Below are positions 1 to 64,000 of a stretch of 64,000 nt of DNA, in pieces. Below the pieces are notes generated by a model, which was not told the origin of the DNA, made no database searches, and saw only the letters and a program-made list of their open reading frames with translations. Both the position numbers and the translations under genes were made by a program. This DNA comes from Ilumatobacteraceae bacterium (GTDB taxonomy: Bacteria; Actinomycetota; Acidimicrobiia; Acidimicrobiales; Ilumatobacteraceae): contig JAFMNE010000007.1 in NCBI GenBank assembly GCA_017859395.1, forward strand, positions 1 through 64,000, read 5' to 3'. The stretch's first letter is position 1, and each line of letters opens with the position of its first letter.

Positions 1-2
1 GA

Positions 3-1118
3 GGGGGTGGAGGCACGGGGCTGGATACCTCCACCGGTTTCCCGCGATTGTTGGGATCGGCCGCGCGAGCCGTCCGCACCGGCATCATGATCACCATCGG
101 CACGGCCGCGGGTTTCGCCGCGGTCATCGGCGGTGGGTCGATCCTGCTCGACGACGGACCCGACGAGACCACCGAGGCCGGAGCACGACTCGTAGTGGTG
201 GAGACGCCGCAGTCGGCCGATCAGCCTGGCGAGCAGCGCGTGGACGTGGTGGTCATCGATCCGACGACGACGACCATCGACACAGCCACAACGGTGCCAG
301 CACCCGTCGCGACCAACCCGGCAGTCGCCACCGCCCCGCCGGTGGTGGTCGTGCCCGCCGACGGGCCGGCAACCCCGACCACGCTCGCATCGCCGGCGAC
401 GACCACGCCACCTGCAACCACCACGCCACCCGCAACCACCACGCCACCAGCATCGACCGTTCCCGCCACCACGACACCGGCGGACACCACAGCGCCGCCA
501 GCAGAGACTCCACCAACCCCAGCAACATTCTCCAGCAACGTCAGCAGCCTCGACCTCGGGATCGACATGAGCGCCATATCGATCACGATTCGCAACATCG
601 GCGATGAGCCGGGTGCGGCAACACCATCCCTCACCGGAGATGCCGACAACGTCTTCAGTCTCGATGGCACCGCCACAGTTCTCGAGCCGGGCGAGACCCA
701 AGTGCTCACCATCAGTTTTGATCGTTCTCAAGATGTGGGTCGATCACACACTGCAGAGCTCATCATTGACGGGCCAACCCAGACACTCACAATTCCGATC
801 ACCGGTGACATCGCATCGCCGGTCGTGTCATTCGACTCGTGCCGTTACGACACCGGCGCATTTGTGGCGACCTTCAGCGTGACGGGATATCCAGAGCGGG
901 CGAAGTACATCTTCAATGGCAACTATCTCGAGCAAGAAGGCCCAACCGACGGCCGGAGCAACGTGGTGAACGGAGCGCTCACGACCTCGTTTTATGACTT
1001 CCAGTTCTCGGTCAATTCCACAAAGGCCACCGTCGGGGCGACGGACCTCAGCGGTGATGGCTTCAACGGAACCTCTCCATCAATTGCACTCGTGAACGAG
1101 GACTGCACCACCGGTTGA
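3..1118 (+). CDS. Membrane-anchored Thr/Pro-rich extracellular protein, 5' end probably outside the window
   Basis: I do not recognise a specific family. The frame is open to the left edge, so the true start may lie upstream; inside the window the first start-like codons are CTG at 21 and TTG at 48. Counting from 48, residues about 12-32 are a hydrophobic anchor, residues about 35-165 a Thr/Pro/Ala/Val linker of low complexity, and residues about 168-258 a beta-rich segment resembling the choice-of-anchor (DUF1573-like) immunoglobulin-type domains. The last 90 residues hold only two cysteines (Cys265 and Cys353), which could form a disulfide outside the cell. The linker is typical of wall-spanning stalks. 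A role in display or adhesion at the cell surface is a guess; the anchored, secreted topology is well supported. Confidence 0.7.
   Translation, partial: GGGGTGLDTSTGFPRLLGSAARAVRTGIMITIGTAAGFAAVIGGGSILLDDGPDETTEAGARLVVVETPQSADQPGEQRVDVVVIDPTTTTIDTATTVPAPVATNPAVATAPPVVVVPADGPATPTTLASPATTTPPATTTPPATTTPPASTVPATTTPADTTAPPAETPPTPATFSSNVSSLDLGIDMSAISITIRNIGDEPGAATPSLTGDADNVFSLDGTATVLEPGETQVLTISFDRSQDVGRSHTAELIIDGPTQTLTIPITGDIASPVVSFDSCRYDTGAFVATFSVTGYPERAKYIFNGNYLEQEGPTDGRSNVVNGALTTSFYDFQFSVNSTKATVGATDLSGDGFNGTSPSIALVNEDCTTG
402..455 (+). repeat. Three tandem 18-bp units coding for a Thr/Pro repeat
   Basis: Units at 402-419, 420-437 and 438-455 share the core ACCACGCCACC and encode a TTPPA-type hexapeptide. 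The first two differ at a single base and the third has diverged at its end. They sit in the linker of the first gene and are a likely site of slippage-driven length change. Confidence 0.8.
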
Positions 1119-1170
1119 TCGACAGAGCACGCCGCATGTGACCGTCGGCACGGCGGCCACTACCGAACGG

Positions 1171-1176
1171 TAACCT
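1171..1176 (+). promoter_or_regulatory. -10 element TAACCT of the glycosyltransferase operon
   Basis: TAACCT ends 7 bases before the ATG at 1184, so transcription would start at or next to the start codon and the mRNA would be leaderless. It overlaps the right arm of the small inverted repeat TACCG-AA-CGGTA (1161-1172), a possible operator. Confidence 0.6.
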
Positions 1177-1183
1177 TCACGGG

Positions 1184-2485
1184 ATGCCGGCGCCCCCCGC
1201 CGATGACGCCCCGCTGCGCATCGCCTACCTGACCTACCGCGGAAAGCCGCATGTGGGTGGGCAAGGTATTTACACCCGCCATCTCACCAAAGCCCTCGTC
1301 GACCTCGGCCACGAGGTCGAGGTTTTCGGAGGCCAGCCGTATCCGGTGCTCGATGAGCGTGTGCCTCTCACCCCGCTGCGCAGTCTCGATTTATTCAACG
1401 ATCACTATCCGGGCCGGTTCCCCGCCCCATGGGAGTTCAAGAGCCGCCACGATCTGCTCGAAGTCGCTGTGTTCTCCACCGGCGTCTTCCCCGAACCGCT
1501 CGCGTTCAGCGCACGCGCCTACAGCCACCTCCGCCATCGGGTGCGCGAGTTCGATCTGGTGCACGACAACCAATGCCTTGGTTGGGGTATCGCCCGACTC
1601 GAGAAGTTGATCCCCACCGTTGTCACCTTGCACCACCCCATCACGCGCGACCGGATGTTGGAGATGGACGCCGCACCAAACCGGTTCAAGCGCTGGTCAA
1701 TCGGGCGTTGGTATTCCTTTGTGGGGATGCAGGGCAAGGTGGCCTCGCGGATGCCCCGTGTCGTCGTCGTGAGCGAGAACTCCATCCAAGACATCCACAC
1801 CGACATGGGCGTTGACCTCGATCGGATGCGCCTCGTACCCGTTGGGGTGGACCCGGACCTCTTTCGGCCCATAGAGGGCATCGCTCGGCGACCCGGCCGG
1901 CTCATCACCACCGCGTCTGCTGACGTGGCTCTGAAGGGCTTGGCCTATCTGCTGGAAGCTATGGCCACGCTGCGAGCCCAGGGACGCGATATCAGCCTCA
2001 CCGTCATCGGGCGCGCCAAGCCCGGACGCAGCATGGACATGATCGAACGATTCGGGTTGGCTCCCCATATCGAATTCGTCTCAGGTGTGAGCGACGAACG
2101 CATCGTGGAGTTGTATTCAGAAGCGGAAATGGCTGTCGTGCCCAGCCTCTACGAAGGGTTCAGCCTGCCGGCGATCGAGGCGATGTGTTCGGGCACCCCA
2201 CTCGTAGCAACCGATGGAGGCGCACTACCCGAAGTCACCGGTACCGACGGTGAGACGGTGTTCCGTTGCCGCGCAGGTGATGCCGACCATCTCGCCACCA
2301 CCATCGCCACCGCTCTCGACGATCCCGTCGCTCGCGAACGAATCGGTGCTGCCGGCCGACAGCGCGTCGTCGATCGTTGGACATGGCGCCGCTGTGCCGA
2401 ACTCACCGTGGATCAATATCGCGAGGTTCTCGACATGCCCGCCAATCGCGACAAAGCAGCTCGCAACGGACGGCCGCGATGCTGA
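1184..2485 (+). CDS. Family 4 glycosyltransferase (GT-B fold)
   Basis: Predicted retaining glycosyltransferase of 433 residues that would transfer a sugar from a nucleotide donor in the cytoplasm. The N-terminal Rossmann half opens with the glycine-rich HVGGQGIY region near residues 23-30, where GT4 enzymes bind the acceptor. The C-terminal half carries the EX7E signature EGFSLPAIE at residues 324-332, whose acidic residues contact the donor sugar phosphate, followed by the usual GTPLVATDGGALPE segment. It opens a run of co-directional, overlapping genes (methyltransferase, cyclase-fold protein) and is probably co-transcribed with them. No signal peptide or membrane segment is visible. Donor and acceptor cannot be read from the sequence; a lipid or polyprenyl acceptor is suggested only by the neighbours. 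Confidence 0.9.
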   Translation: MPAPPADDAPLRIAYLTYRGKPHVGGQGIYTRHLTKALVDLGHEVEVFGGQPYPVLDERVPLTPLRSLDLFNDHYPGRFPAPWEFKSRHDLLEVAVFSTGVFPEPLAFSARAYSHLRHRVREFDLVHDNQCLGWGIARLEKLIPTVVTLHHPITRDRMLEMDAAPNRFKRWSIGRWYSFVGMQGKVASRMPRVVVVSENSIQDIHTDMGVDLDRMRLVPVGVDPDLFRPIEGIARRPGRLITTASADVALKGLAYLLEAMATLRAQGRDISLTVIGRAKPGRSMDMIERFGLAPHIEFVSGVSDERIVELYSEAEMAVVPSLYEGFSLPAIEAMCSGTPLVATDGGALPEVTGTDGETVFRCRAGDADHLATTIATALDDPVARERIGAAGRQRVVDRWTWRRCAELTVDQYREVLDMPANRDKAARNGRPRC

Positions 2486-3201
2486 CCGTCCGCTTCGACC
2501 GACTCGGGTTACGCCCCGGTGACCGCGTGCTCGACGTGGGTGCTGGTTTCGGCCGACACGTCTTCGAGTGCACGCGCCGCGGAGCTGTCGCTGTCGCTCT
2601 CGACCCATCACCTGAGGAGGTCGCCCAAACCCGTGCCACGGTCGCTGCGATGGTGGACGCCGGCGAGATCGACGCCGGTGCCTTCGGTGGAGTGCTGCGC
2701 GGAGACGCCACCCGACTTCCTTTCGCCGATGGCACATTCGATGTCGTCATCACCTCTGAGGTCCTCGAACACATCACCGACGACACCGCGGCAATTGCCG
2801 AAATGGTGCGCGTGCTGCGGCCCGGTGGCCGTTTCGCCGCCACGGTGCCGGCCCGGCTGCCCGAGACCATCAATTGGCGCCTCTCCGACGACTACCACGC
2901 ACCTGCGGCTGTCGGAGGTCATGTGCGCATCTACTCTGCGGTCGAATTGCGAGCGAAGTTGCGTGCCGCGGGCCTTGAACTCGAGCGCAGCCACCGAGCC
3001 CACGCGCTGCACTCACCCTATTGGTGGCTGCGATGTGCCGTGGGTCCCAACGACGATGACCACCCCTTGGTGCGGCGCTACCGCCGGCTCCTTGAGCGCG
3101 AGATCATCGAGCAGCCGCGTTCCCTCGCTATTGCCGAGAAGGTTCTGGCGCCGGTGCTCGGCAAGAGCATCGTCCACTACGCCACGAAGGCCTCGGCGTG
3201 A
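2479..3201 (+). CDS. Class I SAM-dependent methyltransferase
   Basis: A 240-residue methyltransferase of the UbiE/Methyltransf_11 type. Motif I is VLDVGAG at residues 17-23, followed by an acidic residue at the end of strand 2 and the LPFADGTFDVV motif that normally follows the SAM pocket. I chose the ATG at 2479, which overlaps the glycosyltransferase stop within ATGCTGA; the longer in-frame extension would run deep inside the upstream gene. Its own stop overlaps the next GTG by four bases (GTGA), so the three genes are translationally coupled. It probably methylates the product or acceptor of the adjacent glycosyltransferase or cyclase-fold protein. The substrate is unknown. Confidence 0.9.
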   Translation: MLTVRFDRLGLRPGDRVLDVGAGFGRHVFECTRRGAVAVALDPSPEEVAQTRATVAAMVDAGEIDAGAFGGVLRGDATRLPFADGTFDVVITSEVLEHITDDTAAIAEMVRVLRPGGRFAATVPARLPETINWRLSDDYHAPAAVGGHVRIYSAVELRAKLRAAGLELERSHRAHALHSPYWWLRCAVGPNDDDHPLVRRYRRLLEREIIEQPRSLAIAEKVLAPVLGKSIVHYATKASA

Positions 3202-4256
3202 ACGTCGAACTCCCCGAGGTCGACGGTGTGATCACCGCCGATGACATCGCCGCGTCGGCTCGCCACCTTCTCGATCTGCAGACCCCCAGCGGCATGATTC
3301 CATGGTGGCCCGGCGGGCATTGCGACCCGTGGAATCACGTGGAGACCGCTATGGCACTCGATGTTGCCGGGCACCACAGGGCTGCGCGCCGCGCATACGA
3401 CTGGCTCGCCGATATTCAGGCCGCCGACGGGTCCTGGCACAACTACTACCTGCCCGACGGCGACCGCGATAACACCGTTGAAGAGGCGAAATACGACACA
3501 AATGTGTGCGCCTACATCGCCACCGGTGCGGTGCACCATGTGCGCTGCGCGCTCGAGGACGTTCGTCTGGCGACCGCTCGCGATATGTGGCCTATGGTGC
3601 GCGCCGCTCTCGACTGGGTGCTCGCACAGCGTCGCGATGATGGGCTGGTGCTGTGGGCCGTCACCGACGATGACCGCCCCTGGGATTACGCCTTGCTCAC
3701 CGGCACGGCCAGCATCCAGCATTCATTGCGCTCCGGTGCCGCCCTTGCGGCCGAGATAGGCGACGCCCGGCCGGACTGGCTCGTCGCGGCCGACCACATG
3801 GTGACGGCAATTGTCGAACGACCCGATGCATTCGCCGACAAGTCGAGATGGGCGATGGACTGGTACTACCCGGTGCTCACCGGTGCGCTCCAAGGCCCAG
3901 CTGCTGCCGATCACCTCGCGCGTGGATGGCCCACGTTCGTCATGGACGGTCTCGGGGTGCGTTGCGTAAGCGACGAGGACTGGATCACCGCGTCGGAAAC
4001 CGCCGAGGCGTCAATGGCATTTGCCGCTGCGGGTCTCATCGATCAAGCGCGAGACCTCTTGGCATGGACCCGTGGTCACCGCTGCGACGATGGCGGATAC
4101 TGGACCGGCATCGCTCATCCCCAGCGCATCACTTTTCCCGCCGATGAGCGCAGCTCGTACACCGCTGCTGCCGTGATCTTGGCTGCTGACGCCATCGTGG
4201 GCACATCGCCAGCGGCTCGGCTGTTCCGCCACGACGTGCCGACCGGTCACGCCTGA
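3198..4256 (+). CDS. Squalene-cyclase/prenyltransferase-fold alpha-alpha barrel protein
   Basis: A 352-residue protein whose repeats resemble the (alpha/alpha)6 barrel of terpenoid cyclases and prenyltransferase beta subunits. A QW-like motif, QAADGSW, lies near residue 76, and similar D/G/W-rich turns occur near the N-terminus (PSGMIPWWPGG) and the C-terminus (RCDDGGYW). It lacks the DXDD acid motif of squalene-hopene cyclases and is about half their length, so ordinary cyclase activity is doubtful. Other proteins of this fold include glycan-processing enzymes. The GTG start overlaps the methyltransferase stop (GTGA). The fixed order glycosyltransferase, methyltransferase, barrel protein suggests a shared glycolipid or polysaccharide pathway. 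The function is not known. Confidence 0.75.
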   Translation: MNVELPEVDGVITADDIAASARHLLDLQTPSGMIPWWPGGHCDPWNHVETAMALDVAGHHRAARRAYDWLADIQAADGSWHNYYLPDGDRDNTVEEAKYDTNVCAYIATGAVHHVRCALEDVRLATARDMWPMVRAALDWVLAQRRDDGLVLWAVTDDDRPWDYALLTGTASIQHSLRSGAALAAEIGDARPDWLVAADHMVTAIVERPDAFADKSRWAMDWYYPVLTGALQGPAAADHLARGWPTFVMDGLGVRCVSDEDWITASETAEASMAFAAAGLIDQARDLLAWTRGHRCDDGGYWTGIAHPQRITFPADERSSYTAAAVILAADAIVGTSPAARLFRHDVPTGHA

Positions 4257-4297
4257 CGCGCCGCCCCACCATCGGCTCCGGGCCACGGGCGCGCTTC

Positions 4298-4303
4298 TAC
4301 ACT
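4298..4303 (+). promoter_or_regulatory. -10 element TACACT of the acyltransferase gene
   Basis: TACACT ends 7 bases before the GTG at 4311 and no Shine-Dalgarno sequence is present, so a leaderless transcript is likely. Confidence 0.6.
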
Positions 4304-4310
4304 CGGCGCC

Positions 4311-5081
4311 GTGGAACGTCTCGTGCACAGCATCGCCGGCCGCACGGTGCTGTCGATATGGGCCTGGTTCGTGCTGGGCATCACCGTGATTGCCGCCGTT
4401 CCCATCGTTGCGATCATCCGTCTGGTGACCGCACCGTTCGACCGGGGCGCCTACCACGCTGGGCTCGCGTTCCGGAAAGTTGCTGTGGTGCACCAGCGCC
4501 TGAACCCGCTGTGGCGTTTCAGGATTGAGGGTGCTGTGCCAGCCGATCGACGACGTCCGTGGATCGTGGTGGCCAACCACGAGAGTTTCGTCGACATCTT
4601 GCTCATCGCCCATCTTCCGATGGAGATGAAATGGGTGTCGAAACAAACCTTCTTCAAGATTCCCCTCGTGGGGTGGTTGATGCGCATGGCCCGCGACATC
4701 CAACTGGTGCGCGGGGCATCAGGTGCTGGCGCGCGCGTCTACGCCGACGCTGCGGAACGGCTGGAGAACCGTGTCTCGGTCATGTTGTTCCCCGAGGGCA
4801 CCCGATCGGCCGACGGCGAACTCGGTGAGTTCCGCGATGGCGCGTTCAATATGGCGCTCAGCTCTGGCACACCGATCCTGCCCATCGCCGTCCACGGAAC
4901 GCGTGCTGCGCTCATCAAACATGACTGGCGCTTTGGCGCGACAACGGCCACGTTGAGGGTGCTCGACCCCATCGAGGTTCCTCACCGGCCCGACGCCGGA
5001 CGCGAGGAGATCGACCAGCTTCGCGACCGGGTGCGCGCCGTGATCGCCGACGCTCGCGCCGACATGGCCGCGGCGCACTGA
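4311..5081 (+). CDS. 1-acyl-glycerol-3-phosphate acyltransferase (PlsC/LPLAT family)
   Basis: A 256-residue acyltransferase expected to transfer a fatty acyl chain from acyl-CoA or acyl-ACP to lysophosphatidic acid or a related lipid at the inner face of the membrane. A hydrophobic N-terminal segment (residues about 12-37) serves as anchor. The catalytic HX4D motif is NHESFVD near residues 88-94 and the phosphate-binding motif FPEGTRS lies near 160-166; both match the family. The length is normal for PlsC. It follows the cyclase-fold gene after 54 bases, has its own predicted promoter, and is 1 base upstream of the MFS gene, with which it forms an operon. It may act on bulk phospholipid or on the product of the preceding cluster. 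Confidence 0.92.
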   Translation: MERLVHSIAGRTVLSIWAWFVLGITVIAAVPIVAIIRLVTAPFDRGAYHAGLAFRKVAVVHQRLNPLWRFRIEGAVPADRRRPWIVVANHESFVDILLIAHLPMEMKWVSKQTFFKIPLVGWLMRMARDIQLVRGASGAGARVYADAAERLENRVSVMLFPEGTRSADGELGEFRDGAFNMALSSGTPILPIAVHGTRAALIKHDWRFGATTATLRVLDPIEVPHRPDAGREEIDQLRDRVRAVIADARADMAAAH

Positions 5082-5082
5082 C

Positions 5083-6204
5083 ATGTTCCAGACCCCCCTG
5101 CGGGTGGTATCGGCCCTACGGCCGAATGTCTCGCCCCTCGTCATCGTGGCCACCGCTGTCTCTACGGTGGTGTTCACCGCGACGCCGTTCTTGATCACCG
5201 GGTTGGCCGATACCTACGACATGCGACCGGGTCGGGTCGGCATCATCTCCACTGCCCAGTTGGCCGGTTTCGTGATCGCCTCGTGGGGAGCTGGCCGACT
5301 GTTGCGTCCCCGTCGCCGCATCGTGGTGTGGGCGGTTCTCCTCGGCGCGGCAGCAAATATCGCCTCGGCCCTTGTCCCTTTCGGAGCGCTCATCGGTGTG
5401 CGCATCGTCAGTGGCCTCTCCCTTGGGGCCATTGCCTGGATCGCGTGGGCCGAAGTATTCGGCGACGATGAGCGCACCGGTGACATCGCTGTCATCGGTC
5501 CTCTGGTCGGCACTGTTGCCTCACCGCTGCTGTCATCGGTGATGGACCTTGCCGGCTCCGATTGGGTGTTCATCGGCCTCGGCGTCATCCATCTGGTGCC
5601 GCTTGCCTTCGTTGGCACTTCCCGGCTGGGGTCACCCGACCGCATCGCCTCGCAGCGGCATCGTCCAACGCGTGCCGCTGTTGCCATGCTGGTCGCCCTC
5701 GGCCTGTTGACCTTTGGCGGGTCATCGGTGTTCATCTATGCGGCCGCGATCGGTACCGACGAGGTGGGTCTCGGCGTTGTTGCGGTGTCACTGGTGTTCT
5801 CGGCCAACAACATCGTCGGCATCCCATCGGCGCGATGGCGCGGCGAGCGACGCCACGCCGCGCTCTGGGCCGGTGTTACCGCCACCTGTGCGGTCATCGT
5901 GGCTGCCGTGCACATCGGGCCGCTATTCATCGCCGCTCTTACCATCTGGGGTTTCGCATTTTGGATGACCGTGCCTGCGGCATTTTCCACCCTTGCCCGG
6001 CACTCCCGCTATCCCGCGGAGCGCGCCGGTGACGCTCAGGCGTACATGGCCGCTGGACGCGTGGTCGGCCCGGTGATGGGTGGCGCAATGTACGAGGTGG
6101 CCCCCATCGCTTTGGCCATCGTGGGCGGTGGCACGATGCTCCTCGCCGCCGCAGTGTTCGCCGTTATGGAGCAACGCCCGGGCGTCGCCGCACCAGAATC
6201 CTGA
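5083..6204 (+). CDS. Major facilitator superfamily transporter
   Basis: A 373-residue polytopic membrane protein with about 11-12 hydrophobic segments and the MFS layout: two six-helix halves with a basic loop between helices 2 and 3 (RPRRR) and a longer central loop near residues 185-200. Similarity is closest to drug/sugar efflux carriers of the AraJ/YdeA type. ATG at 5083 follows the acyltransferase stop directly, so the two are co-transcribed. Its last 41 bases overlap the 3' end of the convergent methyltransferase gene. The substrate cannot be inferred; export of a lipid-pathway product is possible from context only. Confidence 0.88.
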   Translation: MFQTPLRVVSALRPNVSPLVIVATAVSTVVFTATPFLITGLADTYDMRPGRVGIISTAQLAGFVIASWGAGRLLRPRRRIVVWAVLLGAAANIASALVPFGALIGVRIVSGLSLGAIAWIAWAEVFGDDERTGDIAVIGPLVGTVASPLLSSVMDLAGSDWVFIGLGVIHLVPLAFVGTSRLGSPDRIASQRHRPTRAAVAMLVALGLLTFGGSSVFIYAAAIGTDEVGLGVVAVSLVFSANNIVGIPSARWRGERRHAALWAGVTATCAVIVAAVHIGPLFIAALTIWGFAFWMTVPAAFSTLARHSRYPAERAGDAQAYMAAGRVVGPVMGGAMYEVAPIALAIVGGGTMLLAAAVFAVMEQRPGVAAPES

Positions 6205-6820
6205 GCGATCCGGTGGTCGATACCGGTTCGAAACCGGCGGCGACGGCAGGGTCGTGAATGTGCTGGCGTGGTGCTTGGCCTCCGGTGGAGGGGTCGTCAT
6301 GGACGTCATGCACGGCGAGATAGCCGCCGATGGGAACCTTGGCCAGCCATGCTGCAGCATCGGCGCGGGTTTCGTCATCGCCGTGGCCACCATCGATGAA
6401 CACCATGGCCGGAGTGGCGGCCAACAACGACGCAGCGTCCACCGATGTCGCGACCACGAGCACCACGGTCGCGGTGAGGTCGGCTGCTTCGATAGCCGCG
6501 CGGGCAAATGGAAGGGTGTCCATGCGGCCGGTTGTGGGGTCGACAACGGTGGGGTCATGGTGCTCCCAGCCCGGCTGAATCTCCTCGGAACCGCGGTGAT
6601 GGTCGATGGTCAACACGCGCGACCCGGTGCCCGCGCGTTCCACTGCGTCGCCGAGCCAAATAGCTGATCGGCCGCAGTACGTCCCCACCTCGACCACCGG
6701 GCATCCCGGCATCTCGGTCACCGCGACCATGGCTGCAGCATGTAGCGCCGCACCCTCGTCGTCGGGCATGAAACCCCTGGTGGCCGACAGGGCAGCTGCA
6801 CGATGTGGATCGAAGATCAC
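6164..6820 (-). CDS. Class I SAM-dependent methyltransferase (Methyltransf_24 type)
   Basis: A 218-residue methyltransferase. Motif I is VVEVGTYCGRSAIWL near residues 42-56, the form seen in the Methyltransf_24/cephalosporin hydroxylase-like group, followed by an acidic strand (TIDHHRG) and FIDGGHGDD near residues 138-146, where the DGxH acidic and histidine residues often bind a divalent metal. The start is GTG at 6820, supported by a -10 hexamer 6 bases upstream. Transcription is divergent from tesB. The 3' end runs 41 bases into the convergent MFS gene. The substrate is unknown; small O-methyl acceptors are usual for this group. Confidence 0.88.
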   Translation of the reverse strand: MIFDPHRAAALSATRGFMPDDEGAALHAAAMVAVTEMPGCPVVEVGTYCGRSAIWLGDAVERAGTGSRVLTIDHHRGSEEIQPGWEHHDPTVVDPTTGRMDTLPFARAAIEAADLTATVVLVVATSVDAASLLAATPAMVFIDGGHGDDETRADAAAWLAKVPIGGYLAVHDVHDDPSTGGQAPRQHIHDPAVAAGFEPVSTTGSLRILVRRRPGVAP

Positions 6821-6826
6821 GCTGCG

Positions 6827-6832
6827 AGCCTA
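6827..6832 (-). promoter_or_regulatory. -10 element TAGGCT of the methyltransferase
   Basis: Read on the minus strand, TAGGCT ends 6 bases before the GTG at 6820, consistent with a leaderless transcript. Confidence 0.6.
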
Positions 6833-6882
6833 CGCTCGGGCCCCGTCGTCACCGCAGGGTCGACAGATGGCAGGATGTGCAG

Positions 6883-7731
6883 GTGGCCGCCGCGCTCGAC
6901 AACCTGATCCGACTGCTCGATCTCGAACCGATCGAGGTGAATCTGTTCCGTGGACGCTCGCCCGACGAGGAACGCCAACGGGTCTTCGGCGGCCAAGTGG
7001 CCGGCCAAGCTCTGGTGGCCGCGGCACGCACCGTTGACGAACCCGGCCGAATGGTGCACTCGCTGCACGCCTATTTCCTGCGACCAGGTGACCCACTCGT
7101 CCCCATCTTGTACGAGGTTGATCGCATTCGTGACGGCCGCAGTTTCTCAACCCGACGAGTGGTTGCGATCCAACATGGGCGGGCCATCTTCAACCTGCAG
7201 GCCAGCTTCCACGACCAAGAGGCTGGCCTCGACCATCAAAGCCCGGCCGGACGTGCTGCGCCCGATCCCGAATCGCTGCCCGATTTCGCCACGCGCATGG
7301 AACCGCACCGTGACCGACTGGGGCCAGCCATCGACCTGCCGCGTCCAATCGATATGCGCTACGTCGACTCCGACCCGCTGTCACGCGGCGATGCCCGCTC
7401 AACAAATCAGATGGTCTGGTTGCGCGCCGACGGCGAACTGCCCCACGACCCGGTGCTGCACGCCTGCATCGTCACCTACGCAAGTGATATGACCTTGCTG
7501 GACACGACCCTGTTACCACACGGTCGCACATTCTTCGATGGGGTGCAGATGGCCAGCTTGGACCATGCCATGTGGTTCCATCGCCCGTTCCGTGCCGATG
7601 AATGGCTGCTGTACGAACAGTTCGCCATCTCCTCATCAGGAGCGCGTGGTCTGGCTGCGGGCAATATTTACTCACGGAGCGGCGATCTGGTGGTGAACGT
7701 GGTGCAAGAGGGCCTGATCCGCACATCATGA
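6883..7731 (+). CDS. tesB: Acyl-CoA thioesterase II
   Basis: Hydrolyses acyl-CoA to free fatty acid and CoA in the cytoplasm. The 282-residue length matches TesB (286 in E. coli) and both halves of the double hotdog are present. The first half carries the RVFGGQVAGQALVAA segment and the SLHAYFLRPGDP motif. The second half has the catalytic aspartate in TYASDM, the SLDHAMWFHRPFRADEWLLY region and the final VVQEGLIR with its conserved Gln. I chose GTG at 6883 because TesB homology begins right there; the frame is open upstream but has no similarity. The stop overlaps the ATG of the sugar dehydrogenase (ATGA), implying co-translation although the functions are unrelated. Confidence 0.94.
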   Translation: MAAALDNLIRLLDLEPIEVNLFRGRSPDEERQRVFGGQVAGQALVAAARTVDEPGRMVHSLHAYFLRPGDPLVPILYEVDRIRDGRSFSTRRVVAIQHGRAIFNLQASFHDQEAGLDHQSPAGRAAPDPESLPDFATRMEPHRDRLGPAIDLPRPIDMRYVDSDPLSRGDARSTNQMVWLRADGELPHDPVLHACIVTYASDMTLLDTTLLPHGRTFFDGVQMASLDHAMWFHRPFRADEWLLYEQFAISSSGARGLAAGNIYSRSGDLVVNVVQEGLIRTS

Positions 7732-9020
7732 GCTGGTGGCGAATCGCCGCTCTGTGCGTGCCGACCGCGCTTGTCGCAGGGTGCGGGCCCTCGTCATCGG
7801 CACCTGATGAGGATTCGTCACCCACGACGACGGTTGCGATCGTCGACATGCCACCGTCGACGGTGGCACCGAGCACCGCACCGTCGACCACCGCGCTGTC
7901 ACCCAGCGCGGATACCCCACCGACGACCGATGTGCCGACGCGCGACCCGCGCCCTGTTGCCATCGCCGCGCCCACTGTCACCATCACTGAAATCATTCGT
8001 ACCGCAGCAGTCACCGATGCCCTCGCCGGCCCCGACGGCCATCTCTGGGTCGTCACCCAAGATGGCCAAATCCTCGACGTCGATGATGACGGGCGCGCGG
8101 TACTCGACATCGGTGATCTCACCAAAGCGGATGGGGAGCGCGGACTCTTGGGCGTTGAGATCGACGACATGAGATCAGTTCTGTGGGCCCACCACACCCT
8201 CGCCGACGGGGATCGCGCAGGCGACACGGTGGTGGCGGCCTATGACCTCGCCACCACCACAGATGGTTGGAGCGTCGACCCGGCCACGCGTACCGAACTG
8301 GTACACATCGCCCAGCCCTACGCCAACCACAACGGCGGTGACCTCGCACGCGCCCGTGACGGCACGTTATTGATCGCCACCGGTGACGGTGGGTCCGCCG
8401 GTGACCCGCTACGGGTGTCGCAGCGCCTCGACTCACCCCTCGGCAAGATCTTGCGGATTGATCCTGGATCTGATGGACGACAGGCTCTCGTTCCCGATGA
8501 CAACCCGTGGCCCACAGGAGCCGAACCAACCGTGTTCGCCACCGGCCTTCGGAACCCGTGGCGTATCGACATCGACCCTCTCACCGGTGATCTCTGGGTG
8601 GCTGATGTGGGCCAAAACCTGCGCGAGGAAATCAACCGTGTGCCCGCCCCTGAAAACGGCGTCGCCGGTTCAGGAGTGGATTTCGGCTGGAGTCGATACG
8701 AGGCCGATCTCGACTTCAACGCCGATACGGCCGCGCCGGAGGACTCAGAGACCGCGTGGCCGGTGCACCACTACGACCACGGCAGCGCCGGATGCTCGAT
8801 ATCGGGTGGGGTGGTCGACCGCGGACCCGCGCTGTGGGGGTGGTACGTCTTCGCCGATCTCTGTGCCGGCGAGGTGCGCGCGTTCAATCACGTCAGTGGT
8901 GAGGTGCTGGTACTCGGCCGAGTGGATGTGCCCACGTCGGTGGCCCGCGGACCGAACGACTCGCTCATCGTGACCGCCGGTGACGGAGCGGTGTACCGGG
9001 TGGATATCGCCGAAGGTTGA
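7728..9020 (+). CDS. PQQ-type glucose/sorbosone dehydrogenase-like lipoprotein
   Basis: A 430-residue exported lipoprotein of the GSDH/YliI six-bladed beta-propeller family, whose members oxidise sugars with pyrroloquinoline quinone. The signal peptide ends in a lipobox with Cys19 (VAGC), followed by a Ser/Thr/Pro linker to about residue 75. Propeller signatures include GERGLLGVEID, ANHNGGDLARARDGTLLIATGDGG, the GLRNPWRID segment and WVADVGQN. The ATG at 7728 overlaps the tesB stop by four bases. Several family members have no demonstrated PQQ dependence, so the electron acceptor and substrate stay open. The fold assignment is firm. Confidence 0.9.
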   Translation: MSWWRIAALCVPTALVAGCGPSSSAPDEDSSPTTTVAIVDMPPSTVAPSTAPSTTALSPSADTPPTTDVPTRDPRPVAIAAPTVTITEIIRTAAVTDALAGPDGHLWVVTQDGQILDVDDDGRAVLDIGDLTKADGERGLLGVEIDDMRSVLWAHHTLADGDRAGDTVVAAYDLATTTDGWSVDPATRTELVHIAQPYANHNGGDLARARDGTLLIATGDGGSAGDPLRVSQRLDSPLGKILRIDPGSDGRQALVPDDNPWPTGAEPTVFATGLRNPWRIDIDPLTGDLWVADVGQNLREEINRVPAPENGVAGSGVDFGWSRYEADLDFNADTAAPEDSETAWPVHHYDHGSAGCSISGGVVDRGPALWGWYVFADLCAGEVRAFNHVSGEVLVLGRVDVPTSVARGPNDSLIVTAGDGAVYRVDIAEG

Positions 9021-9059
9021 TGTGTGGGTGATCGGTGGTGCCGACGCAGCAGCACCGGG

Positions 9060-10064
9060 TCAGCGACGAGCACCCATGAACATCCCCTTCAGAGCGTCGT
9101 AATGCTCGATGACGTGACCCGCACCGAGTACCACAGCTTCGAGAGGAACGTTCGACATCCGCACCGGCACTTGGGTCTCTCGCTCGATACGAGCCGCAAG
9201 GCCTCGCAACAATCCGCCACCACCCACGAGGTACATGCCACGGCTCAGGAAATCCTGGCTGAGTTCCGGAGGTGCTTTTGCCAGGCATCGCATCACGGAC
9301 GCAATGATCGCCGACACGGGTTCTTCAACGGCGTATCGGATCTCGTCGGGGCTCAACACAACGGTCTTCGGCAGTCCGCTCATCAAGTCGCGACCCCGCA
9401 CCTCCGCAGGTGTCTCATCGTCACTCGGCATCGCCGAGCCGATGGCCATCTTGATCTCCTCCGCGGTGCGTTCCCCCACCGCGATGCCATGCTCACGACG
9501 AATGTGGTTCTGAATCGCCGCATCGATGTCGAACGACCCGGTACGCACCGCTTCGAGTGCCACGATGCCACCGAGGGAAATGACCGCTGTCTCGCTGGTA
9601 CCACCGCCGATGTCGATGACCATATTGCCCACTGGTTCGTCGATCGGGAGGTCGGCACCGATCGCTGCAGCCATCGGCTGCTCGATCAGGTTGGCATCGG
9701 CTGCTCCCGCCCGACGCGCTGCGTCGGTGACCGCGCGACGTTCCACCTCGGTGATCGCCGACGGCACACAGATCACCACCTTCGGCCGCGTGAAACGGCT
9801 GACACCAACACGCTGCAACAGCAGCCGGATCATGCGCTCGGTTATCTCGAAGTCGGTGATTGCCCCACCTCGCAGGGGTCGCACCGCCACGATGTAGCCA
9901 GGTGTGCGACCGATCATCTGCCACGCCTCAAGGCCTGTGGCCAGCACCTCGCCGGTCTGCTTGTTCAACGCGATGACCGACGGCTCGTTCAACACGATGC
10001 CGCGACCCTTCATGTAGACGAGCGTGTTCGCCGTGCCGAGATCTATTGCGAGGTCACGTGCCAT
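9060..10064 (-). CDS. mreB: Rod-shape-determining actin homologue MreB
   Basis: Actin-like ATPase of 334 residues that forms membrane-associated filaments guiding wall synthesis. Phosphate-1 motif DLGTANTLVY is near residue 8, phosphate-2 DIGGGTSETAV near 157 and the adenosine motif GGGGLLRG near 285; EQPMAAAIG is also typical. ATG at 10064 was chosen because MreB similarity starts there; the frame extends 62 codons upstream through another gene. It is the last gene of an operon with an epimerase-like gene, moaE and a small membrane protein, whose stop overlaps the mreB start. No mreC, mreD or rodA follows, which is unusual, since mreB normally leads that cluster. Confidence 0.95.
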   Translation of the reverse strand: MARDLAIDLGTANTLVYMKGRGIVLNEPSVIALNKQTGEVLATGLEAWQMIGRTPGYIVAVRPLRGGAITDFEITERMIRLLLQRVGVSRFTRPKVVICVPSAITEVERRAVTDAARRAGAADANLIEQPMAAAIGADLPIDEPVGNMVIDIGGGTSETAVISLGGIVALEAVRTGSFDIDAAIQNHIRREHGIAVGERTAEEIKMAIGSAMPSDDETPAEVRGRDLMSGLPKTVVLSPDEIRYAVEEPVSAIIASVMRCLAKAPPELSQDFLSRGMYLVGGGGLLRGLAARIERETQVPVRMSNVPLEAVVLGAGHVIEHYDALKGMFMGARR

Positions 10065-10287
10065 CGGCGTCGTCCTCATCGGCTGCATCGCCGACGGTGC
10101 CGGGGTCAGCCTCATGCCCATCGTCGTCAAGTCGACGCACCTCATCGGTGACCCGGCGCCGAGCGTCTGGCCCCAGGGCATCGATCTGACGTCGGAAATC
10201 ATCGACTGCGTCATCGCGACGCGCACGCCGTCCCACGATGACCACGGCACCAGCCACCACGGCCAGGCCGACGATCAGCATTTCCAC
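10054..10287 (-). CDS. Small single-pass membrane protein upstream of mreB
   Basis: A 77-residue protein not recognised from any family. Residues about 3-19 are a hydrophobic helix (LIVGLAVVAGAVVIVG), followed by an Arg-rich patch and a charged tail with a short possible coiled coil (DDFRRQIDALGPDARRRV) and a very acidic end. The topology would be N-out, C-in by the positive-inside rule. GTG at 10287 has GGGGA about 9 bases upstream; ATG at 10281 is an alternative. It begins 2 bases after the moaE stop and overlaps mreB by 11 bases, so it is co-translated with mreB. An accessory role with MreB at the membrane is a guess from this coupling. Confidence 0.65.
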   Translation of the reverse strand: MEMLIVGLAVVAGAVVIVGRRARRDDAVDDFRRQIDALGPDARRRVTDEVRRLDDDGHEADPGTVGDAADEDDADGT

Positions 10288-10288
10288 G

Positions 10289-10771
10289 TCAGCGATTCCC
10301 CGTGGGAACGTCAGCCGGACGGGTGGGTGGCATCGCCCCCGTACCCCAATCGCTGCCGCCATCCCATTCCTCGAGCTTCCAGATCGGCGCCGATGCCTTC
10401 AGCGCATCGATGCCGAACCGGGCCGCCTCGAAGGCCTCCGGGCGATGTGGTGCCGACACGACCACGACCACTGACGACTCACCAAGCTCGAGTCGACCGA
10501 CTCGATGCCACATGGCCACCCGACCAAGGTCCGGCCACTCCGCACGCATGCGCTCCACGATCTCGGTGAACACGGGAACCACCTGCGACTCGTACGCCTC
10601 GTAGGTGAGCGAGGTCACCCCGTCGCGACCGTCGGCGTGGTCACGCACCGTTCCCGAAAACACGACCACCGCCCCGCAATCACCGCGCACCGCCCAGTCG
10701 TACATCGCGCCAACCGGAAGTTCGGCATCGGTCACACCAAGCCAGACATCTGCGGATTCAGGGGCGCGCAC
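10289..10771 (-). CDS. moaE: Molybdopterin synthase catalytic subunit MoaE
   Basis: Large subunit of molybdopterin synthase, which with thiocarboxylated MoaD converts cyclic pyranopterin monophosphate to molybdopterin. At 160 residues it matches the family. Visible signatures are the FSGTVRDH motif near residue 40, LTYEAYE, the WHRVGRLELGE strand with its conserved His-Arg, SAPHRPEAFEA and the KASAPIWKLE motif holding an active-site lysine. The GTG start at 10771 lies 43 bases after the upstream stop and has a -10-like TACGAT 6 bases before it. No moaD or other molybdenum-cofactor gene lies nearby. The neighbourhood with an epimerase-like gene and mreB is unusual. Confidence 0.92.
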   Translation of the reverse strand: MRAPESADVWLGVTDAELPVGAMYDWAVRGDCGAVVVFSGTVRDHADGRDGVTSLTYEAYESQVVPVFTEIVERMRAEWPDLGRVAMWHRVGRLELGESSVVVVVSAPHRPEAFEAARFGIDALKASAPIWKLEEWDGGSDWGTGAMPPTRPADVPTGNR

Positions 10772-10777
10772 ATGCGC

Positions 10778-10783
10778 ATCGTA
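10778..10783 (-). promoter_or_regulatory. -10-like element TACGAT before moaE
   Basis: On the minus strand TACGAT ends 6 bases before the GTG at 10771. It suggests an internal leaderless promoter for moaE, the small membrane gene and mreB. Confidence 0.45.
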
Positions 10784-10814
10784 GTCGTCGCCGCCGCCAT
10801 CGGACGGTACGACC

Positions 10815-11834
10815 TCACCGAACCGCTCGACTACGTCGCACCGCCCACACCAATGCTGCGACCATCGCGCAGAGGGCACCTGCTGCGGCACCCAGTGCCA
10901 GCTCCTGACGTCGTTTTGGGGTCACCGTCGACCACCATGCGCCGTCCGAGCCCTCCACATAAGCCTGTTCATTGGTGACCTTCGGTGTCCAGCCAAGATG
11001 GCGGAGTCGCTCTGAGGTCACCACCCAGGGTGAGCGCACATAACTCAACAGACCCGGAGGAATCGGCCCGCGCTGGAAACGCCAGCCAAGAGCCGACACA
11101 ACCTCAGCCCAACGATCCGGCAGCGGTGGACGCCAACGTGGCGGCGCCAATGCACGGAGTCGATCGCCGGGGATCCACCCATCGGGCGCAACGTTGGCGA
11201 CCCCATCGAGGCCGGATTCGACCGCGACCACAACAGCGGCAGCCAGATCGTCAACATGCAAGAACTGCACCGGCGGGTCATCGGCCTGTGCCCGACGGCC
11301 CACGCCGTGCACCAACGCGCGACCGAGTGCGGACGCGCCGCTGCCGCCAGCAACGATTGCCGGTCGCAGGACACCCACCACTCGCTCGGGCGTGGCGTGG
11401 CGCCAGCGATCCAGCGTGGCCTCGGCCGCCGCGAGTTGGCGCGCAAAGACGAACTCGGTGTCGGGGCGCATCACCGCGTCCTCGGTGAGCGGCACCGCGT
11501 TGGTGCGGTGTGCCCCGTACACCATGGCCGACGACATCATCACCACGCGTTGCGCACCGACAGCATCACAACGCTCCACGAGCCGCTCGCATCGTTCGGT
11601 AACGCTGAGGCCACGACGCCCAAGGTCATCATGGTCGCCAATAGTGAGATCGACCACCACCGGAGTCACATCCTCCGGTATCGACGACGCCGCGTCATCG
11701 TCGATGATCGCAATGCCCCGTTCGGTCATGCACTGCGTGACTTGGCGGCCGACAGCGGTCGCGCCGCCACGCAACAGCACAGTGGTGGGTGCGGCACCAC
11801 CGGCCGAAGGCTGTGCACCCGCTGACGACACCAC
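10815..11834 (-). CDS. NAD-dependent epimerase/dehydratase-like protein with C-terminal membrane anchor
   Basis: A 339-residue extended-SDR relative. A Rossmann-like glycine motif RGGATAVGR is near residue 22, VVVDLTIGD occupies the acidic strand position, and MMSSAMVYGA near residue 100 corresponds to the catalytic serine strand. The expected YxxxK pair is not evident: the matching segment reads FVFARQL, with Phe for Tyr and no Lys. A hydrophobic helix (residues about 314-332) ends the protein, so it is probably tail-anchored. It leads the moaE-mreB operon from its own predicted promoter and is divergent from the DUF2342 gene. It may bind a dinucleotide without acting as an epimerase. Confidence 0.8.
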   Translation of the reverse strand: MVSSAGAQPSAGGAAPTTVLLRGGATAVGRQVTQCMTERGIAIIDDDAASSIPEDVTPVVVDLTIGDHDDLGRRGLSVTERCERLVERCDAVGAQRVVMMSSAMVYGAHRTNAVPLTEDAVMRPDTEFVFARQLAAAEATLDRWRHATPERVVGVLRPAIVAGGSGASALGRALVHGVGRRAQADDPPVQFLHVDDLAAAVVVAVESGLDGVANVAPDGWIPGDRLRALAPPRWRPPLPDRWAEVVSALGWRFQRGPIPPGLLSYVRSPWVVTSERLRHLGWTPKVTNEQAYVEGSDGAWWSTVTPKRRQELALGAAAGALCAMVAALVWAVRRSRAVR

Positions 11835-11840
11835 GTCGAC

Positions 11841-11846
11841 ACGCTA
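11841..11846 (-). promoter_or_regulatory. -10 element TAGCGT of the epimerase-like/moaE/mreB operon
   Basis: On the minus strand TAGCGT ends 6 bases before the GTG at 11834 (leaderless layout). Confidence 0.6.
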
Positions 11847-11883
11847 GTGGGCGCACGCGGTGCCGTGGCCGTTGCGTGGGCTC

Positions 11884-11889
11884 TAGCAT
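11884..11889 (+). promoter_or_regulatory. -10 element TAGCAT of the DUF2342 gene
   Basis: TAGCAT ends 7 bases before the ATG at 11897. It lies only about 40 bases from the divergent TAGCGT element, so the two -35 regions must overlap. Confidence 0.6.
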
Positions 11890-11896
11890 CGGCATC

Positions 11897-13060
11897 ATGT
11901 CCGATACCCCCGCCGGTCCACCCGACGACTGGTTTTCCGGCATGCCCTTATTTGGTGACATGGCGCGTGCGATGCGTGGCCAGGGTCCGATCAACTGGGA
12001 TGCGGCCCGGCAGTTCGCCCAGCTCGGGGCCACCGGGGGCGAATCGGAACCAAATGTCGACCCTGCTGCGCGCGCGGCGATCCTCGACCTCGCACGAATT
12101 GCTGCTCTGCATGTTGGTGATGTCACGGGCACGGATGTGAGCGATATCGAACCTTCCTGCGTCACACGATCCGCCTGGGCGACCGCCACGTTGGAGGCGT
12201 ACCGGCCGCTGTTCACCGACCTGGCCACGTCGCTCGCGGCCGACGCCTCCGACACCGGCGATGACCCGATGGCTCAGATGATGGCTGGCATCACTCAGAT
12301 GATGGCACCCGCCATGTTGGGTATGGCCGTCGGTTCGATGGTCGGCCACCTCGCGCAAGGCGCTTTTGGTGTGCACGACCTTCCGATTCCACGCGCCCGT
12401 GCAGTTCTCGAACTGGTGCCGGCCAACGTCGATGGATTTGCAACCGACTGGTCGCTTGCCACTGACCAGATGCGCCTGTGGGTTCTGGCCCATGAGTACG
12501 CCGGTCATGTGGTTCTCACCGCACCTGGGCTCGGGCCGGTATTGGCCGACATGGTGCGCACCCATGTCGGCGCCTTCCGCCCCGATCCCGAGGCGGTCGG
12601 ACAACGCCTAGCCAGCCTCGATATGTCAGGCGATGACCCCTTCACCGCGATTCAGCAGGCCCTCGGCGACCCGGAGGTGCTCCTTGGTGCGGTCAGGTCC
12701 CCCGCACAACTCGAGATGGAGCCACGTCTCGACACCGCGGTCGCGGCCGTAGTCGGCCTCACCGATTGGCTCGTCGATGCGGTCGCGGTGCGCCTTGTCG
12801 GTGGCGAAGCACTCACCATCGCCGAGGCGGTACGCAGGCGGCGCATCGAAGCGACACCTGCGGATGTGTTCGTTCACCGATTGCTCGGCATCAGGCTCGA
12901 TGACGAACAGGTGCGGCGCGGCAAGCAGTTCGTGCAGGGATTAGTCGATCGTCGTGGCGACGATGCCGTGTCAGCTCTGCTCTCGCTCGGCAACGCCTGC
13001 CCCACCCCTAGCGAACTCGACGCCCCGGGCCTGTGGCTCGCTCGAATTGGGCTCGACTGA
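11897..13060 (+). CDS. DUF2342 family (zinc-metalloprotease-like, F420-associated family) protein with altered metal site
   Basis: A 387-residue member of the actinobacterial DUF2342 family, often labelled zinc-dependent metalloprotease or F420-biosynthesis-associated. Family marks include the N-terminal INWDAARQFA segment, a Met/Ala-rich hydrophobic stretch near residues 125-160, LPIPRARAVLELVPANVDGFATDW and a C-terminal helical region ending RRGKQFV. The metal site is abnormal: where the family has HExxH this protein has His199-Glu200-Tyr-Ala-Gly203-His204, and the downstream glutamate helix has Val286. ATG at 11897 was chosen because of the promoter 7 bases upstream and the family start. 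The 3' end overlaps the convergent MFS gene by 90 bases. Catalysis is doubtful. Confidence 0.82.
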   Translation: MSDTPAGPPDDWFSGMPLFGDMARAMRGQGPINWDAARQFAQLGATGGESEPNVDPAARAAILDLARIAALHVGDVTGTDVSDIEPSCVTRSAWATATLEAYRPLFTDLATSLAADASDTGDDPMAQMMAGITQMMAPAMLGMAVGSMVGHLAQGAFGVHDLPIPRARAVLELVPANVDGFATDWSLATDQMRLWVLAHEYAGHVVLTAPGLGPVLADMVRTHVGAFRPDPEAVGQRLASLDMSGDDPFTAIQQALGDPEVLLGAVRSPAQLEMEPRLDTAVAAVVGLTDWLVDAVAVRLVGGEALTIAEAVRRRRIEATPADVFVHRLLGIRLDDEQVRRGKQFVQGLVDRRGDDAVSALLSLGNACPTPSELDAPGLWLARIGLD

Positions 13061-14233
13061 GTTGGGTCGACCGAGCGGACTCGCGCCACGGATGTAACCG
13101 ATGGCTGCGGTAATCAGAATCGCAGCGAGGTAGGCAAAACCAATGGACCCAGGCATCGGCACGAGAACGGCGACGGTTGCTCCAACCACCCAACCGAACT
13201 GGAAACGGGTCTCGAATCTGGCGAATGCATGACCGCGGTTCACCGCTGAGCCGTCGCGTTGCACAATGCTCTCGAACGCCAGTCGACCAACTGCTGCACA
13301 CAGGTTCACCGCTGCGGCGACCACCACACCGGCGAGATAACCGTCGATAAGCACCGCACCTGCGGCAACCGCTGCGGCCAGCGTCACAGCCACGGCCAGC
13401 ATGCGTTCTTCGTCGAGTCCCGCGCGACCACGGACCGCCGGTGCAACGGCATTACCAATGAATGACGCCAGCGACCCCATGCCCACGGCGGCCGCGAACC
13501 AGACGGGTGGTGCTCCCTCGGCACGGAACCACAGAGCGATCTGAAACAGCACAAAACCCTGTGTCGCCCGCAGCACACACATGGCCGCCCATGCCACGCC
13601 GATGTCTTCGCTACCGCCGGTGGCATCCGCAGCGTCTGGCCCGCTGCCTCCACCCGCGGTGTCACGCGGCAGGCCCCTTGCGAACACCGCCGCAGCAGCG
13701 AAGAACACGGTGCCATATGCGAGGCTGCCGACTGGCCCGAAGAGGAACTGCAGTGCGCCCGCTGGCCCGACGGCTGCCGCTCCGGTCACACCAGCGATGC
13801 GACCAAGTTTCGAGTTTGCCTCCACCAGTTCGGCATCGCTGCCCACCACCGTGGGTACGAGGGCCTGCTTGGAGACCTCGTATGTCTTGTGTAGCACGAG
13901 GGCGCAGAACACCAGTGGGAACAGCGCGACATCGTCGGTGAACCAGATCATCACCACCTGCACCACGAAACGTCCTGCACCAGTGGCCTGCACCATCAGG
14001 CGGCGACCCCCGCGAACCCGATCGATGAGTCGACCAATGAGTGGTGCCACGACTAAGAACGGCGCGAACGAAATCAACAAGAAGCCGAGTAGTCGGGTGC
14101 GGGCTCCGTCGAGATCGACATCGAAGAAGAACGAGTCGGCGAGGGCCACCACCATCGATGCCTGACCGGCAACCATCGCCGCATGGGTCACTGCCAACGC
14201 CCCGAACCGGGTGGAGGACGGCGCGACGATCAC
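12971..14233 (-). CDS. Major facilitator superfamily transporter
   Basis: A 420-residue integral membrane protein with about 12 hydrophobic segments. The GRLIDRVRGGRR loop between helices 2 and 3 is the MFS signature A position, and a long polar central loop (residues about 195-220, rich in Asp/Gly/Ser) separates the halves. The C-terminal 35 residues are hydrophilic. The GTG at 14233 is supported by a TACCAT element 7 bases upstream. The last 90 bases are shared with the convergent DUF2342 gene. It lies 46 bases downstream of regX3 on the same strand, so read-through from the phosphate operon is possible. The substrate is unknown. Confidence 0.85.
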   Translation of the reverse strand: MIVAPSSTRFGALAVTHAAMVAGQASMVVALADSFFFDVDLDGARTRLLGFLLISFAPFLVVAPLIGRLIDRVRGGRRLMVQATGAGRFVVQVVMIWFTDDVALFPLVFCALVLHKTYEVSKQALVPTVVGSDAELVEANSKLGRIAGVTGAAAVGPAGALQFLFGPVGSLAYGTVFFAAAAVFARGLPRDTAGGGSGPDAADATGGSEDIGVAWAAMCVLRATQGFVLFQIALWFRAEGAPPVWFAAAVGMGSLASFIGNAVAPAVRGRAGLDEERMLAVAVTLAAAVAAGAVLIDGYLAGVVVAAAVNLCAAVGRLAFESIVQRDGSAVNRGHAFARFETRFQFGWVVGATVAVLVPMPGSIGFAYLAAILITAAIGYIRGASPLGRPNSVEPNSSEPQARGVEFARGGAGVAEREQS

Positions 14234-14240
14234 GAATGTG

Positions 14241-14246
14241 ATGGTA
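14241..14246 (-). promoter_or_regulatory. -10 element TACCAT of the MFS gene
   Basis: On the minus strand TACCAT ends 7 bases before the GTG at 14233. Confidence 0.6.
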
Positions 14247-14279
14247 GGCGGTGCTCGTCGCTGCTCGCGACGGCGGTTC

Positions 14280-14993
14280 TCACCCGAAACTCGGGCGGTC
14301 GTACTTGTAACCCAGACCGCGAATCGTCACGATGCGGGTGGGTACGGCCGGATCGTCTTCAACCTTGGCGCGCAGCCGTTTGATATGCACATCGAGGGTC
14401 TTGGTGTCGCCGACGTAGTCGGCTCCCCACACCCGGTCGATGAGCATTTCGCGGGTCATGACCCGGCCAACATTGCTGAGCAGCAGACGGAGAACTTCGA
14501 ACTCTTTGAGCGGCATCGTCACCACATCGCCACGAATCGTCACCACATGCTGGGCGATGTCGAGGCTGACATCGCCCACGACGAGCGCCTCGGCTTCATC
14601 GAGGGCGATCTCACCGGTGGCATCGCTGCTGGCGCGACGCAGTGCGACACGCATACGGGCTACCAGTTCGCGCAAGCGGTATGGCTTCGTGACGTAGTCG
14701 TCGGCACCCACCTCGAGCCCGACAACGGTGTCGATCTCGCTGCTCTTGGCCGTCACCATGATGATCGGCAACTGAGAGCGCTGACGAAGTTGCCGACATA
14801 CGTCAATGCCGCTCATCTTCGGCAACATCACGTCGAGCAGAACCAGGTCGGGCGGGTTCGCATCGAAGAGTTCCAAAGCCTGCTGACCATCGCGGGCGAC
14901 GGTCACATCGAACCCCTCGCGGGTCAGTCCAATCTGGAGCGCCTCGACGAAGGACTCCTCGTCCTCGACGACGAGTACATGATGACGGGTCAT
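14280..14993 (-). CDS. regX3: Phosphate-type response regulator, RegX3/PhoB-like
   Basis: OmpR/PhoB-family response regulator of 237 residues. The receiver domain (1-120) has the acidic pocket at Glu10-Asp11, phospho-acceptor Asp54 in LVLLDVMLP, Thr81 and Lys103 in the TKPY motif. The C-terminal winged helix (about 135-235) ends with KTLDVHIKRLRAKVE and RTVRGLGY-type residues that contact DNA. It overlaps the kinase gene by four bases (ATGA). Position at the end of the pst-phoU operon identifies it as the phosphate-starvation regulator, likely binding the repeats upstream of pstS. The symbol follows mycobacterial usage. Confidence 0.92.
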   Translation of the reverse strand: MTRHHVLVVEDEESFVEALQIGLTREGFDVTVARDGQQALELFDANPPDLVLLDVMLPKMSGIDVCRQLRQRSQLPIIMVTAKSSEIDTVVGLEVGADDYVTKPYRLRELVARMRVALRRASSDATGEIALDEAEALVVGDVSLDIAQHVVTIRGDVVTMPLKEFEVLRLLLSNVGRVMTREMLIDRVWGADYVGDTKTLDVHIKRLRAKVEDDPAVPTRIVTIRGLGYKYDRPSFG

Positions 14994-16159
14994 CTCGTGT
15001 TCACCTGTTGGGGGTTGGGGGTTGGATCTGCGACGTCGCCCATGGGTTCTTGTGGTACGTCATCGGGGTTCCGTGGCGTCCCGGGAAGGCGCAACACAAA
15101 GGACGAACCCTCGCCCTCGGTGGAGTGAACCAGAACGTCGCCACCATGGTTGTTGGCCACGTGGCGCACGATGGCGAGACCCAGTCCGGTGCCACCGGTC
15201 CCCCGGCTACGCGCCTTGTCCACCCGGTAGAAGCGTTCGAAGATTCGCTCGAGGTCGCGTTCGGGAATGCCCACCCCGTCGTCGGCCACGACGAGTTCCA
15301 CCCAGTCGTCGTTGGTTCGTGCTCGCAGTCGCACCCGGGCACCGTCGTCGCTGTACTTCACGGCGTTGTCCACCAAGTTGCCGAGCGCGGATGACAACTG
15401 CCGCGGGTCACCAACGACAACCAAGTCGGGAACAGCAGCATCGATGTCGATGGTAATGCTGCGTTGTTCGGCGGCCTGACCGAGTCGGTCGGCCGCGGCA
15501 CGTAACACATCGACAGGTTCGAGTGGGAGGCGATCGGTGGGCGAACTCAACTCGATTTCGGAGAGTTCAAGTAGATCATCGATGGTGCGCGCGGCGCGCT
15601 CGGCTTCGGCCACCATGCGCGAGACCATTCGCGCCATGACCTCTGGATCGTCCTCGTCCACCAAGGCGTCGGCAAGAACGGCGATTGCCCCGACGGGCGT
15701 CTTCAACTCATGCGAGATATTGGCGACAAAATCCGTGCGCATGGCGTCGATACGACGCCGCTCGGTCACGTCGTCGATGAATGCGACCACGCCACCGTCA
15801 GGGAGTCGATGGCATGACACCGACATCGTCTGGCGCGGCGGGCCATAGAGATCGATGACCTCGGCGGTGTCTGCACCGTTCAGCGCCCGTCCGACATGCC
15901 GTTCAACCGCCTCATCAATGAGCACACCCGAGTGGGTTCGGCGCAGCGCACGGGCGCGATCGTTGCGGTATGTCTCGTCGCCGCGGGCGTCGACCACCAC
16001 AACGGCGGCCTGCGCCATGTCGAGCACTTGACGATGGTCGACCGTTGAGGGTCGGGCGGGGGCAGCGACATCGGCGGTGCGTTGATCTCCGCCACGGCAC
16101 AGGGCCCATCCCAGGACGAGCCCGACGGCCACAGCGGCCGCAACGATGATCAGGTCCAT
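14990..16159 (-). CDS. senX3: Phosphate-sensing histidine kinase, SenX3/PhoR-like
   Basis: Sensor kinase of 389 residues with one N-terminal membrane helix (residues 2-20), a cytoplasmic PAS-like domain (about 45-135), HisKA with phospho-acceptor His150 in ISHELKTP, and an HATPase_c domain whose N, G1 and G2 boxes read LGNLVDNAVKYS, VVADDGVGIP and GTGLGLAIV. The minimal periplasmic region fits SenX3/PhoR kinases that respond to phosphate through PhoU and the Pst transporter rather than by direct binding. It starts 12 bases after phoU and overlaps regX3, so sensing, control and uptake genes are in one transcript. Confidence 0.92.
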   Translation of the reverse strand: MDLIIVAAAVAVGLVLGWALCRGGDQRTADVAAPARPSTVDHRQVLDMAQAAVVVVDARGDETYRNDRARALRRTHSGVLIDEAVERHVGRALNGADTAEVIDLYGPPRQTMSVSCHRLPDGGVVAFIDDVTERRRIDAMRTDFVANISHELKTPVGAIAVLADALVDEDDPEVMARMVSRMVAEAERAARTIDDLLELSEIELSSPTDRLPLEPVDVLRAAADRLGQAAEQRSITIDIDAAVPDLVVVGDPRQLSSALGNLVDNAVKYSDDGARVRLRARTNDDWVELVVADDGVGIPERDLERIFERFYRVDKARSRGTGGTGLGLAIVRHVANNHGGDVLVHSTEGEGSSFVLRLPGTPRNPDDVPQEPMGDVADPTPNPQQVNTR

Positions 16160-16171
16160 GTCACATGCACC

Positions 16172-16882
16172 TCAGGCGTTGTCGGCGCCTGCCTCCTGAC
16201 TTTTGCGGTAGCGCTCACGGGCCTCGGACTCGGGCATCCACCCAGTGGCGATGTAGCAGACCTTGTGTCCAAGTCCGACCGCATGGTCGCCGAGGCGTTC
16301 GTAGAACCGCGCCACCAGAGCCAACTGCACCGCGACCTGCAGGTCGATCGTGCCGGCGGCATGGCTCTCGAGAATCTGTTGCACAAACTGGCGATGAAGC
16401 TCATCAAGGAAATCATCGATGTCGGGAAGCGCTGCAGCACGTGCCGAATCGCGTTCGACATAGGCCTCCACTGCCTCTTTGTATTCCCTGGCCGCTTGGG
16501 CGGACAGTTTGGTGATGGTGCCTCGCAACTTAGGGCCAAGATCGTGACCATATATGCGACGAGCGGCCTTGCAGATGTTCCCGCACAGGTCAGCAGACCG
16601 TTCCATTTCCGACGCGATTTTGAATGCCGAGGCCACCTCACGAAGATCGCCGGCGACCGGTGCCTGCAGCGCCAACAGCGACAGTGACCGCTCTTCTATG
16701 TCGAGACAGCGCGCATCGATTTCGTCATCGGCGCGCAGTACGTAGTTGGCACCCTCGAGATCCTGCTCAAGAAGGATGTCGGTGACCCGCGGAATCAACT
16801 CGACAACGGTGGCGCCCATTCGGGCGATCGACGACCGGATGTCGTCGAGATCGGAGTGGAAGCTTGCACGTAAATCGGGCAT
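16172..16882 (-). CDS. phoU: Phosphate transport system regulator PhoU
   Basis: A 236-residue all-helical protein with two PhoU repeats (about 8-95 and 112-215), each with the E/DxxxD metal-binding pattern, for example EMERSADLCGN and YERLGDHAVGL. PhoU links the Pst transporter to the sensor kinase, keeping it inactive when phosphate is plentiful, and limits uptake. The ATG overlaps the pstB stop by one base (TGATG on the minus strand), indicating translational coupling. The length is standard. Confidence 0.94.
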   Translation of the reverse strand: MPDLRASFHSDLDDIRSSIARMGATVVELIPRVTDILLEQDLEGANYVLRADDEIDARCLDIEERSLSLLALQAPVAGDLREVASAFKIASEMERSADLCGNICKAARRIYGHDLGPKLRGTITKLSAQAAREYKEAVEAYVERDSARAAALPDIDDFLDELHRQFVQQILESHAAGTIDLQVAVQLALVARFYERLGDHAVGLGHKVCYIATGWMPESEARERYRKSQEAGADNA

Positions 16883-17703
16883 CAGCCGAACCTCCCGGTG
16901 ACGTAGTCCTGAGTCGCCTGCTCGGCAGGTGTCGAGAACATCTTGGTGGTGTCATCAATCTCGATCAGACGACCAGGTTTGCCGGTTCCTTCGATGTTGA
17001 AGAACCCGGTGCGATCGCTCACCCGGGCCGCCTGCTGCATGTTGTGCGTCACGATGACGATCGTGTAGTCCTGCTTCAGCTTGAGCATCAATTGCTCGAT
17101 CGCCAGGGTGGAGATGGGGTCAAGCGCCGAGCACGGCTCATCCATCAAGAGCACATCAGGTTCGACGGCTGTGGCTCGTGCGATGCACAAACGCTGCTGC
17201 TGTCCACCGGACAAACCAGATCCGGGCTTGTCGAGGCGGTCTTTGACCTCTTCCCACAGGTTCGCGCCGCGCAATGATCGTTCGACAGCCACGTCTGTCT
17301 CACTCCGCCGCATGCGTTTGGAGTTCAGCCGCAGGCCAGCCACAACGTTGTCATAGATCGACATTGTGGGAAAGGGGTTGGGGCGTTGGAACACCATGCC
17401 AACCCGGCGACGCACCTCGACAGGGTCAACTCCCGGCCCGTAGAGATCCTGCCCGGCGAGACGCACCGAACCCTCGACACGGGCACCATCGATCACCTCG
17501 TGCATGCGATTCAACGACCGCAAAAACGTCGACTTCCCGCAACCGGATGGACCGATGAGAGCCGTGATCGATCGCGCCTCGATCTCCATGCTGACGCCTT
17601 CGACTGCGCGGAAGTCGCCGTAGTAGATGCTGAGGTCGCTGACCTCGAGACGATTGCTGGCACCGGTTGGCCCTGCGTCAGGGATTGCCTGCGGTTCTAT
17701 CAT
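16882..17703 (-). CDS. pstB: Phosphate ABC transporter ATP-binding protein PstB
   Basis: ATPase subunit of the high-affinity phosphate importer, 273 residues. Walker A is GPSGCGKST near residues 49-57, the Q-loop is VFQRPNPFP, the ABC signature LSGGQQQR and Walker [13 protein letters not shown], followed by the H-loop histidine in VTHNMQQ; the PNPFP and NRMHE segments are PstB-specific. I chose ATG at 17703, which has GAGGTGAG 5-12 bases upstream; tandem ATGs at 17742 and 17739, overlapping the pstA stop, are alternatives giving 13 more residues. It is the fourth gene of the pst operon. Confidence 0.94.
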
Positions 17704-17741
17704 CTCGGTCTCACCTCGGTTTGCTGTCCGTTGCGTCATCA

Positions 17742-18851
17742 TCAGCGGAGCCCCGCTGGTTTCAGTATCCATGCCAGCACCCTCGCCACGGTGAACAGCA
17801 CCGCGACAATGATCACCAGAACAAGCGCTGCCGCCCATGCCCTGGCCACGCCAGCGTCGGTCGGGATACCCGGTTGGACATATTGGTAGTACGTGAAGAC
17901 TGGCAGGCTGGTCATCCGGCCATCAAAGGGGTTGTAGTTCGACGACTGGGCGACACCTGCTGCGATCAACAACGGCGCGGTCTCGCCGATCACACGAGCG
18001 ATGGCCAGCGTCACCCCGGTCAGGATGCCCGCGATGGCGGTCGGCAACACCACCTTCACGATAGTCCTCCACTTCGGCACCCCGAGCGCGTACGACGCCT
18101 CCCGTAACTCGTTTGGCACCAGTTTCAGCATCTCCTCTGCGGAGCGCACCACCACGGGGGTCATCAACACCGACAGTGCCACGCCCCCGGCAATACCGGT
18201 GCGGCTACCGGGGCCGAAGATCAAAATGAACAACGCGTAGGCGAACAAACCAGCGACAATTGACGGGATGCCGGTCATCACGTCCACCATTGTCGTTATC
18301 GCCCGCGCCAGCCGGCCCTTGCCGTATTCCACGAGGTAGATGGCCGTGAACAACCCGAGTGGCACCGCAATGGCTGCAGCCAGACCGGTGATGATCAACG
18401 TGCCCACAATGGCGTGATAGGCCCCGCCGGCAGCAACACCCTCGCGTTGGGCCATTAAATCCTCGGGTGTGAGACGCAGGTCACCGGTGAGGAATGTGCC
18501 GTCCAAGCGGCTGGCGCCCTCGCTGATCACAGTCCACAACACCGAGATCAGCGGCAACATGACAACAAGAAAGGCCATCGTGGCCGTCGCTGCAGCGACC
18601 CGGTCGACAGCACGCCGTTGGCCTTCAACAAGCCGCGATGCGACATAGGTCAGCAGCACGAACGTCGGCGCGGCGATGGCCACGACCCATCCCCAACGCA
18701 CCTCACCGAGCACCGCGTTAATCCCGAGGCCAATGAGCACCGCAGCAGATGCGATTCCCACCCGCGACGCCCGACTCAGTTGCTGCGCAGTCAGCGGGGA
18801 CGCACCAGATGGCGACACTGCACTCGTGAGGGTCTGTTCCGTCGCGGTCAT
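17742..18851 (-). CDS. pstA: Phosphate ABC transporter permease PstA
   Basis: Inner-membrane permease of 369 residues. Residues about 30-110 carry three hydrophobic segments absent from short PstA proteins, and residues about 145-360 form the standard six-helix permease core. The EAA-type cytoplasmic loop reads [17 protein letters not shown], where the ATPase docks, followed by the GETAPL motif conserved in PstA. The C-terminus WILKPAGLR is cytoplasmic. It overlaps pstC by four bases (ATGA) and pairs with PstC to form the channel. Confidence 0.93.
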
Positions 18852-19783
18852 CCGTCGGCTCCCGAGAATCCAGCGTTCGCAATTCGGCGGGCGAGAGCGT
18901 TCACAATAAAGGTGATGGCGAAAAGCACTAGGCCGGTGGCGATCAAGCGGTTGACATCAAGCCCGTAGGCCTCGGGGAACTTGAGCGCAATGTTGGATGC
19001 GATGGTGTTCGAGTTCTGATTGGTCAGCACGCTCCAGAAGTAACCATCGCTCGGCGACAAGATGATGGTGACCGCCATGGTCTCTCCGAGGGCCCGACCA
19101 AGTCCGAGCATCGCACCGCTAATCACGCCCGAGCGGCCATATGGAAGTACCGCCTGACGGATCATCTCCCAGCGGGTTGCGCCAAGGGCGAGAGATGCCT
19201 CCTCGTGGAGACGAGGGGTCTGCAAGAACACCTCGCGGGAGATGGCGGTCACGATCGGCAGGATCATCACCGCCAACACCAAGCCGGCGGTCAACATCGA
19301 CCGCCCACTCGTCGACACGGTGCCCGAAAAGAACGGAATGAAATCAAGGTTGGCGTTGAGCCACGGATAGATGTTGTCGGTCAGCAATGGAGCGAGAACG
19401 GTGATACCCCAGATTCCGAAGACCACGCTGGGGATCGCGGCGAGCAGATCGATGATGTAGCCCAAAGTCTGCGCGAGTCGTCGCGGTGCATAGTGGCTGA
19501 TGTACAGAGCCACAGCAACCGCTAAGGGAGCGGCGAAGAGGAGCGCCAGGGTGGCCGCGAACACGGTGCCGAACACGAGTGGTCCGACGTATTGGAGGAA
19601 CGAGTCGCTGCCCGACATCTCCTCGGTGTCGCCGAAGATGCCGGCACGACCCTCAACAAACAAGAAGGTGGCGACACCGGCGAGGATGACAAGGATTGCA
19701 ATACCCGCACCTCGGGAGAGGCCACTGAAGACTCGATCTCCACGACGTGTAACCGTTGCGCGGGTGATGGTGGACGATGACAT
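18848..19783 (-). CDS. pstC: Phosphate ABC transporter permease PstC
   Basis: Inner-membrane permease of 311 residues with six main helices. The cytoplasmic loop EEASLALGATRWEMIRQAVLP is the EAA motif contacting PstB, and GLGRALGETMAV is the PstC signature. ATG at 19783 was chosen over the longer in-frame start because AGGAC lies 6-10 bases upstream and PstC similarity begins there; the extension would be a Pro/His-rich read-through of the intergenic hairpin. It is separated from pstS by 93 bases containing that hairpin, which may lower permease relative to PstS expression. Confidence 0.94.
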   Translation of the reverse strand: MSSSTITRATVTRRGDRVFSGLSRGAGIAILVILAGVATFLFVEGRAGIFGDTEEMSGSDSFLQYVGPLVFGTVFAATLALLFAAPLAVAVALYISHYAPRRLAQTLGYIIDLLAAIPSVVFGIWGITVLAPLLTDNIYPWLNANLDFIPFFSGTVSTSGRSMLTAGLVLAVMILPIVTAISREVFLQTPRLHEEASLALGATRWEMIRQAVLPYGRSGVISGAMLGLGRALGETMAVTIILSPSDGYFWSVLTNQNSNTIASNIALKFPEAYGLDVNRLIATGLVLFAITFIVNALARRIANAGFSGADG

Positions 19784-19825
19784 GCGGGTCCTACAGAGAG
19801 TTGATGAATGGTCTCGGTGTGCGTG

Positions 19826-19854
19826 GTGGGGTGGGGGCGGTGCCCCCACCCCAC
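19826..19854 (-). terminator. Perfect 13-bp stem-loop between pstS and pstC
   Basis: Arms 19826-19838 and 19842-19854 (GTGGGGTGGGGGC and its complement) are fully paired around a 3-base loop. The hairpin lies 22 bases after the pstS stop. No U-run follows on the minus strand, so it may act as a partial terminator or an mRNA 3' stabiliser rather than a full stop. Confidence 0.75.
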
Positions 19855-19876
19855 TGCACAGTATCTGTGGCTGAGG

Positions 19877-21040
19877 TCAGCCGGCGACGCTGATGGCGGC
19901 GATCGACTCGGCGATCTCGGCCTGGACCTCAGGCGAGATCGGCGCCGAACCAGCCGACGCGGCCGACGCGGCCTGACCCTCATCAGAGCTGACGTAGGTC
20001 ATGAACGCCTTCACCAAATCCACCGTCTCCTGATCGGCGTACTCAAGGCACACGATGTGATACGACACCAACGCAATCGGGTACGTATCAGCCGAATCCG
20101 GCGTCCGGTTCACCTCAATCGCGAAGTCGTAGTCATTACGACCACCAGTGCGCTCCGACGCATCAACAATGCGACCCGCAGCCTCCGGCGAGAACTCAAC
20201 GAACGAACCGGCCACACCAACAGCAGCCGCCGGCAGATCACCGATCTGCGACGCATCGGCATACCCAATCGAGCCCTCACCAGCAGCAACCGCTGCGACA
20301 ACGCCCGAGGTCTGCGGGGCACCCTCACCACCGCCGGGACCATCAGCATCCCACGCCTCAATCGCGCCATAGGTCCACACATCAGGCGCCGCCTGAGCCA
20401 TGTAGTCCGTGAAGTTCTCCGTCGTACCCGACTCATCGGCACGGTGCACCGGGTTAATCGCCAGGTCCGGCAGATCCACACCCGGGTTGTCCGCAGCAAT
20501 CGCCGCATCCGACCAGTTCGTGATCTCGTTCGCGAAGATTCCCGCGATCACCTCAGGCGACAGATTCAACGTCGTGCCATCCAACGACGGCAAGTTGTAC
20601 GGAACAGCAATCGGCGAGATGTAATGCGGAAGGTTGATCGCACCCAAATCACCGGCGCACACCTCTTTCGAGGACTCCCACTCCTCATCCTTCAACGCCG
20701 CATCCGAACCAGCAAAGTCCGAACCGCCACCAAGGAACTGCTTACGGCCACCGCCCGAACCAATCGGGTCATACTCAACCGTCACACCCGGCGCAGCAGC
20801 CTGGAAACCAGCCTGCCACCCCTGCATCGCCGCCGCCTGCGACGACGCACCAGCACCAATCAACGTGCCCGACAGCTCGGCGGCAGGGGCGGGTGCGGGC
20901 TCATCGGCCGGAGCATCGGTTGATGCAGGCTCATCGGCTGGTGCCGGGGCATCAGCCGTGTCATCATCGCCGCCACATGCGGCGAACAAGAGCGAGGCGA
21001 CGGCGGTAATGGCCAGGGCTCGCTTGGTATGGAATCTCAC
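19877..21040 (-). CDS. pstS: Phosphate-binding lipoprotein PstS
   Basis: Extracytoplasmic phosphate receptor of 387 residues that delivers phosphate to PstC/PstA. A signal peptide with lipobox FAAC (Cys22) is followed by an Asp/Ala/Pro-rich linker to about residue 53. Family motifs are GAGAS, YDPIGSGGGRKQF with the serine and glycine residues that bind phosphate, DFAGSDAAL, and RADESGTTENFTDY near residue 200. The GTG start at 21040 has GGAGA about 8 bases upstream. It leads the pst-phoU-senX3-regX3 operon behind a PHO-box array. The length is normal for actinobacterial PstS. Confidence 0.95.
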   Translation of the reverse strand: MRFHTKRALAITAVASLLFAACGGDDDTADAPAPADEPASTDAPADEPAPAPAAELSGTLIGAGASSQAAAMQGWQAGFQAAAPGVTVEYDPIGSGGGRKQFLGGGSDFAGSDAALKDEEWESSKEVCAGDLGAINLPHYISPIAVPYNLPSLDGTTLNLSPEVIAGIFANEITNWSDAAIAADNPGVDLPDLAINPVHRADESGTTENFTDYMAQAAPDVWTYGAIEAWDADGPGGGEGAPQTSGVVAAVAAGEGSIGYADASQIGDLPAAAVGVAGSFVEFSPEAAGRIVDASERTGGRNDYDFAIEVNRTPDSADTYPIALVSYHIVCLEYADQETVDLVKAFMTYVSSDEGQAASAASAGSAPISPEVQAEIAESIAAISVAG

Positions 21041-21121
21041 GCTGTGTCTCCATTCAGACGTTGTTCACGGGGGTAGACAACCGGCGGTTAGTCACCGGCG
21101 CGGCCGAAATTACGCAGTCGC

Positions 21122-21161
21122 GGTGAACCACATCCGTGAGTTCGGTGAACGACAAGTGAAC
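21122..21161 (-). promoter_or_regulatory. PHO box: GTTCACC direct repeats with 11-bp period upstream of pstS
   Basis: On the minus strand the region contains GTTCACT (21155-21161), GTTCACC (21144-21150) and GTTCACC (21122-21128). Spacing is 11 and 22 bases, so three repeats sit on one face of the helix with one degenerate position between. GTTCACC-type 11-base direct repeats are the known site of actinobacterial PhoP/RegX3-type regulators. The array lies about 80-120 bases before the pstS start. Confidence 0.85.
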
Positions 21162-21218
21162 TACTGCCGACATCTCGGCAACATCAACGACTGGAGACCC
21201 AGCGGCCGCACCGATAGG

Positions 21219-23282
21219 TCAGCGTCGTGAGGCCAACTGGCGCTCTGAAGCCCAGCGATACATCAATTCTTGGGCATCGGGGCTAAAGGCGCCCTCGGGG
21301 CCGCGGCGCCGCCAGATGTCGTCGGGGTCGAGTTCCCATCGGACGACATCATCGTGCAGATCGAATTCGAGCACATGGTCAAGCCAGTCCCGGTGGCGCG
21401 GGTGCAACACCGGCACCAGCACCTCGACCCGACGCTCAAGATTGCGCGGCATCAAGTCTGCAGACCCAATGAGGTAAAGAGGGCCACCGTCGTCGGCCCC
21501 GTGCGCAAAGCGATAGATGCGACTGTGCTCGAGATACCTGCCAAGAATGCACCGCACCCGGATGTTCTCTGACAAGCCGGGAACGCCTGCGCGCAGACAG
21601 CAGATACCGCGAACGACAAGGTCGATACGGACCCCGGCACCGCTCGCGGCATAGAGCGCATCGATGACCACCGGGTCGGCAATCGAGTTGCACTTCAACA
21701 CGATGTGACCGTCAACCCCGCGGCTGACCTCATTGGCGATCAGCTCCAAGAGTTGGTCACGAAGTCGCTGCGGGGCGACGAGCAGGGTGCGGTGGTCCTC
21801 CGAGCGGCTGAACCCGGTGAGATGGTTGAAGAGCTGCACGACATCAGCACCGATCTGGGGATCACAGGTGATGTACCCGAGGTCTTCGTACAGCCGCGCC
21901 GTGCGCGAGTTGTAGTTGCCGGTGCCGAGGTGGCAATACCGACGCAACATGTCACCGTCGTCGCGCACCACCAGCACAACCTTTGAGTGCGTCTTCAACC
22001 CGACCATGCCATACACCACGTGCACGCCGGCGCGCTCGAGACGCCGCGCCCATTGCACGTTGTTGGCCTCATCGAAGCGTGCCTGGATCTCGACGAGTAC
22101 CGCCACCTGCACCCCGCGTTCGGCCGCACGAATCAGGCTGCGCAAGATCGGTGAATCCCCGCCGGCGCGGTACAGGGTCATCTTGATCGACTGCACGGCC
22201 GGGTCGTCAGCCGCCTGAGCGATGAACGCCTCGACACTGGACGCGAAACTTTCGTAGGGGTGATGCAACAACAATGACCGATCGCGCACAACCTCGAACA
22301 GCGTTCGCTCGGCCTCATCGGCAGCCACGATCCGGCCAGCGGTCACTGGCACCCAGTGACGATCCTTCAGGTCTGGGCGGTCCAGATCGTGCAGTTGCAT
22401 CAGGCATGACAGATCCAAGAAGGTGCTGTGACGCGTCACGTTGCGTTGGTCGATATCGAGTTCGCGGATGAGTAAACCCAGCATCTCATCGGAGACTGAA
22501 CGATGTACTTCAAGCCGAACGGGGCGGTTAAATCGCTGCTTACGCAGCTCCAACTCCACCGCAACCAACAAGTCGTCGGCTTCGTCTTCTTCCAAGGCCA
22601 GGTCGGCGTTGCGCGTCACCCGGAAACTTGCCCATTCCTGAACATCCATACCGACGAACAAGGTCTGCAGATGGGTCGCGATCACTTCTTCCGCGGTGAC
22701 GAACCGTCCATCACCGAGGGGAACCAACCGCGGGAACGCGCGCGGAATCTTCAAACGCACAAAACGGCGTTCGCCCGATTCGGGGTCGACAACCGTTGCC
22801 GCAATCGACAGTGCGAGATTGGAGATATACGGGAACGGGTGGCCGGGGTCCACCGCCAGCGGCGTCAGCAGCGGAAACATGCGCTCGGTGTAGTACCGCC
22901 CGAGGCGTTCCTGATCGTCGTCGGATAGGTCGTCCCAGCGAACGACACAGACACCCTCGGCGGCAAGCGCTGGCATGAGTCGCTGGGTCACCAGTTCCTC
23001 TTGGTGTTCCACAAACGCGCGTACAACCGGACCGATGGCGTCGAGTTGCTGGCTGGGCGTGCGTCCGTCGGGCGTGGGGGTGTCCACGCCCGCAGCGATC
23101 TGATCTTTCAGAGCCGCGACACGCACCTGAAAGAACTCGTCGAGATTTGACGATGCAATCGCGACGAACTTCGCCCGCTCAAGCAGCGGAATGCCGACCT
23201 CCTCAGCAAGTTCGAGCACCCGGCTGTTGAACGCCAACCACGACAATTCCCGGTTCACATAGGCAGAGGTCGGGATGTCCAC
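21219..23282 (-). CDS. ppk: Polyphosphate kinase 1
   Basis: Membrane-associated enzyme of 687 residues that reversibly polymerises the gamma phosphate of ATP into polyphosphate. The N-terminal domain starts with NRELSWLAFNSRVLE; the two catalytic domains hold GLKTHSKVVLVVR with the autophosphorylated histidine, the HLGTGNYN motif and the second histidine motif HSRIYRFAHG. GTG at 23282 was chosen because GGAGAG lies 8-13 bases upstream and PPK1 similarity begins there. It follows an 89-residue hypothetical gene by 41 bases and precedes pstS by 178 bases on the same strand, linking storage with uptake of phosphate. Confidence 0.95.
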   Translation of the reverse strand: MDIPTSAYVNRELSWLAFNSRVLELAEEVGIPLLERAKFVAIASSNLDEFFQVRVAALKDQIAAGVDTPTPDGRTPSQQLDAIGPVVRAFVEHQEELVTQRLMPALAAEGVCVVRWDDLSDDDQERLGRYYTERMFPLLTPLAVDPGHPFPYISNLALSIAATVVDPESGERRFVRLKIPRAFPRLVPLGDGRFVTAEEVIATHLQTLFVGMDVQEWASFRVTRNADLALEEDEADDLLVAVELELRKQRFNRPVRLEVHRSVSDEMLGLLIRELDIDQRNVTRHSTFLDLSCLMQLHDLDRPDLKDRHWVPVTAGRIVAADEAERTLFEVVRDRSLLLHHPYESFASSVEAFIAQAADDPAVQSIKMTLYRAGGDSPILRSLIRAAERGVQVAVLVEIQARFDEANNVQWARRLERAGVHVVYGMVGLKTHSKVVLVVRDDGDMLRRYCHLGTGNYNSRTARLYEDLGYITCDPQIGADVVQLFNHLTGFSRSEDHRTLLVAPQRLRDQLLELIANEVSRGVDGHIVLKCNSIADPVVIDALYAASGAGVRIDLVVRGICCLRAGVPGLSENIRVRCILGRYLEHSRIYRFAHGADDGGPLYLIGSADLMPRNLERRVEVLVPVLHPRHRDWLDHVLEFDLHDDVVRWELDPDDIWRRRGPEGAFSPDAQELMYRWASERQLASRR

Positions 23283-23323
23283 GTGGATGTCTCTCCGATC
23301 ACTCCCGCTGAAGCGGGACGAAA

Positions 23324-23593
23324 TCAGGCCTCGTCGTATTCGGGGTAGCCGAGATCCCACTCAAGTGAGATCAGTTCACGTTCGGCGTCTCGGTTGATCC
23401 GTTCGCGATTGCGACGGAACTGCGGGTCGGATTCGGTAATCAATACCAGGCGCGCCAGTGCTCGCGCGCGGAACGATTCGAGCAGCTTTTCGTCACCCCA
23501 GTCGCCGGTGATCTCCCAATGCGGCGACACCGGTCCGAGGTACACAATGCGGGCATGAGCCCGTGGCGGGGCATCGACGACGGCGTCACTCAT
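23324..23593 (-). CDS. Conserved small hypothetical protein upstream of ppk
   Basis: An 89-residue soluble protein I cannot assign to a named family. It has a short strand-forming start (ARIVYLGPVSPHWEI), then a charged helical part (DEKLLESFRARALARL) and an Arg/Glu-rich stretch (FRRNRERINRDAERE), ending in an acidic tail. ATG at 23593 was chosen because a TAGCAT element ends 7 bases upstream and the more upstream sequence is low-complexity; ATG at 23743 is an in-frame alternative. It lies 41 bases before ppk on the same strand, probably as the first gene of the ppk transcript. Confidence 0.6.
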   Translation of the reverse strand: MSDAVVDAPPRAHARIVYLGPVSPHWEITGDWGDEKLLESFRARALARLVLITESDPQFRRNRERINRDAERELISLEWDLGYPEYDEA

Positions 23594-23600
23594 GGGTTGG

Positions 23601-23606
23601 ATGCTA
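23601..23606 (-). promoter_or_regulatory. -10 element TAGCAT of the small gene/ppk transcript
   Basis: On the minus strand TAGCAT ends 7 bases before the ATG at 23593, the leaderless layout. Confidence 0.55.
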
Positions 23607-23794
23607 CCGCGGGCGGGCGCCGCGTGGACCTCGGTGGGATGAACACTCGGTGGCCGACCGATGACGAACGGTGACGACCCGGGAACCACCACGGGTTGCA
23701 CGGCGTCTAACGCGGTATGGACGTGGTGTCTGGTTTCAGACATGCAAACGTAAGAAATGAGTGAGAATCCCAAAACACATGGACCTCACGCGGC

Positions 23795-23804
23795 AACATA
23801 TGTT
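23795..23804. promoter_or_regulatory. AT-rich 10-bp palindrome AACATATGTT upstream of whiB
   Basis: A perfect palindrome 29 bases before the whiB ATG, overlapping a probable -10 (TACATT at 23804-23809). AT-rich sequence is rare here, so it may be an operator or the promoter core. Confidence 0.45.
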
Positions 23805-23833
23805 ACATTTTGATGACACAGCAGGAGGCAACC

Positions 23834-24139
23834 ATGCACACCACCCCCATCGACATCACCGGCGAGATCCAGATTCGCCGCCACGACGCCGAATCGGTGA
23901 CCGCGTGGATGGCCGACGGCACCTGCCGGCACCACCCCACTGACGTCTTCTTCCCGAGCGACGGCGCCGGGGTCGAACGAGCACGCGCAATCTGTGCGCG
24001 GTGCCCCATCGCTGAGCGCTGCTTGGACTACGCGCTCGAGCATCGCATCGAACATGGCGTGTGGGGCGGCGCGAGCGAACGCGCACGCCGTCGCATGTTG
24101 CGCGACCGCAACCGTCGAGCGGTCCCCTTGGCGAGCTGA
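23834..24139 (+). CDS. WhiB-family iron-sulfur transcription factor
   Basis: Wbl protein of 101 residues that binds a 4Fe-4S cluster and usually acts with the primary sigma factor. The four ligands are Cys31, Cys54, Cys57 and Cys63 (C-Xn-CXXC-X5-C). The GVWGG turn (75-79) precedes a basic C-terminal tail (RARRRMLRDRNRR) that contacts DNA. ATG at 23834 was chosen because AGGAGG lies 5 bases upstream; earlier in-frame ATGs lack this site. The strong Shine-Dalgarno contrasts with the leaderless genes around it. The subclass is uncertain. Confidence 0.93.
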   Translation: MHTTPIDITGEIQIRRHDAESVTAWMADGTCRHHPTDVFFPSDGAGVERARAICARCPIAERCLDYALEHRIEHGVWGGASERARRRMLRDRNRRAVPLAS

Positions 24140-24187
24140 ACTACTGGCGGCGACTGTGCGACAAGAGCCGCGCCCCTCAACGGTGAA

Positions 24188-24373
24188 TCAGTCGGTGTCG
24201 GAGCGATCGTTCTTGGCTGCCTCGGCCTCTGCCTCGGCAGCGCCGTCGGCCAGCCCCTTTTTCAACTCGCTTTGAGCGCGCCCAAGATTGCGGGCCATCT
24301 TCGGCAACTGCGAACCGCCGAAAACGACGAGAACCAGCACCAGGACGATTAACCATTCCCAACCGCTCGGCAT
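24188..24373 (-). CDS. tatA: Sec-independent protein translocase TatA
   Basis: Pore-forming subunit of the twin-arginine translocase, 61 residues. A single N-terminal membrane helix (about 6-19) is followed by the FGGSQLPK hinge and an amphipathic helix (MARNLGRAQSELKKGL), then an acidic Ala/Glu tail, exactly the TatA plan. It lies alone between two whiB genes, with no tatB or tatC near. Its start has a TAGGGT element 6 bases upstream. It may also be classed as TatA/E; TatB proteins are longer. Confidence 0.92.
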   Translation of the reverse strand: MPSGWEWLIVLVLVLVVFGGSQLPKMARNLGRAQSELKKGLADGAAEAEAEAAKNDRSDTD

Positions 24374-24379
24374 AGTGAC

Positions 24380-24385
24380 ACCCTA
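24380..24385 (-). promoter_or_regulatory. -10 element TAGGGT of tatA
   Basis: On the minus strand TAGGGT ends 6 bases before the tatA ATG at 24373. It abuts the hairpin at 24386-24432. Confidence 0.6.
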
Positions 24386-24432
24386 GCGTGAGGCGCACCC
24401 CGACCGATGTCGGGCGGCCAGATGCCTCACGC
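24386..24432 (-). terminator. Two-tier stem-loop at the end of whiB
   Basis: Outer arms GCGTGAGGC (24386-24394) and GCCTCACGC (24424-24432) pair perfectly over 9 bp. Inside, CCCGAC (24399-24404) pairs with GTCGGG (24409-24414) around a 4-base loop. The whiB stop codon lies in the outer arm. No U-run follows. It probably insulates whiB from the tatA promoter next to it. Confidence 0.65.
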
Positions 24433-24711
24433 CCCGGCGATGACGCGCTGGGCTTGGGCGCGCTGGCGGCGAATCCGGCGTCGCTCCCGCTCTGACAACC
24501 CACCCCAAATGCCGAACTTCTCGCCGTTGCGCAGCGCAAACTCGAGACAGTCCTGGCGCACGACACAGCCGCGACAGACCTCTTTGGCTTCGCGGGTCGA
24601 CGCACCTCGCTCGGGAAAGAAAAGATCGGGATCAACTCCGAGGCAGTTGGCATGCTCTTGCCAACCCTCGGCCGGCTCCACCTGTTCGGCGTGGTCCGAC
24701 ACCGTACTCAT
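24427..24711 (-). CDS. WhiB-family transcription factor, WhiB2/WhmD-like
   Basis: Wbl protein of 94 residues with cluster ligands Cys23, Cys46, Cys49 and Cys55, a GIWGG turn (67-71) and a basic tail (ERERRRIRRQR). The RQDCLEFALRN and KFGIWGGLSERERR segments are closest to the WhiB2/WhmD group, which controls septation in mycobacteria and streptomycetes. The start is the ATG at 24711, with GAGGAGGA 12 or more bases upstream. It is separated from the other whiB by the opposite-strand tatA. The subclass assignment is by motif memory only. Confidence 0.93.
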   Translation of the reverse strand: MSTVSDHAEQVEPAEGWQEHANCLGVDPDLFFPERGASTREAKEVCRGCVVRQDCLEFALRNGEKFGIWGGLSERERRRIRRQRAQAQRVIAGA

Positions 24712-24772
24712 CGTCGATCAATTCCTCCTCAGGGGGTCGGGACACCGTCGACGACAGCACTCATGACCCCCA

Positions 24773-24782
24773 TGTAATTACA
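24773..24782. promoter_or_regulatory. AT-rich 10-bp palindrome TGTAATTACA upstream of whiB
   Basis: A perfect palindrome about 62 bases upstream of the whiB ATG at 24711, in the 144-base gap that otherwise shows no gene. It may be an operator or part of the promoter. Confidence 0.4.
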
Positions 24783-24855
24783 ACGGTGTCATCATCGCAT
24801 AGCACGCGCAGAACATGCAAGTGCGGAATTCACACGCCCCTGAGCAGGGATGATC

Positions 24856-26862
24856 TCAACCCGTGCGTGACAGTCGACCGAGGCGGCGCCGACGCTCGAC
24901 GAAATCGACCAGCACATAGCCACCCAACTCGTCATTCGACGTGTAGAAGGCGCGACCGCCGTTCAACTCCACCATCTTCTCGACAAAAGCGGCCAACGAC
25001 GCGGTTGCATCAAGAACAAACGTGTTGATGCGGATGTCCTCCCGCGTGCACCGCACTACCTCTTTCAATGTGGCCTCGATGGTGGCCGGAGACGGCGGAT
25101 AGTCGAAGTGAACCCCTCCTGACGGAGTGATGTGCGCGGTGGGTTCACCGTCGGTAATCATGATGATCTGTTTCGTTCCCTGCTGATTTGCCAGCATCCG
25201 CCGTGCCAGAGTGAAACCGTGGTGCATGTTGGTGCCATAGACGTAATCCCATGACACCTCCGGGAGCTGCGCGGCCGTGATCGTGCGCGCCGTCTCGGAG
25301 AAACCAACCAGTCCGATGAAGTCGTGGGGGTATCGCGTCGTGATCAAGGTGTGCAGCGCCATCGCCACCTTTTTTGCCGGTAGGAAATTGCCACGCATCG
25401 GCATCGACATCGACAGGTCGACCATCAACACCGTCGACGCTCGGGTGAGGTGTTCGTTGCGTTCCACCTCAAAATCCTCTGGTGACAACGACACCGGAGT
25501 TCCCGGGCCGGCGCGCCCGATCGCATTCCGGATCGTGCGCTGCAGATCGAGTTGAAACGGATCGCCGTACTCATACGGTTTGGTGTCAAAGGTGCGCTCA
25601 TGGCCTGTGCCCACGCGATACGTCTCGTGCTGACCCGTCTGGTCCTCGCGGAGGCTCGAGAACAACTCACGCAAGGCGCTCGACCCGATCGCTCGCAATC
25701 CCCGCGGCGTGAGTTCCAGGCGTCCCTCAGTGCGCTCAACGAGCCCTGCCTGCACGAGTTCATCGGTAAGACGACTCAACGCCTCAAGGGCATCAGCTGC
25801 GTCCGGGCCGAGTGAATTGCGCACCTGATCCGGGTCGATTTCGGCCAGATCGGCCGGGGACACCACCCCCGACAGCATCTGCTCCAGTTCGTCAAGGCGC
25901 CCCATCTCCGCCATCACGCCAATGCCCTCCGCCGACGACAGTGGGTCACCGTGCATGTCGTAGGAGGCGTCCCAGTTCATCGAGCCGAACTGCTGCCGCA
26001 GAGCACCCGACAGACGATCCATCTGCTGCTGCAAGGCCGGGTCAGCGCCAAACCGCTCGGCCAGCTGCTGCATCTGCGCCTGCTGTTGCGGGCTCATCGA
26101 GTTGTACATCGCTTCAGCCGCAGCCATGCGGCGCGCGATCTGCTCGAGTAGTTCGTCGAGGGTCGACGGCGACTCGGGAAACATGTCGCCGTAGCGATCC
26201 ATGAATTCCTCAAAGCCGGGATCCTCGCCTCGGTCCCGGCGCTCAATCATCTCGTTCAGCGCTGCGAGCATCTCGGTCATACGCGCAACATCTTCAGGGG
26301 TTGTTGCTTCAGCGGCCTCGGTGACGCGATCCACCATGTCTTGGAGCATCTGCTCGCGCAGCCGCTCGGTGAGTTCATCGAATCGCCGCTGAGCATCCGC
26401 TGAGGTGAAGTCGTAGTTGGATAGCGACGAGATCTGGCCGGCTGGATCGTCAGGAAGAAGGTCAAGGTGGGCGTGCCGCTCCGCCGCCGCCGCGGAAGCA
26501 GTGGCCTCTCGACGCTCGTCACCACTGGCGCGCGCCGACCGCAGATCGTTGTCGATGCCCAGGCGTTCTTCATCGATGATGTCCGCGAGTTCGGCCGCGA
26601 CCTCGTTCAAGCCCCCATCGGGATCGCCTGCCGCCTCGAGCTCGCTGCGACGCTGGCGTAACCGCTCACGAATCTCTTCAAGGCCAGCCACCCGTGAACC
26701 GTCGGGCATCTCCAACCCGGAATTCAGCATGCGTCGCAGGGCTGCGCCGACGTCTCCATGCTGGAGCAGGTCGTCGGTCAACTGCTCCATCACCGCGTCC
26801 GCGTCGAGATCGGGCACCTGCTGGGTGCCGTCCCACCGCGAATACGTGAACCGAGCCGCCAT
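24856..26862 (-). CDS. VWA-domain protein, partner of the MoxR-type ATPase
   Basis: A 668-residue cytoplasmic protein. Residues about 1-450 are helical and charged, with Gln/Met-rich segments likely to form coiled coils. Residues about 475-655 form a von Willebrand A domain with a MIDAS metal site at Asp482, Ser484 and Ser486 (DLSMS) and a downstream MITDGEPTAH motif. MoxR/VWA pairs act like chelatases or chaperones that insert metals or assemble complexes. I chose ATG at 26862 because TACGGT ends 6 bases upstream; ATG at 26931 is an alternative. The MoxR gene lies upstream on the same strand, but an opposite-strand cyclase gene separates them. Confidence 0.88.
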   Translation of the reverse strand: MAARFTYSRWDGTQQVPDLDADAVMEQLTDDLLQHGDVGAALRRMLNSGLEMPDGSRVAGLEEIRERLRQRRSELEAAGDPDGGLNEVAAELADIIDEERLGIDNDLRSARASGDERREATASAAAAERHAHLDLLPDDPAGQISSLSNYDFTSADAQRRFDELTERLREQMLQDMVDRVTEAAEATTPEDVARMTEMLAALNEMIERRDRGEDPGFEEFMDRYGDMFPESPSTLDELLEQIARRMAAAEAMYNSMSPQQQAQMQQLAERFGADPALQQQMDRLSGALRQQFGSMNWDASYDMHGDPLSSAEGIGVMAEMGRLDELEQMLSGVVSPADLAEIDPDQVRNSLGPDAADALEALSRLTDELVQAGLVERTEGRLELTPRGLRAIGSSALRELFSSLREDQTGQHETYRVGTGHERTFDTKPYEYGDPFQLDLQRTIRNAIGRAGPGTPVSLSPEDFEVERNEHLTRASTVLMVDLSMSMPMRGNFLPAKKVAMALHTLITTRYPHDFIGLVGFSETARTITAAQLPEVSWDYVYGTNMHHGFTLARRMLANQQGTKQIIMITDGEPTAHITPSGGVHFDYPPSPATIEATLKEVVRCTREDIRINTFVLDATASLAAFVEKMVELNGGRAFYTSNDELGGYVLVDFVERRRRLGRLSRTG

Positions 26863-26868
26863 ATCCGC

Positions 26869-26874
26869 ACCGTA
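26869..26874 (-). promoter_or_regulatory. -10 element TACGGT of the VWA gene
   Basis: On the minus strand TACGGT ends 6 bases before the ATG at 26862; it decides between the two possible starts. Confidence 0.55.
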
Positions 26875-26932
26875 GTGGAGCATCCGCGCTGCTGCCGGAC
26901 CGATCGGTGACCGCACCTGCTCCCACCGCATC

Positions 26933-26938
26933 TATCCT
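26933..26938 (+). promoter_or_regulatory. -10 element TATCCT of the cyclase gene
   Basis: TATCCT ends 7 bases before the ATG at 26946. It is divergent from the VWA-gene promoter about 60 bases away. Confidence 0.6.
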
Positions 26939-26945
26939 GAGGGCG

Positions 26946-27494
26946 ATGCGCGTTCCCCGTACCTTCGTGTTCCTCGACCTGTCGGGCTTCACGAACTACA
27001 CCGCTGCCTACGGCGACGATGCCGCGGGACGCATCCTTGGGACATTCCGCACATTGGTGCGCGAGGTGGCGTCTGAGCGCGGCGTGCGCATCGCCAAATG
27101 GTTGGGTGACGGCTGCATGATCGTGTCCGTCGCACAAGATGACGCGATCGAGTTCGTCATGGACCTCGAACGCCGTGCCACCAAGGTATGCGCACCGCTC
27201 ACATTGCGCGCGGGTATCGCGACCGGTCACGCGCTGCTCTTCGAGGGCGACGACTACATCGGATCCGCCGTGAATATGGCATCGCGCCTATGCGACCACG
27301 CCACCAATTACGAGGTGCTGATGCCAAGTTCGCACATCGCGCAATTGCCCGAAGGCATCACGTCAGAGCCATACGGCGACGTGGAACTTCCCGGTTTCCC
27401 GGGCTCGGTCGACGTTGCCCAGCTCAAGGGAGCACCCACCCGGGCTGACCGCCACGACACCGGCGAACTCTGGACACGCACACCCTTTGGCTGA
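26946..27494 (+). CDS. Class III adenylate/guanylate cyclase domain protein
   Basis: A 182-residue stand-alone cyclase homology domain. The first metal aspartate is Asp11 in FLDLSGFT and the second Asp55 in KWLGDGCM, so both metal ligands are kept. The AGIATGHALLFEGDDYIGSAVNMASRL segment is the usual dimer-interface arm. There is no membrane helix, HAMP or other sensor domain, so control must come from a partner. The purine-specifying residues cannot be judged with confidence. It sits in inverted orientation between the MoxR and VWA genes, ending 20 bases from the moxR stop. Confidence 0.85.
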   Translation: MRVPRTFVFLDLSGFTNYTAAYGDDAAGRILGTFRTLVREVASERGVRIAKWLGDGCMIVSVAQDDAIEFVMDLERRATKVCAPLTLRAGIATGHALLFEGDDYIGSAVNMASRLCDHATNYEVLMPSSHIAQLPEGITSEPYGDVELPGFPGSVDVAQLKGAPTRADRHDTGELWTRTPFG

Positions 27495-27514
27495 CACGCA
27501 GTGACCGACGTGTG

Positions 27515-28939
27515 TCAACGCGCGCGATAGGTGGCTGCCGACCCTGACGCGTCCTTGTTGAGGCGCCGCGACAGGTGCAGGCCCTCCAAAATGAACTCCA
27601 CGGCGGCCGCGATCTCTGCCGAGTCATCCGACCCGTCGCACAATGCCGACACCGGTGCGGCAAGGCCAGGTACCGACTCGACCAGCGACGCCAGTTCCGC
27701 ACTCGACACATCGGCACCGGTATGTGCCACAGCACCCTCTTCGAAGGCCTCGACCACAACGGCCAAGCCCGTGGGGTCGACACGGTCGCGGAATACCTCC
27801 AGCACCGCTTGGCGCACGAGAGCGTCGAACACCGCTCCCTCACGACCGTCTTCAATCGCCTCGATCTCGATCTTGCCAATCGACGTCGCGGCAAGCGCAT
27901 CGAGATCATCAATGCGAGCCACCGCGGTGGATTCACCTGCGCGCAGGCCCCGACGCAGCGCATTGGCCGACAGCGCCTCGTAGTTCGACACGCTCAACCG
28001 TACGCTGACGCCGCTGCGATGGTTGACATGGGGGCTTGACCGCGCCGCATGAGAAAACTCGGCCACCACAGCGCCGAGGTAATCGGGCACCTGAACCGAT
28101 ACCGCACCCACATCGAGCGGGCGAGCTTCTTGGGCGACGATGCGCTGTTCCAACTCTGCCGTCAGCGGGTAGTGCGTGCGGATCTGGCTACCAAAACGAT
28201 CCTTCAGCGGTGTGATGATGCGGCCACGATTCGTGTAGTCATCCGGGTTGGCCGACGCGACGAGCATCACATCGAGCGGCAGCCGCACCTTGTAGCCACG
28301 AATCTGGACGTCACGTTCCTCCAACACGTTCAACAGCCCGACCTGGATTCGCTCAGCCAAGTCGGGCAACTCATTGATCGCGAAGATGCCCCGGTTCGTA
28401 CGCGGCACCAGTCCGTAGTGCAATGTCAGCTCGTCAGACAGGTAACGCCCCTCGGCAACCTTGATCGGGTCGACCTCGCCGATCAGGTCGGCGATCGACG
28501 TGTCGGGAGTGGCCAATTTCTCGCCGTAGCGGTCATCGCGATGCACCCACGTAATCGGCGTGTCGTCTCCGCGTTCAGCGATCAGATCACGAGCGAAACG
28601 TGACACCGGATCCGTTGGATCGTCATTGATTTCGCTTCCTTCGACAATGGGCATCCACTCGTCCAAAAGGCCGGTGAGCGAACGAATCATCCGGGTCTTG
28701 GCCTGGCCACGTTCGCCGAGGAAGATCACATCGTGACCGGCGAGGAGAGCGTTCTCCAACTGCGGCATCACGGTGTCTTCGTAGCCGAGTACCCCGTCGA
28801 ACAGCGGCTCCCCCGCGGTGATCCGCGCCACCGCGTTCTCTCGGATTTCTGCTGACACCGGTCGCGACACCCAGCCACTATCGATCAGGTCGCCCAGAGT
28901 GCGAGCAAGGTTCGCGGGAGGGGTCAACGCAGAGGTCAT
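27515..28939 (-). CDS. MoxR-type AAA+ ATPase (magnesium-chelatase-like)
   Basis: A 474-residue AAA+ ATPase. Walker A is GERGQAKT (75-82), the A-K-T form usual in MoxR proteins. Walker B reads FAINELPDL with Asn189-Glu190 in place of Asp-Glu, which is usual in this subgroup. Sensor-1 ASANPDDYTNRGR and the arginine-rich KDRFGSQIRTHYP follow. ATG at 28939 was chosen for the TAGGTT element 7 bases upstream. MoxR ATPases work with VWA proteins to mature or insert cofactors into target complexes; the matching VWA gene is 650 bases away on the same strand. The target is unknown. Confidence 0.9.
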   Translation of the reverse strand: MTSALTPPANLARTLGDLIDSGWVSRPVSAEIRENAVARITAGEPLFDGVLGYEDTVMPQLENALLAGHDVIFLGERGQAKTRMIRSLTGLLDEWMPIVEGSEINDDPTDPVSRFARDLIAERGDDTPITWVHRDDRYGEKLATPDTSIADLIGEVDPIKVAEGRYLSDELTLHYGLVPRTNRGIFAINELPDLAERIQVGLLNVLEERDVQIRGYKVRLPLDVMLVASANPDDYTNRGRIITPLKDRFGSQIRTHYPLTAELEQRIVAQEARPLDVGAVSVQVPDYLGAVVAEFSHAARSSPHVNHRSGVSVRLSVSNYEALSANALRRGLRAGESTAVARIDDLDALAATSIGKIEIEAIEDGREGAVFDALVRQAVLEVFRDRVDPTGLAVVVEAFEEGAVAHTGADVSSAELASLVESVPGLAAPVSALCDGSDDSAEIAAAVEFILEGLHLSRRLNKDASGSAATYRAR

Positions 28940-28946
28940 TGTGCCG

Positions 28947-28952
28947 AACCTA
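28947..28952 (-). promoter_or_regulatory. -10 element TAGGTT of the MoxR gene
   Basis: On the minus strand TAGGTT ends 7 bases before the ATG at 28939. Confidence 0.6.
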
Positions 28953-28994
28953 GCCCCCACCGCCGAGTGCCGTCGCGCCGGGCCCAAGGGCGCC

Positions 28995-29315
28995 TCAGAT
29001 CAACGCCATGCACAGCCACAACGTGATCATCCCGGCGATCAAACCCACAAGAAGGTTGCTGCGCCATCGTGCAACGATCGCCGTCACCGCTAGCGCCCCA
29101 ACCTCGGCCACACCCACACCAGTGGTGCCATCAGGGCCGACTGCAGCGATACTTGCCACCAACGCCGCAAGGACCGCCGGCCCCACATGACGCATGGCGC
29201 GCGCCACTGGCGCCGGAAGCCCTCGATCAGCCAGTAACACGATGCCGCCCGCTCGAAATGCGTACGTCACCAGGGCCACTACGGACACGATGAGCACGGC
29301 TTCGGAGGTCCTCAT
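28995..29315 (-). CDS. azlD: Branched-chain amino acid exporter small subunit AzlD
   Basis: A 106-residue membrane protein with four hydrophobic segments, the size and pattern of AzlD. The conserved YAFRAGGIVLL near residues 18-28 and the RHVGPAVLAALV segment match the family. With AzlC it forms a two-component exporter of branched-chain amino acids and analogues (BrnFE in Corynebacterium). The ATG overlaps the azlC stop (ATGA). Confidence 0.9.
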   Translation of the reverse strand: MRTSEAVLIVSVVALVTYAFRAGGIVLLADRGLPAPVARAMRHVGPAVLAALVASIAAVGPDGTTGVGVAEVGALAVTAIVARWRSNLLVGLIAGMITLWLCMALI

Positions 29316-30043
29316 GGCTGCACCACCGGGGCTGGGGCACTCGCCCCGGCGCGACGCCGATCGATGACGAGGTCGGCCAGATACCCAGCGGTGACGCCGG
29401 CAACCGCGCCCACCACGATGCCTAGGCGGTCTCGCAGATCGATGGCGACCAGACCCACGGTGAGCCCCACAATTGCGGCTATTGCGTTCGCCGCATCTTT
29501 GACCCCGATAACCACAAGGCCGCAGAACATGACCGCTGGGGCGAATCCCAACCGCCAATCGGTAGGAATTGCCGGGCCGACCACAATTCCAGCGAGGGTC
29601 ATGAACTGCCAACCGACCAAGAGTGTGCCGCCCGCCCACAGGTAGTACGTGCGAAACGCTGCAGGGTCATGGTCGAGTCGCTGGGAGACGAGGGCGAACT
29701 GCTGATCGATCAGCACCGTTGGGGCAATGAAACGCATCCACGCCGGCTGTCGGGTAAATGCCGGGGCTACCGCCACGCTGTACATCACATGACGGAGGTT
29801 GATGACCGTTGCAGCCAGAACCACCGCCCACCATGCCGACACACCCGCAAGGGTCACCATGGTCAACTGCGCGGCACCGGCAAACACCGCAAACGAGCCG
29901 ACCTGACCCAGCCATGCCGGCATCTCCGACTCGGAAATGGCCAAGCCGACAACCAGCCCGAACGGTGTGGCCGGAGCCAGCACCACCGCCGCATCAGCAA
30001 TTGCATGACGCCGCGGTCCGCGGGTGGAAGGCGCCGTATGCAC
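29312..30043 (-). CDS. azlC: Branched-chain amino acid exporter large subunit AzlC
   Basis: A 243-residue polytopic protein with about seven hydrophobic segments. Family features are the PFGLVVGLA start of helix 1, FAVFAGAAQLTMV and the NLRHVMYSVA motif near residues 80-90. It acts with AzlD to export leucine, isoleucine, valine and related amino acids. GTG at 30043 has TACCGT 7 bases upstream. It is divergent from the GH2-like gene, with only 43 bases between start codons. Confidence 0.92.
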   Translation of the reverse strand: MHTAPSTRGPRRHAIADAAVVLAPATPFGLVVGLAISESEMPAWLGQVGSFAVFAGAAQLTMVTLAGVSAWWAVVLAATVINLRHVMYSVAVAPAFTRQPAWMRFIAPTVLIDQQFALVSQRLDHDPAAFRTYYLWAGGTLLVGWQFMTLAGIVVGPAIPTDWRLGFAPAVMFCGLVVIGVKDAANAIAAIVGLTVGLVAIDLRDRLGIVVGAVAGVTAGYLADLVIDRRRAGASAPAPVVQP

Positions 30044-30050
30044 TGCGCCA

Positions 30051-30056
30051 ACGGTA
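30051..30056 (-). promoter_or_regulatory. -10 element TACCGT of azlCD
   Basis: On the minus strand TACCGT ends 7 bases before the GTG at 30043. Confidence 0.55.
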
Positions 30057-30074
30057 CCGCCCGGGCCCCACCGC

Positions 30075-30080
30075 TACGCT
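30075..30080 (+). promoter_or_regulatory. -10 element TACGCT of the GH2-like gene
   Basis: TACGCT ends 6 bases before the GTG at 30087. The opposing azlC -10 lies only 18 bases away, so the two promoters overlap and probably compete. Confidence 0.55.
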
Positions 30081-30086
30081 CGCGCC

Positions 30087-32201
30087 GTGGACCTCTCCGG
30101 TTCGTGGCGCGTGCGACGTGCCGACGACCACCTCCGCCGACATGGCATCGGACTTGATGTCGATGACGGGTCATGGGCGACCACATCCGTCCCCGGACAT
30201 TGGGGCGCAGATCCACATCTGGGAGATGATCCCGGCCCACTGATCTTCCGACGGCGCTTCAGCCAACCCCCACCCCATGAAGGTCAGCGCCGATGGGTGG
30301 TGATCGGCGGGGTGATCGCCCAGGCCGACGTGCACTTCGATGGCGCGTATCTCGGCGACCCAGAAGGCCACGCTGTCGAGCATGCCTTCGACGTGTCCGC
30401 CCTCAGCCGGCTCGGTGAGGATCACGTGCTCGCTATTGAGGTGGCATGCCCGCCCATCGACCCGACACGACCACGCGCAGATCTCACCGGCACCCTGCAA
30501 GGGGTCTCATCGGCCCAACCCGCAACGCCGGGCGGGGTATTGGGGCGGGTGTGCACCGAAGATACTGGCCCCGTTCGCATTCAACGGCTCCGCATCCTCA
30601 CCCGGGATGCCGACGAAAGCCGAGCTCACCTGCTGTTACGTGCACGCGTCGATACCGACACCGGTCGGTCGATCACCATGCGCACATCGGTGGGCGACAT
30701 CGCTGTCGACGAACAGACCGTCGCAGTGGCGGCAGGGATCAATGACGTGGCATGGAATCTCGACCTCGAGCAACCACGGTTGTGGTGGCCGCACAGCATG
30801 GGCCCCGCCGATCTGCTCGACATCATCGTCGACATCGTCGTCGACGATGTCGTCAGCCACAGCGCAACCCGACGGACCGGGGTGCGCGAAGTCGCCTGGG
30901 ACGACTGGGTGTGCTCGATCAACGGAGAGCGGCTGCACCTCAAAGGGGTGAACCTGTTGCCCCTCGGCCCGTTCATTGGCGCGATCGATGCTGCCAGTTG
31001 CGATGCCGAAGTCCGCGCAATGATCGACACCGGCTTCGATGTGGTGCGCGTCAATGGCCACCTTGCGCCACCGGGGCTCTACCGAGCGGCCGACCAACAC
31101 GGACTGCTCATCATGCAGGACTTCTGGATGGTCGGCCCCCAAAGCCGCCAGGTGCGCCAACGAGCAATCACCGCCGCCCACGACATGGTTGATGCACTGG
31201 CTCACCATCCGAGCGTCATCGCATGGTCGGCACATGACGAACCTGACGGAGCCTGGGACGACAGCACCCCACCCTCGTTCACCCGCTACCCGTTGCTCAC
31301 CCGTGCCCGCCGGCTCGCTCGCCAGCAGATGCCCTCATGGAACCGCACCGTTCTCGACCGCACCGTACGACGCGCCATCGAATCTGCCGACCCAACACGC
31401 CGTTGCACCCCCCATTCCGGAGTTCTCCCCACATGGCCCAACCTGCGCGGCACGGACTCGCACCTCGGTCTCGGTTGGTCAGAGGGCCCCATCGACGACC
31501 TTGCACGGGCGTCGGCATCGTTCCCCGGCCTGTTCCGCTTCGTGTCGCACCTCGGGGCCCCAGTCCCACCTCGCGAGCCGGTCGATGACGCCGATATGGC
31601 CGCGCTACTCGGTGTCGCCCACCTGCATTTCAACGATCACGTACCTGTCGCGCGCCATCGTGATCATGCGGCATGGCGAACTGCCGCGCTCGAACATCAA
31701 GCCGACGTGGCGCGCCGCTATATCGAGCACCTTCGCCGCATCCGCTACCGACCAAACGGTGGCTTTTGCGTGGCCTCATGGCGGGACCCTGTCGCCGACC
31801 ACGGCTGGGGCCTGACCGACCACACGGGGGCGCCGCGACCCGTGCTCGCTGCCGTGCGCGAGGCATGCGCACCGGTCATCGTGGTGGCTGATCGCCTACC
31901 GATCGCATCTCGCCCAGGAGCGGAACTGCGCCTTGCGGTGCATGTCGTGAACGACCTGCGAATCGACATTCCCGACGCCCACGCCGACATCACCGTCACC
32001 GCCCCATCGGGGGTGTGGCATCATCGCGTCGGCGGTTCGATTGGCGCCGACACATGCGAACGAATTACCACCGTCGACGTATCGATTCCCGAGGTGTTCG
32101 GGGCGGTGACGATGCGTGTCGCGCTGACCGCGGTCGATCGTGACGGCGCTCAGCACACTTCGGTGTTCACCGACACCTCGGCGATTGACGTCGGCTTATA
32201 A
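30087..32201 (+). CDS. Glycoside hydrolase family 2-like protein lacking the usual nucleophile
   Basis: A 704-residue protein with the GH2 plan: a sugar-binding jelly-roll (about 1-160), an immunoglobulin-like domain (about 165-270), a TIM barrel beginning at INGERLHLKGVNLLP and a C-terminal beta domain (about 600-704). Family members include beta-mannosidases and exo-glucosaminidases. The barrel retains the acid/base-type Glu385 in HDEP, though the preceding residue is Asp instead of Asn. The segment that normally holds the nucleophile in RFVSEFG reads RFVSHLG, with His488 in place of Glu. No signal peptide is visible. GTG at 30087 is supported by its promoter; an in-frame start at 30024 lies inside azlC. 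Confidence 0.8.
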   Translation: MDLSGSWRVRRADDHLRRHGIGLDVDDGSWATTSVPGHWGADPHLGDDPGPLIFRRRFSQPPPHEGQRRWVVIGGVIAQADVHFDGAYLGDPEGHAVEHAFDVSALSRLGEDHVLAIEVACPPIDPTRPRADLTGTLQGVSSAQPATPGGVLGRVCTEDTGPVRIQRLRILTRDADESRAHLLLRARVDTDTGRSITMRTSVGDIAVDEQTVAVAAGINDVAWNLDLEQPRLWWPHSMGPADLLDIIVDIVVDDVVSHSATRRTGVREVAWDDWVCSINGERLHLKGVNLLPLGPFIGAIDAASCDAEVRAMIDTGFDVVRVNGHLAPPGLYRAADQHGLLIMQDFWMVGPQSRQVRQRAITAAHDMVDALAHHPSVIAWSAHDEPDGAWDDSTPPSFTRYPLLTRARRLARQQMPSWNRTVLDRTVRRAIESADPTRRCTPHSGVLPTWPNLRGTDSHLGLGWSEGPIDDLARASASFPGLFRFVSHLGAPVPPREPVDDADMAALLGVAHLHFNDHVPVARHRDHAAWRTAALEHQADVARRYIEHLRRIRYRPNGGFCVASWRDPVADHGWGLTDHTGAPRPVLAAVREACAPVIVVADRLPIASRPGAELRLAVHVVNDLRIDIPDAHADITVTAPSGVWHHRVGGSIGADTCERITTVDVSIPEVFGAVTMRVALTAVDRDGAQHTSVFTDTSAIDVGL

Positions 32202-32221
32202 CCCAGCCCGTCTCAGCTGGG
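32202..32221. terminator. Short stem-loop between convergent GH2-like and sdhB genes
   Basis: CCCAGC (32202-32207) pairs with GCTGGG (32216-32221) around an 8-base loop, directly after the GH2-like stop and 8 bases from the sdhB stop. No U-run is visible; the stem is short. Confidence 0.45.
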
Positions 32222-32229
32222 AACCCCGA

Positions 32230-33006
32230 TCAGGTGCGTGACAGCGCCTTGCGGTTCTTCACCTTGGCCTTGCGATAGTCGGAGTTCATCAACGCGATCA
32301 TGTCGATGGAGATCTCCTTCGGGCAGGCCGCCTCGCACTCACCGTGGTTGGTGCACGAACCGAAGTACTCGTCCATGGTTTCCACCATGTTCTCCACTCG
32401 CTGGTAGCGCTCGGCTTGGCCTTGAGGGAGAAGATTGAGATGAGAGATCTTCGCCGAGGTGAACAGGTTTGCTGCGCCATTCGGGCACGCCGCGACACAC
32501 GCGCCGCAACCGATGCACTGCGCGGCATCCATAGCCGCGTCGGCCACAGGCTTGGGCACAGGGATGAGGTTGGCATCAGGTGCACCGCCGGTAGCAGCGG
32601 TGATGAACCCACCGGACTCGATGATGCGGTCAAACGCCGACCGGTCGACCATGAGGTCTTTCACGATCGGGAACGCCGATGCCCGCCATGGCTCGATCAC
32701 GATGGTGTCGCCGGAGGAGAACTTGCGCATGTGCAACTGGCAGGTGGCCGTTGCACGCTCAGGTCCGTGAGCCTGACCATTGATCATCAGCGAGCAGGTA
32801 CCGCAGATTCCCTCGCGGCAGTCGTGGTCGAACACGACGGCCTCATCACCGTTCTCGATGAGTTGCTCGTTCAAAATGTCGAGCATTTCGAGGAATGACG
32901 CCTCGTCGGTGATCTCGTCGATCACGTGGGTGTCGAAGCGACCGGCACCGTTCGGGCCGTCTTGACGCCAGATCTTCAGGGTCAGGTTCTTGAGGGTGGT
33001 GCTCAC
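32230..33006 (-). CDS. sdhB: Succinate dehydrogenase/fumarate reductase iron-sulfur subunit
   Basis: Iron-sulfur subunit of complex II, 258 residues, carrying electrons from FAD to the quinone site. The 2Fe-2S domain has CREGICGTC plus a later Cys, and the C-terminal domain has [13 protein letters not shown] and [13 protein letters not shown] for the 4Fe-4S and 3Fe-4S clusters. GTG at 33006 has GAGGAG about 7 bases upstream and overlaps the sdhA stop by four bases. It is the last gene of sdhC-sdhA-sdhB. Confidence 0.95.
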
Positions 33007-34940
33007 TTGTAACTCCTCGTCTGGAAGCTGACCTCCTCGTATACGAGGGGTTCGATGTGCAGTGTGGGCTGGGTGGCGTCGCCGGTGTACTCCCACGCCG
33101 ACACGTGTGCGAAATTCTCATCATCGCGGAGAGCCTCGCCCTCCTCGGTCTGATACTCCGCGCGGAAATGGCCGCCGCATGACTCGCGGCGCTCAAGGGC
33201 GTCACGGCACATGGTCATGCCGAGTTCGAAGAAGTCTTCGGTGCGTGCGGCCTTCTCCAGGGTCTGGTTCAGGCCGAACTCGCCGCCGGTGACCTTGAGG
33301 TCGCGGCGGAACTCTTCGTACAAGGCCGGGATCTCCGACAGAGCCTTGTCGAGGCCTGCTTCGGTGCGCTCCATACCGCAGTAGTCCCAGATGATCTTGC
33401 CGAGTTCACGATGGAACCAGTCGGGCCCGCGAGTGCCGTCAGAGCTGGCCAGACGGTGATAGCGGTCGCGCGCCTCGGCCTCGACCTTGGCGAACTCCGG
33501 ATGGCTCGTGTCGGGAATCGACTTGTTGAGCCACTGAGCGAGATAGTTCGAGATCGTGTACGGCAACACGAAGTAGCCATCCGACAGACCCTGCATCAGC
33601 GCTGACGCACCAAGGCGATTGGCGCCGTGGTCGGAGAAGTTGGCTTCACCCGCGGCGTAGAGGCCGGGGATGGTGGTCATCAACTCGTAGTCGACCCACA
33701 GTCCGCCCATCGTGTAGTGCGAGGCCGGGTAGATGCGCATCGGCACTTCGTAGGGGTTCTCGCCGGTGATCCGCTCGTACATGTCGAACAGGTTCCCGTA
33801 GCGCTCGCGCACCACATCGGCACCCAGACGCCCAATGGCGTCAGCGAAGTCAAGGTACACACCGTTCTGCTTCGGACCCACTCCCTGGCCATTGTCGACA
33901 GCGCGCTTTGCCGCGCGTGACGAGATGTCGCGCGGTGCCAAGTTGCCGAAGCTGGGGTACAGGCGCTCGAGGTAGTAGTCGCGCTCGTCCTCGGGAATGT
34001 CGGCTGGAGCGCGCGTGTCACCCGCCATCTTGGGCACCCACACCCGGCCGTCGTTACGCAGCGACTCGGACATCAACGTGAGCTTCGACTGGAAGTCATC
34101 GCTCTGCGGGATGCAGGTGGGGTGGATCTGGGTGTAGCAGGGGTTCGCGAAGAACGCGCCGCGACGGTGCGCACGCCATGCAGCCGTCACATTGCACGCC
34201 ATGGCGTTGGTTGACAAGAAGAACGCGTTGCCGTAGCCACCGGTGGCCAGCACCACAGCGTGCGCGGCATGCGAGGTGACCTCGCCATTCATCAGATCGC
34301 GGGTGACGATGCCCGCGCAGCGGCCATCGATGGTGACCACATCGACGAGTTCGGTGCGATTGAACAAACGGACGTTGCCCAGGCCGATCTGTCGGGCGAG
34401 CTGCTGGTAAGCGCCGAGCAGCAACTGCTGCCCGGTCTGGCCCCGGGCATAGAAGGTGCGGCTCACCTGGGCACCGCCGAAGGACCTGTTGTCGAGCATG
34501 CCGCCGTACTCACGGGCGAAGGGAACGCCTTGGGCGACCATCTGGTCGATGATGTTCACCGACACCTGCGCCAAACGGTGCACGTTCGACTCACGAGAGC
34601 GGAAGTCACCGCCCTTGATCGTGTCGTAGAACAAGCGGTTGACCGAGTCGCCGTCACCGCGGTAGTTCTTCGCCGCGTTGATGCCACCTTGGGCGGCAAT
34701 CGAGTGGGCGCGACGGGGCGAGTCGTGGAATGTGAACGCATCCACTTGGTAGCCAAGCTCGGCAAGGGTTGCCGCCGCGGACGCACCGGCCAAACCAGTG
34801 CCGACAACGATGATTTTGAACTTACGCTTGTTCGCCGGGTTGACGAGCTTCTCGTTCGCCTTGAAGTTGTCCCATTTGTCGGCGACCGGGCCGTCTGGGG
34901 TCTTCGAGTCGAGGACCGGGCTGGCGAGGGTCATGCTCAT
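33003..34940 (-). CDS. sdhA: Succinate dehydrogenase/fumarate reductase flavoprotein subunit
   Basis: Catalytic subunit of complex II, 645 residues, oxidising succinate to fumarate. The FAD-binding start is [22 protein letters not shown] near residue 43, the [15 protein letters not shown] segment holds the histidine that binds FAD covalently, and HPTCIPQ, RHYTMGG-type and [12 protein letters not shown] motifs line the active site. The length and sequence fit the B-type SdhA found in actinobacteria and Bacteroidota. ATG at 34940 overlaps the sdhC stop by four bases. Confidence 0.95.
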
Positions 34941-35773
34941 GGTGTCTCCGTTTCGACGACGTCGGCTCCAACGTATGCCGAGTGGGTCACAGCCGTCTCG
35001 TCGTACTCGATGACGCCTGCAAGGGTCATGATCGGGAACGAGACGTTGCCGACCACCACGACGGTGGCCAGGCCGGTGGCGACGCTGCGTCGCCATTTGT
35101 TGAATCGTGGGTTATTCCAACCCATCGACTGGAACAGGCTCCACATGCCGTGGAACAGGTGAATACCGAGGGCGATGTTGGCAGCGATGTACAGGATTGC
35201 CACCGGTACCCGCGACAGGCTGGCGTCGATGTTGCGGTACACCTCGCCGTAGACGTAATCGGGGTTCAGCCAGCCCCAGGTGAGGTCGGCCAAGTGCCAG
35301 GCGATGAACAGCACCACCAAAATGCCGGTCCAGCGCATGGAGCGACTGGCAAAGCTGGCCACCTGATAGTCACGAGCGGACTGATAGCGAACCGGACGCG
35401 CCTTGCGGTTCAACACGGTCAACGAGTAGGCGGCGTGGAGGTGCAACACGATGGCTGCGATGAGCCCGATCCGCAGGATCCACAGGGCATAGCCGTAGGG
35501 CAGGATCGGCATCAGCAACTCGCGCAGGAAATGTGCGTAGTGGTCGATGTCGTAGACCAGTTCGCCGTTCTCCTCGACGACGCCGAGGTACACCTTCAAG
35601 TTGCCAACCATGTGGCCAACGACGAAGCCGATACCCATGATGCCGGTGATGGCCATCACGTACTTCTTGCCGACCGCAGTGCCGTAGAGGTCGAGGAGGA
35701 AGGGTTTGCGGCGGCGCGAACCGGCTTTGGCGGCGGTGCCGCTCACCGGCCCGCGTGACAACGTCTGTGACAT
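34937..35773 (-). CDS. sdhC: Succinate dehydrogenase cytochrome b subunit (single-anchor, B-type)
   Basis: Membrane anchor of complex II, 278 residues with five hydrophobic helices and the histidines expected to bind two haems (for example in VGHMVGN, HLHAAYS, WHLADL and LFHGMW). This is the single-polypeptide anchor of B-type complexes, which explains the absence of sdhD. Such complexes usually reduce menaquinone. ATG at 35773 has TAACTT 7 bases upstream. The gene leads the sdhCAB operon. Confidence 0.93.
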
Positions 35774-35780
35774 GGCCAAG

Positions 35781-35786
35781 AAGTTA
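35781..35786 (-). promoter_or_regulatory. -10 element TAACTT of sdhCAB
   Basis: On the minus strand TAACTT ends 7 bases before the sdhC ATG at 35773. Confidence 0.6.
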
Positions 35787-35852
35787 GTGGCGTTCGACCA
35801 CGACCAGCACATCCGGCGCCATCGTCGTCACCATGGCCGTCACCGCGCGCCC

Positions 35853-36332
35853 TCAGGTCGGCGTGTCTGACGATGCGTCTGCCCCGGTGTCGTCGTGTTC
35901 GTCATGGTCGCGATTCACACCACGGATGGCGTGAGGCCCAAATGTGGTGCCACACGTACGACACCAGAACGCTTGCTCCAGTTCTGAACCACAGGGTGCG
36001 TGCACCAATGCGGCGCCGGTCGCTTCCGACGTTCCGTATTCCTCGGTCCATCGCACCAAAGCCACCAGCACCGGTGAGAGGGCGATGCCAGCATCCGTCA
36101 GGCGGTACTCGTACCGGCGCGGGTGCTCGGAATACGGCACCTTTTCCATCACCCCATGGGCGACAAGTCGCCTGAGGCGCTCGGTCAGAATCGGCCGCGC
36201 GATTCCCAGATCACTGCAGAGATCGTCGAAGCGGCGGATACCGCGCAGGCCGGCACGCACGATCAGGATTGACCACCGGTCGCCGACAATGCGCAACGTG
36301 TCGTCGATGGGAGAGGCGCCGCGCTTGGCCAT
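35853..36332 (-). CDS. HxlR-family transcriptional regulator with C-terminal zinc-ribbon-like tail
   Basis: A 159-residue winged-helix regulator. The HxlR core (about 8-100) shows LRIVGDRWSILIVRAGLRGIRRFDDL and the ILTERLRRLVAHGVMEKVPYSEHPRRYEYRLT wing. Residues about 115-135 hold CGSE and CRTCG, a probable metal-binding or redox cysteine set, followed by a His/Asp-rich tail. ATG at 36332 is the conventional start; an in-frame GTG at 36368 with GAGG upstream is an alternative. It is divergent from fbiC, and two inverted repeats lie between the genes, so it may regulate fbiC and itself. Confidence 0.88.
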   Translation of the reverse strand: MAKRGASPIDDTLRIVGDRWSILIVRAGLRGIRRFDDLCSDLGIARPILTERLRRLVAHGVMEKVPYSEHPRRYEYRLTDAGIALSPVLVALVRWTEEYGTSEATGAALVHAPCGSELEQAFWCRTCGTTFGPHAIRGVNRDHDEHDDTGADASSDTPT

Positions 36333-36347
36333 CAGCCCATCATGGCG

Positions 36348-36380
36348 CAGAGGCTGATCTTCGCCCACCCGGAGCCTCTG
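36348..36380. promoter_or_regulatory. Inverted repeat CAGAGGCT-N17-AGCCTCTG
   Basis: Arms 36348-36355 and 36373-36380 are perfectly complementary over 8 bp. The element abuts the palindrome at 36381-36397. It lies in the 5' region of the HxlR gene and may be a second operator or a hairpin in its mRNA. Confidence 0.5.
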
Positions 36381-36397
36381 AGTTCTGTTTCAGAACT
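36381..36397. promoter_or_regulatory. Operator-like palindrome AGTTCTG-TTT-CAGAACT between HxlR gene and fbiC
   Basis: Two perfect 7-bp arms with a 3-base spacer. It lies 9 bases upstream of the fbiC -10 element, covering the expected -35 region, and is a natural binding site for the dimeric HxlR protein encoded next door. Confidence 0.7.
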
Positions 36398-36406
36398 GAC
36401 CCCGGC

Positions 36407-36412
36407 TACTCT
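36407..36412 (+). promoter_or_regulatory. -10 element TACTCT of fbiC
   Basis: TACTCT ends 7 bases before the fbiC GTG at 36420; leaderless layout. Confidence 0.6.
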
Positions 36413-36419
36413 ACGCGCT

Positions 36420-38843
36420 GTGAGCACCCACGCCGTTCCCGACCCCGTGCGCGCGCGACCCGTCGACCCCGCCACGCTGCCGACTCATGTGAGCGATCTT
36501 CTCGATGCTGGACTCAGCGAACTGATGACCACGGCCGCCGCACACCGCGACCAATTATGGGGCACCCGGGTGACGTACTCACCCAAGGTGTTCATCCCGC
36601 TCACCATGCTGTGCCGCGACGCCTGCGGCTACTGCACGTTCGCCCAGCCACCCGCTCGCCTCGACTCCCCCTACCTCTCGCCCGACGAGGTGCTGCGCAT
36701 CGCTCGCGACGGTGCGCGAGCTGGCTGTCACGAGGCGTTGTTCACCCTCGGCGAAGCACCTGAGGAACGTTACGAGGCGGCACGCGACTGGCTGCGCGCC
36801 AACGGTTGGGACTCCACCGTTCACTACCTGGCGCACACCGCCCAACTGGTATTGAACGAAACCGGCTTGCTGCCCCACGCCAACCCCGGCGCCCTCGGCG
36901 CTGATGAACTCGCGATGCTGCGCCGCGTCGCACCCAGTCAGGGAATGATGGTGGAGACCCTGCGCGACGATCTGCCCTGCCACCGTGGTGCACCCGATAA
37001 GACCCCGCAGCGTCGCCTCGACACCCTCGAGGCCGCGGGCGCAACGCGCATCCCATTCACCACCGGGATTCTCGTCGGCATTGGAGAGACACGCGCCGAC
37101 CGTTTGGCCGCCCTTATGGCCATCGCCGACAGCCACCGGCGTCACGGCCAGGTTCAAGAGGTCATCGTGCAGAACTTTCTGCCCAAACCGGGTACGGCCA
37201 TGCGCAATGACCCACCGTGCCCACCAGAGGAATTCCTGTGGTCGATTGCTGCGGCGCGCCTGGTCCTCCCCGATGACGTCCATCTGCAGGCACCACCGAA
37301 TCTGTCCGACGATTTCGGTGTGCTGCTCGATGCCGGCATCGACGACTGGGGAGGCGTGTCACCGGTGACCGCCGACCACGTCAATCCCGAACGCCCATGG
37401 CCCGCACTCGATCGGCTGCGCGAGGCCACCGAAGCACGTCAGATGGTGTTGGCTCCCCGGCTCACCATCTATCCCCACCACATCGCTGCGCGCGAAGAGT
37501 GGATTGACCCCGCATTGCACTTTGCCGTCATCGACCGGGCCGATGCCGAAGGACTCGGACGCGACGACCCCGGAGCTGTCTGGCCCGAACGAACCACCGC
37601 CGCCGATGTGGTGACCGACGGTGCGGAGGTCGTCCTCATCGGACACCGCTCCACCGCGTGGTACTCCGGCGCCCAAGCCGAGCCACCCACGCTCATCCCC
37701 GCACCTGCGGCCACCCGACCGGGATCGGCACTGCGACGGGTGCTCGACGCGGTCGCCGCCGACGAACCTATGGGCCACGACGACATCGTGACGATGTTCG
37801 CCGCCCGCGGGCCCGAGGTCGCCGCAATTGCCGAGGTCGCCGACCACCTTCGCTACGAGGCCGTGGGCGACACCGTGACCTGGGTGCACAACCGCAACAT
37901 CAACTACACCAACGTGTGCACCTTCAAATGCCGCTTCTGCGGGTTCTCCAAAGGCCCACTCTCGTTGAATCTGCGCGGCACCCCCTACTTACTCACCCTC
38001 GACGACATCGCCCAACGCGCCGCCGAGGCCGAGGCAATGGGGGCCACTGAAGTCACGCTGCAAGGCGGCATCCATCCCGACTTTGATGGTGACTACTACA
38101 TCGATGTCACCCGAGCAGTCCGCGAGGCGGCACCCACACTGCACATTCACGGCTTCACTGCCCTCGAGGTCACCGAAGGTGCTCGGCGCCTCGGCGAAGA
38201 CCTCGTCACCTACCTTGGGCGACTTCGCGATGCCGGACTGTCATCACTGCCGGGAACCGCAGCCGAGATCCTCGATGACGCCGTTCGCGCAGAACTGTGC
38301 CCCGACAAGATCACCACCGACGAATGGCTCGACTGCCACGCCGCCGCTCACGAGGTCGGCCTCGGATCGAATATCACCATGATGTTCGGTTCGATCGAGA
38401 ACCCGCACAGTTGGGCCGAGCACATGCTGCGCACCCGCGATCTGCAAGCAGTCACCGGGGGCTTCACCGAATTCGTCGGCCTGCCGTTTGTCCACATGGC
38501 ATCGCCGATCTATCTGCAGCACCGCGCCCGTCGCGGGCCGACCTTCCGCGAAAATCTGCTGGTGCACGCCGTGGCGCGCATCGTGTATCGCGGCCTAATC
38601 GACAACATCCAGTTGTCGTGGGTGAAGATCGGTACCTCCGCAGCTCGCCAGTTGCTCGCCGCCGGATGCAACGACCTTGGCGGCACGCTGATGGACGAAA
38701 ACATCTCACGCGCCGCCGGCGCCTCGCACGGCCAGCACATGGATGCCGACGCCTTCGGCGACCTCGTTGGGCCCCTTGGGCGCACCCTGCGGCAGCGCAC
38801 GACGTCATATGGCTACGTTGACGGCGTGACCGCCGGGGTGTGA
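36420..38843 (+). CDS. fbiC: 7,8-didemethyl-8-hydroxy-5-deazariboflavin (FO) synthase, fused CofG-CofH
   Basis: Bifunctional radical-SAM enzyme of 807 residues that makes FO, the deazaflavin chromophore of coenzyme F420, from tyrosine and a ribityl-uracil intermediate. The N-terminal CofG half has CRDACGYC with Cys65, Cys69 and Cys72; the C-terminal CofH half has CTFKCRFC with Cys500, Cys504 and Cys507. Both match the CX3CX2C cluster motif. The length fits mycobacterial FbiC (about 856). GTG at 36420 is placed by the promoter; ATG at 36342 would add 26 residues that overlap the operator. Other F420 genes (fbiA, fbiB) are not in the window. Confidence 0.95.
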   Translation: MSTHAVPDPVRARPVDPATLPTHVSDLLDAGLSELMTTAAAHRDQLWGTRVTYSPKVFIPLTMLCRDACGYCTFAQPPARLDSPYLSPDEVLRIARDGARAGCHEALFTLGEAPEERYEAARDWLRANGWDSTVHYLAHTAQLVLNETGLLPHANPGALGADELAMLRRVAPSQGMMVETLRDDLPCHRGAPDKTPQRRLDTLEAAGATRIPFTTGILVGIGETRADRLAALMAIADSHRRHGQVQEVIVQNFLPKPGTAMRNDPPCPPEEFLWSIAAARLVLPDDVHLQAPPNLSDDFGVLLDAGIDDWGGVSPVTADHVNPERPWPALDRLREATEARQMVLAPRLTIYPHHIAAREEWIDPALHFAVIDRADAEGLGRDDPGAVWPERTTAADVVTDGAEVVLIGHRSTAWYSGAQAEPPTLIPAPAATRPGSALRRVLDAVAADEPMGHDDIVTMFAARGPEVAAIAEVADHLRYEAVGDTVTWVHNRNINYTNVCTFKCRFCGFSKGPLSLNLRGTPYLLTLDDIAQRAAEAEAMGATEVTLQGGIHPDFDGDYYIDVTRAVREAAPTLHIHGFTALEVTEGARRLGEDLVTYLGRLRDAGLSSLPGTAAEILDDAVRAELCPDKITTDEWLDCHAAAHEVGLGSNITMMFGSIENPHSWAEHMLRTRDLQAVTGGFTEFVGLPFVHMASPIYLQHRARRGPTFRENLLVHAVARIVYRGLIDNIQLSWVKIGTSAARQLLAAGCNDLGGTLMDENISRAAGASHGQHMDADAFGDLVGPLGRTLRQRTTSYGYVDGVTAGV

Positions 38844-38881
38844 AAACCCCACCATCCGGGTTGGAGACCACCCCCGGCACC

Positions 38882-38887
38882 TAGCAT
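38882..38887 (+). promoter_or_regulatory. -10 element TAGCAT of hppA
   Basis: TAGCAT with a TTGGAG -35 candidate (38861-38866, 15-base spacer) would start transcription near 38894 and give a leader of about 70 bases, unlike the leaderless genes. Confidence 0.5.
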
Positions 38888-38895
38888 CATTGGGC

Positions 38896-38943
38896 GACCC
38901 TTTCGGGTCCTACGACACCTAGAGGCGATCGACGAGGATCGCC
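38896..38943 (+). promoter_or_regulatory. Two hairpins in the hppA leader
   Basis: GACCC-TTTC-GGGTC (38896-38909) and GGCGATC-N6-GATCGCC (38924-38943) are both perfect stems, followed by AGGAGG (38951-38956) and the GTG at 38967. They do not match any riboswitch I recognise but could modulate translation. Confidence 0.5.
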
Positions 38944-38966
38944 CAGCCACAGGAGGCTCTCACACC

Positions 38967-41063
38967 GTGGACATCATCCCCTACCTCGCCGCAATATCGG
39001 CGATTGCCGCACTAGCCCTCGCGGGCTACTTCTACAAGGTGGTCGCCGCGGCCCCACCGGGCGACGACCGCATGATCTTCTTGATGACGGAGATCCAAAA
39101 GGGCGCACGCGCCTTCCTCTACAAGGAGTACTCGTGGGTGGCCGTGTTCGTGGTCGCTCTCGCGATCCTGCTGGCCATCGTGATCGCACCGCTCGCCGCA
39201 GTGTCGTACGTTCTCGGCGCTGTGCTGTCGGCACTGGCGGGCTACATCGGTATGACCGTGGCCACCATGGCCAATGCCCGAACCGCTGAGGCCGCCAAGT
39301 CGGGCCCCGGCAAGGCGCTACCCATCGCCTTCCGCGGTGGCGCGGTGATGGGCTTCACCGTGGCCGGTCTCGCCCTAGCGGGACTGATGTTCACCTACTT
39401 GCTGTTCGTCGTGTGGCTCGAGGTCGACGACGCGTTCGAAATCGTGACCGCTTTCGGTCTCGGCGCTTCCTCAATCGCATTGTTCAGCCGCGTTGGTGGT
39501 GGCATCTACACCAAAGCCGCTGACGTCGGTGCCGACCTCGTGGGCAAAGTCGAGGCAGGTATCCCCGAGGACGATCCGCGAAACCCTGCCACCATCGCCG
39601 ACAACGTGGGCGACAACGTGGGCGACGTTGCCGGCATGGGTGCTGACCTGTTCGAGTCCTACGCCGGATCGATCATCGCTCCCGTGTCGCTCATCGCCTT
39701 CGCCGGTGCCGGTGGCCTCACCGCGGCCGGCATCAAGGGCGACCAGAGCGACTTCGTTGGATTCTTGATGTTCCCGATGGCGATCGCCTTTGTTGGCATG
39801 ATCGCATCGATCATCGGTTCGTTCTTCGTGCGCGCCGGCGACTCCACCGACAGCCACGCGCTGTCGCGCGCCCTGCACATGGGCACCAACGTCGCCATGG
39901 GCCTCACCATCGCTGCCACATTCATCGTGGCGTACCTGATCTTCGACGGCGACGACCAGAAGCCATGGGGCATCGCAGTCTCCGTCGTCGGTGGCCTGGT
40001 CATCGGTTGGGCGCTCGGTAAGACAGCCGAGTACTACACATCAGATGCCTTCGGCCCGGTGAAGAAGATCGCCCAGCAATCCGAAACCGGCCCGGCAACC
40101 ACCGTGCTGTCTGGCGTGTCGACCGGCATGGTGTCGGTGGCTGGATCGGTCGTACTCATTCTGATCGGCGTGATTGTCGCCTGGTGGGGTGGCGACCAGG
40201 CATTCGGCGAGGACGTCATCCCCGGCGGCATCTACGGCATCGCTGTGGCTGCGATCGGCATGCTCGCCACCACCGGTGTGGTGGTCTCGGTCGATGCGTA
40301 CGGCCCGATCTCAGACAACGCCGGCGGCATCGCCGAAATGGCACATCTCGACCCGTCGGTCCGTAAGGTCACCGACGCCCTCGACTCGCTCGGCAACACC
40401 ACCGCGGCGATCGCCAAGGGGTTCGCCGTCGGCTCGGCCGCGCTCACCGCTCTCGCGTTGTTCAAGAGCTTCGAGTACGCCGTGGAAGCCGCTGGAGGCA
40501 CCCTGAACCTCAGCGTCGGCGAAGTCGATGCCTTCGTCGGGCTGTTCATCGGCGCTGGCCTGCCGTTCTTGTTCGCCGCTCTCACCATCGACGCCGTGGG
40601 CCGCGCAGCGAACAAGATGATCGAAGAGGTTCGTCGTCAGTTCCGCGAAATCCCCGGTTTGCGCGAAGGCGCCGACGGCGTCGTTCCCGACTCGGCTCGC
40701 TGCGTTGCGATCTCCACCGAGGCGTCGCTGCGCGAGATGATCGTGCCCGGCGCGCTCGCGGTCGTCGTGCCGCTGGTCACCGGGTTCATCTCGGTTGACG
40801 CCCTCGGCGCCATGCTCGCCGGTGTTCTGGTGAGCGGCTTCGCCATCGCCATCTACATGGCCAACGCGGGCGGCGCATGGGATAACGCCAAGAAGTACAT
40901 CGAAGCCGGTAACCACGGTGGCAAGGGCTCCGACGCCCACAAGGCTGCCGTCGTGGGCGACACCGTCGGTGACCCGTTCAAGGACACCTCCGGCCCCGCG
41001 ATGAACATCTTGATCAAGGTGATGACCATCGTCGCACTGGTCTTCGCCTCCGCTTTCGTCTGA
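38967..41063 (+). CDS. hppA: Membrane-bound ion-translocating pyrophosphatase
   Basis: Integral membrane enzyme of 698 residues and about 16 helices that couples pyrophosphate hydrolysis to H+ or Na+ pumping. The substrate-binding segment runs DVGADLVGKVEAGIPEDDPRNP, then ADNVGDNVGDVAGMGADLFE near residue 211; the final acidic loop is GDTVGDPFKDTSGP. At the position that sets potassium dependence the sequence is NTTAAIAKG, with Ala480 and Ala483 rather than the Lys and Thr of potassium-independent pumps, so it belongs to the K+-dependent subfamily. Whether it moves protons or sodium is not settled by what I can see. The GTG start has AGGAGG 10 bases upstream. Confidence 0.94.
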   Translation: MDIIPYLAAISAIAALALAGYFYKVVAAAPPGDDRMIFLMTEIQKGARAFLYKEYSWVAVFVVALAILLAIVIAPLAAVSYVLGAVLSALAGYIGMTVATMANARTAEAAKSGPGKALPIAFRGGAVMGFTVAGLALAGLMFTYLLFVVWLEVDDAFEIVTAFGLGASSIALFSRVGGGIYTKAADVGADLVGKVEAGIPEDDPRNPATIADNVGDNVGDVAGMGADLFESYAGSIIAPVSLIAFAGAGGLTAAGIKGDQSDFVGFLMFPMAIAFVGMIASIIGSFFVRAGDSTDSHALSRALHMGTNVAMGLTIAATFIVAYLIFDGDDQKPWGIAVSVVGGLVIGWALGKTAEYYTSDAFGPVKKIAQQSETGPATTVLSGVSTGMVSVAGSVVLILIGVIVAWWGGDQAFGEDVIPGGIYGIAVAAIGMLATTGVVVSVDAYGPISDNAGGIAEMAHLDPSVRKVTDALDSLGNTTAAIAKGFAVGSAALTALALFKSFEYAVEAAGGTLNLSVGEVDAFVGLFIGAGLPFLFAALTIDAVGRAANKMIEEVRRQFREIPGLREGADGVVPDSARCVAISTEASLREMIVPGALAVVVPLVTGFISVDALGAMLAGVLVSGFAIAIYMANAGGAWDNAKKYIEAGNHGGKGSDAHKAAVVGDTVGDPFKDTSGPAMNILIKVMTIVALVFASAFV

Positions 41064-41112
41064 CCGTTACGCCGGTATGCACCGGCGCCGGTCACCGACG
41101 CATGGACGACCC

Positions 41113-41144
41113 GATGCCCCGCCCCCCACCGGTGGCGGGGCATC
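41113..41144. terminator. Strong 11-bp hairpin between convergent hppA and DUF3097 genes
   Basis: GATGCCCCGCC (41113-41123) pairs fully with GGCGGGGCATC (41134-41144), loop 10 bases. It lies 50 bases from each gene end, suited to stop transcription from both sides. No U-run follows. Confidence 0.7.
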
Positions 41145-41192
41145 GACGTTCTCAGGCCGTGGACATCACACCACCGTTGTTCGGCGACGGCC

Positions 41193-41999
41193 TCACCCGG
41201 GCGGTGCAACAAAGTCGATCAACCGCTCGACCGCACCCACCAACTCGGGTTCGAGATCAGCGAACGAATCAACCGCGGACCGCAGGCGAGGCCAAAACCC
41301 CTCCAGCGGCATTCCAACGGCATCGCAGAGACCCTGCTTGAACGGCACACCACGTGGCACATCGGGCCACGCCTGCAACCCCACCACTCGGGGCCGCACC
41401 CCTGCCCACACGTCCACAAAGGGATGACCGGTGACGAGAACGTGCGTGCGTCGGATACCCGCCGCGATACGTGACTCCTTCGAACCATCCACGAGATGAT
41501 CCAACAGCACACCAAGGCGCCGCTCGGGGCCCGGATCGAATGCGGCGACGGCAAGGTCGAGATCATCGGCACCGTGCATTGGTTCCACCACCACACCGAT
41601 CTCACGAAGCTCGTCACCCCATACGTGCTCAAGAAGTTCAGCGTCGTGCAATCCCTCCACCCAGATCCGATGAGGGCTCGCCACACGTGCCCGTCGCGGC
41701 CCATCAGCCAACACGCCACCCGCGGCCGATCGTCGAGGGGGTGTCGTATCACCGGCTACTGGGCGCCGCAGGGTGACCACAGCACCGTCGATCATGAATG
41801 CCCCCTCACGCCACCCAAAGTTGCGCTCTCGACCATTGCGATCACGCAAAGTCACGCCCGCCCCGGTTGCCGCCACCACGTCGCCGCAGAATCCATCGGC
41901 ACGCACTTCCACCACGAGGCCGCTCACTGCATCCACCACCGGTGGGGCGCTACGTCGCGACGGCGCCGCCAAGATGTCATCGTCGAACCCACCGGTCAT
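41193..41999 (-). CDS. DUF3097 family protein
   Basis: A 268-residue protein of the actinobacterial DUF3097 family; its function is not known. An N-terminal beta-rich part (about 20-85) is followed by the characteristic RIWVEGLHDAELLEHVWGDELR segment near residue 107, which resembles a Toprim-like acidic strand, then GVLLDHLVDGSKESRIA near residue 160 with further conserved acidic and basic residues, and GHPFVDVW. These motifs suggest a metal-dependent nucleotidyl or phosphoryl site, which is an inference. ATG at 41999 fits the family start better than 42023. Confidence 0.85.
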   Translation of the reverse strand: MTGGFDDDILAAPSRRSAPPVVDAVSGLVVEVRADGFCGDVVAATGAGVTLRDRNGRERNFGWREGAFMIDGAVVTLRRPVAGDTTPPRRSAAGGVLADGPRRARVASPHRIWVEGLHDAELLEHVWGDELREIGVVVEPMHGADDLDLAVAAFDPGPERRLGVLLDHLVDGSKESRIAAGIRRTHVLVTGHPFVDVWAGVRPRVVGLQAWPDVPRGVPFKQGLCDAVGMPLEGFWPRLRSAVDSFADLEPELVGAVERLIDFVAPPG

Positions 42000-42047
42000 C
42001 GCACCAGCGTCGCACGATGCCACCGGTGTCGCGTGGATCGATTCAGC

Positions 42048-42923
42048 TCAACCCGCTGCTGCGACGAGGACCACACCGGTGAGCACCAATGCGGCTGCAG
42101 CGTATTCGTGACGCCGATGACGTTCGGCGTGCATCACCGCTCCCGCCGCGAAAGCGATCAGGACCTCAACCTGGCCGAGGGTGCGCACCCGTGCAGCTCC
42201 CGCCAGAGTGAATCCCCACGCCCAGGCCAACGACCCCAGCATGGAGAACACCCCAATGGCGAGCCCCGCCCAACCTGCGCCACTCGCTGTGATGCCCGGG
42301 CCCACTACCGACCACGCCCCCATCAGCGCCGCCTGCACGCACAACATGATGGTCAATGTGAACAGTGCCCGGGTGAAGCTCGACCCACCATCGAGGCGTT
42401 CCGCCGCCGCGCCGATTCCCGTGGCGGCGGCCGCGAACAAGGCCCCCGACGCTGCCCCGATGAGGGCCGCGGGATCCCAGGGTGGGCCCAAAGCATCACG
42501 ACGGCGCACCGCCAGCACCACCACCCCGGTCACCACGAGTGCCGCGCCTACCCAACCCCACAGCGTCAAAGCTGGTCCGAGCCCGATAGCCCCGAGGGCT
42601 GCCACAACAGGAACTTCCGCCTTGGAATACACCGTGCCGATCGAGAAATCACGTGTGCGGAACGCCAGCAGCAAAGCCACCGTGGCAAGGATCTGCGCCA
42701 CTCCCGCAGCGATGATGACCACCACGACATCGGTGCCAAACCCCGGTCGGGCGACTCCTGCCGGGCCGAAGACAATTATCGACACCACCAGAGCCACCGG
42801 CGCTCCGTATGTGAACCGGAATGCAGCCGCCGATACGGCATCATGAGAGTGCCGTAGGCCGTGCTGGATCGATGTGCGCGTGATCTGCAGCATCGCGGCT
42901 GCCAAGGTGATAACAACCCACAT
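42048..42923 (-). CDS. DMT/EamA-family transporter
   Basis: A 291-residue membrane protein with ten hydrophobic segments arranged as two EamA repeats (about 1-135 and 150-290), as in drug/metabolite transporters that export amino acids, purines or drugs. ATG at 42923 begins directly at the first helix. It lies 1 base after the stop of the upstream hypothetical gene, so the two form an operon. The substrate is unknown. Confidence 0.88.
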   Translation of the reverse strand: MWVVITLAAAMLQITRTSIQHGLRHSHDAVSAAAFRFTYGAPVALVVSIIVFGPAGVARPGFGTDVVVVIIAAGVAQILATVALLLAFRTRDFSIGTVYSKAEVPVVAALGAIGLGPALTLWGWVGAALVVTGVVVLAVRRRDALGPPWDPAALIGAASGALFAAAATGIGAAAERLDGGSSFTRALFTLTIMLCVQAALMGAWSVVGPGITASGAGWAGLAIGVFSMLGSLAWAWGFTLAGAARVRTLGQVEVLIAFAAGAVMHAERHRRHEYAAAALVLTGVVLVAAAG

Positions 42924-42924
42924 G

Positions 42925-43572
42925 TCATTCACTCCCGCGGCGACACCAGCCCGATGGGGTGAGCACCATGTCGAACAGGTCGTTATCCAGACGAGCCATC
43001 GCAGCGATACCCAGATGCGCCCGCGCTGCAGGGAGCGGTGCCGGGCCGAACGGCTCCCCGTCGGCAACCCAGCGGTGCCAGCGCACTGCCGGCACCTCGA
43101 CTAGGTCCACCGCGTCTCGTCCGGCGATCTCGATCACCCCGTGGACACATCCGTGCTGCAGGTACCCGTTGGTGATGACCTCGGCGTCGGAGGTGCCATA
43201 GAACTCGAGATCGGAGGCCACCGGTGTGGGATCCCCATATGCCGACCCCAGTGCTTCTGATGCATCAGAGAGCACCACCGCGATCGTTTCGTTACCGATC
43301 GTCCACTGGGCCATCGGCTCTTCGCACACCATCTCGGCCCAGAGTTGCGCGCCTTTGACCAACAACGGATCGGAACGTGGCGGCACCTCGGTGTCGAGCA
43401 CGTGAAGTGGCCCGTGGTCGCGGCCGACCACCGCCCACCAGTACGAGCGCCGGTCACGATGGTGGCGTTGCACCGTGACGAGCCCCGTACCGTCACCAGT
43501 CAGGAGGGCTACCGCCCATTCATCGCTGCATCCGCTATGCGGGCCCTCGTCGGTCGTCGTGTACATCGTCAC
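42925..43572 (-). CDS. Hypothetical protein, 215 residues
   Basis: I do not recognise the family. The protein is soluble, mixed alpha/beta and acidic, without signal peptide or membrane helix. Notable segments are YWWAVVGRDHGPLHVLDTEVPP near residue 45, QWTIGNETIAVVLSD near 95, HGVIEIAGRDAVDLVEVPAVRWHRW near 155 and MARLDNDLFDMVLTPSGW at the end. GTG at 43572 has TAGTCT five bases upstream; ATG at 43566 is two codons later and equally possible. The gene is in an operon with the DMT carrier and divergent from the SCP2 gene, with only 16 bases between start codons. Confidence 0.7.
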   Translation of the reverse strand: MTMYTTTDEGPHSGCSDEWAVALLTGDGTGLVTVQRHHRDRRSYWWAVVGRDHGPLHVLDTEVPPRSDPLLVKGAQLWAEMVCEEPMAQWTIGNETIAVVLSDASEALGSAYGDPTPVASDLEFYGTSDAEVITNGYLQHGCVHGVIEIAGRDAVDLVEVPAVRWHRWVADGEPFGPAPLPAARAHLGIAAMARLDNDLFDMVLTPSGWCRRGSE

Positions 43573-43588
43573 CGGGCAGACTAGGGGG

Positions 43589-44023
43589 GTGAGCCACGAC
43601 ACCTCATCCCCGATGCCGACCGACAGCGACCGCGTCCGCTATTTATCGCTGGCCTGGATTCGCGAGATGGCGGCCGCTGTGTCGGCTGACGACACCCTGA
43701 GTGCCCTCGCCGAGGTACAGAGCATCGGGGTGACTCAAAAGGTGGCCGACACTCCTGACGGCGACGTGGTCTACCACCTTCAGGTGGGAGCGGGTGAGGT
43801 GACCTTCGGCGCGGGTGCCGCCGACCCCGAGGACGTATCGATGGAACAGTCCTATAACACCGCCGTGGCGGTAGCCACCGGCGAGCTGAACGCCCAAGAA
43901 GCCTTCATCACCGGCCAGATCCTGCTCTTTGGCGATCGCGAACGCCTCATGGGCGCGCAGGACGTGTTTGCGGCTCTCGATGGCGTGTTTCGGCAGGTAC
44001 GCGAACGCACCGACTACACCTGA
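43589..44023 (+). CDS. SCP2 sterol-carrier-domain protein
   Basis: A 144-residue protein made of one SCP2-like lipid-binding domain (about 25-140). Recognisable features are the VVYHLQVGAGEVTFGAG strand pair, SYNTAVAVATGELNAQEAFITGQILLFGDRERL, and the C-terminal helix. Such domains bind fatty acyl chains, CoA esters or sterols. GTG at 43589 follows the divergent upstream gene closely; ATG eight codons later is an alternative. It precedes deoD by 30 bases on the same strand, but deoD has its own predicted promoter. Confidence 0.82.
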   Translation: MSHDTSSPMPTDSDRVRYLSLAWIREMAAAVSADDTLSALAEVQSIGVTQKVADTPDGDVVYHLQVGAGEVTFGAGAADPEDVSMEQSYNTAVAVATGELNAQEAFITGQILLFGDRERLMGAQDVFAALDGVFRQVRERTDYT

Positions 44024-44041
44024 GTAGCTATCGCTCACACC

Positions 44042-44047
44042 TAGGAT
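44042..44047 (+). promoter_or_regulatory. -10 element TAGGAT of deoD
   Basis: TAGGAT ends 6 bases before the ATG at 44054. Confidence 0.6.
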
Positions 44048-44053
44048 CGTCGA

Positions 44054-44767
44054 ATGCCGATCCATCTCCGTGCCGAACCCGGTGACTACGCCCCGTCTGT
44101 GCTGTGCCCTGGTGATCCGAATCGAGCGACCTACATCGCGGAGAACTTCCTCGATCCCGGCGCGCGTTTGGTGAACTCTGAGCGCGGGATGCTGGGCTAC
44201 ACCGGCACCTTCGATGGTGCACCGGTCAGCGTGCAAACGACCGGCATGGGATGTCCCTCGGCAGGCATTGTGTTCGAAGAACTGGTGCAGCTTGGGGCCC
44301 GTCGCCTCGTCCGCGTGGGAACCTGCGGTGGCCTTGGCAATGGTATGGCCATGGGCGACACCGTCATCGCCACGGCGGCGACCTGTGACGACACCACCCC
44401 GTTGCGATACGTGCAAATGGCGTCGTACTCCCCCACGGCAACCCACGATCTCGTTACCCGTGCGGTTGAGCAATCACGGTTGGCAGGAGGAATGGTGCAC
44501 GTCGGCCCGATCGTCACCGCTGGCCTCTTCTACGACTCCGATGACACCGCATTTGCCCGATGGCAACGCTCTGGCCATCTCGCCGTCGAGATGGAAGCCG
44601 CGATGATGTACACCGTCGCCGCCGTTCATCGCCTCGAGGCGCTCGCCATGATGACCGTGTCCGATGTGCTCGGCGACGACGGCAGTGCAGTACGTATCGA
44701 CGACGACGAGTTGCGCCGCGGCGTCGACGACATGATGCGCATCGCCTGCGCTGTCGCCGTGTCGTGA
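44054..44767 (+). CDS. deoD: Purine nucleoside phosphorylase, DeoD/PNP-UDP family
   Basis: A 237-residue trimeric/hexameric-type nucleoside phosphorylase that cleaves purine nucleosides with phosphate to the base and (deoxy)ribose-1-phosphate. Phosphate-binding PGDPNRA is near residue 19, RVGTCGGL near 92, the ribose-binding VEMEAAMMY near 180 and the catalytic aspartate in TVSDVL near 205. The Asp after Ser is typical of the purine-specific DeoD enzymes rather than uridine phosphorylases, but exact specificity is uncertain. It is convergent with mdh, separated by a palindromic hairpin. Confidence 0.88.
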   Translation: MPIHLRAEPGDYAPSVLCPGDPNRATYIAENFLDPGARLVNSERGMLGYTGTFDGAPVSVQTTGMGCPSAGIVFEELVQLGARRLVRVGTCGGLGNGMAMGDTVIATAATCDDTTPLRYVQMASYSPTATHDLVTRAVEQSRLAGGMVHVGPIVTAGLFYDSDDTAFARWQRSGHLAVEMEAAMMYTVAAVHRLEALAMMTVSDVLGDDGSAVRIDDDELRRGVDDMMRIACAVAVS

Positions 44768-44774
44768 TTCCGAG

Positions 44775-44792
44775 GGGTCGCTGCAGCGACCC
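44775..44792. terminator. 18-bp perfect palindrome between convergent deoD and mdh
   Basis: GGGTCGCTGCAGCGACCC is fully self-complementary; as RNA it forms a 7-bp stem with a TGCA loop. It lies 7 bases after the deoD stop and 15 bases from the mdh stop, so it can serve both. Confidence 0.65.
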
Positions 44793-44807
44793 GTCACGCG
44801 CTGTGGC

Positions 44808-45794
44808 TCAGACCAGCCCGAGTTCGCGAACGGCGTCGCGCTCCGACACCAGTTCCGAGGCCGACGCATCGATCTTTCCGCGGCTGTAGTCGTCGATGTC
44901 GAGGCCCTGGACGATCTCGTAGTTTCCGTCACGGCACACGCACGGGAACGACGAGATGATGCCCTCGGGCACCCCATACGACCCATCCGACGGGATCGAC
45001 ATCGACACCCAGTCACCCTCGGGCGTGCCCAGGGTCCACGAACGTATGTGATCGACCGCCGCCGATGCCGCCGACGCTGCCGACGAGGCACCACGAGCGT
45101 CGATGATGGCCGCGCCGCGCTTGGCAACGGTGGGAATGAAGGTCTGGTCGACCCAGTCGTGATCGCCCACGGCCTCGTAGGCGTTGCGGCCGCCCACTTC
45201 GCAGTGGAACAGGTCGGGATACTGAGTGGTGGAGTGGTTGCCCCACACCGTCATTTTCTTCACATCGTTCACCGAGGCACCGAGACGCTGTGCGATCTGG
45301 GTGACGGCGCGGTTGTGGTCGAGGCGGGTCATCGCAGTAAACCGCGACGGATCGAGATCAGGAGCGTTCGACTGGGCGATCAACGCATTCGTGTTGGCGG
45401 GGTTGCCCACCACCAGCACCTTCACATCCCGCTTCGCCGAACGCGACAGGGCCTCACCCTGAGGCTTGAAGATGCCGCCGTTGGCCGAGAGCAAATCGGC
45501 GCGCTCCATACCGGCCTTGCGGGGCATGGCCCCAACCAACAGCGCTACATCGGCGTCGCCAAAGGCCACATCGGCATCGTCGGTGCAGATGACCTCGCTC
45601 AGCAGCGGGAACGCCGAGTCATCGAGTTCCATCCGCACACCCTCAAGTGCGCCGAGCGCCGGTGTGATCTCGAGCAGCTGCAGCGCCACCGGAGTATCGG
45701 GGCCGAGCATCGACCCAGAGGCGATACGAAACAGGAGTGAATAACCGATCTGACCAGCAGCGCCGGTGACCGCTACACGTACGGGAGTCGTCAT
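44808..45794 (-). CDS. mdh: Malate dehydrogenase
   Basis: NAD-dependent TCA-cycle enzyme of 328 residues interconverting malate and oxaloacetate. The NAD-binding [14 protein letters not shown] is near residue 10, [15 protein letters not shown] near 88 holds the substrate-loop arginine, [10 protein letters not shown] near 130 and the catalytic histidine is in [13 protein letters not shown] near 186. The sequence type is the cytosolic MDH group common in actinobacteria. ATG at 45794 has TACGCT 7 bases upstream. Confidence 0.95.
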
Positions 45795-45801
45795 GGAGAA
45801 C

Positions 45802-45807
45802 AGCGTA
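45802..45807 (-). promoter_or_regulatory. -10 element TACGCT of mdh
   Basis: On the minus strand TACGCT ends 7 bases before the mdh ATG at 45794. Confidence 0.6.
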
Positions 45808-45836
45808 GAGGGATCTGCGGCATGCGCCCAATCGCA

Positions 45837-47828
45837 CTACCGGCCGGTGATGTCGCGTATCACGTTGGCGTAGTGCTCCCGACCATCGGCATTGAGATGG
45901 ATGCCGTCCCCGGCGTAACACGAACCGGTGCAGTTCTCCGACTCGCTCAACCAGTCGACCACCACGATGTTGTCGTCCGGGAGATCAAGGCGATCGAGAA
46001 GTTCGTTATTGCGGGCGGCCCATGGCAGATTGCCGCGCACGTTCAGCATCACGACCATGGGCACATCGGCCACGATCGACATGAAAGTGCTCATCGTCTC
46101 ATCGCCGATCGGCCCGTTGGTGCCAAGGTGAACAACGACGACGTCGCCGAAGGCACCGCTATCGCGCAACTGGGTCATGAAGTCGAGCACATCCACCATC
46201 TGCCGGCTCTTCTCCGCATTTACTGTGTAGCCACGTTCTCTGAGCACGGGTGCGGCACCGAGCATCACCGAATCACCAATGGCCAAGAACGGAATCGGAT
46301 CGCGTTGCGGGGTGAGCGTGGCCACCGTCGTCGATGTGACGGGCTCCGCCGGGTCTGGGGTGTCCGCGGTTGCTGCGCCCGCGTCGTCAGCAGGGGCGAG
46401 TGTGGTTGCCGGTGTGGCGTCGAGACCGGCGAGCAGATCGTCCACCGAGGTCACATCCAATTCGCCGGCATCGATCGCCGCAGCGATCTCGTTGAGTTGG
46501 AGTTCCGCCGTCGCCACCCGGAAACCCGCCACAGACGACGCGACGGCGATCACCACCACAGACACCAGTGCAACACGGCGTGCACCGGGTGCCGCGCGCC
46601 GGCGGAACCGTTCGACCCCGGCTCGGAATTCGCCACGTCGGATCGGCATCTCCAGAACTCGATACGACACCTCGGCGGCAGCCGCGGTGAGCAACATCGC
46701 CACGATGAACCGACCAACTCCCAGCGACACACCGGCCACATCGCGCAGCACCTGGTAGATCGGCCAGTGGTACAGGTACAGGCCATACGAGCGCGTACCG
46801 ACCCAGCGCAACGGCCGTGTTGACAGTCCTCGCGTGACCAGGCTGCGCGGGTGCACGGTGGCTGCGACCACCGCGAGGGTGGCGATCGCGGTGAACATCA
46901 GACCGCCGCGGAACAACGCCGAATCCGCAACGGTGCCCTCCACAGCGGCGTCGACGGTGATGTAGTGGATATTCCAGGCAAACAATGCCAGGGCCACCAG
47001 TCCGGCAACCGCGGGCAGATCGAGCAACAGTGGACGCTGACGCAACCCCGAGCGCATCACCGCCACCGGCCGCCAGACCATGGCAAATGCAGCGCCCAGC
47101 AGCAGCCCCGTGGAACGGGTAATCGTCGACAGGTACAAGGTGTCCGCTTTCGAGATGCACCGTCCACCCACGTTCCAATAGGCCTCGGGAGTGATGCTGC
47201 ATTCTGCGATACGTCCGGGATGGTGCAACCACGCCGTGATCAACGCGATACCGACTGCGGTCAACACCAATCCGCCAGCGACCCGGCCGAGGTCACGAGT
47301 GCCGCGACGCAGCAACACCACCATGACCAACGGCCACAGCAGATAGAACTGCTCCTCCACGGCCAGGCTCCACAGGTGTCGCAGCGGCGCGAAATCGCCG
47401 ACTGCGGCGTATCCGGCACCGGCGCTGATCTGGAACCAGTTCGAGACGTAGAAGAAACCGGCAACGATGTCACCGCGCAACGCCCCGACATCGGCCGAGC
47501 GGAACAGCGACGTGTAGATCGCCAGCGCGAGCATGGTGGCGAACAGTGCTGGCAACAGTCGCCGCGCGCGTCGAGCCCAGAACGCGCCGAGATTCACGCG
47601 CCCCGACCTCTCGGTTTCGGCCATCAGCAACAGCGTGATGAGGTACCCACTCAACACGAAGAACACCTCGACACCCAAGAAACCCCCGGGCAGCCAACCG
47701 GCATCGGCGTGGTACACCATCACCGCGATGACGGCGAGCGCGCGCAGCCCGTCCAGGGCACCCAGGTACGGCACACTCGACAACGTCGTCGGGCGACGGT
47801 TCGCAGAACCGGTGTCGGTGGCGGCCAT
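45837..47828 (-). CDS. OafA/YrhL-type membrane O-acyltransferase with SGNH domain
   Basis: A 663-residue protein joining an acyltransferase-3 membrane domain (about 15-400, ten or more helices) to an extracytoplasmic SGNH hydrolase-like domain (about 480-663). The membrane part has the early [15 protein letters not shown] motif with its essential His and [11 protein letters not shown]; the SGNH part has AIGDSVMLG with the nucleophile Ser, HLGTNGP and DGIHLNADG with the Asp-His pair. The linker (about 420-485) is Ala/Thr-rich. Such enzymes O-acetylate cell-surface glycans. An in-frame GTG one codon upstream (47831) is an alternative start. No glycan locus surrounds it. Confidence 0.9.
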
Positions 47829-47919
47829 CACCCCCCAGTATCGCCCGAACTCGGCGCTCTGCGACGTTCAGCCCGATGCTGCGCTCATTGCGGCGCGGCA
47901 TGTGCCGTGGCAGCGCAGG

Positions 47920-49434
47920 TCAGTGGCGGAAATGCCGACGACCGGTGAACACCATGGCGATACCGGCCTCGTCGGCAGCGGCGATGACTTCGGTGTCGCG
48001 CACACTGCCACCGGGTTGCACCACAGCGGTCACTCCCGCAGTCACCGCCGCATCAAGACCATCGCGGAAGGGGAAGAAGGCATCGCTCGCGCACACACCT
48101 CCTGCCGCACGGCCAGCCGCACGTTCAGCAGCGATCCGCGACGAATCCAGACGATTCTGCTGCCCCGCGCCGATTCCGACAGCCTGAAGGTCGCGCGCGT
48201 ACACGATGGCATTCGAGGACACGGCTGCACAGACCAGCCATGCGAACTCGATGTCAGCCCACTGCGCAGTACTGGGGGCGGCCGCGGTGACCACTTGCCA
48301 CTCCGAACGATCGAGGGGCACCGGGTCGGCCTGTTGCACTAACAGACCCCCATCGATCGGACGCAGATCCACAATTCGGTCCCCTGGGGCCGACGCGCTC
48401 AGCACGCGCAGGTTAGCTTTCGCCGTGAGAATCTCCAGCGCGTCGGCAGAAAACGATGGCGCCACAACCACTTCGGTGAACACCTCGGCCAATTCCGTGG
48501 CCATCGCTGCGTCGACGGAGCGGTTAGCAGCGACAATTCCTCCGAATGCGCTGACAGGGTCACAGGCATTCGCCAACCGGTATGCGGTGGCGATGTCGGA
48601 GCCCACTGCCACGCCACACGGGTTGGCGTGTTTCACGATCACCACAGCCGGTTCGTCGAAACGATGTACAAGTCGCCATGCCGCCTCGGTGTCGTACAGG
48701 TTCAGATAACTCAGTGCTTTACCGCCATGCTGTGTTGCGGTATCCCACCAGCCGCCACCGCGATTCATATCTCGGTATCGGGCACCCTGTTGATGAGGGT
48801 TCTCGCCGTACCGCAACACCTCAGCGCGCTCCAGAGCGAGATGGATGGTGCGTGGTAGGCCGTCGGCGGACTCATCGGAGGAATCGTCGCGATCGAACCA
48901 GTCGACGATCGCGGCGTCATATGCGGCGGTATGAGCAAATGCGTCGCGTGCCAGTCGTCGCCGCAGTTCGAGGCTGATCGAACCGTAGGAGTCGATGTCG
49001 GCGAGCACGGCGTCGTAGTCGCTGGGGTCGACGACGACCGCCACATGGGCATGGTTCTTGGCGGCAGCGCGCACCATCGCCGGACCGCCGATGTCGATCA
49101 TCTCCACACCGGGGTCGCTCGCGAACGGGTAGAGGTTCACCACGACGAGATCGATCGGCTCAATCCCATGAGCGACCATGTCCGCCATGTGATCGGCATC
49201 GGTCGGGTCGGCGAGGATCCCGCCGTGCACCCGCGGGTGCAACGTCACCACCCGATGTCCGAGAATTGCGGGCACCCCGGTGAGATCGGCCACATCGGTG
49301 ACCTCGATCCCCGCGTTGGCGATCGCCGCCGCCGTGCCGCCTGACGACACCAGTTGCCAACCGCGTGCGCGCAGCGCAGCAGCCATATCGGCCACCCCCG
49401 TCTTGTCGTAGACGGAGAGCAGCGCGGTGGGCAT
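47920..49434 (-). CDS. purH: Bifunctional AICAR transformylase/IMP cyclohydrolase
   Basis: Catalyses the last two steps of IMP synthesis. It has 504 residues. The transformylase half keeps the [10 protein letters not shown] motif with its Lys-His pair and [10 protein letters not shown]. The N-terminal cyclohydrolase half starts normally ([10 protein letters not shown]) but differs at two conserved points: the RVKTLHP motif reads RVVTLHP with Val63 for Lys, and the loop between NLYPF (100-104) and IDIGGP (113-118) is about nine residues shorter than in E. coli. The gene starts 4 bases after the sucD stop, so it is in the B12/sucCD operon. Confidence 0.93.
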
Positions 49435-49438
49435 TGCG

Positions 49439-50338
49439 TCAGCCCAGACCGGCGACGATCTGAGCCATCAGTTCGCCAGCCTCGGTCGGGTTGAGGCCGA
49501 CCTTGACGCCGGCATCGGCCAGAGCGTCCATCTTGCCCTGCGCGGTTCCCTTGCCGCCCGACACGATGGCGCCGGCATGGCCCATCTTCTTGCCCGGGGG
49601 CGCGGTCACACCAGCGATATAGGCGCTCATCGGCTTGGTGACGTTCGACCGAATGAATTCGGCGGCTTCCTCCTCGGCCGAGCCGCCGATCTCACCGATC
49701 ATGATCATCGCGTGGGTCTCAGGGTCGGCTTCGAACTCGCGGAGGCAGTCAATGAAGTTGGTGCCCGGAACCGGGTCGCCGCCGATACCCACACAGGTCG
49801 ACACACCGATGCCCTTCTGCTTCAGCTCGTACAGCGCCTGGTAGGTAAGCGTGCCGGAGCGGCTGACAATGCCGACATTCGGACCCGATGCGCTCGGGGC
49901 CTGGGCAATTTCGCCAGCGGTAATGCCGATGTTGCACTTTCCGGGGCTGATGATGCCCGGACAGTTCGGGCCGAGCAGGCGGGTGCCCGGGAAGTCCGAC
50001 ACGAGGGTGTTGTAGACGTGGGCCTCATCTTGGGCGGGAATGCCCTCGGTGATGCAGACCACAAAGCCCACACCCGCGCCAGCCGCTTCGAGGATCGCCG
50101 CCGGTGCGGCTTTCGGGGGCACAGCGACGAACGATGCGTCGGCGCCGGTGGCAGCGACCGCCTCGGCGACGCTGTCGAACACCGGAATGCCCTCAACGTC
50201 TTGGCCGCCCTTACCGGGCGTTACGCCAGCAACGACGTTCGTGCCGTAGTCGCGGTTCCGCAGACCGTGGTATTTGCCCTGCCCGCCGGTGAGTCCCTGG
50301 ACGATGACCTTGGTGTTTTCGTTGACGAAGATCGACAT
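49439..50338 (-). CDS. sucD: Succinyl-CoA synthetase alpha subunit
   Basis: A 299-residue subunit that binds CoA and carries the phosphohistidine. The CoA-binding domain begins with VIVQGLTGGQGKYH near residue 11; GPNCPGIISPGKCNIG near 122 and the active-site histidine in MGHAGAIVSGG near 245 are as expected. With SucC it makes ATP or GTP from succinyl-CoA in the TCA cycle. It lies 11 bases after sucC. Confidence 0.95.
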   Translation of the reverse strand: MSIFVNENTKVIVQGLTGGQGKYHGLRNRDYGTNVVAGVTPGKGGQDVEGIPVFDSVAEAVAATGADASFVAVPPKAAPAAILEAAGAGVGFVVCITEGIPAQDEAHVYNTLVSDFPGTRLLGPNCPGIISPGKCNIGITAGEIAQAPSASGPNVGIVSRSGTLTYQALYELKQKGIGVSTCVGIGGDPVPGTNFIDCLREFEADPETHAMIMIGEIGGSAEEEAAEFIRSNVTKPMSAYIAGVTAPPGKKMGHAGAIVSGGKGTAQGKMDALADAGVKVGLNPTEAGELMAQIVAGLG

Positions 50339-50349
50339 TGTTCGGCCTC

Positions 50350-51498
50350 TTAGTTCTGCGCTAGGGCGACGGCGGTTCGGGCGGCAGCGAGCATTGTCGG
50401 CTCGGACCGCAGGACGGATTCATCAATGCCGGCGTCGGCGAGGATCTGACGTCCCTCTTCGGCGTTGGTGCCATCGAGACGGATCACGATCGGGGCACGC
50501 AACTGCACACGGCTCAGCGCCTCGACAATTCCCTTCGCAACTTCTTCACCGCGGGTGATACCGCCAAAGATGTTGATGAAGATCGACGCGACGTTCTGGT
50601 CGAAGTTGATCACCTCGAGCGCGGCGGCCATCACGTCGGCATTGGCGCCGCCGCCGATGTCCAAGAAGTTGGCAGCGCTGCCACCCACCTGGTTCACGAC
50701 GTCGAGAGTGGACATCGCCAAACCGGCACCATTCGCGATGATGCCCACCGTGCCGTCCAGACCGATGTACTGCAGGTCGTGCGTTTTGGCGAGCTGTTCG
50801 CGGTCGTCGAGCACCTCGGTGGCGGAGTACTCCGCCCATTCGGGATGCCGGAACTCGGCGTTGCCGTCCAGGGTGACCTTCGCATCGAGGGCGTGTACTT
50901 CGCCGGTCGGCTTCAGAATCAACGGGTTGATCTCCGCAAGGTCACAGTCACCCTCGGTGAAGCACCTGTACAGCTTCACGAGGATGTCGGCGCACCCATC
51001 GAGGGCACGCTCAGGAATACGCGCATCGATGGCTGCCTGACGGGCGGTGGCTGCATCCAGCCCCACCGTCGGGTCGATGTGCAACTTCACGATGGCGTCG
51101 GGGTCGCGTTCGGCCACGGCCTCGATCTCCACACCGCCTTCAGCCGAGAGCATCAACAGGTGCTTCTTCGCGGCCCGGTCCAGCGTGAAACTGGCGTAGT
51201 ACTCCTCGTCGATATCGGAGGCGTGCTCCACCCAGAGGCGGTGGACCGTATGGCCCTTGATATCCATCCCCAAGATGTTGCCGGCGTGCTCACGCACCTC
51301 ATCAGCGTTGTCGGCCAGTTTGATTCCGCCGGCCTTACCGCGACCACCGACTTGCACCTGGGCCTTGACGACCACTGGATAGCCCGCCGCCTCGGCAGCG
51401 GCAACGGCTTCGTCGACCGTGTCGGCCTTGTCACCAGGGCTGACCGGTATGTCATAACGGGCGAAGTACTGCTTGCCCTGATATTCGAACAGATCCAC
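50350..51498 (-). CDS. sucC: Succinyl-CoA synthetase beta subunit
   Basis: ADP/GDP-forming subunit of 382 residues. The ATP-grasp domain starts DLFEYQGKQYFARY, with VVKAQVQVGGRGKAGGIKLA near residue 42; the C-terminal ligase domain has GIIANGAGLAMSTLD and NIFGGITRGEEVA. GTG at 51498 was chosen because AGAGGA lies 9-14 bases upstream and homology starts immediately; the longer reading frame overlaps the B12-domain gene. It begins 4 bases after that gene's stop. Confidence 0.95.
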   Translation of the reverse strand: MDLFEYQGKQYFARYDIPVSPGDKADTVDEAVAAAEAAGYPVVVKAQVQVGGRGKAGGIKLADNADEVREHAGNILGMDIKGHTVHRLWVEHASDIDEEYYASFTLDRAAKKHLLMLSAEGGVEIEAVAERDPDAIVKLHIDPTVGLDAATARQAAIDARIPERALDGCADILVKLYRCFTEGDCDLAEINPLILKPTGEVHALDAKVTLDGNAEFRHPEWAEYSATEVLDDREQLAKTHDLQYIGLDGTVGIIANGAGLAMSTLDVVNQVGGSAANFLDIGGGANADVMAAALEVINFDQNVASIFINIFGGITRGEEVAKGIVEALSRVQLRAPIVIRLDGTNAEEGRQILADAGIDESVLRSEPTMLAAARTAVALAQN

Positions 51499-51502
51499 GT
51501 GT

Positions 51503-51907
51503 TCAGTCCTCTCGCTCGTCGAGTTCACGCTCCAACCAACCGCTGATCTCGCGAAGCGATGATCCGGGCTGGAAGATCTGGGCCACACCTTGGGAGCGCA
51601 GGGCGCGGGCATCGGCATCGGGGATGACCCCTCCGCCAAACACCAAAACGTCGCCGAGGCCACGTTCGGTGAGTTCTGACATCACCCGCGGGAAGAGGGT
51701 GAGATGGGCCCCTGACAGCAACGACAGGCCCACGGCATCAGCGTCTTCTTGCAAGACGGTCTCCGCGATTTGTTCGGGGGTTTGATGCAAGCCCGTGTAA
51801 ATCACTTCGAATCCATGATCGCGCAGGGCGCGAGTGATCGTCTTTGCCCCACGGTCATGGCCGTCGAGGCCGGGTTTCGCTACGACGACGCGATAGGGAC
51901 GCTTCAC
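51503..51907 (-). CDS. Cobalamin-binding (B12) domain protein, methylmalonyl-CoA mutase small-subunit type
   Basis: A 134-residue stand-alone B12-binding domain. The lower-ligand motif DXHXXG is Asp15-Gly-His17-Asp-Arg-Gly20, followed by SLLSGAH and a [10 protein letters not shown] segment, all typical of the C-terminal domain of acyl-CoA mutases that occurs as a separate subunit in some organisms. It would pair with a mutase large subunit encoded elsewhere. First gene of an operon with sucC, sucD and purH: the mutase product succinyl-CoA is the SucCD substrate, so the order makes metabolic sense. The GTG start has TAGGGT 8 bases upstream. Confidence 0.9.
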
Positions 51908-51915
51908 GGGCGCTC

Positions 51916-51921
51916 ACCCTA
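51916..51921 (-). promoter_or_regulatory. -10 element TAGGGT of the B12-domain/sucCD/purH operon
   Basis: On the minus strand TAGGGT ends 8 bases before the GTG at 51907. Confidence 0.55.
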
Positions 51922-51980
51922 TTCCGCGCAGACCCGAACTCACCAACCGATGTGCGCACATCGCTGCGCAGCGACAGAAT

Positions 51981-52484
51981 GTGTCTGTGCGTCCCCCCGA
52001 GTTGCGTTCCCCTGTCGCCCGCGCGGTGCTGCCCATCGCTGGTGGCCTCATCGTGCTCACGCTGATCGCCGGGTTCACCTGGGCGATGGCGGCCTACATC
52101 TCCTCGGGCGAGGTCGACTCATCGGAACGTCTTGCCCCGTCGGTGTTCACAGTTGGCCAGGTGGAGTACCTCGCCGACATCATCGCCACCGACGGTCCGC
52201 TGTTGTTTGCCCAACCGGGCACCGCGGCAGGCGAACGCTCCATCGTTGTGGATCACCGAGGGGATGACCCCGCCACCGGGTGGCGTGTACGATGGGCATT
52301 CCCCGCGGATCGCACCGATGCATGCCCTGTCACCCAACAGGTGGGAACCGACACCTTCACCGATTGTGAGGGGCGCGACATTGGCGTCGACGACCTCGCC
52401 CTTCCCGACGACGGCGTGCGTCCAGTGGTCTACGACCGCAGCCTGTTGCGCATTGATCTTCGCGGCGTCACCGCCGCGGGCTAA
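51981..52484 (+). CDS. Single-pass membrane protein with degenerate Rieske-like C-terminus
   Basis: A 167-residue protein not assigned to a family. Residues about 18-40 form a membrane helix and the rest would be extracytoplasmic. The C-terminal half contains ACPVTQ and FTDCEGRDI, two cysteines in a layout that recalls the Rieske-type fold of cytochrome bc1 iron-sulfur proteins, but the histidines required for a cluster are missing; a disulfide between the two Cys (about 115 and 128) is more likely. GTG at 51981 is the first start of the frame. It stands alone between genes on the other strand. Confidence 0.6.
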   Translation: MSVRPPELRSPVARAVLPIAGGLIVLTLIAGFTWAMAAYISSGEVDSSERLAPSVFTVGQVEYLADIIATDGPLLFAQPGTAAGERSIVVDHRGDDPATGWRVRWAFPADRTDACPVTQQVGTDTFTDCEGRDIGVDDLALPDDGVRPVVYDRSLLRIDLRGVTAAG

Positions 52485-52513
52485 CGCCGGGCGGTGTTCA
52501 CGCCACCGGTGAA

Positions 52514-52942
52514 CTAACTGCGCTCGACCGCTCCCACGAGACGCTCCGCGAACGCCTCGGCATGGGCCGCGATGTGGTTACGTTTAATCAATAACCCGCC
52601 GATGACGTCGGCTCCCGTTGCAGCAACGGAATCGCCCAACTTCTCAAGGCTGCGCCCTGCCTCGAGGGCGTAGGTCATGAAGTACGCAACGCGCTTGTCG
52701 CGCATGGCCGGAAGGTTGGCGATTTCGCCGGCAGCCCATGGGGCTTGACCGAACAGGAACAAACCATGGGTCCAGGTGCCGACCAGAACCACATCGGCCT
52801 GCTGCACGCTGGCAAGATCGGGACGTCGGACCTTGGACATTCCGGTAATCGACCACCCCTCCGCGCTGAGGTGCGTTGAGATCGCCTCCGCGGCGCGCCA
52901 GGTGTTGCCGGTCAGGCTTTCGACGAGAAGTGCTGCCTTCAT
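52514..52942 (-). CDS. Flavodoxin-domain protein
   Basis: A 142-residue protein with a flavodoxin-like fold. The FMN phosphate loop is SLTGNTWRAAE near residues 9-19 (the T/SxTGNT pattern), and GTWTHGLFLFGQAPW near 55-69 corresponds to the isoalloxazine loop with aromatic residues. KRVAYFMTYAL follows as strand 4. A single-domain electron carrier or a protoporphyrinogen-oxidase-like flavoprotein is possible. It is monocistronic and convergent with the membrane protein gene. Confidence 0.82.
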   Translation of the reverse strand: MKAALLVESLTGNTWRAAEAISTHLSAEGWSITGMSKVRRPDLASVQQADVVLVGTWTHGLFLFGQAPWAAGEIANLPAMRDKRVAYFMTYALEAGRSLEKLGDSVAATGADVIGGLLIKRNHIAAHAEAFAERLVGAVERS

Positions 52943-53012
52943 CGCGCCCTATTCAACCAGATGAGCGCCGACCGAGCGCAGCGAACGGCTGCCCTCTGGC
53001 CTCGCACACCCA

Positions 53013-55313
53013 TCAACCCCGCCTGGTGAGCGGCGCCCACGCAAGGGCCAGGTTCTTTGTCCCCACACCCGCAAAATGCACCTCGGCCTGGGCGGTATCG
53101 CCACTACCGGAAATGCCCACGATGACCCCGTCGCCAAAGGCAGGGTGGCTGACATCGTCGCCGACGGCGAGACCATCGAGGTGCGCGTCCGATCGACTGG
53201 GCGCTGACCCGGCCCGCAGTGCGGAATCGACGATGCGGTCACGATGCTCGTCGTCGGTGCGTCCGCCACCACGCCGACGGTACGGCGGAGGTCGCAGATC
53301 ATCGTCGGGGTCAAAGGTGCGGCGGAAAGCACCCCGGGTCGACTCTGCGGACGAGCGCTGTGCCCCCTCGCCCCGAGCGTCGAGAAGTTCGTCGGGAATC
53401 TCATCGAGGAAACGAGACGGTGGGTTGTACTGGGTGGTGCCGAACAACATGCGGCTCCACGCGTGAGAGATGAACAACCGGTGCATCGCACGGGTGATAC
53501 CGACATAGGCGAGGCGCCGTTCCTCTTCCATCTCATCGGGATCGGTAAGCGCGCGGTGGTGAGGGAACACGCCCTCTTCCACCCCGATCAAGAACACATT
53601 TGGAAACTCCAAACCCTTGGCGGCATGCAGGGTCATCAGCACCACCCGGTCATCGCCACCAAGCTCATCGGTGTCGGCGACAAGCGACACCTGCTCGAGA
53701 AACTCGGCGATATCGACGAATTCGCGGGCCGAACCGACGAGTTCGCCAAGATTCTCGAGGCGCCCGTGCGACTCAACCGTGTCGGCATCTTCAAGCTCGC
53801 GGAGATACCCCGACCCGTCCAACAAATGCTGGAGCAGGTCACCGGGGCCAATGGGGTCGTCGGCGGTCATCAATGCACGTGCCGAATCGATGAGTTCGCA
53901 GAACGCGTAAAGCCCGTGACGCGCCCGACCCGACACCTGGGCCTCATCGCAGCGCCGTGCAGCATCCAAGAAGCCGATGCCGTGGTCGGCGGCGAAACTG
54001 TCGAGCCGGGCGATGCTGGCATCGCCGATGCCTCGTTTTGGGACGCCGAGAGCGCGTTTCACACTGACCTCATCGGCTGGGTTCACTGCGGCGCGCAGAT
54101 ACGCCATGGCATCACGGATCTCGCGACGGTCATAAAAACGCGTGCCACCCACCACCTGATACGGGATGCCCAGGCGCATGAATGCCTCTTCCACGACGCG
54201 CGACTGGGCATTGGTGCGATACAGCACCGCGGTGTCGTTCCATGCGAGACCGTGATCGTTGGCCAGTGCGCGTACCGACGACGCCACCCATGTCGCCTCG
54301 TCACCTTCGTCATTGGCCCAGTAGCGCACGATGCGATCGCCCGAGCCAAGGTCGGTACGAAGATTCTTCGCCTGCCGTACCGCGTTGTTCGCAATGACCG
54401 CATTGGCCGCATCGAGAATGTTCTGCGTGGAGCGGTAGTTCTGCTCCAAGATGATGGTGGTGACATCGTCGAAGGCGTCTTCGAACTGGACAATGTTGCG
54501 ATGGTCCGCACCGCGGAAGCGATAGATGCTCTGGTCGCTGTCGCCGACCACACATACGTTGTGGGCTGCCATCGGGTCATCAGCCGCGCCGAGCGCCAGC
54601 ACGATCTCGTTTTGGGCCTGGTTGGTGTCTTGGTATTCGTCGACGAGGAGGTGTTCGAACCGCTCGCGGTATCGAGCCAGCACATCGGGGCATTCCCGCA
54701 GTAGGCGCACGGTCTGGCCTAGTAGATCGTCGAAATCCATGGCACCCGCGCGCTCGAGGCGCCGTTGGTATTCGACGTAGATCTCGGCATGGCGTCGCGC
54801 GAAGATGTCGCCGGCTCGCTCCACCGCAGCGGCAGGATCGACCAGTTCGTTCTTCAACAGCGAGATCTGCCCGAGTACTGAACGCGGAGTGAACCGCTTC
54901 GCGTCGAGGCCCATATCGCGGACGACGTATCCGGTGAGACGCACCGCATCGGCTTGGTCGTAGATCGAGAACGCCTTCGGCCAACCAACACGTTCGGCAT
55001 CGGTGCGCAGGATCCGCACACACGCGGAGTGAAAGGTGGATACCCACATTGCCCTCACCACCGGGCCGACCAATTCAGCCACCCGGGTGCGCATCTCGTT
55101 CGCTGCTTTATTGGTGAAGGTGATAGCGAGGATGCGCGAGGGGTGCACCCCGGTGTGCACCAGATGCGCAATGCGATGGGTGAGCACCCGTGTCTTGCCG
55201 GACCCGGCACCAGCCACGACGAGCAACGGGCCCTCGGTATGGACAACAGCGTCGTACTGGTCGGGGTTGAGTCCCTCGAGGAATGGGCTGGAGTGGGGGT
55301 TCGGCACCGACAT
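53013..55313 (-). CDS. pcrA: ATP-dependent DNA helicase PcrA/UvrD
   Basis: Superfamily 1A 3'-5' helicase of 766 residues, used in repair and in clearing proteins from DNA. Motif I is AGAGSGKTRVL near residue 34, Ia TFTNKAANEM, II DEYQDTN near 225, III VVGDSDQSIYRFRGA, IV to VI including LMTLHAAKGLEF near 570 and VGITRA with the arginine finger. A Tudor-like C-terminal tail (VGDDVSHPAFGDGVI) that contacts RNA polymerase is present near 710. The ATG at 55313 matches the family start; TACACT lies 9 bases upstream. Confidence 0.95.
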   Translation of the reverse strand: MSVPNPHSSPFLEGLNPDQYDAVVHTEGPLLVVAGAGSGKTRVLTHRIAHLVHTGVHPSRILAITFTNKAANEMRTRVAELVGPVVRAMWVSTFHSACVRILRTDAERVGWPKAFSIYDQADAVRLTGYVVRDMGLDAKRFTPRSVLGQISLLKNELVDPAAAVERAGDIFARRHAEIYVEYQRRLERAGAMDFDDLLGQTVRLLRECPDVLARYRERFEHLLVDEYQDTNQAQNEIVLALGAADDPMAAHNVCVVGDSDQSIYRFRGADHRNIVQFEDAFDDVTTIILEQNYRSTQNILDAANAVIANNAVRQAKNLRTDLGSGDRIVRYWANDEGDEATWVASSVRALANDHGLAWNDTAVLYRTNAQSRVVEEAFMRLGIPYQVVGGTRFYDRREIRDAMAYLRAAVNPADEVSVKRALGVPKRGIGDASIARLDSFAADHGIGFLDAARRCDEAQVSGRARHGLYAFCELIDSARALMTADDPIGPGDLLQHLLDGSGYLRELEDADTVESHGRLENLGELVGSAREFVDIAEFLEQVSLVADTDELGGDDRVVLMTLHAAKGLEFPNVFLIGVEEGVFPHHRALTDPDEMEEERRLAYVGITRAMHRLFISHAWSRMLFGTTQYNPPSRFLDEIPDELLDARGEGAQRSSAESTRGAFRRTFDPDDDLRPPPYRRRGGGRTDDEHRDRIVDSALRAGSAPSRSDAHLDGLAVGDDVSHPAFGDGVIVGISGSGDTAQAEVHFAGVGTKNLALAWAPLTRRG

Positions 55314-55369
55314 CGGACCCCGAGTGTAGGAGCGGGGTCACACAGCGAACCGCGCAGGTTGTCCGAGCG

Positions 55370-56263
55370 TCAGCGAACAACCGCCACGGGACTGTGTGCA
55401 TAGGCGGTCAACTCCGCACTGGTGGAGCCAAGAAGTACGCCGCGCATAGTTCCACGACCCCGGGAGCCGACCACCACCAGATCAGCCTCCCGCGACGCCT
55501 CGATCAAAGCGAATGGACCTGTTCCACGTCGTGCGACGACCTCGACCTCAACCCCATCGGGTGCCACACCAGCAGCCTGGACAACATGAGCGGCGACAGC
55601 CTCAGCGGCGCTATCCATTGCCTCGGTGTCGGGACCTGGGCCGACATACCACCCAGTGACAACCGCGGGCAGGAACCAACCGTGCGTCACCGTGACTCGC
55701 TCGACACCGGGCAGACTCCATGCCCACTGCAACGCACGAACGGATTCATTCGTGCCCGCAACCGGTCCGGCATCACCATCGGCGATCACGAGATCATGAT
55801 CATCGGCGCCCACGACGACGTGCCGCACTCCACTGGGGTGGTCTCCTCGAACAATGACAACGGGAATCTCCACGTGATGCACAACGTGTGAGGCCACCGA
55901 GCCGAGCATCATCGACACGCGACTACGGCCACGATGCCCGACCACAACCACGGATGCACCCTCGGCTCGAGCCGCCAGTCGAGCACCGGCATGCCCCCGT
56001 TCTGCGACGGCTGTGACACGTGAATCGCCGGTCGCGGCAACGACACCGTCAAGAAATTCCGATGCAGCGCGTGACACATCGGCCGGGTCGATCACCATCG
56101 CCGTCTCGAATCCGACAGCCATCGGGACATCCCATACATGCACCGCCTCAATCACATCGTCGGGACCCGCAACCGCAATGGCCCACGCCAAGGCAGCATC
56201 GGATTCCGGTGACCCGTCGATACCGACGACGAGTCGACGGTGTTCGTTTGTGATCGTGGACAT
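55370..56263 (-). CDS. Universal stress protein with two UspA domains
   Basis: A 297-residue tandem Usp protein (domains about 8-140 and 147-297). The ATP-binding GX2GX9G(S/T) pattern appears in the first domain as VVGHRGRSRVSMMLGSVAS and in the second as VVGSRGRGTMRGVLLGSTS, so both halves may bind ATP. Such proteins respond to hypoxia or starvation. ATG at 56263 was chosen because GGAGG lies 6 bases upstream; the GTG one codon earlier is too close to it. Confidence 0.92.
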   Translation of the reverse strand: MSTITNEHRRLVVGIDGSPESDAALAWAIAVAGPDDVIEAVHVWDVPMAVGFETAMVIDPADVSRAASEFLDGVVAATGDSRVTAVAERGHAGARLAARAEGASVVVVGHRGRSRVSMMLGSVASHVVHHVEIPVVIVRGDHPSGVRHVVVGADDHDLVIADGDAGPVAGTNESVRALQWAWSLPGVERVTVTHGWFLPAVVTGWYVGPGPDTEAMDSAAEAVAAHVVQAAGVAPDGVEVEVVARRGTGPFALIEASREADLVVVGSRGRGTMRGVLLGSTSAELTAYAHSPVAVVR

Positions 56264-56307
56264 CACTCACCTCCGCAGTGGGGTCGGTGGTCGACCCTAT
56301 AACGCAA

Positions 56308-56335
56308 TGGTGCGCCCGGCGAACCGGGCGCACCA
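56308..56335 (-). terminator. Perfect 12-bp hairpin with CGAA loop after the secreted-protein gene
   Basis: TGGTGCGCCCGG (56308-56319) pairs fully with CCGGGCGCACCA (56324-56335). It lies 71 bases beyond the stop of the secreted-protein gene and 45 bases before the Usp start, separating the two same-strand genes. Confidence 0.75.
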
Positions 56336-56406
56336 GTGACGTTGGTCCCAAATGTCCGAGAAGCTCCGCGCCGACCAGTTGTGGCGCGATGCCACCGCGT
56401 GACCGA

Positions 56407-56958
56407 TCAGACGTCGGTCTCGGCAGCCTCGTCGGGTCCGGCGCTGTGATGGCCACGGCCACCAGGGCCACGACGCTCACCATGATCACCACCGCGTTTG
56501 CCCAACTCGGACGGCACCGTCGACAACCGCTCGGTCACCTTGTCCGTGGCATCAGTCAACTTCGTATCAGCCTCGTCCTGGGTCAACTCACCCTCGGCCA
56601 CATGCTCCGCGATACGGGCTTCCATGTCAGCCACCACCGCAGCCACCACATCATCGAGAGCCACACCATTGGCCTCAGCAACATCAGCCACCGACTGACC
56701 CGCAGCAAACGCCGCCCGCAGCTCCGCAGCATCAACACCAATCACCTCAGCCACTGTTGCCATCTGCTCACCACCACGCTTGCCAGGGCCACGACGCTCA
56801 CCATGATCACCATCGTGGTCAGCCGAATCAGCAGTCGTGTCGACCACGATGTCAGCTGCGCTGGTCAGGCCGGGCACGCCGGCCACGAAACCGATCGCGC
56901 CGCCGGCGAGGAGGCCAGCCGTGACGGCGGCGATGGTGTTTCGACGGTTTTTCTTCAT
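56407..56958 (-). CDS. Secreted repeat protein next to a two-component system
   Basis: A 183-residue exported protein. The N-terminus MKKNRRNTIAAVTAGLL leads into a hydrophobic signal sequence ending near residue 36. The mature part has a central helical domain (about 66-145, TVAEVIGVDAAELRAAFAAGQSV) of a type seen in many actinobacterial secreted proteins, flanked on both sides by copies of a basic-acidic motif DHGERRGPG (about 51-60 and 158-167). The ends are rich in His, Asp, Glu and Arg, which suggests metal or polyanion binding. ATG at 56958 has AAGGA about 7 bases upstream. It lies 116 bases downstream of the kinase gene on the same strand. Confidence 0.75.
   Translation of the reverse strand: MKKNRRNTIAAVTAGLLAGGAIGFVAGVPGLTSAADIVVDTTADSADHDGDHGERRGPGKRGGEQMATVAEVIGVDAAELRAAFAAGQSVADVAEANGVALDDVVAAVVADMEARIAEHVAEGELTQDEADTKLTDATDKVTERLSTVPSELGKRGGDHGERRGPGGRGHHSAGPDEAAETDV
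56462..56491. repeat. 30-bp direct repeat, copy 1
   Basis: Identical to 56783-56812. Both encode the DHGERRGPG motif at the two ends of the secreted protein, 321 bases apart. Identity at the DNA level, including synonymous sites, points to recent duplication or gene conversion. Confidence 0.85.
56783..56812. repeat. 30-bp direct repeat, copy 2
   Basis: Second copy of the repeat at 56462-56491, same orientation, near the N-terminal end of the mature secreted protein. Recombination between the copies would delete the central domain in frame (321 bases, 107 codons). Confidence 0.85.
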
Positions 56959-57074
56959 CTCTTGTTCCTTCCCTCTGATCGACACGGTGTCGATCTGATG
57001 AGGTGATCGTGACAATCGCTGGTGAGAAGTGAACATGACGAAGGTGAGAACGAGGTGAGAAACGACATCGGCAG

Positions 57075-58424
57075 TCAGCTCAAGTGTGCATCACCGTCGG
57101 CAGCCGGCGGCGCCCAATTTCCCGTCAACGGCAATCGCAGCCCGATGACCGCACCGCCGCCGTCGCGATCTTCAGCGAACACCTGCCCGCCGTGAGCGAT
57201 CGCCACCTCGGCCACGATCGACAGACCCAACCCCGACCCCGGCAATGTGCGCGCCGTATCGGCTCGGTGGAACCGTTCGAAGATGCGGTCGCGATCGGCG
57301 GCGGGCACACCCGGACCACGGTCCGCGACCGATACGCGGCCGTTGTCCACGACGACTTCGATCGATGCAGTCGACGAGTCAAACTTGGCCGCGTTGTCGA
57401 TCAGGTTCGACACCGCGCGCGCAAGAGCCGCCGGTCGCACCATCACCCGCGAATCATCGGCCGTCAAAGTGACGACACGTCCGGTCCGCTGAGCCACACG
57501 ATCGAGCACGGGCGCGATCACCTCGCCCACCACCACCTCGACCGGATCGGCATCATCGCGTTGCCCGCTCGCCACATCGACAATCTCATTCACCAACGCG
57601 GTGAGCTCGCGTGCCTCGTCCCGTAGAGCGTCGATGATCTCCTGACGGGTCGCCGCATCGAGATCGCCGTACCGGTCGAGCATGTCAAGGTTCGTGCGGA
57701 GACTGGTGAGCGGTGTGCGTAGTTCGTGCCCCGCGTCTTGCACCAGTCGGGCCTGGTCGGCACGCGATCGTTCCAATGCGTCGAGCATTCGACGAAAGGC
57801 GGTGGTGAGACGGCCCACCTCGTCACGTGCAGAATCCTCCGGTATATCGACCGCAAGATCACCAGTTGCCTCCACGGTCTCCGCGGTTGCGGTCAATCGC
57901 CGAAGACCGCCGGTGATCCGCCCGGCAACCAACGAACCGGCAGCGGCTGCGAGAACAGCCACAGCAGCCACAAGCACCGCAATACGGGTCCGCAGCCCTT
58001 CCAACACCTCGTTGTTCTCGCGGAGGTCACGCCCCACGAGAGCCACACCGTTGGGGAACCCGACGGCACGAATGCGGTAGTCGTGACGGCCGACCTCGGC
58101 GGTACGGAAGCTGGTGCGGCCACGACTGCCGATGAGGTCTCGTTCAACGCTCGTCAATTCAACGGTTCGATCGAAGGTGGTGGCCATCACCGTGCCATCG
58201 GCCAAAACGGTTTGCACTGGATACCGGTCGAGTGGGCTGCGGTCGGGCAGGCGACCTCCCTCGGCGGCAACAGCCACGGCCACTGAACCGGCTTCCACCA
58301 ACGACTGGTCGACAGCGTCGGCCAGACGGTCGGAGGTAATGCGATACGCCACCAATCCGACCGCGGCCGTGGCCACCACCGAGGTCAGTGCCGCCGCGAG
58401 CGCGATGCGAGTACGGATACTCAC
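57075..58424 (-). CDS. Two-component sensor histidine kinase (MprB/PrrB-like)
   Basis: A 449-residue kinase with two membrane helices (about 7-28 and 147-169) enclosing a periplasmic sensor of about 115 residues, then HAMP (about 170-222), HisKA with His233 in AGHELRTPLTSL, and HATPase_c with the N box NLIDNAAKFD and G boxes VADRGPGVP and GSGLGLSIV. The architecture is that of the MprB/PrrB envelope-stress kinases. It overlaps the response-regulator gene by four bases. The signal is unknown; the adjacent secreted protein may be target or ligand. Confidence 0.9.
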   Translation of the reverse strand: MSIRTRIALAAALTSVVATAAVGLVAYRITSDRLADAVDQSLVEAGSVAVAVAAEGGRLPDRSPLDRYPVQTVLADGTVMATTFDRTVELTSVERDLIGSRGRTSFRTAEVGRHDYRIRAVGFPNGVALVGRDLRENNEVLEGLRTRIAVLVAAVAVLAAAAGSLVAGRITGGLRRLTATAETVEATGDLAVDIPEDSARDEVGRLTTAFRRMLDALERSRADQARLVQDAGHELRTPLTSLRTNLDMLDRYGDLDAATRQEIIDALRDEARELTALVNEIVDVASGQRDDADPVEVVVGEVIAPVLDRVAQRTGRVVTLTADDSRVMVRPAALARAVSNLIDNAAKFDSSTASIEVVVDNGRVSVADRGPGVPAADRDRIFERFHRADTARTLPGSGLGLSIVAEVAIAHGGQVFAEDRDGGGAVIGLRLPLTGNWAPPAADGDAHLS

Positions 58425-59137
58425 GTCGCGTCACCGTCGCGCATCGTGTACCCCACACCGCGCACCGTTTGGATCAGTCGTGTTGCGCCGTCGGTCTCTG
58501 TCTTACGACGCAGATAGCCGATGTACACCGCCAGATTCTTCGAGTCGGGTCCGAAGTCGTAGTTCCAGATGCGTTCGTAGATCGTGGTGTGATCCAACAC
58601 GATGCCGGCATTCATTGCCAGCAACTCCAACAGGTCGAACTCGGTTTTCGACAGCTCCAACTCGGTGCTGCCACGCCACGCGCGGCGACTCGCCCGATCA
58701 ACCTGCAGATCGCCCACCTGGATCGCTGCATCTGTGGCGCTGTCATCGCTGCGTGAGCGGCGCAACAACGCGCGCAGACGTGCGAAAAGTTCACCGAGAT
58801 CAAACGGTTTGGGCACGTAGTCGTCGGCACCGGCATCGAGCCCCGCGATGCGATCACCAGGCTCGGTGCGCGCCGTCAACATCAGAATCGGTACCTGCGA
58901 CCCTTCAGATCGCAGCACACGACACACGGTGATGCCGTCGATCGCGGGCATCGACACATCGAGGATCACCACATCACAGGGCGTGTCGCGCAGCACATCG
59001 AGCGCTGCGGCGCCGTCGGCAACCGCAGTGACGCGGTACCCCTCAAGCCCGAGGGCACGCTCGAGTGAGGTCCGCACGGCGCGGTCATCGTCGGCAAGCA
59101 CCACATGGGGGCGCTCGGCGGATACGTCAGTGTGCAC
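58421..59137 (-). CDS. OmpR-family response regulator (MprA/PrrA-like)
   Basis: A 238-residue response regulator: receiver (about 10-125) with the DDD acidic patch near 16-18, phospho-acceptor Asp60 in VVILDVSMP, Thr89 and Lys110 in VPKPF, then a winged helix (about 140-235) ending NLAVYIGYLRRKTE and RTVRGVGY. GTG at 59137 was chosen because the receiver follows at once and TGTACT lies 6 bases upstream; the frame runs further upstream without similarity. It leads the operon with the kinase. Confidence 0.92.
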   Translation of the reverse strand: MHTDVSAERPHVVLADDDRAVRTSLERALGLEGYRVTAVADGAAALDVLRDTPCDVVILDVSMPAIDGITVCRVLRSEGSQVPILMLTARTEPGDRIAGLDAGADDYVPKPFDLGELFARLRALLRRSRSDDSATDAAIQVGDLQVDRASRRAWRGSTELELSKTEFDLLELLAMNAGIVLDHTTIYERIWNYDFGPDSKNLAVYIGYLRRKTETDGATRLIQTVRGVGYTMRDGDAT

Positions 59138-59178
59138 GTTCGCAGTACAGCAGATCGGGGTGAGAGTTCGGTGAGAAT

Positions 59179-59547
59179 GTGCCGATGGCACCCGACCCAC
59201 ACCCGGTACGCACCTTGGTGCTGGTCGCCTGTGGAGTGGCTCTCGGTGCGCTGACGCGGTGGATGATCACCGAAGCGGATGTCGGGGTGTGGGCCACGCT
59301 CGTAGCGAACACAGTCGGCTGCGTGGTGGCCGGGCTGGCTGCTCGTCACCGGCCGGCGCTGCGAGCATTCTGGCTAACCGGAGTTGCCGGCGGCCTATCG
59401 ACACTGTCCGCTATCGGCGTCGACACCCACATGTTGTGGACCGACGGGCGCGGCACGACCGCTGTGGCCTATGTCGCCGCCACCTGCGCCGCCGGGCTGG
59501 GGGCGGTCGCCATCGCACGCACAGCGACAGATCGGGTCGTGTCATGA
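59179..59547 (+). CDS. crcB: CrcB/Fluc-family membrane protein, first of a pair
   Basis: A 122-residue protein with four membrane helices in the CrcB (fluoride channel) pattern: GALTRW in helix 1, the pore asparagine in TLVANTVGC in helix 2, and GGLSTLSA in the broken helix 3. Fluc channels are dual-topology dimers; where two genes occur the products form heterodimers. The helix-3 motif normally reads GFxTTFSTF, with two phenylalanines lining the pore; here both positions are aliphatic. ATG at 59185, two codons on, is an alternative start. The stop overlaps the second gene (ATGA). Confidence 0.82.
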   Translation: MPMAPDPHPVRTLVLVACGVALGALTRWMITEADVGVWATLVANTVGCVVAGLAARHRPALRAFWLTGVAGGLSTLSAIGVDTHMLWTDGRGTTAVAYVAATCAAGLGAVAIARTATDRVVS

Positions 59548-59861
59548 GACTGATGTGGCTGGTGCCCGCAGTCATCGCCGCTGCCGCGATCGGCGGCGGC
59601 CTGCGATATGTGATGGCGCGTGCCACAGCGCGTGGGCTTGATGCGGCGAACCTACTCGGCTGCGCAATTGCGGGCGTCGCTGTCGGCCGCGGGATCACCG
59701 ACGATGCCGCGACGGTGCTGGTGATGGCCGGATGTGGCTCGCTCACCAGCCTGTCGGCCGTGCTCGTTGACGTGCGGTCAATACATGCGGCGGCGGGTGC
59801 TGCCGCACGAATAGTGACCGGTGTGGCCGTGGTGGCCACGGCGGCAATGATCGCTGGCTGA
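59544..59861 (+). CDS. crcB: CrcB/Fluc-family membrane protein, second of a pair
   Basis: A 105-residue four-helix partner of the preceding gene. It keeps the Gly-Arg motif GGLRYV in helix 1 and the pore asparagine in AANLLGC, but its helix 3 reads GCGSLTSLSA, again without the phenylalanines. It is shorter than usual CrcB proteins (about 120-130), with tight loops. ATG at 59544 overlaps the first crcB stop, so the two subunits are co-translated. The homologue assignment rests on helix pattern and the Gly/Arg/Asn positions. Confidence 0.78.
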   Translation: MRLMWLVPAVIAAAAIGGGLRYVMARATARGLDAANLLGCAIAGVAVGRGITDDAATVLVMAGCGSLTSLSAVLVDVRSIHAAAGAAARIVTGVAVVATAAMIAG

Positions 59862-59871
59862 TGGCGCGGCG

Positions 59872-61110
59872 TTACGACGTCGCGAGCACGCGCAGCGGAA
59901 GCCGTCGCGGTCCGCGAATCTGACCCACGCTCCACGTGACGTCGCCGTCGACAGTGAACGACGGGAACCGGGCGACGAACTCCTCGATTGCGACCTTCAA
60001 CTCGAGACGGGCGAGGTTCGAGCCAAGGCAGCGGTGAATGCCGAGTCCGAATGCGCCATGGCGGTTCACCTGACGATCGATTACGAACTCGGTGGCCCGT
60101 TCGAACTGCGCCGGGTCGCGGTTTGCCGCGGGGAAGGGCAACAGCACCCAATCGTTTGCCTTCATCGGGCACCCGTGGAAGTCGTGATCTTCTTTCACGA
60201 GGCGCGCCATGGTCACCGGCGCGTACGCCCGAAGGAACTCCTCGAGGGCGAACGTCATCACCTCGGGGTCGTTGGCGAGCCGCGACAAATCATCGGGATG
60301 AGTGCCGAGGTGCCACAGCGACGAGCCAATAGCCGACCAAGTGGTGTCGATGCCCGCGATCAGCAACAACACGATCGACCCGCGTACATGTTCGTGCGAC
60401 AACTTGTTGCCGTCGATCTCCACGTTCATCAGATAGGTCGTGAGGTCGTCACGGGGATTGTTGATGTGATCGGTGATCTGTTCGTCGAGGTAGGCATCGA
60501 GGAGACCCATGAACTGCATTCGCTCTTCGACCGGTTCGTTGATGCGCTCGAGAACGTCGTGCACGAACCCGCGGAACAACTCCTCGTCTTCGGTGGGGAA
60601 GCCGAGCATGCGTGCGATCACGTTCACCGGGATCGACTGCGCGTACTGAGTGGCGCCATCGACGATGGACTCGCCATCGGTGATATCACCCATGCGATCG
60701 AGCAGGTCGTTGCACAGGCGACGAACTTCGGGTTCCCACTCGGCGATCACCTTCGGAGCGAACGGCGGCAGCAGCAGGCGGCGCGCGATGTTGTGAAACG
60801 GGGGGTCGCTCGTGATGGGTGGGGCGGGCCCCACCGGCGCCTCGATCATGGGTCGACCGGTATTCACCACCACACCCTGAGATGTGAAATGGTCCGTGTC
60901 GTAGGCGATCTCATGCACGAATTCGTGACTGAATGGTGCCCACAGACCGCTGTAGCGCTCGCTGCGCGCCATCGGGCACTCGGTGGCTTGGAACTCTGCC
61001 CAGATCTCGTGCGCGCGTTCGTTGTACTCGGGGACCGCATGGTCGAAGTCATTCGCCCAGTCCGTGACCGGTCCGTAGAGGTCGGTGTGGGTGTCGTCGA
61101 TATCGGTCAT
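59872..61110 (-). CDS. Cytochrome P450
   Basis: Soluble bacterial P450 monooxygenase of 412 residues. The I-helix oxygen-activation motif is AGIDTTWS near residue 247, the K-helix ExxR is EEFLRAY near 290, and the haem-binding loop is FGLGIHRCLGSNLAR near 350 with the cysteine thiolate. It resembles CYP families that act on terpenoids, steroids or fatty acids in actinobacteria, but the substrate is not evident. ATG at 61110 has GGGAGA 7-12 bases upstream. It follows the ferredoxin gene by 28 bases and is co-transcribed with it. Confidence 0.94.
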   Translation of the reverse strand: MTDIDDTHTDLYGPVTDWANDFDHAVPEYNERAHEIWAEFQATECPMARSERYSGLWAPFSHEFVHEIAYDTDHFTSQGVVVNTGRPMIEAPVGPAPPITSDPPFHNIARRLLLPPFAPKVIAEWEPEVRRLCNDLLDRMGDITDGESIVDGATQYAQSIPVNVIARMLGFPTEDEELFRGFVHDVLERINEPVEERMQFMGLLDAYLDEQITDHINNPRDDLTTYLMNVEIDGNKLSHEHVRGSIVLLLIAGIDTTWSAIGSSLWHLGTHPDDLSRLANDPEVMTFALEEFLRAYAPVTMARLVKEDHDFHGCPMKANDWVLLPFPAANRDPAQFERATEFVIDRQVNRHGAFGLGIHRCLGSNLARLELKVAIEEFVARFPSFTVDGDVTWSVGQIRGPRRLPLRVLATS

Positions 61111-61138
61111 GGATGTCTCCCGGTGCTGTGAGGGGGTG

Positions 61139-61333
61139 TCACTCGATGATCTTGATGGCGAACTCTGGACAGTTCGCCTCGGCTAGGCGAGCCTTGTCCT
61201 CGAGCTCGACCGGCACCGAACCATCGCCGATCACGACGGCGGTGCCAAAGTCGTCCACGTCGAACAATTCCGGGGCAATGGTGAAACAACGGTTGTGGCC
61301 CTGGCAGGTGTCGGTGTCGACTTCGACGCGCAT
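61139..61333 (-). CDS. CX2HX2C-type 3Fe-4S ferredoxin partner of the P450
   Basis: A 64-residue ferredoxin with ligands Cys10, Cys16 and Cys55 in the pattern C-X2-H-X2-C...CP, where His13 takes the place of the fourth cysteine. This form is known in mycobacterial P450 redox partners. It supplies electrons to the P450 encoded 28 bases downstream; a reductase gene is not present here. ATG at 61333 has TAGTGT 6 bases upstream. Confidence 0.92.
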   Translation of the reverse strand: MRVEVDTDTCQGHNRCFTIAPELFDVDDFGTAVVIGDGSVPVELEDKARLAEANCPEFAIKIIE

Positions 61334-61339
61334 ATCCCC

Positions 61340-61345
61340 ACACTA
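61340..61345 (-). promoter_or_regulatory. -10 element TAGTGT of ferredoxin-P450
   Basis: On the minus strand TAGTGT ends 6 bases before the ferredoxin ATG at 61333. Confidence 0.55.
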
Positions 61346-61404
61346 CGTGCTCGTCAGGTGACCTGCGACACAGCCCCACTCCGGTCGCGCGCGGCGAGTG
61401 CAGA

Positions 61405-61410
61405 TACGAT
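61405..61410 (+). promoter_or_regulatory. -10 element TACGAT of the DedA gene
   Basis: TACGAT ends 7 bases before the GTG at 61418. It decides this start over an in-frame ATG at 61295 inside the ferredoxin gene. Confidence 0.6.
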
Positions 61411-61417
61411 CCTCGCT

Positions 61418-62074
61418 GTGGCTGCGATGACCTCCGCCGTGCTCATCGCCGCTGAAGGTGACGGCATCATCGGGCGCACCACCGCATGGCTGAGCGACGT
61501 CTCCGCTGCGGGCTGGTTCATCGCGGTCATCGCCGTGATCGCTTTCTTCGATTCGGTGGTACCGATCGTGCCGAGCGAGACCACGGTGATCATCGGCGGT
61601 GTTGCGGCCGGTGCTGGCGACCAGAACCTGCTGGTAGTCATCATCGCCGGTGCCGTCGGAGCGTTCCTCGGCGACAACGCGGCGTACATCCTCGGCGGCC
61701 GCCTGTCGGGCCCAATCAGTCGACGGGCGCAACGCCGAGAAAAACTCGCCAAACGGCTGCAGTGGGCCGAGCGTCAGATTCGTGCCCGCGGAGGCCTTCT
61801 GCTGGTGACCGCGCGGTTCATTCCCGGCGGGCGTACCGCGCTCACCGTGTCGTGTGGCATCACCCACCAACCCCGGGCGTGGTTCATGTCGTGGGTGGCG
61901 ATCGCCGTGGTGATCTGGGCGACATACGCCGCTGTGCTCGGCTCGGTGTTCGGACGGGCATTCCAGGATGACCACACCGCAGCGTTCCTCATCGCATTCG
62001 GAACGGCGCTAGCCATCAACGTGGCAATCGAAGCAATCCGCAAGGTGCGTCACATGCGCCGCGCCGCGGGCTGA
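61418..62074 (+). CDS. DedA/SNARE-associated family membrane protein
   Basis: A 218-residue protein of the DedA family, which includes undecaprenyl-phosphate and phospholipid flippases. It has about five hydrophobic segments with the re-entrant region AFFDSVVPIVPSETTVIIGG near residues 44-62, GAFLGDNAAYILGGRLSG near 88, and RFIPGGRTALTVSCGI near 138, where conserved Glu, Asp and Arg residues sit. The basic amphipathic stretch RRAQRREKLAKRL lies between. It is divergent from the ferredoxin gene and convergent with mftD, ending 15 bases away. Confidence 0.9.
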   Translation: MAAMTSAVLIAAEGDGIIGRTTAWLSDVSAAGWFIAVIAVIAFFDSVVPIVPSETTVIIGGVAAGAGDQNLLVVIIAGAVGAFLGDNAAYILGGRLSGPISRRAQRREKLAKRLQWAERQIRARGGLLLVTARFIPGGRTALTVSCGITHQPRAWFMSWVAIAVVIWATYAAVLGSVFGRAFQDDHTAAFLIAFGTALAINVAIEAIRKVRHMRRAAG

Positions 62075-62089
62075 GATCACGCGGCGGGA

Positions 62090-63277
62090 TTAGCCGCCAA
62101 GTCGGCGTGTGAACCCATCGGGGATCAACAAGTCGTTGGCGTCGATGTCGTGCACCGAACCAATCCCCATGCCCAACAGGGTGGAATCAATGCCGTTGCG
62201 CAACACATCGAGCACGTTCTCGACGCCGGCTTGGCCATTGGCCGCCAAGCCCCACAGGTAGGCCCGCCCGATCATCACGGCGCGGGCGCCGAACGCGAGG
62301 GCCTTCACCACATCTGCTCCGCGCCGGACACCGCCATCGAGCACAACCTCGATGTCGTCGCCCACCGCATCGACGATGGAGGGCAGCACACGAATCGTGG
62401 CCGGCGTGCCGTCGAGGTTGTTGCCACCATGGTTCGACACCGAGATCGCGGCGAATCCCGCGTCGACCGCTCGCCGGGCATCGTCCACCCGAGAAATACC
62501 CTTGGCCATGCAGGGCCCACCCCAGGTGGAACTGAACCAGGCGAGGTCGTCCCAGCTGGGTTGTGGTGTGCCCATCCACTGGCCATAGGCACCGAAGAAT
62601 CCCGGCGGGGTTTCACCGGCAGCGACCTGTGCCGGGGTCAACATGTTCGGCGCGGCGAGGTCGGGCAGGGTGCCGCGACGGAGATACCGCCACAGCCACT
62701 TCGGCCGCACGATCGCCGATGGGGCGTATCGCGCCATCGTGCGGAGGCTGAAGTCTTCGGGAAGCGGTGGCGAGCCCCAGTCACGACTGTGGCTGAACGA
62801 CCAGTCGAGGGTGAGGATCACCCCGCGCACACCGGCTGCCCGAGCCCGCTCCATTTGCCCTTCCATCCAATCGCGATCGTTGATCCAGTACATCTGCAAG
62901 AAGACGTCACCACCGGCGCCGGCTACCTCTTCCATCGACTTCGACCCGAACGACGACAGTCCCATCGCGATACCTCGCGCCGCGGCGGCACGGGCAACAG
63001 CCACCTCGCCGTCGGGGTGAACGGCCTGCACACCGGTGGGTGAAATCAGCACGGGCATCGACACGTCGACTCCCATCACGCTGGTGGCCAGATCGCGCTC
63101 GCTGGCACGGTCGGCAACGCGCGGCGCGAATCCAATTTCGCGAAAGGCCGCCTGATTGTCCTCGACGGTGAGGCCTGCCTCACTGCCGGCGATCAGCGCC
63201 TGATACACCTGCCACGGCAGGATGCGCTCGGCTCGCCGTTGAGCGACTGCCACCGATTCGAACCACGGATTGCCCAC
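62090..63277 (-). CDS. mftD: Mycofactocin-system FMN-dependent enzyme MftD
   Basis: A 395-residue member of the FMN alpha-hydroxyacid oxidase family, of the subgroup that oxidatively deaminates the precursor AHDP to pre-mycofactocin. The SPTGVQAVHPDGEVAVARAA and SSFGSKSMEEV regions, LDWSFSHSRDWGSP, ISVSNHGGNNLDGTPA with its active-site His, and LDGGVRRGADVVKAL then GRAYLWGLAANGQAGVENVL for FMN phosphate are very close to mycobacterial MftD. GTG at 63277 was chosen for the TACCCT element 6 bases upstream and the standard NPWFESVAVAQRRA start. Other mft genes (A, B, C, E, F) are not in the window. Confidence 0.9.
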   Translation of the reverse strand: MGNPWFESVAVAQRRAERILPWQVYQALIAGSEAGLTVEDNQAAFREIGFAPRVADRASERDLATSVMGVDVSMPVLISPTGVQAVHPDGEVAVARAAAARGIAMGLSSFGSKSMEEVAGAGGDVFLQMYWINDRDWMEGQMERARAAGVRGVILTLDWSFSHSRDWGSPPLPEDFSLRTMARYAPSAIVRPKWLWRYLRRGTLPDLAAPNMLTPAQVAAGETPPGFFGAYGQWMGTPQPSWDDLAWFSSTWGGPCMAKGISRVDDARRAVDAGFAAISVSNHGGNNLDGTPATIRVLPSIVDAVGDDIEVVLDGGVRRGADVVKALAFGARAVMIGRAYLWGLAANGQAGVENVLDVLRNGIDSTLLGMGIGSVHDIDANDLLIPDGFTRRLGG

Positions 63278-63283
63278 GGCGAC

Positions 63284-63289
63284 AGGGTA
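63284..63289 (-). promoter_or_regulatory. -10 element TACCCT of mftD
   Basis: On the minus strand TACCCT ends 6 bases before the mftD GTG at 63277. Confidence 0.6.
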
Positions 63290-63356
63290 CCGAGCGCGTT
63301 GCCCACGTGCCCGTCCGGCGCAGGAATAGCAACGACACCACGCGGTTGGATCAGCC

Positions 63357-64000
63357 ATGAGTCGTTCCGCTCCACCGCTGGCCACCGTGACCGATGCTGT
63401 GCTCGAGGCCAGCGTCATCGGATCATTTTCTGCCATCGGCCCACGCGTCCGTGGCCGCCTGCAGCACTGGGGCCCAGCGGTGGGAGATCTGCACGGACGC
63501 ACCTACGTCGTAACCGGAGCGACATCGGGTATCGGCCGAGCCGCGGCCACCATGTTGAGTGCCGCGGGCGCCCGCGTGTTCGTCACCGGACGCGACAGTG
63601 CGCGCACCGTCCAGGCTGCGACGGAGATCACTGCGGCCGCCGACTCCTCCGAGCCCGGCGTCGAACCAATCGCAGCCGATATGGGCGAACTCGATCAGGT
63701 ACGCGCCGCCGTCGACGACATCGCGTCACGATGCGATCACCTCGACGGCGTGCTGCATAACGCCGGCGCACTGTCGGCCACGCGTACCGAGTCGTCTGCT
63801 GGGGTGGAGTCCACCGTCGCGTCCCAGGTGCACGGGCCATTCCTCGCTACCCATCTCCTCCTCGATCTATTGCGCGCCGCGCCGTCGCCGGCACGGGTGG
63901 TCACCATGTCGTCCGGCGGCATGTATGCCGCACCGCTCACCGTTGACGGCCTGCAGATGCCACCCGATTCGTATCGCGGTGCCGAGCAGTACGCGCGCGT
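63357..64000 (+). CDS. Short-chain dehydrogenase/reductase, 3' end outside the window
   Basis: The frame runs from ATG at 63357 to the window edge (214 codons visible) without a stop. The Rossmann motif TGATSGIGRA lies near residues 51-60, the acidic strand is IAADMGEL, HNAG near residue 137, and the serine strand VVTMSSGG near 180; the following SYRGAEQY segment places the catalytic Tyr near the edge, and the YxxxK lysine would be just outside or at the last codons. An N-terminal extension of about 45 residues precedes the fold, similar to DHRS12/retinol-dehydrogenase-like SDRs. It is divergent from mftD and may belong with it. Confidence 0.85.
   Translation, partial: MSRSAPPLATVTDAVLEASVIGSFSAIGPRVRGRLQHWGPAVGDLHGRTYVVTGATSGIGRAAATMLSAAGARVFVTGRDSARTVQAATEITAAADSSEPGVEPIAADMGELDQVRAAVDDIASRCDHLDGVLHNAGALSATRTESSAGVESTVASQVHGPFLATHLLLDLLRAAPSPARVVTMSSGGMYAAPLTVDGLQMPPDSYRGAEQYAR

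Follow-up and report, generated by a model that had tools for sequence, protein, structure and literature searches.

The HxlR-type protein encoded next to fbiC in the window, the 64,000-nucleotide stretch of Ilumatobacteraceae DNA analysed here, is very likely a dedicated regulator of FO synthase, as judged from the comparison of related genomes. With good confidence, it can be proposed to act as a dedicated, autoregulated repressor of fbiC through an operator that would cover the -35 region of a leaderless promoter. The basis for this reading is the linkage of the two genes, the co-occurrence of the operator with the regulator, a near-fixed promoter geometry and a genus in which the strict site is confined to this locus; from these we infer that the protein binds the site, that it represses and does not activate, and that it regulates its own gene. 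In the proposed mechanism, a HxlR dimer would bind the 23-bp operator covering the fbiC -35 and thereby block RNA polymerase at fbiC until a signal releases the regulator. In the divergent layout of the window, the same operator would be expected to dampen hxlR as well, and in related families hxlR and fbiC would be governed as one operon from an operator in front of hxlR.

The features of the locus are collected in Table 1. The hxlR gene most likely starts at the ATG at 36332 on the minus strand, and fbiC starts at the GTG at 36420; full-length relatives of fbiC, with about 70–98% identity, occur in most of the family. The perfect palindrome AGTTCTG-TTT-CAGAACT, first pointed out in a sequence-only reading of this DNA, is indeed what the sequence reads at 36381–36397, and the nine bases which that reading placed between it and the -10 element are exact, with 36398–36406 preceding TACTCT. 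The palindrome occurs as a single exact copy in the 2.25-Mb genome.

Table 1. Coordinates of the genes and of the observed and predicted control elements at the hxlR–fbiC locus of the window.
Feature	Coordinates	Strand	Description
hxlR	35853..36332	-	Winged-helix regulator of the HxlR/DUF24 family, 159 aa; C-terminal motif H111-C114-C124-C127
fbiC	36420..38843	+	FO (7,8-didemethyl-8-hydroxy-5-deazariboflavin) synthase, 807 aa; Radical_SAM and CofH_C domains
Predicted operator CTGAGTTCTGTTTCAGAACTGAC	36378..36400	+	Over the fbiC -35 region; core palindrome 36381-36397
fbiC -10 element TACTCT	36407..36412	+	Separated by 7 bp from the GTG start codon
Second inverted repeat CAGAGGCT-N17-AGCCTCTG	36348..36380	.	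Probably incidental

Linkage of the two genes was assessed by drawing regulator orthologues from 150 genomes of the family to which the window belongs (at least 52% identity over most of the length) and checking each for fbiC; the named relatives are labelled Ilumatobacteraceae, Acidimicrobiaceae or Acidimicrobiales. A total of 43 genomes qualified, and in 37 of these fbiC directly adjoins the HxlR orthologue. Five of the six exceptions stop at a contig break at this point, and the sixth (G079) is without fbiC. In the latter genome hxlR (L047, within 3755–4423) directly adjoins a membrane pyrophosphatase gene, no operator was found between the two, and the regulator may have another job. The pair is arranged divergently in the window's genus (g1) and in genera g11, g12, g19, g21, g23 and g26, and on the same strand, hxlR followed by fbiC, in g13, L051 and families f6, f8, f12, f18 and f19 of the order. 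In a tree whose root is uncertain and in which some rows are long, the divergent type forms a single clade (support 99/96) beside and among operon-type sequences, which suggests that the hxlR–fbiC operon is probably the older, ancestral state in the order. Adjacency of hxlR and fbiC was not seen outside the order in about 20 loci of other classes, viewed over about 1.5 kb per side. Furthermore, many family members have fbiC without the HxlR regulator; control by HxlR is therefore dispensable.

The geometry of the promoter is nearly constant. Among 21 scored divergent loci, the distance from the operator centre to the start of the -10 element was 17–18 bp in 19, 15 bp in one and 19 bp in one, with 18 bp to the first base of TACTCT in the window, and the -10 element was followed by the start codon after 6–8 nt in all 21. 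In operon-type loci of g13 and f8, the operator-to--10 distance was found to be 13 bp. Because of this spacing of -10 element, start codon and operator, the fbiC transcript is likely leaderless and the operator would lie over the -35, a position that would favour repression.

The direction of control is where an alternative has to be weighed. Using the same operator, HxlR could activate fbiC by aiding polymerase at a weak -35, like B. subtilis HxlR at hxlAB. Such a role would fit the -35 sequence covered by the operator, which in the window reads TTCTGT or TCTGTT and matches TTGACA poorly while the TAnnnT -10 is kept, and the founder of the family, Bacillus subtilis HxlR, is itself an activator (PMC7835342), so the direction is uncertain. 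However, the operator centre lies roughly 30 bp upstream of the inferred start, where polymerase must sit, which is the usual position for a repressor, and in operon genomes hxlR comes first after the site, as in autorepression; activation is thus considered unlikely. It can also be asked whether the operator serves only the autoregulation of hxlR, with fbiC a bystander neighbour, given that HxlR genes generally have such palindromes upstream. This is very improbable, since the divergent sites hold their distance to the fbiC -10 even across the long intergenic gaps of L021, L024, L026, L028 and L030, and the pair is still linked through the switch between operon and divergent layouts.

The operator was further explored with a 23-bp site matrix, built from genus g1 sites alone and tested on other genera; significant sites had p 0.005, the lowest value that 200 shuffles can give. 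Such a site was found at 17/17 divergent fbiC promoters outside g1, at 10/10 hxlR–fbiC operon promoters, and at none of 20 fbiC promoters in family members without the regulator; these sequences are related and hence not independent samples, the sites covering eight genera beyond the training genus (g13 and g16 counted). In operon-type loci the operator precedes hxlR, and a site directly before fbiC was found in none of eight; the site therefore follows the promoter driving fbiC. Comparison of the hxlR–fbiC intergenic regions, a check proposed along with the palindrome, thus found it conserved where the gene pair is conserved.

By itself, neither repeat of the window is compelling, given that about 4% of shuffled 87-bp gaps contain some palindrome with 7-bp arms and about 3.5% contain some hairpin with 8-bp arms. 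The first palindrome becomes compelling because it is conserved across relatives, and a chance repeat or a site of another factor, for which the rate of roughly 4% for the single sequence might speak, is extremely improbable against a site in 27/27 fbiC promoters with the regulator and 0/20 without, and with hxlR as the sole PF01638 gene found in the genome. This comparison lends strong support to the earlier suggestion that HxlR would control fbiC through the palindrome. The second inverted repeat, described in the same reading, is present, and its role as an operator or hairpin was rejected: in the nearest relative (L007, HxlR 94% identical) the palindrome is kept and the 8-bp arms are lost.

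The operator consensus is GAGTTC-N7-GAACTC (23 bp). In 16 genomes of the genus, the strict pattern gave 18 matches, all at the hxlR–fbiC locus as assigned by coordinates or by the genes at the locus, and no further strict site that would indicate a wider regulon. A one-mismatch match in the window's own genome (L002) was considered as an extra target and set aside, as it falls inside a coding frame. Across 151 family genomes, 19 strict matches were obtained. Of these, 16 lie beside fbiC or hxlR, and the reversed control pattern gave none. A strict match in G124 (L152 near 2903; G124:C428:9402) has no clear target gene. Two tandem, overlapping sites 22 bp apart precede hxlR in the operon promoters of g13, g16 and L051. 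The g1-type site becomes fainter in the order's other families, several of which (f6, f12 and f18) have a different palindrome, such as GTCCGTTGCGAAATGCAACGGAC, at the same place. Joint change of protein and site would produce this pattern; the f12 genomes L135 and L138 showed no clear site. In addition, similar palindromes, such as GTCAGTTGCAAAATGCAACTGAT, lie upstream of HxlR genes that are not linked to fbiC in other parts of the phylum, which is what an HxlR-type site would lead one to expect. A palindrome of type GTnAGTTGCATnATGCAACTnAC was observed across the phylum upstream of hxlR genes not seen beside fbiC (L193, L197, L200, L207 and L211), and this type is likely a general operator of this HxlR subfamily.

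A second operator-bearing locus was found in genus g19, where G019 (one contig) and G123 each have one further strict operator (L150 near 2872, G019:C1:1500371, and L151 near 2387, G123:C52:3886). Both precede a gene for an NMT1/THI5-type substrate-binding protein, whose neighbours are ribF and the genes for a permease and an ATPase; these three were recognised by reading the sequences rather than by family search. The other g19 genomes have the transporter, with no full-length regulator orthologue and no operator there. The same combination of binding protein, permease and ATPase stands beside ribF in many family members, and genus g18 encodes a binding protein of the same family (51% identical) directly before fbiC (G037, G018, G053). 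At L182:1528-4144 (G037) and in G018, G053, G078 and G008, a gene of this binding-protein family was noted just ahead of fbiC and in the same orientation. The g19 ABC transporter is a putative flavin or deazaflavin importer. A search for an FMN riboswitch at this transporter found none, the only Rfam match being a sub-threshold microRNA family that was taken as chance, and no solved relatives of its binding protein were found at E 1e-6.

A flavin or deazaflavin signal is suspected mainly because regulator, FO synthase and transporter are tied together. As a preferred but tentative guess, the ligand would be FO, F420 or riboflavin. By sensing such a deazaflavin or flavin, the regulator could conceivably, although this is doubtful, balance FO synthesis against import of FO or a related flavin, governing FO synthase order-wide and, in some lineages, a RibXY-like ABC transporter as well. 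CofD (TIGR01819) scored above the cut-off in the absence of an FbiC match (E 1e-10) in G038, which is a single contig and 99% complete, and in G054, G067, G079, G090, G112, G134, G033, G049, G007, G014 and G020. In family members of this kind, F420 synthesis from imported FO is possible.

The regulator scores 81.5 bits against the PF01638 profile (cut-off 20.8), and its AlphaFold model (mean pLDDT 82.9) matches the folds of PA1607 (2f2e), HypR, YodB, DNA-bound HxlR and DNA-bound QsrR. Residues H111, C114, C124 and C127 are invariant in 36 orthologues. They belong to a motif that follows the winged helix, H-x2-C-x(8-12)-C-x2-C (H-x2-C-x9-C-x2-C in the window), and is probably structural and zinc-ribbon-like. 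It was found in 40/40 fbiC-linked proteins and also in 34/38 relatives not seen beside fbiC, so this tail looks like a general feature, and its earlier interpretation as a special redox or metal sensor is weakened. The N-terminal sensor Cys is present in 18/19 operon-type orthologues and 34/38 unlinked relatives, and in none of the 21 proteins of the divergent clade, including that of the window; since this residue is absent, the window protein cannot use a thiol switch at this position.

Mycobacteria, streptomycetes and many actinobacteria of the environment make use of F420. As a system, the one described here is of an ordinary kind, a local one-component regulator, and its novelty lies in the target and the probable signal. 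The open literature searched (subscription papers excluded) held no paper joining HxlR with control of F420 synthesis, the two that mention both not being concerned with such control as judged from title and abstract, and within that literature it holds true, as the sequence-only reading had it, that HxlR control of FO synthase is undescribed; a word search of a 2021 review on F420 gave no passage on transcriptional regulators of its synthesis. If the regulator is a flavin or deazaflavin sensor, we would know of no earlier case in which F420 synthesis is under dedicated feedback control at the level of transcription, and the ligand of the regulator may represent a new signal type for the HxlR family. 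With a regulator dedicated to this pathway and a defined operator, the question of how cells set their F420 supply would become directly testable.

Among known systems, the hxlR gene of Bacillus subtilis likewise adjoins its target. The window protein is like B. subtilis HxlR in family, in winged-helix fold (7bzg) and in the position of the regulator gene beside the target, and differs from it in lacking the N-terminal Cys and in its target, which is unrelated. B. subtilis HxlR is an activator of hxlAB that senses formaldehyde via Cys11-Lys13, and the N-terminal Cys, which senses formaldehyde in HxlR, responds in other proteins of the family to oxidants or electrophiles (PMC7835342). The DUF24 redox and quinone sensors YodB, HypR and QsrR share fold and family with the window protein. 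These regulators use palindromic operators at target promoters and sense via their N-terminal Cys, whereas this residue is absent in the window's clade (0/21); their solved chains (about 110–131 aa) match only the winged-helix part, and not the C-terminal HCCC part, of the window protein. For the g19 locus, and for that second locus only, the relevant comparison is RibXY, a flavin ABC transporter that carries riboflavin and whose RibY protein binds flavins (PMC4418817); the operator-bearing transporter is of the same general type. For the regulator itself, the best match in both sequence and fold is PA1607 (2f2e), and the fold match spans nearly all of its 142 residues. PA1607 is an HxlR-family protein with, to our knowledge, no known target, and the window protein resembles it more closely than the sensors above.
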